From assembly GCA_002224055.1 (NCBI GenBank), contig AZLU01000179.1, positions 1-64,000 on the forward strand: 64,000 bases of DNA, in the 5' to 3' direction. Below are positions 1 to 64,000 of the stretch, piece by piece; position 1 is the first letter of the stretch; every line of letters starts with the position of its first letter. Origin of the DNA: Pezizomycotina sp. ARF18. Lineage: Eukaryota; Ascomycota. A model generated the notes under the pieces. That model did no database searches and was not told the origin of the DNA. It saw only the letters and a program-made list of their open reading frames with translations. Position numbers and translations under genes: made by a program.

Positions 1-1132
1 AAAGGTGTATCGCCTTGCCCATCGAATCATTACAAAAAGATGCAAATTACGAGAAATCAAGCATATCGCAAACGTCTCCCTTTGGGGCTTTCGCATTCGA
101 CGAACATTGGCTCGAGCTTCTACAAGCTTCCGCCCACGTGGCCCGCGGCAGTTAGATGTAGCGCTTCTACTTTACAGTGGACAGGGCATGTCTCTCGGTG
201 ATAGAGCTGGAAACAGAACGCTTCCCTGGTGAGATATTTTGCGTTTTTCGTGCTGTTTTGGGGCTGAGTTAGATCTACCGGCGACCCTTTTTTTTTGCCC
301 GGGAGTAGTAGAATGTTCCCCCGGGTAGGCTTTGCATGTGGAGTGCGATCCGCCTGGCCGGAGGCGCTCAAGGGCCCAACCCAAAAAAACATTGGAGCGA
401 TTGGCGACGGCTGCAAACCAAAGATTTTGACTCGAGGGATAACCAAGATTTCACAATTGTTGAATCATCTGCATAGTCTCATATCGTCCTTGCATGTTCA
501 ATCCATCCTTGGGAGAAAGAATAGATAAAAATAAGATAGTTAAATGTCTGGCGTCGGAAAATGTGCCAGCGAACTTACGTAAAATTTTCTGTTAATTGTT
601 CCTTTTGTTTACTTAAGCATTTTGCCTTCGGCGGTAATGAATATCAAATACAGGCAGATGTGTGAAACTTTTGCTAACGAGCGCGCGCGGAAAAACGTTT
701 TGCAAATTTTGTTCGAGAGGACGTGATTCGTCCCCCACCAATTCGAAGCGATGCACACAATCCCATTGTCTCGTCCTAATTTCGCGCAAACGCGTACTGA
801 GTATAGCAGCCTAATTACACTGCGTGATCATCGCCACGCTGAGGTGGAAAACGTCGAGTTAGCCCACGTGAATTGTTTCATTTAAAGCTAATGGTTGATC
901 GATAAATGTTTCCCCAAAGAGACGTGGAAACCCACACACTGACAGCATTCGTCACCGTCGAGGACGGAGGGTAAGAATGACAGACGGCAAATATAATTCT
1001 TCACGATCGACTCATTTCACTGCCGAGTTCTAACTACTTCCGAGGAGCCACAAAACTTCCGCGGTTTTTTGTTTGTCCCTATGACCCTATCCATGAATAT
1101 CCATGACCCTGACTCGGAGGCTCCGGACAAGC

Positions 1133-1158
1133 TTTTTTTTTTTTTTTAAAAAAAAAAA
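1133..1158. repeat. T15/A11 homopolymer dyad
   Basis: Fifteen T are followed directly by eleven A, so the strand can fold on itself. The same arrangement recurs near 5.98 kb. Confidence 0.85.
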
Positions 1159-2200
1159 TTTCAGGTAGACATATACTCGCCGCCACGGCGTATATTTTAC
1201 ATAAGTCCTCCGTGGGCATTGGGTAAATATCGTTGAAACAATTCTGTTTCAGGGCCAATTTTGTTTTCCGTTCATGAGTTTACGGTCGCCTTGATTTCTT
1301 CACTTGTTTCTATCATGAGCCCGTAAGATTAAAGATACTACTAATTCCTCCACATCCCGAGCTTCTGGTGCGCGACATGTCAAAAAAGCTGTCAGACGGA
1401 GACTCGAGAGAACCCCCCTCCCCACGCTAACAATAAGCTACCAAAAAACCGTCCCGCTCGTGCAGATCCTGAGGCTCACTAGTGACTTTGTGGAGAGGCC
1501 ACATGGATAATTCAAAAAAGCCGCTTACCGACTATAATATTCACTGATATTGATAATTTCCGCAGAGTAAATCAGGTGTAATTTAGTTAAGTCGAAGTAA
1601 AAGTGGAGTGATCCCCCGAAGGAGGACCCTCTTTTTGCTTCTCTGGGCATGATATCCTATAAGTGTGGACCTCGCACGGAAAAGAAAAGGATGCCCACCG
1701 TGCCAATCCCACTTCAGGTAATGATCGGGGTTTTTTTCTGGACGCAATGGACGGCTCTCGACCCAGGAATAGAGCCGGTGAGCAGTTTGCCGACATGCAC
1801 GAAGCACTAAGCTGGACATTTTAATTGATTTTACGTTGCTTTCTGTGCAGACTCCACGGCACCAAAAGCAAGACTGGTTCTGGGTGTGTGTGGACCTCCA
1901 TGGTTCATTTTCATTATTAGCTGAAATTAAACAGAAAAAAAGCTCCGCTGCACATTGCACACTTTTTTGCAGCTCAAATTTTTGCCTCTGAGTAACTGAT
2001 TGTCCAGTAATATGGCAATTTTACCGAAGGAGCCGAGATTGTCGTATTAAAAAGCAGCTACTGTAGCACCTGTAATAACGATGTGCTCTAGACAGCCCTT
2101 ATTTGCCTTATATTATTCGCTCATGCATTGCCTTGCTGGCTACCGAGTCCTGGTCCTTGTACTGTTTAAAAGTCCTTATCGCTCCGCTCACTAATCTTTT

Positions 2201-2202
<2 letters not shown>

Positions 2203-2232
<30 letters not shown>
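2203..2232. repeat. T30 homopolymer
   Basis: An unbroken run of about 30 T lies 440 bp upstream of the rhodopsin-domain gene. Its exact length is uncertain in any assembly. Confidence 0.85.
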
Positions 2233-2672
2233 CTTGTGTGTGGAAAGAAGGAAATTTTGCGACACCAAGGGAGCGGCGAGATTAAATTATCCAAGCAGGT
2301 AAAAAACCTTCTGACAATTTGTTCTATATCCACCCTGTCTACCTTGGCTATCAGTTGGTATTACCGGGCTGCTGGGAATCGCCTTCCTTACGTGGGTTCT
2401 CCAAATGCCGTCCCTCGGTGACACGAGGGCGTGTTTTTTATTACTTCCCTACTATAATAACGCCATCGAACGCCATCCATCACCTTCGGTTCCCGCCGTC
2501 GAATACGAATCCTCACAGCATCAAAAAAGCGAGACGACAAAAGACTCCAGGCCACAGGAGTTCCCCCCCCCTCACCGACAATGTCAACACTATCCTCCCC
2601 TCGACGCCTCCACGGACGTCCTCTCAACCTCGGAATCCTAATCGAGTCCATCGCAGGCTACCCTGACTCCCC

Positions 2673-4469
2673 ATGACATCAGCCATCTCCCTACTCCTCA
2701 GCGACAATAACAACACCGTACCTGCTCACGTATCCGACGTTTTTACTATCGCGGGGGATAAAAGATCCGAATGCGACTGTGCACGAATTACACGATTTTT
2801 TAAGCGGTTTACCGAAGGGGAGAGTTTGGCGCATAGGAATATTGTTGCTTTTTTGGTTATGACGAGTCTGTGCTTTGTGGCTGTTGCGGTGAGGATGTAT
2901 GTGAGGCGGTTTATTACGAGGAGGGTTAGGGCGGAGGAGTGGTGGTGTCTCGGTGGATTCGTGAGTATTTGGCGACCTTTTTGTTTCTGCGATTTTAGCT
3001 TCTCGGCGGCTCTTGCGACGGGTAAGTCCGCGAACGATCTCCTGCTGACGGACCGGTGGTAAATTGCGAATTATAGTTCGGAACAATATGCGCCTGCATA
3101 GTGTTCATATGGTGTAAGAACATTCCCCTTCGAAGAAAACAGGTCAAGCCGGAGAGAGAATGATGAGAAGCTAACATGACGACAATGATTCCGTTTCAGG
3201 TCACACAAGCTCGTTCGGCGCCGGCCAGCACGTATGGAATATATCCTACAACTCGCTAAAACGCTTCGCCATGGTAAAACTAAACCCCCTTTCACTCCTC
3301 TCCACTTTCGACCCGTTCCATCTTCTCATTCGGAGATCCTTGCTCACCAGTCACGCCCGCGCCGCAGATCCTCTACCCCGTCGAAACAGTCTCAATACCG
3401 CCTTCTGGCCCATAAAAATCTCCTTCCTAGCCTTCTACCACTCCTCTCCCCTCAACTCCTCTAACAACCGCGCCGTCCTCCTCGTTGGCGTCTTCATAAC
3501 ATGCTGGATACTCATGGGCGACATGCTCGTATTCTTCCAGTGCCGACCACTGGAATACTGGCACGACGTCGTCGGCGCGAAGTGCTTCGACGCGATCGGA
3601 ATATTTACGGCTTGGGGAGCGATAAATTTACTTACGGACTTTGCGATATTGTTGTTACCCGTTCCGGTGGTTTTGCAGTTGCAGTTGAAGAGGAGGAGAA
3701 GGCTGCTGTTTTGAGTATTTTTTGCGACGGGGGCGTTGTACGTTCAAAATTCATCTCCGAACAGATATCGATATCGCCTCTTTTCTTAATGCCACGAGGC
3801 TTTGACTAACGGGGCTCTTGACTGTTTTTTAGCATTTGTATCGTGGGCATTAACCGCCTGATAACTATGGCGCACCTGGCTGCAGCATACTGACGCGCCG
3901 TACCTGTTTGCCAAAACGGCCGTCTGGAGCCTGTAAGATTTTTCCCCTCTTTCCCTCCAACAAAGCTCTTCTTTTACTAACATCCCCCCTTCCAACAGGA
4001 TGGAAATCGACCTCGCTCTAATAATATCCTGCGTCCCGCCCTAAAAGTCCTCCTAACCCGCCCATCCCTCTCCCCGTCTCCGCGATATCCCGCATGACGA
4101 CATCGGCGCGGAAACCTTCTGTGGCTATAATACCCGGCTTTTGGAGTAGGAAAGGAAGTGTTTCGAATGGGACGTCGAACGGCGATAGTGAAGCTGGCGT
4201 CGGTGAGGCGGAGGTGGTAATAGTGGGGGAGGTATGGGATTACAGGCGGCGGATTTAATAAGAGATGGGATACTGAGTGGCCCGTGAATAGTGAGGAGGT
4301 GGAGCACCCGGCGCTGGTACTGGCGAGGAAGCAGAGGCCGAGGGGATTCGGTGGATGCGGCGGCGTTGGGGCTTGTGAGTGGTGCGAGTTGGGGATAACG
4401 ATGCCAGCGGGTGGTGGTGGTATAAGTGGGACGGGCGGTGGGGGCAGTAGGAAGGAATTCGACGTCTGA
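2673..4469 (+). CDS. Rhodopsin-domain (PTH11-like) integral membrane protein
   Basis: This is a multi-exon gene for a seven-helix membrane protein of the fungal rhodopsin-domain group, which includes receptor-like PTH11 relatives. The chosen start (MTSAISLLLS) is followed by a first helix (NIVAFLVMTSLCFVAVAVRM) and the basic RRF..R..RAEEWW loop. Exon 1 ends at a GTGAGT donor near 2961. A later exon starts after an AG near 3199 and reads GAGQHVWNISY, a typical loop. The 3470-3710 part carries LLVGVFITCWILMGDMLVFF, the conserved FFQCRPLEYW and GAINLLTDFAILLLPVPVV. The last exon opens with MEIDLALIISCVP near 4000 and ends in a Gly/Ser-rich tail at 4469. The frame changes several times at places that are not obvious introns, as in most genes of the window. 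Family assignment is fairly firm; the ligand and role cannot be read from the sequence. Confidence 0.75.
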
Positions 4470-6111
4470 GGAAACTAACCTTCGAGAGCGGTGTAGGGGC
4501 ATTAGAAGATGCATTGGTTCATTCATTCTTTTTTTTTTTTTTCGTTCGGGATTTGGATTCTTGGATCATCGGGTGTTTTAGCGTGTGTATAAAATTTCCA
4601 GTTAAAAAAAAAGACATCGACGGGTTTTCATAAACACGACGATTGTGGCCGGACTCAGGGAGGATGAAAGACTTTGCCTAAAGGGTTCTTGCTTCGTTTT
4701 GTATATATCAATAGTTTCCGGGATACCAGAGTCTGTTTTGTTTATATTTTTATTTCTTCCCTTTCTCCCACCTTTAGCAGCTGTACAGTACCAAGTAGTG
4801 GTGGCTTTTGTATAGTTCCTGTGTATAGATTAACAATATTCTCTTTGATCTCATGGCAAGAAAAGCCTCACCAATGACACGGGAGGAGCTATTTCTTTTC
4901 CTGTCTGCAAGTTAGCACACGGCTGTACGATTGTTCTCAGACTGGAGGTAACGTCTGGAGTACTATATACCTTTAGGAAGGCTCCGATATACGAAATATC
5001 AGAGTGACGGACTAGAACGGCCTCAGGAAGGAGGTCGTTTGAGTCTACTCGAAATCGCAGCGAGCTCAACGCGTGACCATCGAGTAGACAGGCCCAACGG
5101 AACTTAAAATCTTAGCCTGCATCCAGTATATGAAGGCTCTTGTCGGAACCAGGGTACAATGAGGAATTGACTCTCACCCACCCTCAACTTTGAGCATTAA
5201 CGAACTTTATTATTACTATGTATCTCAATACTATTACGGTATACATAAAAGCTCTTTTGTTCCATCCAAGACGGATTTTACATGTAGAAACGGTCGAGTA
5301 TTCGGTATGGCTCTCCCACTATTTGTTTTTATTATACGTACCGCTTATTGCCGTTCTCTTCATTCTTCACTCGTGACTGGGGCATCCAGAACATACGCCT
5401 GATATTAAGTTCGAACGTGGTCGAGGGATGGCCAAACGGTCCGCGTTTAAACGGCCCTTCAAGTTTTGGCACCATCAAGGGAAAGAAACTCGTGCTAAAA
5501 CTCAATATTGTGAAGTATAGACCAGGATCGATATATAAAACGTTTGCATCGAAGCCCCAATACTTCCACACATTTAGTCCGGTTCAAGTTCTTTTTTTTC
5601 TTCGAAATATTGTGGTCTACTTCGATACGCTTGCTGCTGCCCGAATTAAAATGCTACGTAATGCAACTTTGCTAGGTTAATATAGAGACATACTACATGA
5701 ACTCTAATTGATCCGATTGCTTCGTTTGAGTCTCAACTGGACCTACAAGAAACGGACTGCGCGAGTGCTGTAAAGTTCAAATGTGATCAGGGCTGAGAAA
5801 TGCTTAATGTCTAAAGGAGTTTATTGGGCGGGAAAAATCGGGTTAAATTGATAACATCTTGGCCTGTCTTATAAGTGCTTGCTAACGACAATTCCAGGTC
5901 CCTTCTGCTAGCTAAAACTGAGGCGCCCCGTCCACTCTCTGCAGCTTCATTTCAGTATCGCCGGCATTGATTTTTTTTTTTTGAAAAAAAAAAAAAAAAA
6001 AAAAAGGGAATGAAAAGCTTAATGAAACCAGATTTTTATATTATGCTCCGGATCCCCTCCTGGTCCGGCCTTGACAGCGGCTAGCTTTATACGTAACCCT
6101 GAGCTCGCAAC
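4470..6111. other. Intergenic, AT-rich
   Basis: No supportable gene. Small open frames near 5.3-5.7 kb have no family signal. The only marked structure is a T12-G-A22 dyad at 5971-6005. Confidence 0.5.
5971..6005. repeat. T12/A22 homopolymer dyad
   Basis: Twelve T, one G and then about 22 A form a near-perfect hairpin-capable tract roughly 100 bp upstream of the cysteine-rich gene. Confidence 0.85.
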
Positions 6112-7371
6112 TTGAACTTGCTCGAACCACGGGACGACATATGTTTTCATAACGGCGCAGGGTGCCAGAGTGATGGGCAGTGCTGCTCGCAGGGGTGTTC
6201 GGACTATGCATGCGGTTGCACCAAGTTGTCGGGAACCTCATGCAGTAACGACGACGAGTGCTGCCTCGGGCCATGCAAAATTCTACTGCTGCTCTCTAAC
6301 GAGCACCTTCTGCCAGCGGGACGAACAGTGCTGCACTGAAAGCGATTTCTGCGACAGCTGGGCGTGCACACCGTGTCTGACGCCCGGCAGCCTAGGCAAC
6401 TGCACCAAAGTGGGAGGAGACAAAGCTTGCTGCCACGGGGCGTGCGATTCCCAGCACACGAGCAAATGCCTGTGCATCCCGCACACCGGCACGCTGTCCT
6501 CGAAAGCGTGCAAGACGGGGCTCGACTGCTGCTCGAATAACTGTACCGAGCAAGCTGTGCGGCTGCGGAGCCATCGGGGCGATTTGCGCCGCGGAAGCGG
6601 ACTGCTGTCACGGTATATGCGACAGCGGGGTGTGTACATGCCTCCCTCACGCCGGCTACATATCCACGCACCCTTGCAACTCACCGCTCGACTGCTGTTC
6701 AAACAACTGTACGTCCAACAGGTGCGGCTGCGGGGGTCCTGGGGCGGGCTGTGGCGTTGAGGAAGACTGCTGCGGGAGTAATAAATGCGTCTCGAACGTT
6801 TGCACCGAGCCTTGCGCGTCGGCGGGCGGGAACTGCTCCGCCGCGTCGGACTGATGCTCCGGATTCTGCGACAACAAAACGTGTGCCGGGTGTATCGGCG
6901 CCGGCTCCACGACGACCTGTTCCGAGGGGACTGACTGTTGCTCGGGCTTGTGCAACGGGTAAAATGCGTGGCTTGCCTACACGTCGGATCCCAGGCCAAC
7001 TGCATGGCAGCAGGGGATTGCTGCGAAGCGGGCGCGAAGTGCGGCGAGGATTCGAAATGCTGCTTATCCCGCGAGCCCCAGGGTGCTCTTCGACCGGTTC
7101 CAAGACTTACTGCTGCTCAGACTACGATATGTGTTACGAGGGGCGGTGTTGTCTGGCTGCGAACGCTGATGTTGAATGTGAGAAGAATGAGGACTGCTGC
7201 TCGGGAAAGTGTGTGGGAATGGTTTGCCAGGCCATAGATCCTTGTATTCCGAACGGATCTTTGTTGGTTTGCCTCTCCCACGAGGATTGCTGCGGTGGAT
7301 ATTGCGACAATACGGGCCGGTGCGTGCCTGGGGCGGTAAATACGGGGAGCGTTTGTGGATACAAGCCCTAG
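6112..7371 (+). CDS. Cysteine-rich protein with about ten tandem CC-knot modules; frame broken
   Basis: Across 1.26 kb the plus strand encodes a repeated module of the form C-x5/6-C-x4/5-CC-x3/4-C-x4/6-C, seen in pieces such as CSNDDECCLGPC, CKTGLDCCSNNC, CNSPLDCCSNNC, CGVEEDCCGSNKC, CEKNEDCCSGKC and CLSHEDCCGGYC. I count about ten modules, with short Gly/Ser/Thr linkers. The 'D/E-CC' core and spacing resemble knottin-like disulfide-rich folds found in small secreted proteins of fungi and animals. That is a resemblance in pattern only. The modules spread over all three frames, so the gene is interrupted several times or has unrecognised introns. The end (GSVCGYKP then stop at 7371) looks natural. 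No convincing signal peptide is visible at the start, so the true 5' end is uncertain. It could be a cell-wall or effector-type protein. The function is unknown. Confidence 0.6.
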
Positions 7372-8281
7372 ATACTATTGATTGATCATGTACATACGGA
7401 ACTGTAACTTGTTATTTTGAGGAATTGATGAGAATGCGGTAGGGTAGGATATCCTGGGTATAGCTCCAGATGAGAGATCCGAAAAATTCCCATGTTCCGA
7501 TAACATGGCGGAAGGACGAAGGAGATCATCTCGGACACCTACGGAAGGCTGGCACATATTATAAATATTTTTTTATTGATTATTATTGTACCCCAGTTAT
7601 CATTATTTACTTAGTAATTTTATAAGCTGTTTTAAAAAAACGCTAAAATATCCGCGACGTGTTCGTCTGGGGTCTGCGTGCACCGAACGCTCCGCCGGGA
7701 GACCCGACAACCAGCACAGTTGCAAAGAGCACCACCCGGGGGGGGCTCGGGCGGTAGCGGTTCAACTAGCACCGGTAGCGTCGAGACCTCAGGCTCCGGG
7801 TCCTCGACCGCGGCGGAGGGCAACAGCGGAGGGCGACTACGAGCACAGACTCAACCTCTGTTTCTACTACGAGGATCGGCGAGGAAGCACCCCGTACAGA
7901 TAGAATTAATGCCTCGTAGGGCTTACCCCGTAATTTTGAGAGCATTTTATCCTTTCTCCCCCTTCTCTCGTTTTCATGTTGGAGATGCTATACAATCGCA
8001 TACTTGCGATATTTCATCACAGTTTCTTTGATAAGGGATGTCCCAGTTCCTTGGGTAGATGTACAAAGGTGGCTAGCCCCCACCACATTACAACTGCCAT
8101 TACAACTAAGCGCGGCTATATATATATATATTCATTATAGTATTGATTGAATTATGATTGAAAACCACCTAATGAGAAGATAAAGAGAAACTTTTTATAT
8201 CTTTATCTTTCTGGCTCAGGAGATCATTGAAGCTACCATCTTCGAACTAAATACACCTCGATCCCTGCTATTATTATCGTT
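7372..8281. other. Intergenic, with a Ser/Gly/Thr-rich open stretch
   Basis: An open plus-strand stretch at about 7678-8031 encodes a low-complexity Gly/Ser/Thr segment (GGSGGSGSTSTGSVETSGSG). This looks like the spacer of a wall-anchored or secreted protein, but there is no start, signal peptide or anchor around it. It may be a leftover 3' exon. A (TA)n tract sits at 8116-8130. Nothing else is supportable. Confidence 0.3.
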
Positions 8282-9326
8282 TAAACAAGCTGTTGAGATT
8301 TAGTTTGGCCTTCAAGCTTATTCTCAAGCTCCAGCAACTGCTTTCCTGTATCGAGAATGCTTTCCTCGATACTCCTGTACTTCATACCTAGCTCGTTCAC
8401 GCTCTGCTGTTATCGTACTTGTAAGTCTCCGGCCACTCCAGGTTCGGGTCGTCCTTCGCGATCCGGCTCTGATCGATCCCCGGAACCTTCCTGAGAGCTT
8501 CGACGACCTGCTGTAGGTGTAATTGCCCGCCGTGGTCAAGAACCTTCCGCCGTCTTCGACTCGTACGCCTTTAAGTGCGCTACTGCTAAATCCCTGACGT
8601 CGATGAAGCCCAGAAGCTATTGAGCTGTACCTTTTCAGTGGCGCCGCTCATGAAACGGTAGATGTCTGCGGACGAGGAGTTGAGCTTGTCCATGGACTGC
8701 ACGTGCTGTATAGCCGGGCCGTAGACCATCGGCGGCGTGAGGGTGGCGAGGGTGAAGTTGACGGGTCCTCCGAACCTCTAACGAAGTCCCAGGCGGCCTT
8801 TTCCGCGAGCACCTTGGAGGCGCAGTATGCGAACGAGCCGTTGTCGGACTTAGCTGCTTCTTCGTAGGTTGCGGGGTTCCAATCCTTTCGGAGTAGGTGT
8901 ACCCGGGCGGAGACCTTTGCTCAGGTCGACTCTCGCTGGCGAAGCTGCTAGTAATAACAACGCGCTTGACACTCGGCGCGTGCTTCTGGACGGAGCGGAG
9001 GATGTTCAACGTGCCAGCAATGGCGGGCTTGAGAAGGTCATTCTCGTGGCTCTCGACCTTGAGGACGAACGGGGAGGCGGTGTGGATGACGCCGTCAACT
9101 CCCTTGACGGCCTCGTCGAAGGCGTTTGGTTCCTCCATGTCGGGAACGATAGCGAAGAAGAGATCTCCTTCATCGTAGTACTTCTGGAAGCGGGAGCCGG
9201 TTTCTTTGGCGCTCTTTTCGCTGCGGACGGTGCGCGGACCTTGTAGCCGGCTTCCAGGAACGCCGTCACGACGTGCTGGGCGACGAAGCCGGAAGCGCCG
9301 GTGACGAGAACGGTTTGACCAGACAT
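8282..9326 (-). CDS. NAD(P)H-dependent reductase, GRE2 / dihydroflavonol-reductase-like extended SDR
   Basis: The protein is an extended short-chain dehydrogenase/reductase similar to yeast GRE2-type methylglyoxal/ketone reductases, expected to reduce aldehydes or ketones with NADPH in the cytosol. It starts MSGQTVLVTGASGFVAQHVV, which contains the TGxxGxxA nucleotide-binding motif of the Rossmann fold. Blocks follow that match the family: GVDGVIHTASPFVLKVESHE, KPAIAGTLNILRSVQKHAPS and KRVVITSSFAS. Next comes an AYCASKVLAEKAAWDFV block holding the catalytic Tyr-x3-Lys. The C-terminus LLELENKLEGQ then stop at 8282 is also typical. The total, about 348 residues, is the usual length for this family. 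No intron is needed. The frame shifts by single bases at several points between these conserved blocks. The natural substrate cannot be told. Confidence 0.85.
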
Positions 9327-12300
9327 TGCAATCGTAAGGTGTAAGATTTTTGTTCAAAAATGAAATAAAAACTGAAGCTTTGAAGAATTGGGTTTAGCGG
9401 AGCTTAAATTAACTGATGCTAGTGGGCGTCCAGAACCGAGCCACTAAATTATATGAAACAGGATCCGATACAGATGTGATATAACAACAATGGAACTAAA
9501 GCTCGAAGCCTTAAGGTGTAATTGTAAATGCTAATGATCATAGAGAAGAAAAAGACTCTAAGGCGAGAAGAGGGAAATGACGATGTTTAAATATTTTCCA
9601 CTGCTATTTGAAGCTAGCTCAACCTGCTATCTTCGAATTGGTGTTAGTGAGGGGTTAAGCTGTTCAATCCCGCGAGTTTATCCGACGCACTATAACTCCC
9701 GTAGTCAATTCGATAAATCTCAATTCCTCCAATGCATCGCATCACGATCGTTCGACAGAGGCTGAGGCCAAGACGTGTGGATAACTAATCCGCCTACAGC
9801 CTTCAATTGCATGTCTACTAGTACATTAGGGTTACCCGAATGGATGATTCTCCCGGCGGTTTTTCGCGATGTAAGCAGGTTCAAAATGCTGTATATTTCC
9901 ATCGTAAAATACAAGCAACTTGGAATGGCGCGAGAATTTGGTAAGCACACGCTGCATTGCTTCGCAGATAAGCCTGTCTATCTCCGCGCTAACCGAGTTG
10001 GTGCAGTGACAGACTATCGCCAAGTCTATACGCGAGGAGGGGAAACTTCCGTCAGGGAAGAGAAAAAAAAATGACATGCTCGCTATTGGAGCGCAAGGAG
10101 GAAAGTGCCATCTCACGGCAGAGTAACATGGCTATAATATAATCTGATCAGTCAATGGACTCATGTCCAAACCTTTATACGATATCAAACCGTCTGATAA
10201 CCCTGATTTCTTTAGGCGAGTAAAATGTACCGTACCAGCAATCGCAATGCAATGCGCCTGCGCGTTCTGCATTGTAAGTCATGAGTGCATTCGCCGATGT
10301 TTGCGACAATGAGAAGATTCTGATATCCAATGAACTCAGGCAAGATGTTTTACGGCTTCTATCATTCGTCGGCAAACCCTGATTCATTCCGGCATGGGCT
10401 AAAGTTCGGGAATGCTTGAATAAACAGGGTTTTTGCGTTACATGAAATAACGATGTTGTTCCGGTGGATTAAATCTTTCACCGACTCCCTCACGGCTGTT
10501 AGGTCGGCAGGGTACGTACCGCTTCAAACACTTTAAAACGCCCTTAACTACGTCATTTTAAGTCCGCAGCAAAACCCGCTTGAATTACCAATAATTGAAA
10601 CCGGTCGCGGAAACCGAATCGACTTCCCATTGCAACATCAAGTCAGAAAAACTCGCGATGCTCGGATCAATCCGATCTTTTGAGGTTCTTTCTAAGTCAT
10701 ATATGACTCGAGATTACTGCGGTTTGTAATACTCAACCCTTGCGGCAATGGGCAAAGTGGTGAACTGACAATAACCGAGGATCTAGAATGTAAATATCGT
10801 CCTAACAGAGAGATATTAGCTGAGCCCTTTCTGGGGGCATGTTTGGCAAGTTGGGGCAAGAATACCACGAAAAAAGAAGCCTTACAGCCTCGTAAGGTGC
10901 GGAACAAGATAATTCTTATTCATGGCGTCTCTATCAATACGTCTACTTAGACCCTCTGGATGCGGAATCTTGTCTCTCTATCAACGCCAAGTGCGAGCTC
11001 GAAGGATTCTTGCGCTGTGATTGGCCAAAATAAGCTCTTATATTTGCATCGTGGGGGTATGTGCAATGATTGAAGTAACTACTGCAGAACCATATTTCGA
11101 GCGAATCAAGGAGAAAGAATCCTTTGGATATCCGTCGAAAGCTGGACAATTGAAGTACAATTCAGAGAGAAAAACTGGTGCGGAATTATAATCTGGAGGC
11201 ACTGTTAAAGTTCGATGGTGTTCACAGTTAACCGTCGCCACATTTCACTACAGCTCATCACTGCAACAGCCTGCGTAAAACAGCTTCTTCCTTCGTTTTT
11301 GTCATCCTGTGAGTACTGAGTATATCCACTTCGCAAAAGGCACCGCATTATGAACCCATCCACTAGAAGCAATTAATATTATCGTACGACTAAGAATGTC
11401 TAGACAAGTTTGAACTCTCACTATCGACAAGGTTTAGCCGGATACGTCTCGACATTACATAAAGTGGATTATCTGTAGCTGTGGACCCTCTCCCCGCTTG
11501 TCCAGTTACATCTTTGAGGGTCAGTCGAGCTTCTGTCTGTATCGGTACGCCCTTCCCCGTTGTGACTCGAGCTTACATGTCTGCGCTGCACAGTTGCTCA
11601 ACTGTGTTTTGCAATTGTCAGTGGAACCTAGTTCGAGGTCGCATCTCTATTTTCTTGCCCTCACTATCTAGCTTGACCCCACGAGCACTGCGAGAGCAGG
11701 GAATACTGCGCGCCTTTTCTCCTCTTGGCTTGCTGGCTATTATCGCCGTTCCAGACTTCGAAGACTTCAAGCTCGAAAATCAGGGAGAGCTAGAGGTACA
11801 TGGTATATGAAAAGACATTCTTGCTGATTCATGATGTGCTGGCCTCTTTCTGAGAGCTTTTTAAGCCCCCCCCCAACCGCTCCGAATTGGACCACAGCAG
11901 TAATCAACAAGCCTATAGGATTACAAGTCTTGATAGAGCAGGAAAAGGCAGAGGCGGTTGCGAGCGGGGTCGCGCTCTGAGCTTACTCCGTCGGCATCTC
12001 CACGCCACCAGATGCATGCAGAGCTAGAAAAGCTCTGAAATATAGAGGTATACTTGAGCTAGCTGCTGTCCGGTATTCTACAGACCATACCTCTCCACCA
12101 GTTCATCCCATTCCGAGTTCAGACATGGAAAGTTGTCGTCCAATCGAACCCCCAAGCTAAATAGATGGAGCTCCGCCTCCCAGTCAACGAGAACATAGTG
12201 GCATCTTTCGAGGCTGCATCCTTGCGAGAGCTTACCTACTCGCTGCAACCCTCGAAAGCTCGTGTATACGTCTCAATAAACTCACTCATCAAAGTTGTTT

Positions 12301-14243
12301 GCCCCATCTTGTAGTCCACAATCTCTTAGTCGACTCGTGACTTTGCAGATACAGAAGCTGCAGTCCGAGTCCTAATGCGGTTTCATGCCGGAACACTGAT
12401 GCTACCATCATCAAAATGTTTTATCGGGGAAGTCTGATCGTGCGTATCACCTCATACGGCAGGATAGTATACTGCAAGTGGCCTCCTGAGAGTATCCGAC
12501 CGAACTAGCTGACATGCCCGTTCACTCTTCAGCGTGGAAAGACTGCATCAACCAGTTGTCGCAGGCGGCAAAATCGAAAGCAACATCGACGGCAACATGA
12601 AAGGTACATCCGTCTCTAAAAGTCTTCCTCTACTCCTGCTTACCCCGCTCCGAGCTTGATGTAAATCCCTCTTTGTCAGTATTTTTGAACCTATCGCGTT
12701 TTGAACTTATTGTTACTCCAAGACTAGAAGGACAATCCAAAAAATCCGATTAACTCTATGCGAAGAGGAGAATGTGCAGTAAACTGAACTATTGTCTGTC
12801 CGCGGAAACTGCATTTGAGCTTCTGGTATCCTCTACTATAGCTCCTCAACATCCACACCTCTAGTTTCGTGCCCGCAGTAGGCTGGGGCAGGGACCATCC
12901 AGGCATCTGTTTTGCTTACCTACTTCTAAGTCGTTGATCTTCTGCAACTTGAATCTTGGTGTATCAATACAAGTCCCCCGTCTATGAGATGTACAAGTAC
13001 AACTCATGCTTGTCTCTTTTCTTACGACTCTGCGCACAGCATCAATACTTCCTACCGTAGTCTAAGCTGAACATGCCACCGAGTGTTATCAATGATAACC
13101 CAATGGTCCTCAAAGATAGATCCCTCACCCCTGGTGGTATCTGCAAATGCAGGAGGACTTTTAGTATGACCTACCGTTCGCGCTAGAGGACAGAACCCCC
13201 TCCCCTTTAAATTATATGTCGATCGAGGGAAAAGTCCAAAAATACTTAGCTCCGAGTCAAGACTTTCATGGACTTAGACTGGCCATCTTGCCTTGAGCTG
13301 ACCTCTTTCTCTTCTCTATCGGCCGGGAACTGAAGTATTTCGATTTTCCGATTCATCATAGGCCTCTTTATCACCACCAAGTACAAATTCAATTAACAAC
13401 TATGCAAGAAAAAGCATAGTCCAAAGGCTTACACTAGTCGCGTTGTTCAACCCAACATGTGCATCACTGGCCGCTATATGTAATCATAGCGGAATAGCTC
13501 GTCGGTTAACCAAGTGTGAGAAAACGTTGACGGGCCCATCTACTGCTTCCCTTTATTGCTTACGTGACCGGTCGATATCCGCATAGGTGCTTTCGTAAAA
13601 TTCACGGAATGTCCTCCCAGAACAGGGTCTCGCTGCCTGTGTAACTTTTGTATCGTTACTATTACCGAAATATAAGGGCTTTGACAAACACTCAACGAGT
13701 TTTTTTTTTTTTTTGCCACAGCAGAACAGCGAGTAGCTGATTCCTTGGAATGCTTTGCCATTTGGTTCCTCATTGAACCGAATGCCTGACACGAGGATTT
13801 GTAGGGGAGAGAGAAAGAGAGACTAGCTATAGGTGGCATCATAGTCTCACAAACGCCATCTATAGCGAAAGTAGTTAGAAGTAACGGTCTTCACGGAGTG
13901 ACAATGTTCGAAATCCTTCTGGGCAGTTGCTCACACTAGGAGAGGTAATACCGCAAGAAACTCCAGAGATGGGATGCTGTATAAATTGGACTTTATTGAT
14001 CTCGTGAAACGGAACCAATAACAGCAGAAAAAACATCTTTAAACATCGACAATGCCATTTGTGCAAAATATTGTGATCAATCAGCATGATAAACCGAAGG
14101 AAGAACTAAATACAAAAAAAAAAAAACTGTTTTTTATAACAAAATAAAGGAGAACATGCTACCGACCGTAGTATAAGGGTTCGATGCCATCCCCAAATCC
14201 ATCTAGAAGATCCTTTCCTGCTTACAATAATAATTGTCATAAT
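9327..14243. other. Long gene-poor stretch
   Basis: Nearly 5 kb without a defensible complete gene. Composition is not strongly AT-rich and there are no terminal repeats. A minus-strand stretch at about 11.9-12.9 kb reads like decayed protein-coding sequence (listed separately). Short open frames elsewhere (9.6-10.4, 10.7-11.2, 11.5-11.8, 13.5-14.1 kb) show no family motif. Confidence 0.45.
11900..12930 (-). pseudogene. Possible relic of an unidentified gene
   Basis: Read on the minus strand, this stretch gives pieces with protein-like composition spread over different frames, for example YKMGQTTLMSEFIETYTRAF (near 12.3 kb) and GVRLDDNFPCLNSEWDELVE (near 12.1 kb). A 60-codon open frame lies at 12724-12906. 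Stops and frame changes interrupt them and I cannot name a family. It may be a dead host gene, an old transposon fragment or chance. Confidence 0.2.
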
Positions 14244-14562
14244 ATAACTTCAAGCCGCGTTAATATCTTTCAGCTGTCTCCTGCTTTTTTTTCTTATTTT
14301 AACGCGGTTTTTATTGGTTGTGTTTTTTTGCGTCGTTAGAATTCACCATCTTTTTCATCGCTTTTTCATCTTTTCCTATCTATTTTCAAGTTTCATAGTT
14401 TTTTTTATAACTTCAAGCCGCGTTAATATCTTTCAGCTGTCTCCTGCTTCTTTTTTTTCTTATTTTACCGTGTTTTATTGGTTGTGTTTTTTTGCGTCGT
14501 TAGAATTCACCATCTTTTTTCATCCTTTTTCATCTTTTCCTATCTATTTTCAAGTTTCATAG
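14244..14562. repeat. 163-bp direct tandem duplication
   Basis: The segment starting ATAACTTCAAGCCGCGTTAA at 14244 is repeated from 14407 with small differences, giving two adjacent copies of about 163 and 156 bp. Copy 1 contains a perfect inverted repeat, CCGCGTTAA (14255-14263) and TTAACGCGG (14299-14307). The second arm is altered in copy 2 (TTACCGTG). The pair lies just beyond the 3' end of the transhydrogenase gene. Confidence 0.9.
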
Positions 14563-14596
14563 TTTTTTTTTTTTTTTTTTTGGGGGGGGGGGGGGG
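14563..14596. repeat. T19-G15 homopolymer junction
   Basis: About 19 T are followed directly by 15 G, immediately after the tandem duplication and 26 bp from the transhydrogenase stop codon. On the gene's own strand this is a C15-A19 tract in the presumed 3' untranslated region. Confidence 0.85.
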
Positions 14597-14621
14597 TTTG
14601 GCAATAATTCCATCTCATTCC

Positions 14622-17600
14622 TCAAGCCCCCTCCTCCGCCAACGCCTTCACCGCCGCCAACAGCGCATCGCAGCTCTGCTTCGCATCACCAAACAGCATC
14701 TTATTATTCCCCTTATAAAACATCGGGTTCGGAACATCGGCATACCCGCTCCCCATACCCCTCTTCATAACAACGGTCGCTTTACTCTTCCACGCGTGTA
14801 AAACAGGCATACCCGCGATGGGCTACCCTTTTCCATGGCGATGGGGTTAACGGTATCGTTTGCTCCGATGACGATTGTTAGGTCCGTGTCCGGGAAGTCG
14901 TCGTTTATTTCGTCCATTTCGAGGACGATGTCGTAGGGGACAGAAGCCTCGGCGAGGAGGACGTTGCACTGGCGGGCATGCGGCCGGCGACGGGGTGGAT
15001 TGCGAAGCGGACGTTGACGTCCTGGGGAAATAATGAGCATCAATATTATCTCAAGCAATCAGGAACATGGGGGGAGTATATAGGTGTGAAAGAGAGTTTT
15101 TTTTATGCTTACCATCCCCCTCAATATCTTCGTAAATTCACTAATAGCGTACTGCGCCTTCGCAACCGCCATACCGTACCCCACCACAATAATAACGTTC
15201 TTCGCGTGCACCATCTGGTCCGCTACTTCCCCACCGTAGTCCTAGTAATTTCCTCCTCGACCTTACTCCGTCTGCGCCGGTCCGCGATACCACCGAAGAT
15301 AACGTTTGTGAGGCTGCGGTTCATGGCGACGCACATGATGTAACTGAGGATACTACCGCTTACACCAATTAGGGAGCCTACGGTTGTCAACAGCGGGTTA
15401 TCGAGCATGAATCCCTCGCGACGAGCGCGAAGCCGGAGTAGGCGTTGAGCACGGTGATGACGACTGGCATAATCTGCGCCTCCGATCGCGCGGTCGTAGG
15501 TGTAACTTTAGCGAAGAGAGGGCTGTGTTCGCGCGAGACAACCAGCGGCGAATCATCGGTGCCGCGGGCGCCATGGTTACGAACGCGCCCATGGCGCGAC
15601 GTTTGCAGCTAGCATTCCGGAGTTTATGACGTGGCGCCCGGGTAGTATCATCGGCCTGGAGGACATTTTACCGGCCAGTTTCAAAAAGGCTACGATGGAA
15701 CCGGTGAACGTTACTCCGCCGATGAGGACGCCGAGGTAGCCGGTGACCATGTGCAGGACGGAAATGTGCGAGATTTCAGCCATGACGGATCCGATGGACG
15801 TTAGTACGGCGGCGAGACCGACGACGGAGTGCAGCGCCGCTACTGTCTGCGGGAGTTCTGTGGGCGAGATGCGCCGGCCGATTACCCCGCCGAGGAGCGA
15901 ACCGGTGGCGGCGACGGCGCGACTTGGATTAGTTGCTCCGGTGTGAATCCGCATGCTGCGAGGGATGCGAGTATCCCCGAGCTGACGCGAGGATGCCCAT
16001 CAGGTTACCGGAGCGAGCTGTGGATTGCGAGGACAGACCCGCCAGGGAACGATGCACAGCATTGAGGAGACGAGGTATCCGGCTTGTACCAGTCCCGCCA
16101 TACCGGTACTAACGGCGGCGATGTAGCCTCCGCCGAATAACACTCCGGGATCGCGTATAGCCATGGGTATTCGGGAGGGTCCGTGGGCCGTTTAAACATG
16201 TCCAACATGCGCTTCGTAATGACGAATCCTCCGGCGACGTTGACGAACGCGAGGAGGACGGACGCGGCGCCGAGGGCTTGAGGGATGGTTTCGGGGAGTA
16301 AGCCACCGCCATGACGAAGAAACCTCCGATGCCGACCATTCCGGAGATAGCGTTTGTGACGGACATCAGGGGTGAGTGGAGGGCTGGTTTAACACCCAGA
16401 TGACGCGGTACCCGATGAGGCCGGCTAGCGCGGAGGTGAAGACGTTGCTCATGAATAGCGGCCCGGTGAATTTACCGAGCGCGAGGGCGGTTCCCATTCC
16501 TCCGGTGACGAGTCCGACTTCGGTCGTAGCTTTCTGCCAGGAGTAAGCGCTTTGACTTCCTCCTTGGCTTCTTCCCTGCGGACTGGCGTTGGTGGCGGCG
16601 CGAGGGTGGTAAAGCCGGTAAAATTTCTCCGTTGAGTGTTACGAGCGAGCGGCGTATGACTTCGTCTTCTAAATCGATGCCGAAGTGCTTCTCCTTCGGT
16701 GACATGGAAAGCAGCAGCTTCGTGATGTTGTTCGAGTAGAGTATGGACGACTGCGTCGGCAACCTCGACGGTAAATCAGTGTAACCCAGCACCGTAACAC
16801 CCTTATGCCGTATCATCTCCCCCGCAATAGTAATCGCGCAATTCCCACCCGCCTCCGCCGCAAGATCAACAACCACACTTCCCGGTTTCATAGCCGATAC
16901 CATTTCTTCCGTAATTAATAGTGGGGCGGGACGACCGGGGATGAGAGCCGTAGTGATGACGATGTCGACCTCGCGGCACTGCTCCATGAACAGGCGCTTT
17001 TCGGCCTCGATGAACTCCTTCGACATGACTTTGGCGTAGCCGCCGTGGCCGGAGCCTTCCTCTTTCACGTCTTTGACTTCGATGATTCGCCGCCGAGGGA
17101 TTCTACTTGCTCCTTCGCGGCGGAGCGGGTGTCGAAGCCGCGGACTATGGCGCCGAGGCGGCGGGCCTATTTTCGCGAGCGTTAGCGAGTGCCTTTGATT
17201 AAATTGGCCGCTCAATTAGAGTAGTGAGTGGAGGAAAAAAGATACGTACCGTCGCGATGGCGCTAAGACCGGCGACACCGGCACCGATGACGAGACTTTA
17301 CACGGCGGAACTTTTCCTGCGCGGTGGTCTGACCAGTGATGTACCTTCCGAAGTGGTTGGAAGCCTCCAGGACGGCTTTGTAACCGGCAATGTTCGCCAT
17401 TGAACTTAACGCGTCGAAGCCCTAAAAAACACTCAAAAAATTCTTCTCAATTAGCCAGCATCACCAACAACCCTCCATACGTTCACCTGCAACCAATTCA
17501 AATGACGTTGAAGTCTAAAAAAAAAAAAAAAGGTAATTCAAAGTGTCTACGAACCTGCGCCCTACTAATTCTCGGAATCATATCCATTGCAATAGCCGTA

Positions 17601-18403
17601 ACTCCCTTCCGCTGCAGAGTCTCAACGAGCGGTTTACTCCTTTCTAAGTTGGGTGGATGAAAGAAATAAGCGTACACCCTTCCTGAAGCCGTTGACGAAG
17701 CTGTTGACGGAGCTGGAGTAGCGGGGCGCGTTGTGGTCCATGACGTCCGGGTTGACGGAGGTTAGGCGGGGCGGGCGGACTTTTAGGATGATGTCGGATT
17801 CCGTCCAGACGTTGCGGGAGTTGGCCATTGTTGCTCCGGCGGCTGGGGTTGGGAGATGTCAGCATCGCTACTCAAGTTTCCTTCGAGAGAGGAATAGAGG
17901 GAGAAAGAGGAAGAAGGGGGGTGGGGGGAGAGAAGTTGAGGAAGGAGGAAAGGGGAAGTCAGTACCTTGATACTCATGAATCGGAAACTCCGCTCCGAAC
18001 CCAGCGCCGTGCTCCACGAGCACCCTCTTAAACCCCTTCCTCAGCAACATCGCCGCGTTCTGCGGCGTCATGGCCACGCGACGTTCTCCCGGCAATACCT
18101 CCCTCGGGACACCAATGGTGATTTCCGACCAAGGGATCAGCGGCAGTTCGCGTGTCAGGTGGTCCGTCGTACCACCACCACCACCACCACCAGCACTGCC
18201 GGAAGAGGAAGAAGCTGGCGGTGGAGTGTTGGGAGCAGCAGAGGGAGGAACGGACCCGGGTTTGGCTTCCTGGCGGGGAGCCGCGAGGATGTACGGAAGC
18301 GCCGCTTGCGAAGTTGTGAGGCGGCGGAGAGGGATTTGATGGGCCGAAGGAGGGCGGGGCGGCTACCGGGGCCGGTGCAGTGGCGGATGCTTGGGGAGAA
18401 CAT
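14622..18403 (-). CDS. NAD(P) transhydrogenase, mitochondrial, proton-translocating
   Basis: This inner-membrane enzyme passes hydride between NADH and NADP+ coupled to proton flow. The domain order is that of the fused eukaryotic form. A basic, Ser/Arg-rich presequence starts at 18403. A Gly7 linker is encoded by (GGT)7. Domain I starts [20 protein letters not shown] and includes [20 protein letters not shown] and [20 protein letters not shown]. The Rossmann segment is [14 protein letters not shown], then [20 protein letters not shown] and [14 protein letters not shown]. The membrane domain carries [20 protein letters not shown] and [23 protein letters not shown] domain III carries [20 protein letters not shown] and ends [19 protein letters not shown] at 14622. 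Short introns are visible, for example around 17.85-17.95, 17.42-17.57, 17.17-17.25 and 15.02-15.11 kb. Single-base frame changes occur between conserved blocks. One is near 14812, where a base seems missing between GSP and [10 protein letters not shown]. As this is normally a working core enzyme, assembly error is likelier than gene death. Confidence 0.93.
18171..18191. repeat. (ACC)7 microsatellite inside the transhydrogenase gene
   Basis: Seven ACC triplets on the plus strand read as GGT on the coding strand and give a run of seven glycines between the mitochondrial presequence and domain I of the transhydrogenase. Length changes here would stay in frame. Confidence 0.85.
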
Positions 18404-19885
18404 GGCTGCTGATGTTCAATTGAGCTGAGTGGAGATTTTGGTCGGATTGTTGGCGAGTCGGGGAGGAAAGACGGTTGTCGGCTGTGAAAGTGTTTTGTGC
18501 CCAATCAGAACAGGCACAATTTTTTCACATCAATGCCCCACACGCGAGGAAACGCGGGAAAAGAATGCTGACACTTCCAGAGCCGGACAAACTGATGTAG
18601 GTTTTGAATTGAACGACCTGCGTCCTTTTTGTTATTGGAGGTAAATCAATTGTCGTGATGCTTTGATTGTGTGAGTTGAGTGGATATGTTTGTTAAGAAG
18701 GGAGGGAAAAGGGGGGTTTGGAGGTTGGAGGTTGGAGGTTGGAGGTTTTGTTGGTTGTTAAAGGGCTGAATGAGAGAGATCTGGTCACAAAGGGGAGTGA
18801 GGGTGACTTTCTTTTTTGCCGTAGATAAAGTGCGAACGCGGGTATCTTTTTCTTTTTTCTTTTTATTTTTTTTTTATTTATTTTTTTTTTATTTTATTTT
18901 TTTTTTTGGGTCGTATACGTATTTATCCCCCACAGAGGCAAAAATGCCAAACAAAACAAATTCTACCGGACGTCCGAGACCTTCCGCGACAAGAAAGTGC
19001 CCAAAGCGGCCCCCCCCCCCCGAATTCCACTTGTCAAGCTTAGCTTAGCCGTGGGGCACGAGGACCATCCTTCCTGAAACTGCCCAATGGCAAAGCTCTC
19101 AATTGCAATCCTCTTAGCTTTTTCCTTGGAGCTATTCAAAGCTACCACCACTTTATCACTTTATCAGTGACTGGAGGTCATGTTACCCTCAGAAGGATTC
19201 CAATTGCAAGAGGTCACTTTCCGGAAGCGTGATTTATCGCGGGGAACCTTGAAGAGGTCGAGATCCGTCTCTGGTGTAGTATACACCGGGGGCGTCTCCT
19301 ACAAATTTGCCTCGCGATCATAATTACTTCCCAATACAGCGCCTATCGCGAAACCTGCCCTAAGCCCTAATAATGTATGTACGGGTCTACTGTATCCCTG
19401 TGCGGAAGCAGCCGCGATCTTTTGACTGGCAGAGCCTCGATCACCGCCGGCCGCTACTGCAAAATCTTGCTCCAAATAAGAAAAAAAAGAAAAAAAAAAG
19501 AAAAGACGTGCCCTTCAGCGTCCCATAGGATATTGAACTTAACTCATTTTCTACGCGTGCGTACTTGTATGTACTCCTGAGAAACCCGTAAAAGACAACA
19601 AGAGCTAATAAAGCTGTCGCGTCGCGTGGGGTGGAATTTATCCTGCAGCCATTTGAACATTACCGGCTTTGGCACTGTAACGCCCAATTGGCACTGCGAC
19701 TTTTTAGCTTCCTGTCGATCTTTTTCTTTCCTTATATCTTTTTCTTTTTTTTCAACCGCATTCGAAAATTTCAACTTCCTCAACCTCAACAACTTAATTA
19801 AAGAAGCTTCAACATCTTCACCATGCAGCAAACATAAACCCTCCTACCTACCACCACCCACCACATACAACAATCAACGACAACC
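18404..19885. other. Intergenic between divergent genes
   Basis: Divergent promoter region of the transhydrogenase (left, minus) and the unknown gene at 19.9 kb (right, plus). It holds a GGAGGTT repeat near 18.73 kb, T-rich tracts at 18.85-18.91 kb and A-rich tracts near 19.48-19.50 kb. The last 150 bp before 19886 are pyrimidine-rich with CAACC/CAAC elements, as fungal core promoters often are. No coding region is supportable. Confidence 0.5.
18718..18750. repeat. (GGAGGTT) short tandem repeat
   Basis: Four copies of TTGGAGG/GGAGGTT in a row. This is not the TTAGGG unit of fungal telomeres. Confidence 0.8.
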
Positions 19886-21871
19886 ATGGCATCGCCCACC
19901 CCCACAGCCGTAACCGCAATCCGCCAAATCCGCACCCGCGGCGTCCCCATCGGCAAACCCGCTCCCCCGCAACCTGGAACAGCCTCACCCGCTGCCGTCC
20001 CTGGCTCGTCTCCGAATTCTCCCCTCCCTCCGACTCCGAAGCCACCCCGACCTCGCCGCCGCCTACCCACTTCGACGTCGCGAAATTTTATCGACGAACT
20101 TTTTTCCTGGAGCAAGCGACGACACACAATTCGTTATCCACAACGCTTCCCCAGCGACGCTGCTGCAATCGAAGCGCATCGCGCGGAAGATACACAGTGG
20201 AGACGGAGCATTAATCTAAGTAGCATCCCGCGTACGCTATCCGGCGCTGAAATTCCCGTCCGGAACGTAGCGACAGCGCGTACCGCGGAGAAAAGGTATT
20301 CGATCCGGAAGCCGGACAGTACCTGGACGACATGGGTAAGTCGTGGGATACCAGCAGTAATTCCCCGCCGATAACGTTCAGCGCTTCTAGTTCGCCGCCG
20401 AGCAGCTTTAGCGCGTCGAGGGAGCACGTCGTGGGTCGGTACAGGCTTACGCATGTTGCGTCCGAGGAGGATGCCGGGCAGTACAGGTTCGATCCCGCGG
20501 GTCCGGGTCCCGGTTTACCGGTTGGTGTGCGGCAGAGGCTAGCGGAGAAGAAGATGCGGCAGGCGGAAGCGGCGACGCGCTCGCTCGTACGCGAGAAGAG
20601 AAGCGGTGTCGTTGAACATTCCTTGGGATTAATTACTTGAGCGTTAGTCAGGAACACGCTACGAGGAGGGTGATATTCGCGGCGGAGGCGACGGAACGTG
20701 TGTACGAGCTCACGCACTCTGCTGATCCTAATAACCCACCCGTACTGTTTTTAGTTAGGAAGAAGGGATTTAATCCGTTGAAAGTCCGGCATGATACTAC
20801 GGTTTTGTGTAGCGAGAAGCAGTTTGGACGGAAGATGGGGTTGGGTATAATACGTACCTTGCCAGGAGTTTGGGGTTGGAGACGAAGTTGGGGAGCATAG
20901 GGCTGTTGAAGCGACGGTGGGGGATGTGGAGAGGTTGGGGCTGGAGAGGAATGTGGGCTTTGTGGGGAAGTTGAAGATATGGAATAAAGTGGGGCCGGCG
21001 GAGAGTAACGGGGGCCAAGTGAGGACGTTGAGGAGGGGATACAAAGAGAAAAGGAAGAGGTTGTGGAGGAGGAGAAGGAGCAGAAGGAGGAGAAGGGGGA
21101 GAAGAAGGAGAAGGCTGGGTTGACTAAGCTTTTGTTCGGGATGTTCGACTCCAAACCCACGGAGACCGAGACGAAGCAGAGGAACGACGGAAGAGCAACT
21201 TGAAACACCCAGCATAATCCGCAAGCACGTCGTCCTCCCCGCGCTACCGAAACCGCGCACGGCGTCCTTCCGCGAAATAAACCTCCGCCTGCTAAAGAAC
21301 TTCTTCCCGCAACCCGCCGAAATCGCGTTCCTCTCGCAGTCCGCGACGCGGCGGTCGCCGATTATGCTCAACTCCGGCCTCGACAACCTCTCGTTATCCC
21401 GCGACGACCTCGAACCCTTCGGTAACGAACAGCTAGCGATCTACAGCTCCACAGTAAACTACTGGAAATCGCGCGATTACAGAACTTTCCGCGCGAACCC
21501 TAACGCCATGATTTCCGCGATCGCGATGTTACGCTCCCTCGATACGGCTGTTGTGAAACACGCCGTCGACGTCGCGTGCAGATTACGACTGACGCATGGG
21601 AATAGTGGTGTGCTTGTTATCGGTGAGCACGTTACGGAGAGTCAAGCGGAGGTGTTGAATGGTATGGGGATCGATGTTGTCGCGCTGGGGAAGAATGCAG
21701 TGGAGAGTTGGGGTTGAGGTTCTAGCGGAGTGTGTGCGGGTTAGGTTTCCGAACGTGGAGGTTGAGGTCGTTTATGAGGATGGCAGGGTGAGTAGGGAGC
21801 GAGTTATGAATGTGGGGATAGTAGGGATCAGAGGCGGCCTGTTGTGCTGGCGAGGGGTGGAGACGGTGTGA
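19886..21871 (+). CDS. Unknown protein with proline-rich N-terminus and charged middle
   Basis: I do not recognise the family. The start MASPTPTAVTAIRQIRTRG follows a pyrimidine-rich CAAC leader. The first 80 residues are rich in Pro and Ala and basic. A middle part contains GRYRLTHVASEEDAGQYRFD and a Glu/Lys-rich stretch (near 21.03-21.12 kb) likely to form a charged helix, followed by GLTKLLFGMFDSKPTETETK. The C-terminal third reads smoothly over a long stretch (21364-21717): PIMLNSGLDNLSLSRDDLEP, NPNAMISAIAMLRSLDTAVV and LVIGEHVTESQAEVLNGMGI. After one more frame change it closes with VRVRFPNVEVEVVYEDGRVS and a stop at 21871. Several frame changes lie between these pieces. The smooth C-terminal part argues for a real, conserved gene. 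The basic Pro-rich N-terminus could be a mitochondrial presequence, which is a guess. Confidence 0.5.
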
Positions 21872-24800
21872 GAGAGGAGTTTGGAGTGATCTAAAGAGAA
21901 CTAACAAGAGGAAAAAGGGCGGTTTAGTTGCTTTTGTTTTACCCTACTCTGTGTTTTCTTTCTATTCGGGGTTACTTCACTTAACGCTGTTTCTTCCCGG
22001 TTATACTAGTAAAACCATTCACCGTCATTTGACGGGAAGCGTAGTAGCGCGCTCGCCTATTTATTATGGGGTTAAAAGCTTTTGTAAAATAAATCCGTAA
22101 ATATATGTATATAAAGAATTTAATCAGAAAAAGGCCCTTGTCCATGTCAATGCGTTCTTCAATCTTCCCTCTAAGGAGATGACGTTTTTATCTATATGTA
22201 TGAATGTAGCCCTATCTTTGCATCTTGGCCAGTACGTAAATATTCGATGTGATGTGGAAAAAAAAAGAGGGGGGGGGGGGGGGGGGTTGGAGGCTTATAG
22301 CAAAGGAGAAGGGCAAAAAGAAGAAAAGTTTAATCAGGCAATGGTGCTTTTGCGTACAGCTCCTCTGTGATATCAAATCTCAGTATTAGCGGCAGGTAAG
22401 GTCAAAAATCTCTCTATCACAAATAAGAATCAGTTATACGATCACTATGTTGACAGATGCTACAGCTACTAGCATCCTATCGTCCGAGCTTCTTCGTGGC
22501 AAGATATATAGAGAGAAATAATAATGGGAGACGGGAGAGGAAGGATATATGAATGGGGGGGGGCGGAATATAATCCAAACGGTACTCTACTAATAGTAAC
22601 AGGAATCTCATCCAATACATATTCCGATAGTCACTGTGTTTCCACTGTCACTGCTACATAGGGCCAGCACTGGTGTGCCCGGCTAGTGAGTTTAAAACAC
22701 ACGTAGGTTTGTCCGAGTTACAGGCACTAGTATAACATCCAGTAGGCGGTCTTCACGATCCTCCCGCTAGTATGAGTGTCATACTCTGCAAATACCAGGA
22801 CGAAGAAGAAAAGACAGGTGCCCAGGGGGATTCTAATGTGCTGTCACTCACGAAACTGAATTTGAGATCGAAATTCTCTCCTTACCCACCTTGAACAATT
22901 CTTCTCACCGTCAAGGCGGGGCGGAGACTCGAAGCACCAGCTGCGACTACCATTGCTATTCAAAGCTCCCATCCCGGCAACGAACCTTGATAGAGTTTCT
23001 AGAAGATGGCAAATCACGAAGTTGGGCATGTACCTATAATAATTACACAAATCAGCCGTCTAGTGGTTAGAAACCCTTGCAATGGTGGAAGAAACTTGAA
23101 GAAACCATTCATTGCTACATACTGTATCCCTTTAGTTTGAAATAACCCGGATTTTTGCGAATTTTGGTTCGTTGGTTCCCGTTAGCCATACTTTTCTCAA
23201 GATTCTTGCAGAACAAGACCCTCAGAGCTGCCTCGGCATAAGGCATTCGCTTGGGCACGGTGATTGGAGCGTGAATAAATACAATACCCTGTTTTAATTG
23301 GAGATGTGCTGAGGCGGACTCGCGCAGCCAATTCTGAGGGCATCATGAATCGGGAAGGTCAACAATTCGGAATCTTTTTCAACCCAGTATTCAGTGCTCC
23401 CGTGAACCAGTTTCTCGGATTTTTGCCACGCGTTGTAGATAAGCAATTTCTTACGCAAAGCTAGCATGACTCGAAATGAGTGTGATGGACTTGAGCGAGC
23501 AATGAATCGTACACCTGTTGCGTCTTGATGATCTTGGAGCCCTTCAAATACCACATCACTCCAACAACGACCAGTTTTACTTGATGATGTTCAAATGCTA
23601 GCGTTTTAGAAAGTGCACTTTTCATCTTGTCTACATGTTCACCTCTGGAAACTTGAACCTTTTCCCGGGAACGTCTATATGTTTGAACGACCATTGGTTT
23701 TGTTTTAAATGGCGACGGGAAACCTATTTACCAAGAAAACATCCGGAAAGGATGCGATTGGCTTCCAGATTATCAGCACAGATAGCATCTCGGCTACAGT
23801 CTCTACGTGGGGGTTAGGATCAACTCCCCGAATATCACCACCGCCGAGGGGCTGTAAGATTGAACGCGACAAGGGGATTTTACCTGTTTAGAAACGTGTC
23901 TGTTGAGAGTTTGCCTCTTACTTATTGTTTAATTACTCTGGGACGGCTGCGATAGCAAGACATACTGTATTTAATATGCACCTGGCCTGCGGATACTAAT
24001 AAGCATCAGTGATATTTTTTCCTCTTAGTGAATAGGGCTCCCGGAGGCTTATGACTATAAAACTGAAAAACGCCGTCCCGCTGTGCTGAGCATTGACGTC
24101 GGTCAAGGCGTTTCATTTCTTACCTGGGAATCTTTATCAGAGTGAGGGGCTCCTTGTCCGGTTGCCAATAAAAGTGTTTCCTAACCCGGTTCCATCAATA
24201 TTAATGTAGTCGAAACAAATCTTCCGGGCCACGAAAACGATCCCTCCATCGAGAAGAGAATATATGCTTTTCATCTGAATTCGTCTGGCCAGGGATAATG
24301 CCTGCCAGAGTCATTAGGCAGGCAATATTTCCTCGAACATTCTAGACTCTGCAGTTGCCTGATAACGTTAAAGCCCGGCCCTTGCGCCTTTGTGGAGAAG
24401 AGAGCAAGGCTAAGCGAACCCCTCTTTTTGCAGAATGTTCTACTCGGCTTCTCTCAACATCCTTCCATTGATACAGATGATTTTAACCTTCTAGCACGCG
24501 TGATTTTGTGAGTTTTGGTATCGTGACCTCAACGACTAACCCAACGCCGCATCGTCTTTCTGTTCTTAGGGCTCTGATGGCCGGTAGCCTAAAAACAAAA
24601 AAAAAAAACATGGGGATTCTGGTTGGCCCGCTGGATTTTATTGGTTGCAGATAACGACAATGACCAGAACGGCAGCTCCGGCGAGCTTCCAAAAACCGAT
24701 TGTCCCCGCTATTATGGTATCTGGGATAACGCCGTTCAAACAATAAGAATGCAGCACAAGGAGGCTATTTTTCATTTCAAATTTGCAATAAAACCGGTAC

Positions 24801-25557
24801 CAAACCCTCCCGACTTTCTTGGATGATTGTCACTTGTATGCAGGTAATGTTGCACACCCGGAGAATGCCTGCTGCGCCTAGTGTCGCCAATGAATATTAC
24901 TCTTTTTTAGTGTCGTCTGCCCCATATTAAAATGTGGAGAGAACAAGGAAAGGGGGTTACAATATGAGCCTTGGAGAGCGAAACCAACTTGTTATATTGG
25001 GCAATTGCGTATGGACTCGTAGTGAGAAGTTCAAGTTCACAAAGGCTCATGTGTATACGCTGTTTTTGTATTCATGTCGCCAGTTTGGGATGATCAACTG
25101 ATGGAGAGAAGAGACTCGAGGTGTTAATTAGTGTCAAACATCGGAGCTCGTATACCGTCAATCATAATGCAGTCGTCTTATAAATACTCACTGGGCACCC
25201 TATATTCAGGGACGGGTCTTTCTATCCCTGAGGATTGCCTTGAAGTTTATGAGACATTTTGTTTTTCCTCTTAATCTCCCCGTCTTCCCGCTTTTTTACC
25301 CTGTCGATTTTTGATTCCCTTATACTTTTTGTATACTTGCTGTTCTTTCTTTTTAGATTTCGGGCTACGATTTTTGTTCAGTATCAATCAATTCAATGAG
25401 GTGCTCGTTCTTTCGGACTATATTAGTTAATATGAGAGGAAGTCCCTTATGTTCACGATAAACAACCAACTTCACGATCTTCGAGTACTAGCAAGGACTT
25501 CAAGACGGTAAAAGAAAGGTCTAAGGCAGATATCCAGGCAGGAGGACCGTTGCGAAT
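21872..25557. other. Gene-poor intergenic stretch
   Basis: About 3.7 kb without a firm gene. Two minus-strand open frames at 23294-23554 and 23461-23694 overlap in different frames and could be pieces of one small unknown gene (CDS chance about 0.15). They carry no family motif. A G18 run lies at 22269-22286. The last 300 bp before 25558 are pyrimidine-rich and serve as the 5' flank of the next gene. Confidence 0.4.
22269..22286. repeat. G18 homopolymer
   Basis: About 18 G follow an AAAAAAGA tract. A second shorter G run lies at 22556-22563. Confidence 0.8.
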
Positions 25558-27136
25558 ATGGCGACCGTTATACCGCCGCTCGAAGTCTACCTATCATGGC
25601 CGAAACCGAACTACGTTAACCCGGCCGACAGAGGATACGAAATGGTAGCCGTCGAAATACCTTTCCTGGTTCTTGCTGCCGTTGTCGTCGGCCTGAGATT
25701 CTACACTCGGTCCAGGATAATACACCACGGCCTCGCCTGCAACGATTACCTGATACTCAGCGCGTTGGTTTTTCTCACAGCGATGGTTTGCTTACACTTG
25801 GACGGACTACGGTATCACTGGGGAAGGCATGCGTGGAATATTCGGCTTGTTTGGCTCACGCCGCTGCTAAAGGTTTGTGCACAATCTCTTAGGGCGGCTT
25901 GTCTTCGTTTATTTAGCGAAATTTTTTATGGAGGATGACAGGAACAGCCTCGAGGCCGTTCGTGGAAACAAAAGGGAGAACAGAAACTAATCAACAAAAA
26001 GGACTCACATTTATGTTTATCAAAAGGGGAGAAAATTGTTTCATGACGTTCATCACATAGCTAACGGTTTCATTACGGAAAAAAACTTTGAAGTTGGTCA
26101 TAGCCACCGAAATTACCTTCGTAATCTGCGTCACCCTCACGAAGGGATCAATCCTGGCGTTTTACCTCCGCGTCTTCGCATCCAATGCCCAAATGCGGAT
26201 TCTCACATGGCTAGGTATCGCGATCGTAACGTCCTGCGGTATTACGATGCTGTTCTCACGATATTCCAGTGCGTTCCCGTGGCGGCGTATTGGGACATTT
26301 CCATCACGAAACATAAATGTATGAACATGTACGCCGCATTAACGGCGGTGTCAGTTATAAACTCGCTGAACGAGATTTATATTTTCGCGATACGATTCCG
26401 TGGATCATGAAGCTGAGGCTGCCCCGGCGGCAGAGGGTCGGGTTGATCATCGCGTTCGGATTGGGGTTGATTACGATTTCGGCGGGGTGGGCGAGGGTTT
26501 ATTATATTCTACTGATGAAGAAGACGTGGGATGTTAGCTGTAAGGTTTTCATCATATAACAGGTTCCTCTTTTTTCCGATATCAGAATTGGTCTCTAACT
26601 TAGCACAGGGATGGGCGTTCCGGCGTATTCTGCGACCGCCGTGGAGGAGCTCTGGGTATAATAGCGGCGTCGCTGCCTTCCCTGAAGCCTTGCTGCTTAG
26701 GTACTTCCCAAATCTCATGAATTGGGCATCGACCGGCCAGGGCTCCAGCGACCATAGACGGCCTTATATCCACGGAACCGGGCAGAGTGGTGGTTATCAC
26801 CGCAGCGGCAACAACGGAGATAGAGCTCAAAGGAGTGGAGGAAATGGATGGGGCACGACGGAGGAGGTCGAAGACGCGGATGTGGAGAACGGTATCACAC
26901 ACGTTCGGAGAGCGAGGATGAGCTCTATTACGAAGGCGGCAGCGGTGAAGCTGGTGCAGATTGACACGTGAGCGGGCGACAGGAGGATGAGCTCAGCTAT
27001 GAGAGAGAAGTCACCAAGTACACCGGCGAGCGAAGCGGGATATTGTCCGAGTCCTAGCGCGGCGAGCTCTAAAGGGGATCTAAGAGATGCTCATGGTAGC
27101 ACAGAACAGCTGGCCGAAGTTGGGCCAATACGGTAG
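25558..27136 (+). CDS. Rhodopsin-domain (PTH11-like) integral membrane protein
   Basis: Second member of the fungal rhodopsin-domain group in the window. The N-terminus MATVIPPLEVYLSWPKPNYV leads into helix 1 (VEIPFLVLAAVVVGLRFYTR) and the conserved RSRIIHHGLACNDYLIL loop and helix 2. HWGRHAWNIR matches the usual 'G.G.H.W' segment. After an intron (about 25.88-26.08 kb) come helices with VIATEITFVICVTLTKGSIL and FYLRVFASNAQMRILTW, then CVPVAAYWD. NSLNEIYIFAIP and RQRVGLIIAFGLGLITISAG follow. A final exon starts MGVPAYSATAVEELWV near 26.61 kb. The cytosolic tail is Ser/Gly-rich. The end is uncertain: one frame stops at 26971, another stays open to 27136 with a Ser/Pro-rich tail. Single-base frame changes are present, for instance near 26395. 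The ligand is unknown. Confidence 0.78.
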
Positions 27137-28017
27137 CAGGAACTCTACATCTTCGGCTTTTTCCTTTCTCTTGTTTTATACTTGTTTTGATGAGTTTGGT
27201 TTGAAATGGGATAATGTTAGATGATGTACATAGAAAGCGCTTGCTTTTCTTTCTATTTATGGGTTGTTTTTCGTAGCGAATAAGTGGTCTTATTTCTATC
27301 GTGGAACCATTCCTTTTTTCGATTATGCAGCAGAAGAAGTCGGCCTAATCGCAGTCGAGAACAGTGAAGGGATATTCTCAGGCCATTTCCCGTTGGGGAA
27401 CTTTGTTCCACACCAGTTCGAAGGCCTGAAAATCGCGACAAATATCGGTCTCCTATGTTCAGATTCTGAGTAACGAGATAATTACCTTGTTGATCTCTTT
27501 CCTTCGTTTCGCGATAATCAGTCTCGTATATATGTAATAATCGACCACATAGCTAAAACTAACCGAACCCTTGAGCCGAATTTTCGCTAGGCTTGAGCGA
27601 GCGCCACCTTTTTTAGCCCTTTTTTCTCGGTGATGGGATCCGAAAGCCTAGTTGTCAAGGGACGCAGCTACGGGGAGATAAATACGTCACTTTCTCGGTT
27701 TTTTGCCCGTTTACTGGTAATGTGGAGATGACGGCGGTCTCATTGGAATTGCCGATGGTGTTTGAAGTCCGAGAATTGAAATGGGCGGGCCGACGAACCG
27801 ATATTTACTTGGAAACCTTTCTTCGATACCCTCTTCAACTTATAGATACAGCTTCGCTCACAGGAGGGTAATATCGCTCTCTCAGCGGTAACGGTCAACA
27901 GTCGGTCAACTGTATTTCTTGATACAAATACCCATTCCATTCACAATGCTAGGCCGAGCTATTTATTATTTCGAATTATATTCTCCGACTATCGGAATAA
28001 TGTGTATCCATCATGAC
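27137..28017. other. Intergenic between convergent genes
   Basis: Lies between the 3' ends of the rhodopsin-domain gene and the P450 gene. A short plus-strand open frame at 27264-27473 has no family signal. Nothing else is visible. Confidence 0.5.
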
Positions 28018-30028
28018 TTAATTCTTCTCCGACTTGCGACGAGTCTCAGCGCTCCTTTGTGGTAGGGACAAACGTATCGACCATTTCATATCTTCCTCTG
28101 TAGTTTCGAACAGCTGGAATTGAAATCGCCTGAAGACTATGCCAGTACTATGTGGAGTTCCGCCCATGCCAGACTATTAAAGTATTGTTAGCTTAATACT
28201 ACTCAATTTCTAAGGTGGAGGGATACGGGATCGGACTTACTTCATCCCAACGCAAATTCTCGAGCCTCTCGAAAATGGCATGAAATGCTTTTCCATCTGG
28301 GCCAACTTAGGTTTCGACGCCTCTAGCCACCTTTCTGGCCTCAGACGTGGGGGTCCGGACCGAACACGACCGGATCATTGTGGTAGATGTAGTTCGAATG
28401 GAAAATAGCGGTCTATGGGGACAAGAAAAAAGTGAGAAATGGTAATTCATGCGGTTAAGTCTGCATCATGTGGAAGTATGGCACTAACACCACCTGGGAT
28501 AAACTGGTCTTTGACGTAGGTTCCGCTCGGCGGTACTACACGTGGAGAAACCCGGGAACGCCGTATGAATGTCTGAGAGACTCTTTTAATACCGCACCCT
28601 GCAAGACGGACAACGGGGAGCAGCGGAGTTGGATCGTAAGTAAGAGCAGCGTAAAATAAAATGGTAGCATGAGCAACGAGTGGGTGGGATTTTGCAGTTA
28701 GAATAGACTGGGAGACTGACAAAATAAGGAAGAGATTCGAGGTCGGAAACTGAACATTCATCATGCAACCCCGGCATCACTGATCGCAGCTCCTCTAGAA
28801 TCCGAGCTTCGGCTTGAGGATTCCGTAGAAGGTTGTAGGTAGCAACGTTAAAGCGTGACCAGTTGTGTCCGTCCCAGCAACGACTAGAAGTATAGCTTCA
28901 ACGGCGATCATTCTATCTGGCAGAGGTTTGCGGCCCGTTTTCGGGTCGTGATTGAGGAGGTTCTGGAGAACATTTCTATTGGCAGGATTATGGAGGTCGG
29001 AATCCGCTTTCAGAATGAATACTTGGTCCCGCCCTTTCTGATTACTCGAAGAACCATTATCAGACCCAACAAACATACTTATAGAAAATGTAAGGAAAGA
29101 TATACCTTCATCCATTGCATAATATCGTGAAACCCGGGTAGAACTATCCGCAAAATACTTTCAGGTAAACAGTGAAATGTAATCATAAGAATTTTCATGA
29201 AGCTGGGGAAGTATTTGTTGAAGTGGACCATCTTGGTCGCTCTTTGAAAGGCGCCGAGAAACATCGCTGGAAGTCCTCGGCCTCGAGAGATCGGGGAACT
29301 GGAGGCCGCAATACTCCGTAATGATATCGGCTGTGAGAGCCTTGTAACCACGCGTAGCGTCCAGAGGCTTTCCCGCGAGAGCGAATTCTTCAACCCTTTT
29401 CATGAACAGTCGCACTTTGTTATGGATCAAAGGCTCGAGCGTTTTGACGGCAGGCTTGGAGAAGAAAGGCAAGATAGCCTCTCGACGAGCACGGGCTTCC
29501 GGAATGCTCGTCAACGCTATGAGCGATCCTGCGAGGACTGGCTGGCAGTACGATGCGGGATCTTTGGCGAACTTAGTCCCATCTTAAATACTCTGTCCAG
29601 ACAATTAACCCGATGTCCTGGAAAGCGGGCTCGCCGATTCTGCGATTGTTTGCACTCTCTAGAAGCACTTACTCGTGTAATGGTCGATATCCCGAATTGC
29701 AAGTCCATTGGACCTAGGCGTACAATAGGACCTGTCACGCGAAGTTAGCCCTATTGAAAAAAAATTCCGTACTGGTATGTCTCGAGATAAATTCCAAGTT
29801 ACCGTATTTCTCAAACAATTCCGGCATATGGAATATCAGTTGACCCCGGTTTAAGACGTTCCATTTGAAGTAGTAAAGCCTGGAAACTCTCGCAAGGATG
29901 GGTCCGGGAAACTTTGCGATCGGGTGAAAGAAGGCCCTGTAGATGCAAATTGCCCACAAATATAACACAGAGACACCCATTACCAATAGCACTGACGTGC
30001 AAGTCGGGACGTGGAAGACCAGTATCAT
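28018..30028 (-). CDS. Cytochrome P450 monooxygenase, microsomal
   Basis: A haem-thiolate monooxygenase anchored in the endoplasmic reticulum. The N-terminus has a hydrophobic anchor (TSVLLVMGVSVLYLWAICIY) followed by the proline-rich hinge FFHPIAKFPGP. Next come LYYFKWNVLNRGQLIFHMPE, an intron after LFEKYG, then GPIVRLGPMDLQF. The C-helix to F-helix part reads RREAILPFFSKPAVKTLEPL. The I-helix has VVAGTDTTGHAL (about 28855-28885), the K-helix ExxR is ESLR (28572-28583), then RVVPPSGTYVKDQFIPGG. The haem loop is HFMPFSRGSRICVGM (about 28232-28275), with the Cys ligand in place. An intron follows at a GTAAGT donor before the last exon (LAWAELHIVLA). It resembles the fungal group with trichodiene-oxygenase-like or benzoate-hydroxylase-like members. 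The substrate cannot be read. Frame changes occur, including one after FGPDPHV near 28.34 kb. The exact 3' end is uncertain by a few codons. Confidence 0.9.
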
Positions 30029-31286
30029 AGTGTCGAGAATTAGGCAGGAAACTGGAAATATGACGACGGGATCGGGCCCAATCGCAGTCGACTAAGGATC
30101 CGTAAGTACGCGATATCAATCCAGAATTGTCTATGAATCGCTTCTTAATTGACACATTTCGTTGCGGGATATTGCAAATACCCAGATATATACCATCTTG
30201 TGAACCCGTTCAAGCTATCACTTAGACCGTTTTATCCCAAAGACGGTGCCTTTGAGCCTGGCGGAGGTCTTGGCTTGTTGGTTGTTTCTGGTTGAAGTCG
30301 GAGGTTCGGGACTTAGAGGCAGTCCCTTTTGGGCTAGTGGTCTTGCGAGGCGCTATGCATAAAGGCTTAATCTGTTCCGAGCGCCCGAGCGGTGACATGA
30401 ACGTCGAGACAAGAACGCCAAACAAGAGTTATTGATAACAAGGCATAATCTTGAGCAACAAAGCTTAGCGCTAACTATCAAAGTTATCAACTGGTAAGGG
30501 GCTGGTCTCGGTATTGGTTTAATTCTTGGGCCGATTTCTGGATGGTATTTTATACCTTACTTACTGAAGTATTTGCCCACCCCGAGCACACGCCCCGTCC
30601 CCGCAACTCCAGGCAATGTTACGGGCGCGAAAAATTACCTTAAGTGGAACATGCTGTCCTTTGACCCGGTACTTAGAAAAACCTCCATATAGGATCGTCC
30701 TAGAGCTGACATCCGCCGATCTGCGCTTGATTGAACAGCGCGTTGGAAAATGTCTTGCTTCTACCCTGGTTCAAGCGAGCATGTTCATGGTAGCGTATAC
30801 TTGAATCCCCTAAATTTGTAGCTTAAACTGCAGCATCTGGGGAAAGCTTGGCCACAGACGCGGCACAGATCGGCGCTTTTTTGGCTAAGTGGCATTTGAT
30901 CCATGTACGTTATGCGCGTATTTGTTGTCATGGATCATCACGTAGGAAAGACATGGTCTATGAGAACGTTGCGATCATGTTTCGGTCGCATGGGACGTTG
31001 CGTCGTGTGAAAAGAGCTTCTCCGCCGACCGTTGTTAGGAAGCGAGTGGGCGTGTTAGCTATCATATTTGGCGAAATAGATCTTGGTCACTAGGGGGTAT
31101 TGTGAAAGGATTCGTTCTTAATCATCTTACGTACAGGTCTATCATCGTTATTCATTACAAATATCTAGCTATACTATATAGATTAGAGGCAACAAGAGCA
31201 GAGAGAAACGAAATATGAACAAGTATTTGCTATAAAATCTAATAATGTGAGTGACCCTTTGGAAATATCCAAGGGTCGAGCATGTG
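30029..31286. other. Intergenic
   Basis: The 5' flank of the P450 and 3' flank of the next minus-strand gene. Short open frames at 30616-30804 and 30848-31093 (plus) carry no motif. Nothing else is supportable. Confidence 0.5.
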
Positions 31287-33234
31287 TTATCCCGGTCTTC
31301 CAGCCTTCTCATCGAGAGTACCGTTGCTAGACACATCCACTTCAAGAACCTCTTCCTTAATTGACGGTAGGTTTCCTCCTACTCCCAACAGGATCACCTC
31401 ATCTTGCAAATCGCGAGAAGACTTGCCAACGGCACCTGTATAAGATTATTTGTTAGAACTCGATTTAAAAATAATGGTTTCTAAAATTTATGGAATTCTC
31501 TGCGACATACCTTTAATCTTAATTCTCGCCTTGCCCAAATCTCTGTAATCGCACAGCATCTTTGAAACCCGTGATAGGACACAGAACACCCTGATAACTC
31601 TGTTGGTCGTCCAGTAGCCTTTCCTCACGTCGATCGTGGTATAACCTTCCCTATACCTCCGCACCCACATCACGCATGTCTCGCGAAGCGCCTCCAGCCC
31701 CCTCCCCTGCCGTGTGTCGAGGAACCTCTTCTTGCATGACAAGCGCGCCGTGCGGATGCAAAGGTCGATGTCGACCGTCGGAACGTAGTACCGCCGATTC
31801 CCTTCCCTGAGCGAAACGAACTTGGCGTAGCGATCTACCGCGTGCGGGAAGTCTAGACCTAGCATGGACGATATCCAGGGCCGGGGGAGAAAGACTGCTC
31901 GAGAGCGGCCTCTACGAGATCTGAAGTATAGTGGAGTATATAGAGGAGGAATAAAGGGGAAGGATGTGGCGGGTGAGGAGGTCGGGATGGGCGAGGTGGT
32001 CCGGCAGGATATACGCTTGACTTGCCGAAGTGTGGTTTAGCAGTGGATAGGAGGTCGTCCTCGGAGAGCCGCCGCGACGTGAGGAGGTATTCTCCGAGGG
32101 TGTAAGGTGAGTATCTGTACGGTGGAATGAGAGTTCGGGGTATTTTGTGCCCTGAGGAGGATCATGAGGTCGTCGCTCATGAACTGTGAACCTGTTAAGC
32201 CTCTGACTTTGTGTGGGCTGTTTCTGGTGAACGAAGAAGCTTAGCTTCAATGTCGGAAGAGTATAAGAATTTTGACTGGGAGTTGATAAATTCCTTACGC
32301 TTCGGATATTAACCATTGCTCCACATCCCTCGCCAAGGCAGCAAGCCGTAATCTTTCCTTCATCAAACCATACCACAACCATGGCAAACTCCGATGCTTT
32401 TCTTTCCGCCGGCACGCATCTTGTACACAGCATCGAATGGGAAAACCTCAACTTCGCAGCATCGGGTACATTCGAACTCAACGTCCTCAAAGATCGGCTC
32501 TTCGTCCATGGAATCCATAATCTGATAGGATGCTGAGCACGTATGGATGTATTCCTCCCAAGCCTTCTTCGACCAAGTGTCGGTCCATGTTTTATTTCTG
32601 ATCATCCGTGCGATTCTTGCTAATGGGAATCTAAATCTCGCGCTCTTCTTGAAGAGGGCTGGTGAGATTTGGCGATGTCGGTGTAGAAATGAGAATCTAG
32701 AATATGAGTGTGAAAGATAACGCAGACGTCCCTAAAAGTTATAAACGCGTTAGCTCAGAGTATCCAGCAAGAGACAAACCCGCCAAAACACAGGGTAAAA
32801 AAGTGATTTCTGAAGTAGTAGTCCTAAGAGCCGTTGAGATTAATATTACTCACCATGGTGTATCGGAATCTCGGAATCTTTCATAGATTCTACGAGACAA
32901 AGATAGCGGACGTATCGGGTTCAGCGTGGACTAGAACCGGTGAAGTTGAGATGAATTTAGAGAGGCCAGTAAGGAGTATTGAAATCTCATATAAATCAGA
33001 TGGTCCTGAGTTAGAGGTGGAGGTTAGCGGGCGCCTAAAACGCTCCTCATGAAACAGAGGTTCTTTGTGGCGCTTCGGTTATTATTAACTGACCTTAATC
33101 GTCGTCGGCGTGACAACATCATCTACTAGAGAAGCTGTACTATCTAATGACTTCCTGCTGCTCATCGCAGACACGTCAAGGGACTTCCTACTCGTGTTTG
33201 CCGATATATCGAAAGATCGTCTATCTGTCATCTT
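31287..33234 (-). CDS. Unknown multi-exon protein with paired CxxC motifs
   Basis: I do not recognise the family. A probable first exon starts at 33234 (MTDRRSFDISANTSRKSLDV) and contains a repeated RKSLD element before a GTCAGT donor near 33095. Later coding reads SHSYSRFSFLHRHRQISPAL, then KTWTDTWSKKAWEEYIHTCS. Next is a cysteine-rich part: FECTRCCEVEVFP and SIGVCHGCGM, about 24 residues apart, then ACCLGEGCGAM. Two CxxC pairs at this spacing look like a zinc ribbon or treble clef. A further exon (31509-31865) reads DFPHAVDRYAKFVSLREGNR and ETCVMWVRRYREGYTTIDVR. After an intron with clear GTATGT and AG borders, the last exon (about 31440 down to 31287) ends SSNGTLDEKAGRPG. The exon join around 31.9-32.4 kb and between 32.7 and 33.1 kb is my inference. 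At least one frame change occurs in the cysteine part. Confidence 0.55.
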
Positions 33235-33662
33235 GAATACTGTGGAGATGATTCGGACGAATGAATGACTAGTGGATTGTTATTTGCTTTTGACTACGAT
33301 CCTTGTAGTAGAAGAGAATGCTGGTACGTGAATATGCAGTAATAATAGATACAGTAAAATAGGTACCTAACCACTAAGGGGGTGGAAGAGCAGGCTTTCT
33401 CGGGACTCGATCCGTTAATGGTCGCCTCCAGCTCTGGACGTGGAACTGGGAGAATGGCGGACCGTAGCGTTCATATATATTCTTTTTCGAAAAATGTAAA
33501 TTTTAGCCAAGCGAGGGATGTCTAACCGCCTTCCCGACCCTTGATCTTACCAAGACTATACCAAGACTTGTACGAGACTCCTTGAGTTATACCTTGCACC
33601 TTGTTAAAATTTGATTTCATTTTTTTCCTATTCTCTATTTTTTTTCTTTTTTGTGTTATTAT

Positions 33663-33722
33663 TCTGACATCTTCGTTCATTTACCGATCGCCTCTGACAT
33701 CTTCGTTCATTTACCGATCGCC
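33663..33722. repeat. Exact 30-bp tandem duplication
   Basis: The 30-bp unit beginning TCTGACATCTTCGTTCATTT occurs twice in direct succession with no difference. Exact identity suggests a recent event or an assembly duplication. Confidence 0.92.
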
Positions 33723-34557
33723 TCGTCCTTGCTGCAGCGTATACCGTTTCTGTTATTGTTCATTGGCGTATGTGCGCAACAGAGTAGAACAATATTCCTT
33801 TTCTGTTGTTCTCGGCGAGAATGTGCCATGCAGTTACAAGAACGCCACTAGGGTATTTTAGAGAGATTTCGCCCAGGCTTTTGTATTTCCTATTTATTGC
33901 GAACCTTGTTACTGCAGTTCTCGCTCATTGCATTTGTAGATCTGACGCTTATAACAGATAGTCAGGAGTGAGTGAATAAGAGGATCAGGGAAAGAAGTAG
34001 ATGAAGAAGGAAAAATAAGACGAAAAGACAAGGAATAGATTGTGAAATATTAAAATAAGAAAATAAGAAAAACTTGCGATTTTGGGGGATGGTCTGTTTA
34101 AACTGCCATCGGACACGTTACCACTCCGTTACGGACCAAGAGTCTCGGCGTTTTATGCGGGTGACAGCAATCGAAGGAGTAATTGATCGGGTTGGATTCT
34201 GAATTCTGATCATTTCGGAACTTCATGGAGAGTCTTGGAGGTCAATCCGTGATCTTCAATGCAATATAACGAATTTCACTCTTTCACTGCCTCGTATACA
34301 CCTGTATATGTGAGTAGATTGTGTGTTCGATGTTTGGATCATGCTCTGTATTCGACTAAATGAATGGATGAATGAGAAACGAATAAGAAGCCCCTCCTCC
34401 CTCATACCCCTCTTACTGAAACGAGAAGGATACATAACAATACCGTTCTTCTTTTTTTTTCTAGGCGCGTCTAGCCTTATATGACAAGACTCTCGAGTCT
34501 GCGCAATCCCTCAAACGATCGTCTCAGCTTGCACCAACACGAGAAAAATATAGAGTA

Positions 34558-34559
<2 letters not shown>

Positions 34560-34590
<31 letters not shown>
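34560..34590. repeat. A31 homopolymer
   Basis: An unbroken run of about 31 A. It does not follow a recognisable retroposed sequence. Confidence 0.85.
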
Positions 34591-34591
<1 letters not shown>

Positions 34592-37003
34592 ACCATGAAT
34601 ATAACCCTGAACCGGTTCGGAGAAAAAGGATAAGAATAAACGAAATGCAGCGGTGAAAATTCTGCAGTGGCAGACCCACTTTTCATAAGCATTCCTTCGC
34701 CTCCGAAAATATGGGTTCTGAACTGAGCGGAAAGGATCAGTTCCCAAAAAAAATGGTCAGGCGCCTTCGTGCGGGGCCGGGATGGAGCTCTATTGGCGAG
34801 AGCAGTAAGCGTTCCTAGCTCTTTTATTTGCCTAAGCAAGACAAAATCCGTGCGACAGAAACAATGAACGTTCAGTTGCGCAGTGCCTCAAACTGTTGAA
34901 GGAGAACACAGCAAGTCCGAAACCGCTCGGGAGGAATGTCCAGCCAGTTGCAGAATAGCCTACCACTCACTCTAAAAAAAAAAAAAAAAGTACCATGATT
35001 CAGGTTTTCGGAACAGTCCGCGTAGAAATAAGTTAAAGAAACGGAAAGATGATCCTTTATTTTATACAAGTCTTACCGCCGCCAAGCGCGAAATATGCAA
35101 GACGGACAGGCAAAAGCGAGAGCACAGATGCAAAAAAAAGAACAGTATTTTTATATACAAAATTTTATATAGTAATACATACCACTCCTATACATAGGAA
35201 AGAAGCCTCAGCTACATTAGTTCCCGTCTATTTAATAGACGAGTCTGCAGAATGTCTTACAACTCAGAGCCTTTCAAGGATTCGTCTAGCTTGGCGCGAT
35301 GAGCGAAAAGCTTCACGAACGGAAAGTAGTTAAGATAATCCGTTTAGCAGAAATAAGCAAGAGCGCCGGATAACGTAACAACCATGATCCAGCGCCGTCG
35401 GAACAAGGCAGCTTCTCAGTCTGGGGATCGTTACCGAACGTTGGTTCTTGGTAATTCCCAAGTGTCAGGAATAGCGGATTTTTTGTTTTGTTTCCGCCTG
35501 GATAATTCAGCTTTACGAATTGCCAATGCTGTAGAATTTTAAATTCCTAGGATATATCGCCATACGCTCAGCAGTCTAGATGTTGTCACCATTATTGTAA
35601 AAAGCATTTAACTTCCTTGTACTGGGTTGTACCGCCACCGATGGTAATTCAGCTATCAATGTCGTTCAAACCAGTGAACCCATACCCATGGCCATGGGCA
35701 CCTACCCGGTGTTCATATGGGCCCATACCAATCACATCATCGGCCTCGGCCCGCTCATGCTCTGGTTAGCAGTAATCAAAATTGAAAAAAGATAGCTCAC
35801 GGGTAATGCCGTTCAACCTATTCCAAATGACTGTCGACTGGTACGAGCATCCTCGCCGCCAGTTTGCTGGGTTGCAGAAAACCTTGTACTTGTAGCGCTC
35901 AAGTCACCAGGGATCATAAAACGAGTAGAGCTATTTTTTCCCTCTTCAGCGACAGGGATTTAAACGAATCGCTCCCAGGCAAGAGCCATCCGCGAAAGGA
36001 CATCACACTCACACAAGGCTAGCGAGAAAAAAAAAAGTTTTGCCGGTGTTCAGATCCGAACAATCGGTTCTGCAGAATAATATTGGAGGGGAGGCGTAAG
36101 CTTTTGGCTGATATCCAGACTTAGCGAGGTCCCAAAATACTGGTAATCTAGGGCGCCACTATGTGATAGCGCATGCATCCGGCCGAGTTACTAGGTTCGC
36201 CGATCTTTATCTTCGGACACGGATGTCCGTCATTACCCCGAGGTGCAGAGAGCGCTGTTAACTTGCTAGTGCTTATAAACCTGTCATTAGCATGTCGTTC
36301 TGCAAGACCTCTTGTATAGAGTGGGTAAAGAAACATACGATATAAGGAACAGGTTATGTTGAAAACAAGTGATGCCGATCGAAATGATGAGGTGATGTAT
36401 GCACTGTACTGTATGATGTGATGATGAGAATGATATACTACACGATTCCATTAGGTTCGATGACTTGTAAAGATGAATTAAGGAATGTTAGGAAGGATGG
36501 ATTCCTGCCACCTCGTAGAGAAGAAAATTTTCTTGTTTGTTTACTTACCAGAGAGTAAACCTCTCCCCGATTTGTCCACCCGGACCTTTTGGAAGTCTAG
36601 CAAGTTCATTTATCACGCTGTAAAGCTCGCGCAAGTGAGTTTAAGAAAAGATGGTTCATTAAGTAATAATTTGAATTAGGGAAACGTGATTATCTATATG
36701 AAGTTCTATAGGTTGTAAAGATCTATGCAAAATAAGAATTAAAAACATCTCATCGCTATCGTTATGGCCATTGATACCCCTCGAGAGATGTAGGTATCAA
36801 TGGACGATCAAGGGATAACAGCAAACACCATGATATGCTCCACAAAATGCCTTTGGGTAAAGAGTGACGGGTAAACTAAAGAAAATGGCGTGATTCAAAT
36901 CGGAGAAAACAAAATTTCTGATAGCGGAACCGGGAGCTCGGGCGTCTGCAGGCTAAATAGTGGAAACTCCTGCAAGCTCGTAAGCTACTAGTTCTCAGCC
37001 CGT

Positions 37004-37552
37004 TTACATCTGGTAAACGTTGGGGACGTTCTTGTAGACGTAGTAGTAGCTATGCTTGTTATCGAGGTAACCCTTCAGCTCCTTGACTTGAGCTCGGAGT
37101 ATCCGTTGTGGATGAGACCCTGGCGCAGAAATCCTGCATCTTCGGGCCATCGGTGATGATCTCGTGCGGGCATTCGTCTCGAAAGCGATCTTGTTGTCGT
37201 AGGTGAACTTGACCCGGCGATCCTTGTCGTAGTTGATGGACATCTTGGCCTGCTTGTTCTTGTGGGTGTCAAACCAGGAGAAGATCCGGGCGGGGTTGAT
37301 GGTGCGGTACTTGTTGGAGGTGACGACCTGGTCATGCTGTCCCGGGGCGCTGTAGACACTGGTTCCCATGGCGGAATCTCCGATCAACCACTTAAAGTAC
37401 GGGTGGTCGTTGTAGACACACCATCCGTACTGGAGCATAGCGTTCCCGGAGACTTCGTCATTCTTGAGGGTGCGGATCGGCTCAGGGGCTGGGGCAGCAC
37501 ACGCGGTGGTGGCAAGGAGGGCGGCAGTAAGGAGAGTCTTGGAGAAGAGCAT
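37004..37552 (-). CDS. Small secreted protein, unknown
   Basis: The start MLFSKTLLTAALLATTACAAPAP (positions from 37552) is a clear signal peptide with an Ala-rich cleavage region. This is why I prefer it to the in-frame ATG at 37747, which would bury the signal. The mature part reads AMLQYGWCVYNDHPYFKWLI, GTSVYSAPGQHDQVVTSNKY, FSWFDTHKNKQAKMSINYDK and ends NKHSYYYVYKNVPNVYQM at 37004, roughly 160 residues after the signal. Two or more frame changes lie in the 37.09-37.19 kb part, where another frame gives a more natural HEIITDGPKMQDFCA. Only a few cysteines are visible, so it is not a classic disulfide-packed effector. I cannot name a family. A TATA-like element lies about 200 bp upstream. 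Confidence 0.62.
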   Translation of the reverse strand: MLFSKTLLTAALLATTACAAPAPEPIRTLKNDEVSGNAMLQYGWCVYNDHPYFKWLIGDSAMGTSVYSAPGQHDQVVTSNKYRTINPARIFSWFDTHKNKQAKMSINYDKDRRVKFTYDNKIAFETNARTRSSPMARRCRISAPGSHPQRILRAQVKELKGYLDNKHSYYYVYKNVPNVYQM

Positions 37553-37752
37553 TTGAAATGTTTGGTTTTTGTTGTGGTTTTTGTTTCGTTGAGAACTGAA
37601 AAAGAGAGTAAGATCCTCGAAAGGTAAAGGCAAGTTGTTCGTTAAAGAGAGTGAGGAGCTGAAAAGAGAGTGATTGCAGTAGATGCTGAAGACCTGATCG
37701 CTGTTGATCGTTGTGATGATGAGAGAAACATTCAAAGGGATGTTCACCCGTC

Positions 37753-37760
37753 CTTATATA
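37753..37760 (-). promoter_or_regulatory. Possible TATA box of the small secreted protein gene
   Basis: TATATAAG on the minus strand, about 200 bp upstream of the chosen start. Fungal leaders of this length are common, so the placement is plausible but unproven. Confidence 0.35.
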
Positions 37761-38335
37761 ATGAAATTTCTCCAGATGTCCGCAGCAGGAATCATCATAA
37801 TAGAGCATATGAATATGTCTAGTGTCCAAGTCCTGACGAGAGATTTACATCAAGAGCGGAACTAAGCGTCGAGGCTAGAAGTAGCATGGACTCAAGCGTG
37901 TATAGTGCATATACTTTCGTTATGGCATGTTTTATTGTTAGGGGTTCCGCTGAAACAAATCGTCCCTTGTAATTGTGAATGTTGAAACATCCAATCATTT
38001 TTCCGCCACCAGAGTTAGGCCATGTTCGCCATTACTAGATAACCCCACAGATCTGTTAAAGCTGTCTTCCAGACTTTCTCGGAGGATATTTTCGCATGCT
38101 ATGCCGACGCGACCGAGCAATTCGTGGTGTGTGTATACAGTTGCCGAGGACTAAAACAATGCCTAATCGTTAGGCTTCTTGGGTCGTGAGCGCGGTAAGT
38201 GGACAATCTAAGCGTGGTTTTGGTTCGCTACCATTATCCTGAAACTCAGACTTTCCCTTTGTGGTATGGATCGAATTCATGTCTTCATGCCGACGCGGGC
38301 CATTTTCATGCACCGGATGCAGCCATGAAAAAAAT

Positions 38336-38576
38336 TGTAGGATGAAGATCAAAATTGTTAATTACATAAAGAACAAAACTATCTATCGAGGCAGTATCCT
38401 ACCGTTTATATACAAAAGGAATTCCATATAAAACGAATCTTCACGATGTTAATATCCTCGCATCGATACATGCCGTTTATTACAGAGCTCGGCCGAGGTC
38501 GGTCGATATATAGCGCTACGGGCAATTCTCGATATATTCGTGTTATTTAATATTCCTTTATTACTTATATCTAATA
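38336..38576 (-). repeat. LTR of the copia fossil (3' LTR in coding direction)
   Basis: About 241 bp with TG/CA ends. It matches the right-hand LTR end to end. The differences are almost all C/T or G/A transitions plus one length difference. Confidence 0.93.
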
Positions 38577-41500
38577 GCCTCCCTTACCCGCTACGGGCCG
38601 AGGCTTCCCTATTCTTTACGATCTAGGATAGGGCGCACTCTTAGCGCCTACCTTAGTTTAACGAATACCGGTAGAGCTAGCGGTTTAGTAAATATATCGG
38701 CGACGTTATCGGCCGATACGACGCGCGCTAGCGCGATCTTATAATCTTTAATTTTCTTCCTAATAAAATAATATTTAATATTAATATACTTAGTTTATTT
38801 ATTAATATTACGAGCCGCGTTTATAGCTAGGTAGTAGGCGTCCGTATTATTAATTTTTAATTTAACGAGAATTATCTTCTTATTATTAGTAGCCCCGGTC
38901 TACTAGTTTATAAGTAGACTCGACTAGAGTATCCTTTTAAGCTATACTACCTCCTAAATCGCGGCGCTAAGTACCGTATATTCTACCTCTATTATTAAAA
39001 TAGCGATGTAGTTTATTTATAAGATATAAATATACTACTCCTCCATATATTATAAAGGCGTAGCTACTAACTAAGCGGTAATCTTTAGCTCGAGCAAAGT
39101 CGCTATCTATATATCCCTAAGGCTATATCTCTCTATCGGTACTACTTAGGCTAAAGCGTAGGCTATACTTACGCGTCCCCTATAGATAGCGCAGTAACCG
39201 CTATATCGCGGTATATTATAAGTCCTTTAGGTAGATAGTAAAAGTAGCTAATTCTAACTAAGCGAAGGCCAGTTCTAAATGCGTCTAAACTATTAGATAT
39301 TAAGTTTTTCTAAGTTTACTATATAGTCCTCTAATCTAACGATTTAATTCTCCTTAGGACGGCGTAGCGCGGGATATTAAACTATTAATATTACCGCGAC
39401 TACGTAATTTTATATATTATAACGTTAAAGTAATCTATCGATATACGCCTCCTATAATAAGTATATCGTCCTTTCGTAATAATTTTTCTTAATTTAAGCT
39501 CTTAAGAAGTATACCGCGTTATTAAATTACTTAATATTAAGCCGTTTAAGTAGCTTTTCTTTAATCTTATCGGCTAGTTTATTATATATAATAAGTAAGT
39601 TATCGATAAATATAAAATATATATACCGACGCCTCCCGTATTAATATCTCTTAAGCTATAGTATATACTCGTATTATAGAGTAATTAATATATTCTATAC
39701 TAGTTAGTACTTTATAAAGTTTATTATTTTATATTAATAGCGAGATACGTAGATTATATATCGATTTAGTAAAACGGAGTAGTATATTACGCCTTCGCGC
39801 GTTAGTTTATTAGGAATCGTTCTATATTAGTATATATTTTTAGGCGCGAGTATATTTACTTATTAATTAGGCGCTAGATCCCTTTAAAAATATAGAGGTA
39901 ATATTCCTATATCGTACTTTAAGATTTAACGCGGTAGCTATTGCTAGAATAGTAAGGCTATAGAGAATTTAACGACTGATAAATATATATCGTTGTTTTA
40001 TTAATTTTATAGATGGCCTAGAACTACTAGTCTTACCTTATAGCGAATAATCTTATTTTAAGCGTTTTATTTATAGCGAAGTATCTATTTTAGCGGTAAT
40101 AGACGCTATTATTTAATTTTTCTCGTATCTATTTAAATTAGTTCTTATACGCCGTACTTTTTTAGTAAGAGTAGTTCTTTTTTATTATTATCTACTATTT
40201 TACTTTCTTCGACGATTATATTACCTAAGTATAGATAACGGTATCTAAATCTTTAATATCTTAATATACGGCGAGGGCTACTACGTTAGTAAAATTAAAG
40301 AACTACTCTAAGCGGCGAGTATAAAATCGTCGTACTTAATCTATTGCGGTAAATTTAATCTAGCGGCTATTATAAATAAGAGGTTTATAGTATTTTACGC
40401 TAAGTTAGATTATATACTCTAACTATCTTACCGCTATTTTTAAATCCTATATATTTTCTTTTTTATACTCTTATAGCGAGTTTATTAGTAGGATAATAAT
40501 CTTTTACCTATATATTAGTATTAAACGGGTAGAGTTTACTAATATCTAGTTTATAGCCTCGATACGCCTTATAAGGCGTTTTACCGCGAAGTACCTTTAT
40601 AGATAATATATTCTTTAGTTTATAAATATATCGGGTAGCTTTTCTTATAAATAAAGCGGTAGATCTATATTATAAAACGCCGCGCGCGCCTTATTTATAA
40701 TAGTTAGTAGAAAGCGTTCTACTACTCCGTTTTAGCCGTAATCATTCGGTACGTACTACTACTACTCGATACCGTACGAGGCTAGTATATCCTTAAATTT
40801 ACTATCGTTTAACTAATTATTATATTTACCGCCGCTATTATAATAAACGACGAGAATAGAGTATAACGATACTAAATCGCGGCCTCTTAAGTTAGAGCGC
40901 TTTATAGCGTATTTAGTAATTTACGTTTTAATCTATTTATCTATTATCTACTAATTATTCTTCTTATTACTATATAGAAGTATCTAGCTATATCGAGTTA
41001 TATCATTAACTATACTATTAAATCTATTACTATTTCCTAAACTCTACTATTTACGGGGCGCTATCTATATATTTACGTAAATCTTTTATAGAGGCGCGGT
41101 TTCTTAAGTCGTTAGCGCTTAGGCGTCTAATAGTATATACTTACCTATTATATATACTTTATAGAGACGTTAAATATACGTACCCTCTATAATAGTTATA
41201 CCTAAATTTTATAATAATTAACGAAGATTAATTTTATTTAAATAGCTAAGCGCCTAATATTATTCTTACGCTATTTACTTTATCCTTATAATAAGCGCCT
41301 ATTCGCTATATATTAAGCTAGTTTATAATAGTTCGTTACTATTCTATATAGCTATTAGGAATATCCTTCTCTACTTAGGCGCTTAAAGAGCGATTTTACC
41401 CGTTTTACGGTATTAAAACGTTAGTATATCTTAATCCGAGAGATTAAACGTTAGTCTCCGTTTAACTAATTATATTACTAATAGTAGCTTAGCTTATCTA

Positions 41501-43180
41501 AATTCCTTATAATAATAGACGCTAGTTATTATAACGACTCGGCGTTTACTATTAATATTTACTTTAAGGCGTACGTTTCTAATATAAGTAGCTAAAACGA
41601 CGTAATCGTTTTCTATACGTACGCGGTAAGGCGGTTTAAGCTATACCGGCTCCGCGAGATCTTTCTATTATTCTATAATATAATTATTATTTACGTTATC
41701 GGCGTATTACTAACCGTTATTTAAACTAGTACGGTACGTCTTATAATATTATTCTAAAGTATTGTTATTTCGCTTATATTTTATAGCTATCTATATTTAG
41801 TCTTTATTCTCTTTATAGTTTATAGCTAAGGCGGCGCCTTTTAGCTTTATAGGTAGGCGCGGTAGTTAGCGGCGGGCTAGCGTAAAAGGAGTCTATCTTA
41901 TTCTTTTAGCGTTATCTAAATAATACTACTAGCTAATACTATCTCTATAATTAAACCGGGTCTAAAATCCTTCTTTATTATTAGCGTTAATCGTAAGATT
42001 AAACGCTTATAGGTAGTAGTACTATATATAGCTATATTCTTTATATATATAATACTATACTTCCTATATTAATACGCTTTACGGTAGCGCGCCTTACTAA
42101 TTACTATAGCTATTAAATCCTTTACGGCTATAATCTCCTCTTAGAGGGCGTTTACGCTATCTCGATATATTCTACTTTCTTTTACTACTATTAGTATTTA
42201 TATTATTATTAATATCCTTATTACTAGCGCCTATTCTTATTACTATATAGGCTATATCGTTATTACTCTTATTTTCTTTTAACGCGGCTCGTATCAGCGC
42301 TAGATTTATTATACGTAAGCTTCTATACTTTCTAACGTACTTCTTTTTAGCTTAGTAGGCTTATTATTTACTTAAGATTTATTATAACGCCTCTTACTAC
42401 TATTAGTAACGTAATAAAGGATAATACGGTATTATACGACTTAGATAATCCTTTTAAGATATTCTCGATAAGCTAATTATCGTAGAGTCTTAAGTTAAGA
42501 GTTTTTAGTTTTACCTACTATTCTTTCGCGCGGTTAATATACGTATATATAGTATCGTCGTCTTTTTAATATATATTTATTAGCTAAAGTTCTAATATTT
42601 ACTAATTCGCCTTATTATTTATAAAGTTTATAGATTTAAAGGCTATCTAAACGGCCTATACCCTTTATTTATTAACGTTAAAGTAATAAATCTACTCGAT
42701 TCTTATTACGGAAGTAATAAGTACTATTATCGTATTATAATAAGCCTATTCGTCTTTATTAAGCTTCTTATCCGAGGTCTTAAATTTTACGATAATATCG
42801 GCGAGCTTTAATATACGTAGTTCTATAAGTATACGCCTCTTTTAGAGTAGCTAGTCGCTACTCTACTTAAGTAGTAGGATAAGATTATAGCGAATCGCTT
42901 ATTATACGATATTAAATAGCTCGGGTATACTTAGCGCTATATAGTAGATATCTTCTATTAGAGTTAACGAGCGTAATATTAAAATTATTTACTCTACTAT
43001 AGCCGAGCGTGCTCGTAATATTTTGCGACGGCGCGATAGGCGGTAAGATAAGGATAGAGTTATTCCTTAAGAACGTACTACGTTATGAGCTTCGCGACGT
43101 TACTATCTAAGATCTAGATTATCGTTTTAAGATAGCGCGGGATATGGCTATTATTTTTTATAATGTAGTTATTACTACTA

Positions 43181-43422
43181 TGTAAGATAAAGATTAAAAT
43201 TGTTAATTATATAAAGAATAAAACTATCTATTAAGGGTAGTATCCTACCGTTTATATATAAAAGGAATTCTATATAAAACGAATCTTTACGATATTAATA
43301 TCCTCGTATCGATGCATACCGTTTATTATAGAGCTCGGCCGAGGTCGGTCGATGCATAGCGCTGCGGGCAATTCTCGATGTATTCGTGTCGTTTGATGTT
43401 CCTTTATTACTTACATCCAACA
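43181..43422 (-). repeat. LTR of the copia fossil (5' LTR in coding direction)
   Basis: About 242 bp with TG/CA ends. The terminal inverted repeat is TGTTGGATG / CATCCTACA when read on the minus strand. Confidence 0.93.
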
Positions 43423-44482
43423 AAATTACATAAGGCTCCGTTTCATGCTTAAAGGCAACAAGTTAACTTTGATGCGTCTAAACGCTATATTCTCCCAGTA
43501 TTGAAATATGGTGGCGTTCTTCATGCAACCGAGTTGAAGGCTTCACACAGTCTGAGCCGGCTGTGGAGACAAGAAGTATGCTCAGATTAGAACGCAGATG
43601 CGGGTCACGCGATAAGAGTTATGACGCTGGATGAGCATCCAACTTTTCTCAAAAGGCGTTTTGGCCAAGTAACGAGATTCTCCTATATGACTATCAACAT
43701 AGTTAGCTTGCTCTGCTCTATTCGCCCAGCAAAAAAAATTTCCTGCTATTTCCATGCAGCCAATGTACTATTCTATAAGGCATGAGAAAGTCTGAAAAAC
43801 AGGTTGAGAGGAGCCCTCCCAAAATATTCCCCATCTCGAAATTGACGCAAATACGTAAAACATTTGCCAACGTTCTCTCTCTCTTGCTCTTCCTTGCAGT
43901 ACTGATTATTGAAACGCCGTGATCGAAACGGATTTCAAGTCTTTTTGGGCTTTTTGCCTTGAAATAAAAGCATTTTAAAATTCATAGGTCTCCCAAGCGG
44001 CAACACTCCACGCGTGCACCAGTGCATGAAACTACAGGAAAGCTGAACAACAAATTCGCAAAGAACTCAGTCTAACAGGCTATTTGGTTTAACTGCGTTA
44101 GGCTGAACAGGGCGGATATATCCGAGAAATTTATTCGCTCTTAAAGCGCAGAAGCGTGTACCATCTTATGCTAGTCGAGCACAGTCGCATTGTCCAGCGG
44201 AGGCTAAAAAACAGATGCCTCTAATTTCTCAGAGAAAAGGCTGATCGTCCGCGACCGGACAAGGCCAGCAGAAGCTAGGATATACGACCCTAAAGCATTT
44301 TTATTACAGCATCTTAGGTTCAGATACAACAAAAGCGTCATAAAGGGCTAACTAAGGCTAAACTGGCACACAGGTGGTAAACGAGTCGAAACAAAACAAA
44401 GCTCTAAGATCAAGAAGGCAAGAACAAAAGAGAAAATCAAGAAGATATTATTAGGATCGTCGCTCAAGCTAAGTGATACCAC
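43423..44482. other. Intergenic between the retroelement and the AAA+ gene
   Basis: No coding signal on either strand. Base composition returns at once to that of the rest of the window, so RIP has not visibly spread outward. Confidence 0.5.
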
Positions 44483-46890
44483 TCATACGCCAATCTTCTG
44501 CTTATTTCTGACTTCCTTGAAATCCTTTTCGAACGCTTGCACGATGCCGAGTACGGACTGCACGTGCTCGACGGACAAGGGTTGGAGATCATTCTCCGCG
44601 ATGCTCAACGCCGTCCGAGCGGCATTCTTGATCTGCCTGCCATTCAGCGGAACCGACCCGAGGAAATCGTAATCGCTCTCCTGAATGTCCGTCATAGAGC
44701 CATTGTCGTTCATCTTCTGGACGAAGTTGCGCCAGACCTGTTCGCGACCAGCCTTGTCGAGGTCGCGGTAGTGAAGCGCAACGTGGATACGGCTCTGGAA
44801 GGCTTCGTCGAAGGTCTTGACTCTGTTGGTGGTCAGGAAAAGGATTCCGGAATCTAATAATAGAATGTTAGCACCGAGCTCACAAATAAAATGTTTGTAA
44901 TGATAAGATCGAGTTAGTGTGCTTACAGTATTCCAGGATCCTGAGGAAGATCGAAACCAAAGCGTTCCGCTTCAAGTCGTGGAGCGAGCGCTCCTCAAGG
45001 AAGACGTCAGCTTCGTCGAGCAGGAGTACGGCATTCCAAATCGTGCAGAGGCGCAGGATCTTGGATAAGGCCTGTTCCATTTCCGCCGGATCGTGGCCTA
45101 GATCGCCAGCTGATATGCAGTACAGCGGCGATCTGGTAAAATCAGCGACGCTTTCCTGAGCAAGGTGTTAGCATTCGATCTAAGAGAAAAATGTCCGAAG
45201 CGACCTAGTAATATACGTACAGCAGTCATGGTTTTGCCGCTACCCGGCGAACCGTGCAGACAACAGATGAGACCCTTGCCTTTGCCGGCGATGAAGTCGT
45301 CAAAGTTGGACTTCGAGGTAAGGTGACCCTCGACCAGAGTCTTCACAAGCTTCTTCTGGGAAGGAGGCAAGACCAGTTGATCGAACGATTTGACGTTCCA
45401 GCGAACGGGTTGGAGGTGCTCGACGTAGAACTCAACTATGCATTGCGATATGGATTAGCCAACCATGATGCTGAGGGATGAAGTAACGTTTGAAAGACTT
45501 ACCCCATTGTTTTTCGTTGAGAGCGAAGCCGTGAATGGTGCTTGAACACAATAGATGTTGATCCTCCGTCAGAGGTGTATGCGATTCCTCCTCTTTGTCT
45601 CCGTTCTTCTTTCTTAGGTCCTGGCCGGTTCCATCCTTGGATAGATTGACGTTCAGGTTGGGCTGAGGGCCAGCTTGTCCTATGCGACGCCCATCCTCAT
45701 CGTACCAGTCGCTTCCGTCCTGGTAGCCGCCACGTTGTTGTGCGCGTTGTTGGCATTATTTTGATCGTCGTCGTCATTCAACGATTTCACAGCGATCGCT
45801 TTGTCAGGGTGGTAGTGCTTGTGTGTTTTTACGTCGACCATAACGCGACCGTTGACCTAAAATATTGTTAGCACTCGTCATTGAGTAGGTTTATCCAATA
45901 CGTTAATCTCAAGGCAGAATCTTACGTGAAGCTTAGAACCCCAGTATCCGGCTTAGAAATAGTAAGGCCGGAGTACTCCATGCAATGAATACCTCTGAGG
46001 CTTTCAAACTTGCGACCTCTCGAGATCAAATCCAACCTAGCCTCCTTCTCACGTGGATGGTAGCTGAGCGGGAAGACAGGCAAGTCTATGATCTTCATCG
46101 CGCCTTCGAAGGATGGATTCAAGACGACCTTTTCAGCGTAGCCGAACATGTCACCGTCGTAGTCCACGTAATTTCGGTGATACATCCGTAGTAATTGCAC
46201 GAGATGAGCTGCTCCTTGTAGAATTTGGTTTCGAAGACGCGGGGGTGTCCATCGAAGGTAGTGTAGGCCAACGTGCCGGGCTTGAAGAGAGTCCAGATCC
46301 TTTAAGAATATTAGTAATCCCTTTTCTTTGTTATGAATACTAGCCGACATGGAAAGAATGAAATGCTCACTGTTCAAATTCAATCAATCCCTCATCCGTG
46401 AGATTCTTGAGATCCTTATCAAACTTGGAGAACTCTGTATCAAGGAAATCTAGCAAGAGCTTAACGTGTCTTCCCGTCTCGCTCTTCTTGTCTTCCTTGT
46501 AAATTTCTCTCAGCTCCGGGCGGTAATACCACAGGACCCGGAGAGGATACTGCAGGACGATGTTGGAAGTCTTGAAGCTGATCCCCGGGTAGTCGTCACC
46601 GATGAGTTCTTTGAGGACCTTCTTAAGCATCAAACTCTTGATGTCAAGGCTCTGAGATGTCAGGAATCCGAGACGGTTGAAGAACCGAGTGTGGACGAGG
46701 ACGAACTGGCCGTACTCGTCGTACGCTTCGTTCTCTTGGACTTCGGGCACGTCTCCGGCGTTGACGACAACCTGGCGGCCCCTCCAGTTGTATCTGGAGT
46801 CAAGGCGCTTGACTTTGATGATCATCTTGTCGTCGCCCTGAGGGCCTCCTCGGTGAGCTTCTTGACACCGCGCTTGATTGACCGAAACAT
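44483..46890 (-). CDS. AAA+ ATPase of the fungal N-terminal-domain (DUF7025-type) family
   Basis: The start MFRSIKRGVKKLTEEALR at 46890 opens a long fungal N-terminal domain with VQENEAYDEYGQFVLVHTRF, LQYPLRVLWYYRPELREIYK, KIIDLPVFPLSYHPREKEAR and GIHCMEYSGL. After an intron comes NGRVMVDVKTHKHYHPDKAI, the usual end of this domain. A Gln/Asn/Asp-rich linker leads to the ATPase module. It has Walker A GSPGSGKTMTA (about 45225-45260), Walker B AVLLLDEADVFLEER (about 45000-45045) and a sensor-1 type LTTNRVKTFDEAFQSRIH. The C-terminal lid reads GRQIKNAARTALSIAENDLQ and the end is VRNKQKIGV at 44483. About 700 residues is usual. Introns with GT/AG borders are visible near 46.32-46.38, 45.86-45.93, 45.43-45.50, 45.16-45.22 and 44.86-44.93 kb. 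The family is common in filamentous fungi with poorly known function. Single-base frame changes occur, one about 55 bp after the start. Confidence 0.9.
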
Positions 46891-49135
46891 CTTAAATGGC
46901 TATTTTTGTATATGAGGTTTTAGAGAAATGGTGACAATATAATCTAACGCTGAGGACACGAGAGATTTCTAAGGCCAAATGTTTCTGGTCGCTGACAGAC
47001 TTGGAGAAGCAGACAAGCCGTGTTTATATAAACGAAAGCACGACGCGCCACGTTAACCGAAGTCTATATGGACTTTTCATGGAGGATCGCAATACTTCCG
47101 GGCAAGTAGCACCTTTAGAGCTATAGAGGTGATAAGGCTTTACACATGACTGACACGAAAGGAAAACTGTGTATCCTGAAAATGTCTCTGCAAGGCCGTT
47201 TGACTCACGATTTCCTAGGTTCTACGCGCGCGAATTATATGACAAGAGAAACCGTGAGGCTGACGCGAGTTCCAACGTTAAGTTTTGCCCCGCGAAAAAC
47301 TTAGCGAGTAAACTGAACTGATGAACTGAAAGCCTTGCGGGAGGGGAACTCCGTATAACCAAAAAAGCAACGGACTGTACAAATTCGAGCGAATTAGAGA
47401 CAGACCCCGCAAGGATTCAGCTCCTAACTTCTGCCATCATTATAAGGAATCTAGTCCGCATTCTACCGAAATTCATATATACATAACCTTGAGATTTTCG
47501 TTCCCATAAAATAGACAGACGGCGTATATTTCACAACAGCGACAAAAAGGCAGCCTCTTTGGCTGACTCTTCATTCATTTTTCCCTTCTCCTAAATCTCA
47601 GCTTTTGCATTTCTTTCTCTCTCGCTTTCGTGCGTTATATATGCAAGAAGGGCAAGAGTCTGTGGAACCGAGCCGTGTGGCTATGCTCTGCTTCAATCAG
47701 TGCTGTCTCTCCACAAAAATCCCGAGCCTGGTTTCATTCTCTTGGGAGAGACTTCGGTTTTCTTTCCCTTTTCAGGCGGTGATACGATGTATAACTATTA
47801 TGAAGCTTCGGCCTTGTGGCTGTGCTGTGTCTGGTGATAAACGATCTGGCAGGTCGAGCCTCTGGATACCTGGGAATTTTCTGGGGAGCGATTGGCGATG
47901 CAAACAAGCATAGGTCTAGAATATTAATAAGAACATTGCAACTTTAACAGGGAATTATCCGTTATCACTTTCTCCAATTACTTTAAGCTTTGTCTACTTG
48001 TCTTCTTCCCACACTAGAGAGCTTGTGCATGCTAGGGAAGTGATATTGCTTCTGCCGGCGATGCCTCTGATAATAGCCGGAAATGATACTGCGGCGAGTC
48101 AGGTATCGGAGCCATCATGATCAATTTTCTTCCAGACGTCAGCTTAGGATTGAAACTGCGTGGGGGTAATAAGCCCCACCGCATGTAACCCTTCACGGCC
48201 GTCTGAGAGAAATTTATGAAAACTTTGCCGGCATCCCCACGATCCTGAGACCGGTTAAAATATAACTGGCATTTCAGATACACACAGCTTCCCTTCTCAG
48301 AGATACAAATTAGACCACACGCCTCGGATTAGGGCTGTATATGCTTCCGTGTCCTCTCGTTTCAAAAGCCTAACTCTATTCGCAACTCTATTACACGCAA
48401 GTTATGCCTGTTGCGATTTGGTCCTTCGAAGGTTAGTGAAATGTTGACCTGTTTTCTTCATGGATATTCACCCTGACACGGAATCAATGTCTCGTATCCG
48501 CCCGCTAGAATTATTAATTGCCATCCCGATTGTAATGTCACCGCCTCAGATACGCTAAAGTTTGTTGCAATTTCAAAGAAACCGTTCTTTTAAGTTGCTG
48601 TTTATTCAATATTCATAGGCCTGCTCCATTATATCGCCAATTTCTCCAAGTTTGCAAGCATTCGAGGTTGATATTCGAGAGATCTCCCGTCTTGACCACG
48701 TTCTGACCTCGTGGACTAGCCGCCTAGACGACTGAACGCAGATCCTTCTACCTCTATTCACGAAGTAATCTATAATCTCGCTAGCAGATTAATCCCCTTT
48801 GAAGTGAATATTATAAAGGAAATAGGAATAATATTTGATTGTATATAAGCTTGTTCCTCTTATACAAAGTTCCTCCGTAATACCACGATAAGGGAAATTG
48901 GAAAAAAACGGTAAACTAATATGAATTCGGCCGTGATAGTCGTGAAGTTTTCCCCCTTGAATAACGCCTTAAACAATTACAAATTCCAATGCCGAGATGA
49001 GCAGCAGTAGTGTGCCAAAACAGAGTAAAAGTGAATTCTAGATGTAAACTCGCTCGAAAAGCATAAACAAAACTGCAGGACGCGACCCCTAAAGAAGCCT
49101 GTCCACTAATGTACATCCCCCGATGAGACCAGAAT
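46891..49135. other. Intergenic
   Basis: No supportable gene. The 5' flank of the AAA+ gene has a TATATAAA element near 47,028 on the minus strand that could serve it. Open frames at 47605-47913 (plus) and 48032-48283 (minus) are short and without motif. Confidence 0.45.
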
Positions 49136-50498
49136 CTAATGATAACTTCCCAATGTCGTGCTGCCGACAGTAGAGTTTTGCGCTACGGCCGCGTCCAAGC
49201 TTATGTGCTGATCGGGCAGTATCCTCTCCCCCCGCATTATCGGTCGCGGCACCGACGATTCGTCGATCGACGTGAATCCTGAATCCTGCCCCCTTTTCCC
49301 GCCGCCCGCAGAAGACTGGCTCTTCGTAATCTTCGACAAGCCGACAGAATCCGTGTTGACCGTGTCGTTCTCCAGATCCAAATCCCCAAGCCTTTGAGAC
49401 CTCCTTCTCTTTTGGCCAGCGGGATCCTATCGCTCCAAAAGTGCCAGCAACGGAAGACGAAGGCTTTCAGTGCGGGCGCGCAGACGACGAGGACGCCGAC
49501 GGATTGGTCGAGGTTTTGGAAGACAAAGATTACGGCTTCGGGGAGCCCTTTCATGGATCCGGCGAAGACTAGGACGGCGCAGACGATGTTGAAGAAGCCG
49601 AGGAGGAACATTGCGGACGCTTCGAGTTTCTTTCGAAAAGTGAGACCCGTCATTTGGCGGATGACGAAGATGGGGAGTGTGAAGACTAGTAGAAATGATT
49701 GTTAGATTGTGTCCATTGCAATATTGAGACAAGGAGCCTTGGATGAGAAACTCACTGAGAATATCCGTGAATAAATGAAAAGCAAATCGACAGAAAAAGC
49801 GGGATCGCTTTGGCCGGACCAGCACGCATTCGGGTCCGTTATATTCCTGCTCGACACGGACCGAAAATTAGCAAAAAATACTAAAAGTTATGTGTGACAG
49901 AAAAGGAGGACTTCCATACCAATTCGACGATATCGGCCAGCACCAGAATGCGTACAAACCGGCCGAAATTATAAACAGAACAAAGCAAATACCCATCAGT
50001 ATCCTATTAGTCCACCAGCACTTCTTCAGAGTCCTCGGTATCCACTCATTGTAGAAGATGAGCATCGAAGCCTTGATGCTGTAATATATAACCACGTATT
50101 CTATCCACCACCAGTAGACCCACTATAAAGAGTCCGTATTAGCTAAACAAGATACTACTAACACTATAATTTCGAAAGTAGAAGACCTATGTCGTACTTT
50201 ACCCAGCCATATCAGCGACTTGTTGTCCGCTTTATCCCAGATGTTCGTTGCATCGACGCAGACCGGTATCGTATAGCAGACCCAAGCAATAATTACGAAA
50301 ACCTCACTCAGAAATCCCCACCAGCGTCGTTCACGGTGCGGTAAATAGAAACGGATGTATATTCTGATGAGGATGAGATGAACATGAGCGAGGCCAGCGT
50401 CCTCTGGAAGACGAAGTGCTATACGAAGGAAGATGTATTAGTATGTCGGTTGCATTTCTTTTCGCTACAGGACCACTTACAAAGGTCGAGGTCGCCAT
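49136..50498 (-). CDS. Rhodopsin-domain (PTH11-like) integral membrane protein
   Basis: Third member of this group. A short first exon (MATSTF from 50498) ends at GTAAGT. The next exon carries RIYIRFYLPHRERRWWGFLS, with the family's arginine-rich 'R..R.WWGF' loop, and helix EVFVIIAWVCYTIPV. After an intron at about 50.12-50.20 kb come VIYYSIKASMLIFYNEWIPR, MGICFVLFIISAGLYAFWCW and, after another intron, a CWSGQSDPAFSVDLLFIYSR segment. The last long exon reads MTGLTFRKKLEASAMFLLGF and DQSVGVLVVCAPALKAFVF, the usual last helix. It ends in a Ser/Gly-rich cytosolic tail with a stop at 49136. At least seven hydrophobic segments are countable. The role could be sensing at the plasma membrane, as for PTH11, but that is family inference. 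Confidence 0.75.
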
Positions 50499-52160
50499 GA
50501 CGGTCACGGACGACGATCGGATGAGATCACTTCAGACCTATGCTTCGAGTATCATGTTCTTCGTAGGGATATCAAAACAAAATCGATGCTGAAAAACGAA
50601 AAAAAAAAAAAAAAAAAAACTGGAAATAAAGAAATATGCAACACACCAACAAAAACCCTTGGACGCCCTGTCAGGATGCAAGAAAAAGCCGGAATATCCT
50701 GGTAAATATACTGGCAAGAAGGAAAAGTCTGGTACAGATATTTCTTGCGAAGGGCCCTGTTCCGCTTGGAATCCACCCAGCTAGCCTAGAGTAGCGGCCA
50801 TACGAGTGTCACCGAGGTATCCGCCGATTTGCCCCCTTCGGCGAAAGCCATTTCTGGTTTGCTTACCCATCCTTTCCCTTTTTCTCCCGGAAGGCCCCCA
50901 CCACGGCAAACCTGTCGGGTTTAGAGCGTGGGATGACTCGACGCAGAAAAAAGCAATATTGCAATAGTTTCACGCTCCCAATCTGGCCTGTTTCTTGCCG
51001 ATGGGATTTCAAGAAAAGCAGACGGTGGAAACAAAAAAGCCCAGTACGTAAATAGAGCAGATATAGCCGCCATTTGTTTCTTCCCTCTAATTTCCGCTGT
51101 TCACACCCTCCAATTCTCTAAGATCAATCCGCAGGTTTACTCTTGAGACTAATGCAACAATTATTGCGTATCCAATAGAAACTCTAGGACTAGCGTGATC
51201 CTGCCATGTCCTTCTCAATCCACTGGCAAGTAAGAAATCCTTCCCCACTGTGAAAACTTGGTAATTCCTTGCGTTGATCTGTAGTCTAACGGTGCGTTAC
51301 TCGAGGACCCAAAGGTGATCGGTGGACCTCGCTAAGAAGAACGACATCACAACCACCAAACAAAACGGTTGTGTTTCTTGTGTGATATCGCGTGCATCAG
51401 ACCATGCCTGGTAAATTGATGTATAATAACCGGCCTATATACACCGACTTGGAGATGTTCGCCGCCTTCTGTAAAGTGTATGTCGTCGCCTTTGCTTCCA
51501 AAGATTAACCAGTATTGAAGGAAGACGGCCCCCAAGTTACTAAAGAAAAGAATCGGAATCTTCTAGATTGCTGCAAATATAGATAAAATCTTGCAATACT
51601 GAGAAAATATTTTCCCATCCCGAGGCCATTGCTGACATTTCACTTAGCCTAAAACTTCCTCTTCTGTTTTGTTTTACCCTAAAAATTTTTTAGGCGAGAG
51701 TGATAATCGTACGATGACCTGTTTCAGCGGTTGTTCTTTCAGGATTAGTTCACCTGTTCACAAACAAGAAGAAAAAAAATTATTTTTTTTCTTTCCCTCC
51801 TCAAGGGGCATAGCGTATTGGCTTAACGAACAGGGGCCGGAATACGAAATTTGCCCTGCCGATTCTCTCGGGCAGCGCGGTCTGGCAGCTAACGATCTTG
51901 CACCAACCACGCAAAATAGTAACCCTTTATTGCGTGACAATTCCGAATTTGAACATTCTCAAGCATTTGTATCTAATTTTCCAAACTCCTTCGCGCCACC
52001 TTCATGTTTTCTTTGTATATATGTTGTATGTTCCTTGATACTGTAAGGTGTATTCAACGATCTTGTTGGCCTATTCTATTGGTTCCCTGAGAGGACCACT
52101 CCCAGATAGTTAAAAGGACTCGGATAGGGTCAGTACCCACATTTCAACACTATTATTGAC
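50499..52160. other. Intergenic, with an A22 run
   Basis: No supportable gene. An A22 homopolymer lies at 50599-50620. A plus-strand open frame at 51669-52046 has 125 codons but no motif and an unlikely composition. Confidence 0.45.
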
Positions 52161-53580
52161 CTACCTATTCCATCCGATATACTGGGCACCACGGTAACAT
52201 AAGTTCGCTGGAACTTGGTTGATGAGAACTTTGACCTGCTGCAAAACCCTTTTTTCCCCTTTTTTCTTTCTTATCGTTAAAAAGTCGAGTCGATACTTTA
52301 CCTCCTGCAAATATCATTAGGTGGCCGTGAGATGCATTCCACCAGCAAATTCGTCCGCTTGTTGACGAATATCTCAATGCAGTCCCGGGCTCAATGGAGC
52401 CCCGGGCAAACTTTGACCCTAGCCAGCCTATAACGGCGCCAGACATGGTTATTACCTCATAGGTAGCCATCCGCCACTGTTTCGCGTGTCGACGTGCTCA
52501 GCGTTCATACCGCCCTTAGCGAGCTTTGCAGCGTCAATACCGCCATAATCGCTCGCAAGCCTTTTGCAGAAGCAGGGTATGTAGTAATCCCAGATATCAT
52601 TGTCCTCTCTCAAAATCGGTTTTGACCTGAGGACATCGGGGAACTTCGTCGTGTCTGTCGCGCAGGCGTCCCGCGGAGGCGGAGGCAGGATGGGCACGTT
52701 TTTAAAGGTTAGATATGACTTGATCGTCTTGTAGCAGGTAATGCCTGGCATGTCTCAGAAGACGCGGAGCTCATTGTCGTTTTCGTCTTCGTCGAAGTGG
52801 GCGGCTTTGACTTGGGAGGCACCTTCGTGGGTGCGTTTTCGAAATCACCAAAATCCCTGTTACCGGTTTAGAATCCTGGTAATTTTCTAGCTTTGAGGCT
52901 TTCATTGATCACGAGCCAAGTAAGCCCAAAGCCTCCGGCACCTGCAGCTGTTATTCCATGGTGGTTAATGCAGTTTGGATTTGGGCCGCCGGGACGAAGG
53001 TACCCGTCGTGGCGTAGATCCCGTTTTGGATCATGGGGACCAGACGCCCTAAATCCGCCGTCGTAACCCTCCGGTTCGGTCCCACCTGGCAAACGCCGCC
53101 CCCATCGCGCCGCCAATCGGCGCCGCCAATCTGCTTGAAGTATGCAACCAGGGCCTTTCAGATCGCGCCGGCAACCAAGGGAGGCCCGCTTACCTCCACT
53201 TGCACACCTGCGGTGGGTTTTCCGGATATAGTTGCGGTTATAGTCCTCGTGACGTACGTGAAAACGTCCGGGACGGCCGCGGTCTCCGTCACGACGGTCT
53301 TCTTCTCACCCATTGTCTTCGTCGCGACTTTCGTAACCGTGTCGGTCGCGATTATGGCCGCGCTGGTGGGGAACGTACGCGTCCAAATGAAAACTTTTTG
53401 ACAGGCGGGATCATTCGGGTGCAACTCGCATATGTTCACGAACCCTCGGGGCGAGAGAACCGCTGTTGGCGTCGCCTGATTAGGGGCAGGTGTCATCGCC
53501 GGGATTGCAGATACCAAGCGTGAGAGGAAAAGGATGCTCGACACCAGGTAGATGCCGAAGAGGAGTTTTAGTTGCCGCAT
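52161..53580 (-). CDS. Secreted protein of unknown family
   Basis: The start MRQLKLLFGIYLVSSILFLS at 53580 is a signal peptide (cleavage probably after RLVSA). The N-terminal part reads GFVNICELHPNDPACQKVFI and is then rich in Thr and Val (TDTVTKVATKTMGEKKTVVT), a likely extended, glycosylated region. It continues through a Gly/Pro-rich part to an acidic stretch (AAHFDEDENDNELRVF). Next comes a clearer domain: CYKTIKSYLTFKNVPILPPP, REDNDIWDYYIPCFCKRLAS, AEHVDTRNSGGWLPMR, then EPGTALRYSSTSGRICWWNA. After an intron (GTAAAG to GCAG, about 52.24-52.31 kb) it ends VKVLINQVPANLCYRGAQYI at 52161. Several cysteines lie in the C-terminal half. Which frame is real between 52.87 and 53.12 kb is unclear, because two frames both look protein-like. 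No family recognised. Confidence 0.55.
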
Positions 53581-55926
53581 CGGTAGTACCGGAACCAGCT
53601 GGGTTTTGCGTACGAATTGAGGATGTTTTCAGAAAGGCTTTCAAAGTAAAAAGTATTGATATTGATTCAGTGTAGAGGTCGATGAGTGGTACTACAAGGG
53701 CTGATTGACTTATGAGGTTTGTCTTTCAGGTTCAAGATCTCAGGCAGGATGGGGAATGCCCGGTCTGGCGATATGTCGATGATGTTGAGGTTGTTCATTG
53801 TCGGCGAAGAGTCGCAAGTTATATACCCGCTCATGTTGAACCTCGATCTTGCGCTGGTATGATTAAGCCAACTCTAGGGCTCTGACAACTGCTTCCAATA
53901 TCTTTAAGATATTCTTCACAAAGTCTGTACCATTTTACCTTGGAGAGCACCGCCCGCCTCATGATATTCATATGAAAGATGCTGGGAGTTCATGGAAAGG
54001 TTGTACATGGTAGCAACTTACCAATCGTTCGTGTAGCTTCAGTATGCTAAGATCCCAATCCGTGCCCGACGCTATAATGAGAACGAGATGTTACCATGAT
54101 CTAATTGAACTGCTTGATGGTTAATCACTTGAGTTAGCCTTCGAGTTAGCCTAAGAATATCGGACCATGCATTACGGCAATAAAAAACAGCGAAATTGTC
54201 TGCCGAAACAAGCTCCCACAAGTAACAAACATTACCATGTTTGTTCCAAGGTTTATCATTGACATCGTGGAGTGTAATTCTCCACCATGGCGGCAGGGTT
54301 CTCTCCTATACACCATAAAGATATGTAATTCAGCGAAGATTATTTCAATCAAATTGCAAAATGTCAAATGTATTTAAATACCCTTGTGCAAGAACATATG
54401 ATCTGATAATTTTTGCACAATCCTATTTATACCTCGAGATATCACTTCACGACTATTGTGTCACGGTGCGAAGCGGCTATTTCAAACGGCTGAACCCCGC
54501 CTCGTTTACAAATGGGTCGTATATAGCCGGCCCAGTTTAAGCGCATGAAGAAGTTTCCAACATATTTTAATAGCATCATTAGCTAGTGTTAGGACTAATG
54601 TAACTTTTATAACAGGAACCAGACAGATTCTCAGAGGGTTTGTATTTGTCGCAAAGAGATTTCTCCAGGCTGGGCGCTTCTAGACGGAAAGTGTCAGTTA
54701 TATTTAGGCGCGTAAGTATTAAGCGCTACGCCGTTTCGCTGTATATTTGAAACACCGTAGTACTTTTCTTTTCTTTCTTTTTTCCTTTTATTTTTTGGTT
54801 ATTTTTAAGTGAAAGGACTTTTAGATTATTATCGTTGCCTTATTTACGAATACTGCGAGAGGTCTTTCATTATAGGAAATTCAACCAATCTTCACCAGGT
54901 TTCTAGGATCCCAGGTACAATTTAGCATGGTCGGAAACATAGTATAAAGTTTGGCTAAAGCGCTTCAGCCAGAAGCGCCAGAGCTGAATCCTGGGGCAGG
55001 GGCCGCCAGGCGACTTCCCTTTGAAGACCTATAGCCTTGATTCTACTAGTGCCGCCGACTTAACCGCAGCACGAAACAAACTACCATGTTTTTCCTCTCA
55101 CATAGAAGCTTCTTAACTTTGATTTTAGGCTAAACGGTGGAAATTCAAACGCCTTTCGCCCATGGTTTTATTTATATTCATTTCTCAATGCGCATAGCGT
55201 CGCGCTTACAGAAACGACTTCGCCTGGATGATGTCTTGCATTAGATTCGGATGGGTTTGCTTCTATATCGGCGTTAACGCACTTGCAGCTGGAAGCGATT
55301 TACCGCTGTAAAAATAACGATGAACTGCTTCTGTGGCTAAATCTGTCATATCCGAGTTTTGGTGAATTTCCAATGATATTCGCGATGGGAAATTTGCGAA
55401 GTGTGAAGGCGCTCCATCATATGTACGTTCTTTTTACATGGTTGATCGCTCTGCTCCGCCCAAGAAGTTTGAGAGTGGACTAGAGTTATCGCATAGTTTC
55501 CGAGAAATTTTGGCGTCCTCCTCTAAAGACGAAACTCCCAGGGCCTGTAAACAACCTCAAGGGGTGGATTCCCTTCTAAAATCTTTGAACCCAGTCCCAT
55601 AGCGAAGTTTTGACTTCGACGCCGTTCAGCCTTTACGAAGATATGGCCTATCTACGTCTGAAAATATAAAATGTAAAGGACTTCCCATCCTGCTGTCACA
55701 ACCTGATAGAATATTCACCACCGATATTTCTGGATACCTGTATCGCGCTTTCCATTCGACTCATCCTAGACATCCTCGATAATAGTTGTGAAATCTAACG
55801 CATAGTTTGACCCTGTACCTGTTATCCTCCCACTTCATTCCTTACATCTCATAACTATTGATCGTCTGGCAAGAGCGGAAAATAAAAAAATAAGAAAGGG
55901 TCAGCCATATATATCCGACTCCAGCC
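53581..55926. other. Intergenic
   Basis: No supportable gene in 2.3 kb. A short minus-strand open frame at 54146-54367 is hydrophobic but isolated. Pyrimidine-rich tracts occur at 54.76-54.80 kb. Confidence 0.45.
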
Positions 55927-56211
55927 ATGATCTACGTTTATGGTCCCCTGATTCAGCTATTATTTCTCCCTCTCACTCTGGCTACCATTACTGTCCCTGC
56001 GCTGATGCAACAACGATTTATATTCACCCTAATTGCGATACTGCTGCACGTCGTGATCGTGTGCAAGACGCTCTTAAACCGCTTACCCAACCTTATCCAG
56101 CAAGGGAGAACGATATTTAATTCACGGAGGGGGAGTGGGAGAATGCGTTTAATAACAACTAGCAACAAGTGGCTGTCGCGACTCAAACATATCCAGACCC
56201 AATGCCCAGTG
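55927..56211 (+). CDS. Possible first exon of a small membrane protein
   Basis: Opens MIYVYGPLIQLLFLPLTLAT with two hydrophobic segments (the second is RFIFTLIAILLHVVIVC), then a basic tail. It runs to a good GTAAGT donor at 56212. A possible second exon around 56.28-56.40 kb reads TSEYSMRYTLFEIAFLRPLL. I cannot follow it to a convincing end or name a family, so this may be a small real gene or chance. Confidence 0.3.
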
Positions 56212-57668
56212 TAAGTATTGCAATCCCCAATTTCCGTCTATACTATAAGTCGCCGTTCTCCCTTGCACGAGGAAGTGAATGATGCTTGCCTTACGCGAGA
56301 CATCCGAGTATTCTATGCGCTATACATTGTTCGAGATCGCATTTTTGCGACCGCTTCTTGAGCATGAGACTTTTTTTGCTAATACTGTTTGGCGAAAACA
56401 ATAATTACTTTAGTCGGAGAAAACTTGTTCGGAACCTCCCTCATGTACGGGCAGAGATGACTCGATGGAACGAATGTTGGGACAGGATGCCAAATATTCT
56501 GCGTGCATTTGACCCAACCGCCGTGGCTAACGGCAGGCTAGACCACGAATAGTAATTACCTGCCACCCAGAGATCGAAGGGACTAGGTTGGAACGAGGGG
56601 ATCAGTGCGCGTAAGTCTTGCACAGACTGGTACGCGTCATATTTGAGAGCAATGGAGGACAGAGCAAGAGGAAAAGATTAGATACGCTTTACTATTTTTT
56701 TGTATGATTGATTAACATTATACCTCTAACTGGTGGCAGGGGGGACACTGATGCAATACCATTCCGGTTGGGTGGGCGAGGCCTCCAAGCCTTGCGAATC
56801 CGGAAGAACAAGGGACTATAGTACCAACGCGTTCTCGGATTGTTGGGTTATAAACCTCTGCTCGGCGTTCTTTACTCTTCCAACCCTCACCGACACCGAA
56901 CACTGGTTTCAAGCTGCCCGTGCGGCTGGCCTCTTCTTTCCTTGAACCTGGTCCAAAGCGAGGAATATACTAGCACCTGCTGCATGTTCCAAGTGAAACA
57001 ACCAGCGATGAGCGAATTTAGAGTTTCTGAGCAGTGCTACTAACAAACTGTGACGGTCAATCCATACCAGTATGGCCGGGCTCCCCATGCGACACTGCGC
57101 TCCATCTGCGGGCACGAGCTATATCCCCACGGTTAGTGCTGCCTCCGCTTGCTAGTTCGACAGGTCCTGAACTTTACATGGTAATAAAATTCTCTCGAAC
57201 TTTTTTTTCTCCCGCTATTTTCTGCCAGCCCAAGAAAACATTGGTTTGATAGGTTCGCAACGAAGGTGGAGGAGGGGTTGCCAGCTGGCCAGCTAAACGC
57301 CGAACGTCTTTATAATTAGCCAATGAAATCCTTACGATAACTGTGTAGACAATGCGGGCCGTGTTCTTTTTTTCATACAGTATACCCCAGCGCTTAGGTT
57401 AGGGATGATGTCAGTCCGGGTAAATTGTGGCGGCGCTAGTTCTGCTGTTGAAATATCCAAAAAGCAAGAAAGTCGATTCTCTTTGCTGCCCCGTTGTGTA
57501 CCACACTTTTATAACGTAGGTAGCTCTAATTAAAATTATGGAATTATCGACCTGCTTTCCTTCCCGAGCATGCCCTCTGGGAGATTGAGAACCAACTATT
57601 TCCAAGCCACGAGCACTGCCACGAACATTACCCGACTCTCCTAGCGTTATGCCTCACCTGCTGGCCTT
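56212..57668. other. Unresolved stretch between two plus-strand gene candidates
   Basis: Several short open frames on both strands (56286-56552, 56733-56945 and 57034-57249 plus; 56718-56912 and 56909-57115 minus). None shows a motif. Some of the plus-strand pieces could be exons of the preceding candidate. Confidence 0.3.
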
Positions 57669-59343
57669 TTGAACAGCGATTTAGCCCTCGTCTGTGCAAA
57701 GGTGGATCTTAGCATGCATACAACGGCCTATACTCGGAGAACCACACCGCTTACTACTCGAGCCTGTGGTATCGTGGGGCTGGGAAGGATGACCCGGAAT
57801 ATTGGCCGGATTCGTTCGACCTTATGTGGAAGGAGGTCCCCTCGAAGGGAGGACCGCACGCCGCCAGGAAATTTTTCTCGAGACGATGCTCAGGCGCCCT
57901 GAATTTCCGGCTTTCGTCACGTCTTTCTCCTGGACTCTTTTTTTCGGGTCCGAACGGGGTGTCTTTGGAAAAAACTCCGGCCGCATCGTAAATCCTTACT
58001 CACCGAAACCTGTCGAGTATCCCCACTCGGAAACCTGGACGGTATTCGAACGCCTAGCCAACGTCGCGGAGCTGAACCTCGCTGAGCTCCACGTCATGTA
58101 CGCGATGGACCTGGTAAGACAGCCGCAGGCTCGCCTATTCCCACCCGCTACGTCGATAAATCTATACGGATGGACGGGCCTTGCGACGGCAAGGTCTATC
58201 ATTGGCACAACACATGTTCCAGTTTGGCAGCCGTCGAATTGGGACCACCAGCTTTCGGCGGGGGACAGGCGGCGCGGAGGCTCGAAACATCCAACGACTG
58301 CAACTGCACAATTTGCGACACTATGGCCGTCTGCCCGACGGAACGCTCTTAGAAAGGTACAAGTACTACCCTAACAGAAAATACGGTAACGACCACCGTC
58401 TGGAAACCACACCTGTCATCCTTGGGACCTTGACGCGGTCGAAGACCTCGATCCGATCGACCCCCGACTCGGTGTGCATGTTTCCAGGGACAATGTTGGT
58501 ATCCTGACTGCACCTCTGATAGCGCAGTGCAGCCAGCTTAGCTATCTGACACTTCGACGCATGAGTTACCAGAAGAGCGGCTGCGAAAAGTCGGAGTGGG
58601 ACTACAACGCAGTAGATTCATCAGCTTTGAGGGAATCGGCTGCATTTGTCAAAGCCGTGAAGGAAAACAATGGTGGGGAAAGTGATACGGATTTTAAGAT
58701 GTGTTGTTGGGCTCCCTGGTTGCACGCTCTTTCGGTCCCATATAAAAAGCATTTCTCTCTGCACGTGCGCAAAGAGCCCTCACCTCGGACCATCACCATC
58801 ACGTTGTCTTTTTGTATCGTAATCGTCTTTTCATTTTTCGGGTTGTTTTTGCTCTTCTTTGTTCACGCCTTCGTTGTCTGGTTTTCGTTATTTACTATAA
58901 AATCTTCAGCTAGGAGCAAATACTAGTCTATCCTTTATACGTATATACATTCACACACGAATCAGTGTCTTTGACACATCTCGGGACCTTTCCCGTCTAC
59001 AACACTACAGCAGTTTCGGTTCGAGGAGGACGGCTGGCACGTTCAGCTGACCCCTTACCTCGATAAGCTCTGCAATTTTTTCCTGCCCCGGTGTGTTTAC
59101 CTGATACCAAAGGCGAACATCCACGCTCCATCTGGCCGCCGCTGAAGGTCCTCGAGGTTAGAAACCATTCGAAATGGGCATTGGACGAACCAAATGATAG
59201 AGAAGCGCTTCGCACAGCTGGAAAAAGCCTTTGAGGACTTGAAGGCGTGTTCGGTGTCGTTGACATTTGCCGGCGTGGAAACGTATGTCTTTGATCCACG
59301 AGATGCAGGCCGGATATTAAAGTTTTGCTCTTGGTGTATATAG
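57669..59343 (+). CDS. F-box/LRR-like protein of unknown function
   Basis: Reads like the C-terminal part of a fungal F-box-type protein with irregular leucine-rich repeats. Such proteins usually select targets for SCF ubiquitin ligases. Visible blocks are RRQEIFLETMLRRPEFPAFV and FVTSFSWTLFF, then WTVFERLANVAELNLAELHV, the usual 'outer wall, then clearest repeat' pattern. INLYGWT, NIQRLQLHNLRHYGRLPDGT and APLIAQCSQLSYLTLRRMSY follow, then SALRESAAFVKAVKENNGG. After a gap the last part has PYLDKLCNFFLPRCVYLIPK, WPPLKVLEVRNHSKWALDEP and EKAFEDLKACSVSLTFAGVE, ending GRILKFCSWCI at 59343. An N-terminal F-box itself is not convincingly visible, so the start is uncertain and the call rests on repeat style. 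Several single-base frame changes occur. Confidence 0.5.
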
Positions 59344-60213
59344 ATTGGGATCTTTCTTTATAAATATGTTTTGGCGCGAAACAATGCAAAAGCGGGTTGA
59401 ACTAAATACTACTCACTGGATGAAGAAAAAATAAACATCGGTTTTCCAAAATCTCTTCGTTATACCTTGATAAGTTATAAGTATGACGATCGGGATAAGC
59501 CTAGACAGCAGCGCCAGTCATGTCAGGAGGACCTCGCGGCCTTAATGAAAACTATGCCTTATCGATACCCTAGGGGTTTGCGGAAGTCCATGGAAAAAAA
59601 CCAGTTGGGTACCGCGGGAGGTTTGATTCCACATCTATATCCACTTTCCAAGTCAATGCTCATGGATCACCTGGGGTCTTTTTCTTTCTTTGTCTTGCTT
59701 TCTCGGCGGCGGCTAAGGTTTGAGACTGCATAAAAGCGGGGAGGAAAAACTTGCGTAAACCAACTCATACCTACATATCTTCATGCTGAATTGCAGAAGA
59801 ATCAGCCTATCAAAGGCATTGTCCGCGCGCCTGGCGTTGGGAAGAACCCACAGCGGTATTGTCAAGGATAGTTCCGACGGGCTCTAAACTCAGGTTGTAT
59901 TGGCTCCTTTTTCAAGCTAATCCGAAAGTGAATAACGGGGTGGGGTTTTTTGCGGTCTCTTCGTTAAACTCTGTGTGAGGCAGAGAAAAACTAGAATGCC
60001 GGCGAAATGAGCAGGTCTCCCTCTACCACTCATATAACCTCCTACTTAGCGCACTTATCGCCCTGATTCTTCCTTTCCACTAAGATCTTCAAGAATCGCT
60101 AGAAGCAAGCGCCTTTAACTCGCTGTTTGAGAAGGCGAAACCCCTGAAGATATAATCACGAAAGTAGCGCAGTCGACCTTTTTTCAAAGAATAGAGAAAA
60201 GCCCTTGGAAAAA
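59344..60213. other. Intergenic / promoter of the methyltransferase gene
   Basis: No supportable gene; a plus-strand open frame at 59467-59733 has no motif. The stretch just before 60214 is the 5' leader of the next gene. Confidence 0.5.
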
Positions 60214-61332
60214 ATGTCCTCTCCTCCAAAAGCCAGCACTTCCCCAGCGGCGCAGGCTCCTGCCCCCACAGAGCCAGTGATAGGCGCCATCCAAGCCGAC
60301 GACGGCTCCGGACCGAACAGACTCGGACGACTACGACTCGGTGTACGAGTCCGACTCCGCCAGCCTCACAGAGACGCTTCAGTCGACCGTGAAGAAGTGG
60401 CAATACGAGAACAACCGGCGGTATCACGCCTACAAGCCGGGCCATTGGGTCGTTCCGAACGACGAGCAGCAGCAGGAGCAGATGGACATATTCCACGAGG
60501 TTTACACGAGGACCACCGCGGGGGAGCTTCACCTGGCGCCGATCGGGGACAAGCGACGAAGGTGTTGGATGCGGGGACGGGACGGGGATATGGGCAATTC
60601 AATTCGGTACAAGTCTGATTCCTCTTGATTCTATTTTTCTTGCTGACGAAATTTTCTCTTTTCGTAGCGGACAGATACCCCTCGGCGCAAGTAATTGGGA
60701 ACGACCTCTCACCCATTCAGCCCAACTGGGTCCCGCCCAACTGCACCTTCGAGGTCGACGACTTCACGCAGGACTGGACGTACTCGCCCAACTCCTTCGA
60801 CTTCGTCCATGCCCGCGCCCTCCACGGCGCCGTCGCTAGCTGGGACCACTTCTGCGCCCAGGCTTTTAAAGTTCTCAAGCCCGGCGGCTGGATCGAAATA
60901 TGCGGCGAGATCGTCGAGTTTCACTCCGACGACGACACCCTACCCGCGGACAGCCACGTCCAAGAATGGATGCGGAACATCCACAAGGCGACCGAACTAT
61001 CGGGCAAAACCGCTAACGCGCATAAAGTCGCGAAGGCCGCGCTGGAGAAAGCGGGCTTTGACATAGGGACGTATAAGCAGGAGGTGTTTAAGATGCCGGT
61101 GGAACGTGGCCGAAGGATAAGGCGTTGAAACAGACCGGTGCATGAACCTTGTGAATTGTTTGATGGGGATCGAGGGTTTGTGCTTGCGCTTTATACGAGG
61201 TTTTTAGGGATGTCTGAGGCGGAGGCCAGGGGACATGCGCAGAAGTGTCAGGCGGAACTGAAGAATAAGAAGATACATTCGTATTTTCCGTTTCAGGTTA
61301 CGTACGCTCAGAAGCCCGCGGTTGCGACCTAG
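60214..61332 (+). CDS. SAM-dependent methyltransferase, LaeA-like
   Basis: A class I S-adenosylmethionine methyltransferase of the LaeA-like group, which is very abundant in filamentous fungi. LaeA itself is a nuclear regulator of secondary metabolism; most relatives are uncharacterised. The start is MSSPPKASTSPAAQAPAPTE. Then come DSASLTETLQSTVKKWQYEN and RRYHAYKPGHWVVPNDEQQQ, the usual entry of the family. Motif I (VLDAGTGTGIWA type) lies at about 60560-60595, where one base seems missing. A 61-bp intron (GTACAAG...CGTAG, 60608-60668) follows, then ADRYPSAQVIGNDLSPIQP. Next are WVPPNCTFEVDDFTQDWTY, DFVHARALHGAVASWDHFC, FKVLKPGGWIEICGEIVEFH and HKVAKAALEKAGF. The C-terminus is FPFQVTYAQKPAVAT with a stop at 61332. 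About 350 residues is normal. The neighbour downstream is the convergent arginine kinase. Confidence 0.92.
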
Positions 61333-61675
61333 TACAATGCTCCACGGTTGGGGTATTGAGAAGGAGACAAAGGCCCTCAGGGATGGAAGGGGGAGGGGGA
61401 TTTCAGGCTGGGCTAATTAAGTAATTCGAAAGCAACCTCATGATCTTGTAAATATTTTTTTGACGATTGTTCGCGATTAGATTCTTCCTAAAGCTACCTG
61501 GTGCCCTGACGAGCACATTTAAAAGCGTTCCTATCTACGATCACTGTTGGGCACCACGAATCCAAATACGCATAAAGGTTTATTAATCCATAACATCATA
61601 CTCGATTTCATTAATTTGCCATGCCGTTTCAAATTGCTAAATATCGCTGGTCATCGTCACGGTGAAAATACTGTT
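61333..61675. other. Short intergenic between convergent genes
   Basis: 343 bp shared by the 3' ends of the methyltransferase and arginine kinase genes. AT-rich with AATAAT-like elements; nothing else seen. Confidence 0.5.
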
Positions 61676-62740
61676 CTAAGCCTGCTCTTCCTCAAGCTTG
61701 ATCATCTCAAGATACCATCCTGGAGAGCCTTGACAGCTTCGAATTCGGTCAATCCCATCCTACGTTTGTTGGAGATATCATAAACTCCACCCTTAGACTC
61801 CGTGTGCTCGCCCGCAGTTCTACGGACCTGGAGCTGGTACTTGCGGCGACCTCCTTCAGCGCAGCCTCGCCTTTGCGGCAAGCTTAGGTAACTTGATGTG
61901 AACAGACGCGCGGATCGTAGTACCCAGGTTCGTCGGGCAGAAGGTTAAATAACCCAACCTGTCATCACGGAGAATGGGATCTTTTCTTTCAATAGCCTTA
62001 ATCGCCGTTACCAACCTCCTGAAGATCTGCTTCAAATCAGCTCCCTTCTGCATGGATATGATGCGGATGTGATCCTCCTCGTTACCCACACGAGGAACAT
62101 CTTCGCGTCGTTGTGGTAGATTCCGCGACCGAGCGGCCAGAAACGGCACGCGTTCGCGGCGTGCAGGAACCGGTCGCCTTCCTTGAACAGGAAATGGTCG
62201 TCAATCAGTTGCTGCTGAGTTGCTTTGTCCATGCCCGTGAGCTGGTAGTATGTACCCTTTGGCTCGCCTGTGAGACCCGAGAGGGAGTCCGGACGGCGGC
62301 TTCCATGTCCTTGTAGTTTTGCTCCGTGAGGCATGGCTTAAAGCTGTAGTACTTAGGGAACAGCCGCAGCGCACGCGGATGGAGATGATGTACTTGTCTT
62401 CCGGGTCGATATTCTTGAAGACGTTCAGGTCACCGAAGTCGGTCGGGGGTTGCTGCTCCTTGGGACCGAAGCCGTGGTAGTCTTCGATGATAGGTTGAAA
62501 AGAGGAGCGAAGACCGTGCAGGCAGCAGCGTCGGGGCGTACACGCCGATGCCGCTGTCGAGGTTCTCCACGCCGGACTGGATTACATCCTGTAAGTAGCC
62601 CCGTTCGGCGTCTTCTTGTTTTTGAGCTCCTCGAAGACCTCCTTGTTGGGCACTCTTAAGGAGCGAGTGGCATTCCGAGGAGTTTTGGAGCTTCTGGAAG
62701 CCCGCGTCGAGCTTGGCGTAACTTCGCTGGTGGAACTCAT
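61676..62740 (-). CDS. Arginine kinase (phosphagen kinase)
   Basis: Transfers phosphate between ATP and arginine, buffering cytosolic ATP. Both domains are present. The N-terminal alpha domain has [36 protein letters not shown] and [20 protein letters not shown] (guanidino-binding loop), then [20 protein letters not shown]. The catalytic domain has [60 protein letters not shown] and [12 protein letters not shown]. It then has [20 protein letters not shown] (catalytic Cys near 61.94 kb), [39 protein letters not shown] and the end IKLEEEQA (stop 61676). The five phosphate-binding arginines, the NEEDH Glu, the loop Glu and the Cys are kept. The length, about 354 residues, matches the usual 355. 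No intron is seen. One-base gaps occur near 62738-62700, 62088 and 61705, among others. It looks much more like invertebrate arginine kinases than bacterial ones, by memory of family sequences. Confidence 0.93.
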
Positions 62741-64000
62741 TTTGTCACGTCGGAGGAAGAGGACGAAGAGGGCAAGGGATAGCAGGAGAACGGTATAGCG
62801 TTTGATGTAAGCTGTGGTTTTTGGATAGTTAGCTTGCTATGGCAGGCTAGCTTCTTTTGTGTTATAGTCTACAATTGTGAGGCTTGCTCCAGTTCTTATA
62901 TGCTACGAAATATTTAACGTATCCTTTTATCTGGGGCATGTTTGGGTAAAATCCTGCTGCTGACGACCGTGACGCTGACGAAGCTTGACGGCGAGGAGTT
63001 TCGAAATGGAATCGTATGAGGGGTACATGTGTTGTTTTCTTCTCCATTTTTTCTAAAATCATATCATACTACTATTTTCTTCCAACACAAGGAGTGACAA
63101 TGGGAACAAAGGAGCAGCTAGAACCCTACGAGCAGTATAAGTAATGTGTGCCAGACTAAGTGCCAGACTAATACAGTGGCCAGCTTCGGCCTTAGCGAAG
63201 CCCGATTCTTTCCGTGCGGGGTTCCCTTTCCAGATCAAAAGGTAACTTATAAAAGGGTTGTTGGATAGAGTATGATCCGTGACTATGATAGCCCATTTGG
63301 ACGACGTGCAAACCCCGCATGCAGGGTCTTGGACCATATGATCAACGACGAGACATTTATCCGCTGTAACTTCAGTATGAATTGAAGGAAATCGTGGGAT
63401 ATAGGGCCATTCAAGTCCCGCGATACACGCGTAGGATACCAGGCAAACGGGGAATATTTCACTCATGATTTTGATATGGTTTGATTCGAAGAATCTTCTG
63501 AGTCTCGTTAGGTAGAATGAACGAAGCGTTACCGAGTCAAAGGGAAAAGGCGTGAACGAAATGTATGACCGTGGGAAGAGTGAGGCCTAGGCGTAGATAG
63601 TAAAACAATCTATAACGGATCCAGGGCAAATGAGATATAGATATAGAAGTTTCCACCGTATCTAGGCGTTGAAAGGTAACTACTGCGGTAATCTCAAGTG
63701 CGAGCCGATCGTTATATACTGACTACTAGGTATTGATTAATACTCAACGCTCCCGAGCTACACGATCCTCCTATGCGTGATTGATTATAATTGAGGCTCT
63801 TTTCAATTTATTCTTTTGCAGTTTGAAGTCTCAGATTACCTGCCATTTCAGGTCTAGGTAAAGAGTTAAATAATAAGTCAATTTCACGGAATATTGTCCG
63901 GCGACCCCACTTGCAAGCGCCTGAGTGCCACGTATCGACAACCCGTAGTTTTGAGCCTCAATTGCTCCGGTGCCCAAGATCAACCATAAGGCCTCGTTTC
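62741..64000. other. Right edge, mostly intergenic
   Basis: The first 150 bp are the promoter of the arginine kinase gene. A minus-strand frame of 135 codons (63059-63466, MSEIFPVCLVSYACIAGLEW) has a hydrophobic start that could be a weak signal peptide and a few cysteines. It could be a small secreted protein (chance about 0.2). Nothing else is supportable. Confidence 0.35.

Follow-up and report, generated by a model that had tools for sequence, protein, structure and literature searches.

Phosphagen kinases buffer ATP in cells that experience bursts of demand. Arginine kinase, one of this group, is an energy-storing enzyme described chiefly from invertebrates. According to excerpts from a 2019 review, which also discuss bacterial cases, neither plants nor fungi are known to have phosphagen systems (PMC6429109). 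The best-matching single-domain solved enzyme for the gene described here, chain 7re6, is named in excerpts from a second paper as the arginine kinase of the tick Rhipicephalus sanguineus, and the same source treats arginine kinase as an invertebrate allergen (PMC12387690). No published report of a fungal arginine kinase was seen in the titles and opening lines of abstracts among the literature matches listed, a weak negative; unnoticed fungal homologues may well exist in protein databases.

Here, we characterize an arginine kinase gene near one end of a 64,000-nucleotide stretch of DNA, analysed in its entirety and referred to as the window.

A complete arginine kinase gene spread over several reading frames

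A preliminary description had placed an almost full-length, animal-type arginine kinase on the minus strand of the window, at positions 61676–62740. Both coordinates and strand are correct: the gene begins with an ATG at 62740, and its stop codon ends at 61676. The gene, its leader and the frame pieces that carry recognizable domains are:

61676–62740, minus strand: arginine kinase gene; complete, spread over several frames, intron-less
62741–62800, minus strand: pyrimidine-rich leader ahead of the ATG (60 bases, C+T fraction 0.73)
62430–62744, minus strand: frame piece matching the N-terminal phosphagen kinase domain, PF02807 (E 4.7e-7, above gathering score)
62032–62337, minus strand: frame piece covering the opening portion of the catalytic domain, PF00217 (E 5.9e-13)
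61856–62200, minus strand: frame piece with the middle of PF00217, including NEEDH and CPTNLGT (E 1.5e-29, and matches to solved structures)
61702–61944, minus strand: frame piece covering the final portion of the catalytic domain, [13 protein letters not shown] (E 1.7e-12)

Of ten frame pieces compared with Pfam, seven belong to the arginine kinase region. Four of these seven matched—one to PF02807 (ATP-gua_PtransN) and three to PF00217 (ATP-gua_Ptrans)—and three did not; the matches exceed the gathering scores and place the gene in the phosphagen kinase family. The enzyme is present as a whole, but in no single frame of the assembly, a point that the preliminary description did not mention. 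A frame-aware protein-to-DNA alignment, written for the purpose and run with four reference enzymes (337–342 codons covered), required nine frame changes each time (seven deletions and two insertions), with no stop codons and no introns in 342 codons. The frame of the ATG at 62740 differs from that of the first aligned piece, so the true count of frame changes may be one higher.

When read through, with an X at each frame change, the protein matches 49 distinct solved sequences. The best single-domain match is arginine kinase 7re6 (522 bits), as compared with at most 227 bits for creatine kinases and 59–70 bits for protein-arginine kinases. Two other identities are rejected: (i) an McsB-like protein-arginine kinase, on the difference between 59–70 and 522 bits, and (ii) a creatine or taurocyamine kinase, on the creatine kinase scores, the 43–44% identity to the domains of the taurocyamine kinase 4wo8, and the intact arginine loop. 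A tblastn search of the 64-kb window revealed no convincing second copy of the gene; one match elsewhere had an E value of 0.29.

The motifs named in the preliminary description (guanidino loop SGIGVYAPD, NEEDH and CPTNLGT) can all be found, with SGIGVYAP and the D that follows it in separate frames. In the numbering of Limulus arginine kinase, all 14 residues checked are present: D62, S63, G64, I65, Y68, R124, R126, R193, E225, R229, C271, R280, R309 and E314. We take this set to serve arginine binding, phosphate binding and catalysis, and R124, R126, R229, R280 and R309 to be the five phosphate-binding arginines, which are kept as had been claimed. Position 65 (V or I allowed) is I, as in Trypanosoma cruzi, and among the neighbouring positions G310 is replaced by R and T123 by I. 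Across ten reference rows, the window protein deviates in 18 of 172 constant columns. When each reference row is scored against the other nine, T. cruzi deviates in 20 of 199 columns and the nine arthropod rows in 0–9 of 179–188 each. With base errors included, the window protein has therefore diverged to much the same degree as the enzyme of the trypanosome.

The encoded enzyme would be an arginine kinase of ~355 residues, probably monomeric and cytosolic; by eye, no targeting signal was noticed. Its predicted reaction is the reversible transfer of the terminal phosphate of ATP to free L-arginine, and the resulting phosphoarginine may act as a buffer of energy and phosphate.

Frame changes are best read as assembly errors

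The heavy frame breakage overlooked in the preliminary description is common to other genes in the window. One of these, a conserved gene, provides a yardstick for frame errors:

14649–18117, minus strand: NAD(P) transhydrogenase gene, aligned to Escherichia coli PntA and PntB

Over 925 codons, and with four GT–AG introns as modelled, the transhydrogenase gene contains 17 frame changes (14 deletions and three insertions) and no stop codons. The arginine kinase gene, with 9 of the 26 events in the two genes, has a density of frame changes that is statistically indistinguishable from this (binomial p 0.25). Four or five of the nine arginine kinase frame changes, depending on the reference row, lie by runs of at least three bases (expected fraction ~0.25). 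With both genes pooled, 13 of 26 do so (expected fraction 0.28, p 0.016). This mild homopolymer excess suggests, without settling the matter, errors of the sequencing type. Further, stop-to-stop frames in the window reach 277 amino acids at most, despite the presence of conserved genes, indicating an indel-rich assembly.

It is conceivable that the arginine kinase was transferred and has since decayed into a pseudogene; the nine frame changes would then be genuine, and the G310R replacement and other substitutions at constant sites would fit. Yet 342 codons without a stop and an intact set of active-site residues speak against decay, the frame-error density is no higher than in the transhydrogenase gene, and the frame changes of both genes are enriched at base runs, as sequencing errors would be. 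We regard decay as unlikely. The frame changes are best read as assembly errors, on the grounds of a density like that of the yardstick and of the excess at base runs; there is hence no reason to call the gene dead.

The gene appears resident in a fungal contig

Two further features bear on the host of the gene:

60214–61332, plus strand: methyltransferase gene, presumably LaeA-like; neighbour of, and convergent with, the arginine kinase gene; also frame-split
38001–44000, no strand: AT-rich block with a dinucleotide pattern resembling repeat-induced point mutation (GC 0.30–0.36 per 2 kb)

One of three pieces of the neighbouring gene matches methyltransferase Pfam families. The distance of 343 bp between this gene and the arginine kinase gene, given in the preliminary description, is exact (61333–61675, between two stop codons). 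Among ten further pieces from the window, five have Pfam matches at an E value of 0.01. One is to the Fungal AAA+ ATPase lid, above the gathering score; two are to Fungal rhodopsin, one just below the gathering score (26.9 versus 27) and the other below it (20 versus 27); and the remaining two are to the 3-beta-HSD family and to transhydrogenase. Repeat-induced point mutation (RIP) is a process of filamentous ascomycetes, and a low (CpA+TpG)/(ApC+GpT) ratio is its mark. At 40–42 kb the ratio is 0.03, an extreme RIP-like bias. Together, the fungal domains and the RIP-like block point to a filamentous ascomycete as the probable host.

Two stretches elsewhere in the window are recorded as side observations. 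At 6116–7371, on the plus strand, there are overlapping cysteine-rich, repeat-like frames with CC..C patterns, of which the piece at 6541–7368 has no Pfam match. At 37004–37753, a frame with a start that by eye resembles a signal peptide follows an upstream stretch, and likewise has no Pfam match.

The codons of the arginine kinase gene resemble those of its surroundings. Its GC3 is 0.73, as compared with 0.71, 0.76, 0.75 and 0.81 for four other window genes, and its codon usage correlates with that of the four genes pooled at r 0.90. As a control, each of the four genes was compared with the other three, giving values of 0.76–0.88, while 500 versions of the arginine kinase gene with randomly chosen synonyms gave a mean correlation of 0.47 and a maximum of 0.71. 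The flanks are similarly unremarkable: the 1.26 kb upstream (62741–64000) is ordinary in composition for the window, with 49 of 82 stretches as far or farther, and so is the 343 bp intergenic region (an equal or greater distance in 156 of 308 stretches). The same test singles out the RIP-like block, where 0 of 81 stretches are as far or farther. Both codon usage and flank composition are, then, those of the host, and the earlier statement that this is not a stray contig stands as far as composition and codons tell.

These data bear directly on the idea that the assembly is chimeric or contaminated, with invertebrate DNA (from mite, tick or nematode prey) fused to a fungal contig. The gene does lie less than 2.4 kb from the window end, and the contig is indel-rich. 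However, the codon usage is the same as in the four other genes, and both flanks are ordinary in composition. The arginine kinase gene also has no intron, while invertebrate genes usually contain them, and its identity to the compared arthropod rows is only 67–72.5%, which would still be compatible with an unsampled animal. A join of this kind is improbable, in our assessment; animal DNA joined to the contig would not be expected to give such codon usage and flanks, and the gene looks resident.

Phylogenetic placement with arthropod-type enzymes

A search of GTDB genomes with an alignment identified 17 bacterial genomes that carry an arginine kinase gene, mostly Campylobacterota but also the Deinococcus group, Gammaproteobacteria, Deferribacterota and desulfur-type bacteria. 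The same search with the single window protein as query returned no relatives, and two scans of viral contigs found none either. The tree was built from 25 rows, including nine arthropod-type enzymes, that of T. cruzi and ten of the 17 bacterial loci; nematodes, insects, molluscs, tardigrades and further fungi are not represented in it. For solved chains other than 7re6, with 9fhn, 9fig and 9fho among them, the organisms are our assumption, aided by titles on spider and Daphnia enzymes: we take 2j1q to be T. cruzi arginine kinase, 4rf6 a sea anemone enzyme and 9fhn a house dust mite allergen sequence.

The window protein is 67–72.5% identical to nine arthropod-type rows and ~71% identical to T. 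cruzi, as compared with 48–55% for ten bacterial enzymes and 47–51% for the two domains of 4rf6. In the tree, it falls within an arthropod-type clade that includes T. cruzi (support 99/97), in agreement with the earlier classification as animal-type; T. cruzi is its nearest row (86/78). When T. cruzi and the taurocyamine kinases are omitted, the arthropod-type clade including the window protein is retained at 100/100, and the inner position of the protein is weakly placed.

Alternative groupings, partly chosen after inspection of the tree, were compared by AU tests. Grouping the window protein with the bacterial rows gave a p of 1e-5. An arthropods-only clade, with the window protein and T. 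cruzi outside, gave 0.0125, and 0.021 was obtained for arthropods plus the window protein with T. cruzi outside. For the converse grouping, arthropods plus T. cruzi with the window protein outside, the value was 0.12. With T. cruzi removed from the data, the arthropods-only clade gave 0.36; with the window protein removed instead, it gave 0.048. The arthropod-type placement is firm as judged from these alignments. Nesting inside the arthropods, as opposed to a position as their sister, is not firm, since the AU values of 0.12 and 0.36 allow the window protein to stand beside them.

Origin of the gene

We propose, with a probability of roughly 0.6, that the gene is a resident, codon-adapted and probably working arginine kinase of a filamentous ascomycete, gained by horizontal transfer. 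The source would be the arthropod-type branch of arginine kinases; possible donors include an arthropod, another moulting animal, or a protist that, like the trypanosomes, has an enzyme of the same type. The transfer would be old enough for the codons to match those of the fungus now. The preliminary description had offered transfer from an invertebrate host or prey as one explanation. The arthropod-type placement and the exclusion of bacterial kinship (AU p 1e-5) agree with this in part; nesting inside the arthropods is not firm (AU p 0.12 and 0.36).

Old vertical inheritance, in which a gene already present in the last shared ancestor of animals and fungi was retained in a few fungi, is the other explanation that had been raised. 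It would account for the fully fungal codon usage, and a position beside the arthropods is compatible with the AU tests (p 0.12 and 0.36). Nevertheless, 67–72.5% identity to arthropods against 47–51% to 4rf6 is unexpected for an old vertical copy, and phosphagen systems are said, in excerpts of the 2019 review, to be unknown in fungi (PMC6429109). We think this history unlikely. Horizontal transfer is the better reading because the animal enzyme 4rf6 (presumably sea anemone, and one of few animals compared) is far more distant than the arthropod enzymes. Gain from an arginine kinase-bearing bacterium is very improbable: although 17 bacterial loci carry such genes, the best bacterial identity is 55% (versus 72.5% to the tick enzyme) and grouping with the ten bacterial rows in the tree is rejected, so that, among the bacterial types sampled, such an origin is rejected; an arthropod-type gene in some bacterium outside this sample would be the sole exception.

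A more specific proposal, that the gene supports a working phosphoarginine energy buffer in a filamentous ascomycete and was gained from an arthropod-type lineage, perhaps by a trypanosome-like route, is tentative, and we rate it somewhat below even odds. If the gene is resident, it would represent (i) the transfer of an enzyme of primary metabolism into a fungus, (ii) a case in which fungal phosphoarginine can be tested by a simple assay, and (iii) a second non-animal eukaryote, beside trypanosomes, in which to ask how arginine kinase spreads. A fungal copy could also matter for allergen cross-reactivity. If the buffer works, fungi would have a phosphagen system, which the review excerpts describe as not known in that kingdom (PMC6429109).

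Comparison with known systems

McsB shares the catalytic domain family with the window protein and differs in its low score (59–70 bits); the window protein also has the N-terminal domain and the loop of free-arginine kinases. The bacterial arginine kinases belong to the same family and, in the rows checked, have the same active-site residues, but with 48–55% identity they form a separate clade.

The tick enzyme 7re6 (EC 2.7.3.3) is much closer: 72.5% identity over 338 columns, an equal length class, the arginine loop and the phosphate-binding arginines. The window gene differs from it in the fungal host, the lack of an intron, R at position 310 and A at position 312, the last of which is shared with some mite-like rows, Daphnia and T. 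cruzi. T. cruzi 2j1q is the closest row in the tree (71.3% identity) and is itself an arthropod-type enzyme in a non-animal; I65, Q99, Q143, F203 and E337 are shared by the two proteins and absent from the others of the ten reference rows. The hosts belong to unrelated groups, and the sister relation is not firm. The gene belongs to an established enzyme family but occurs in a host where it was not expected.
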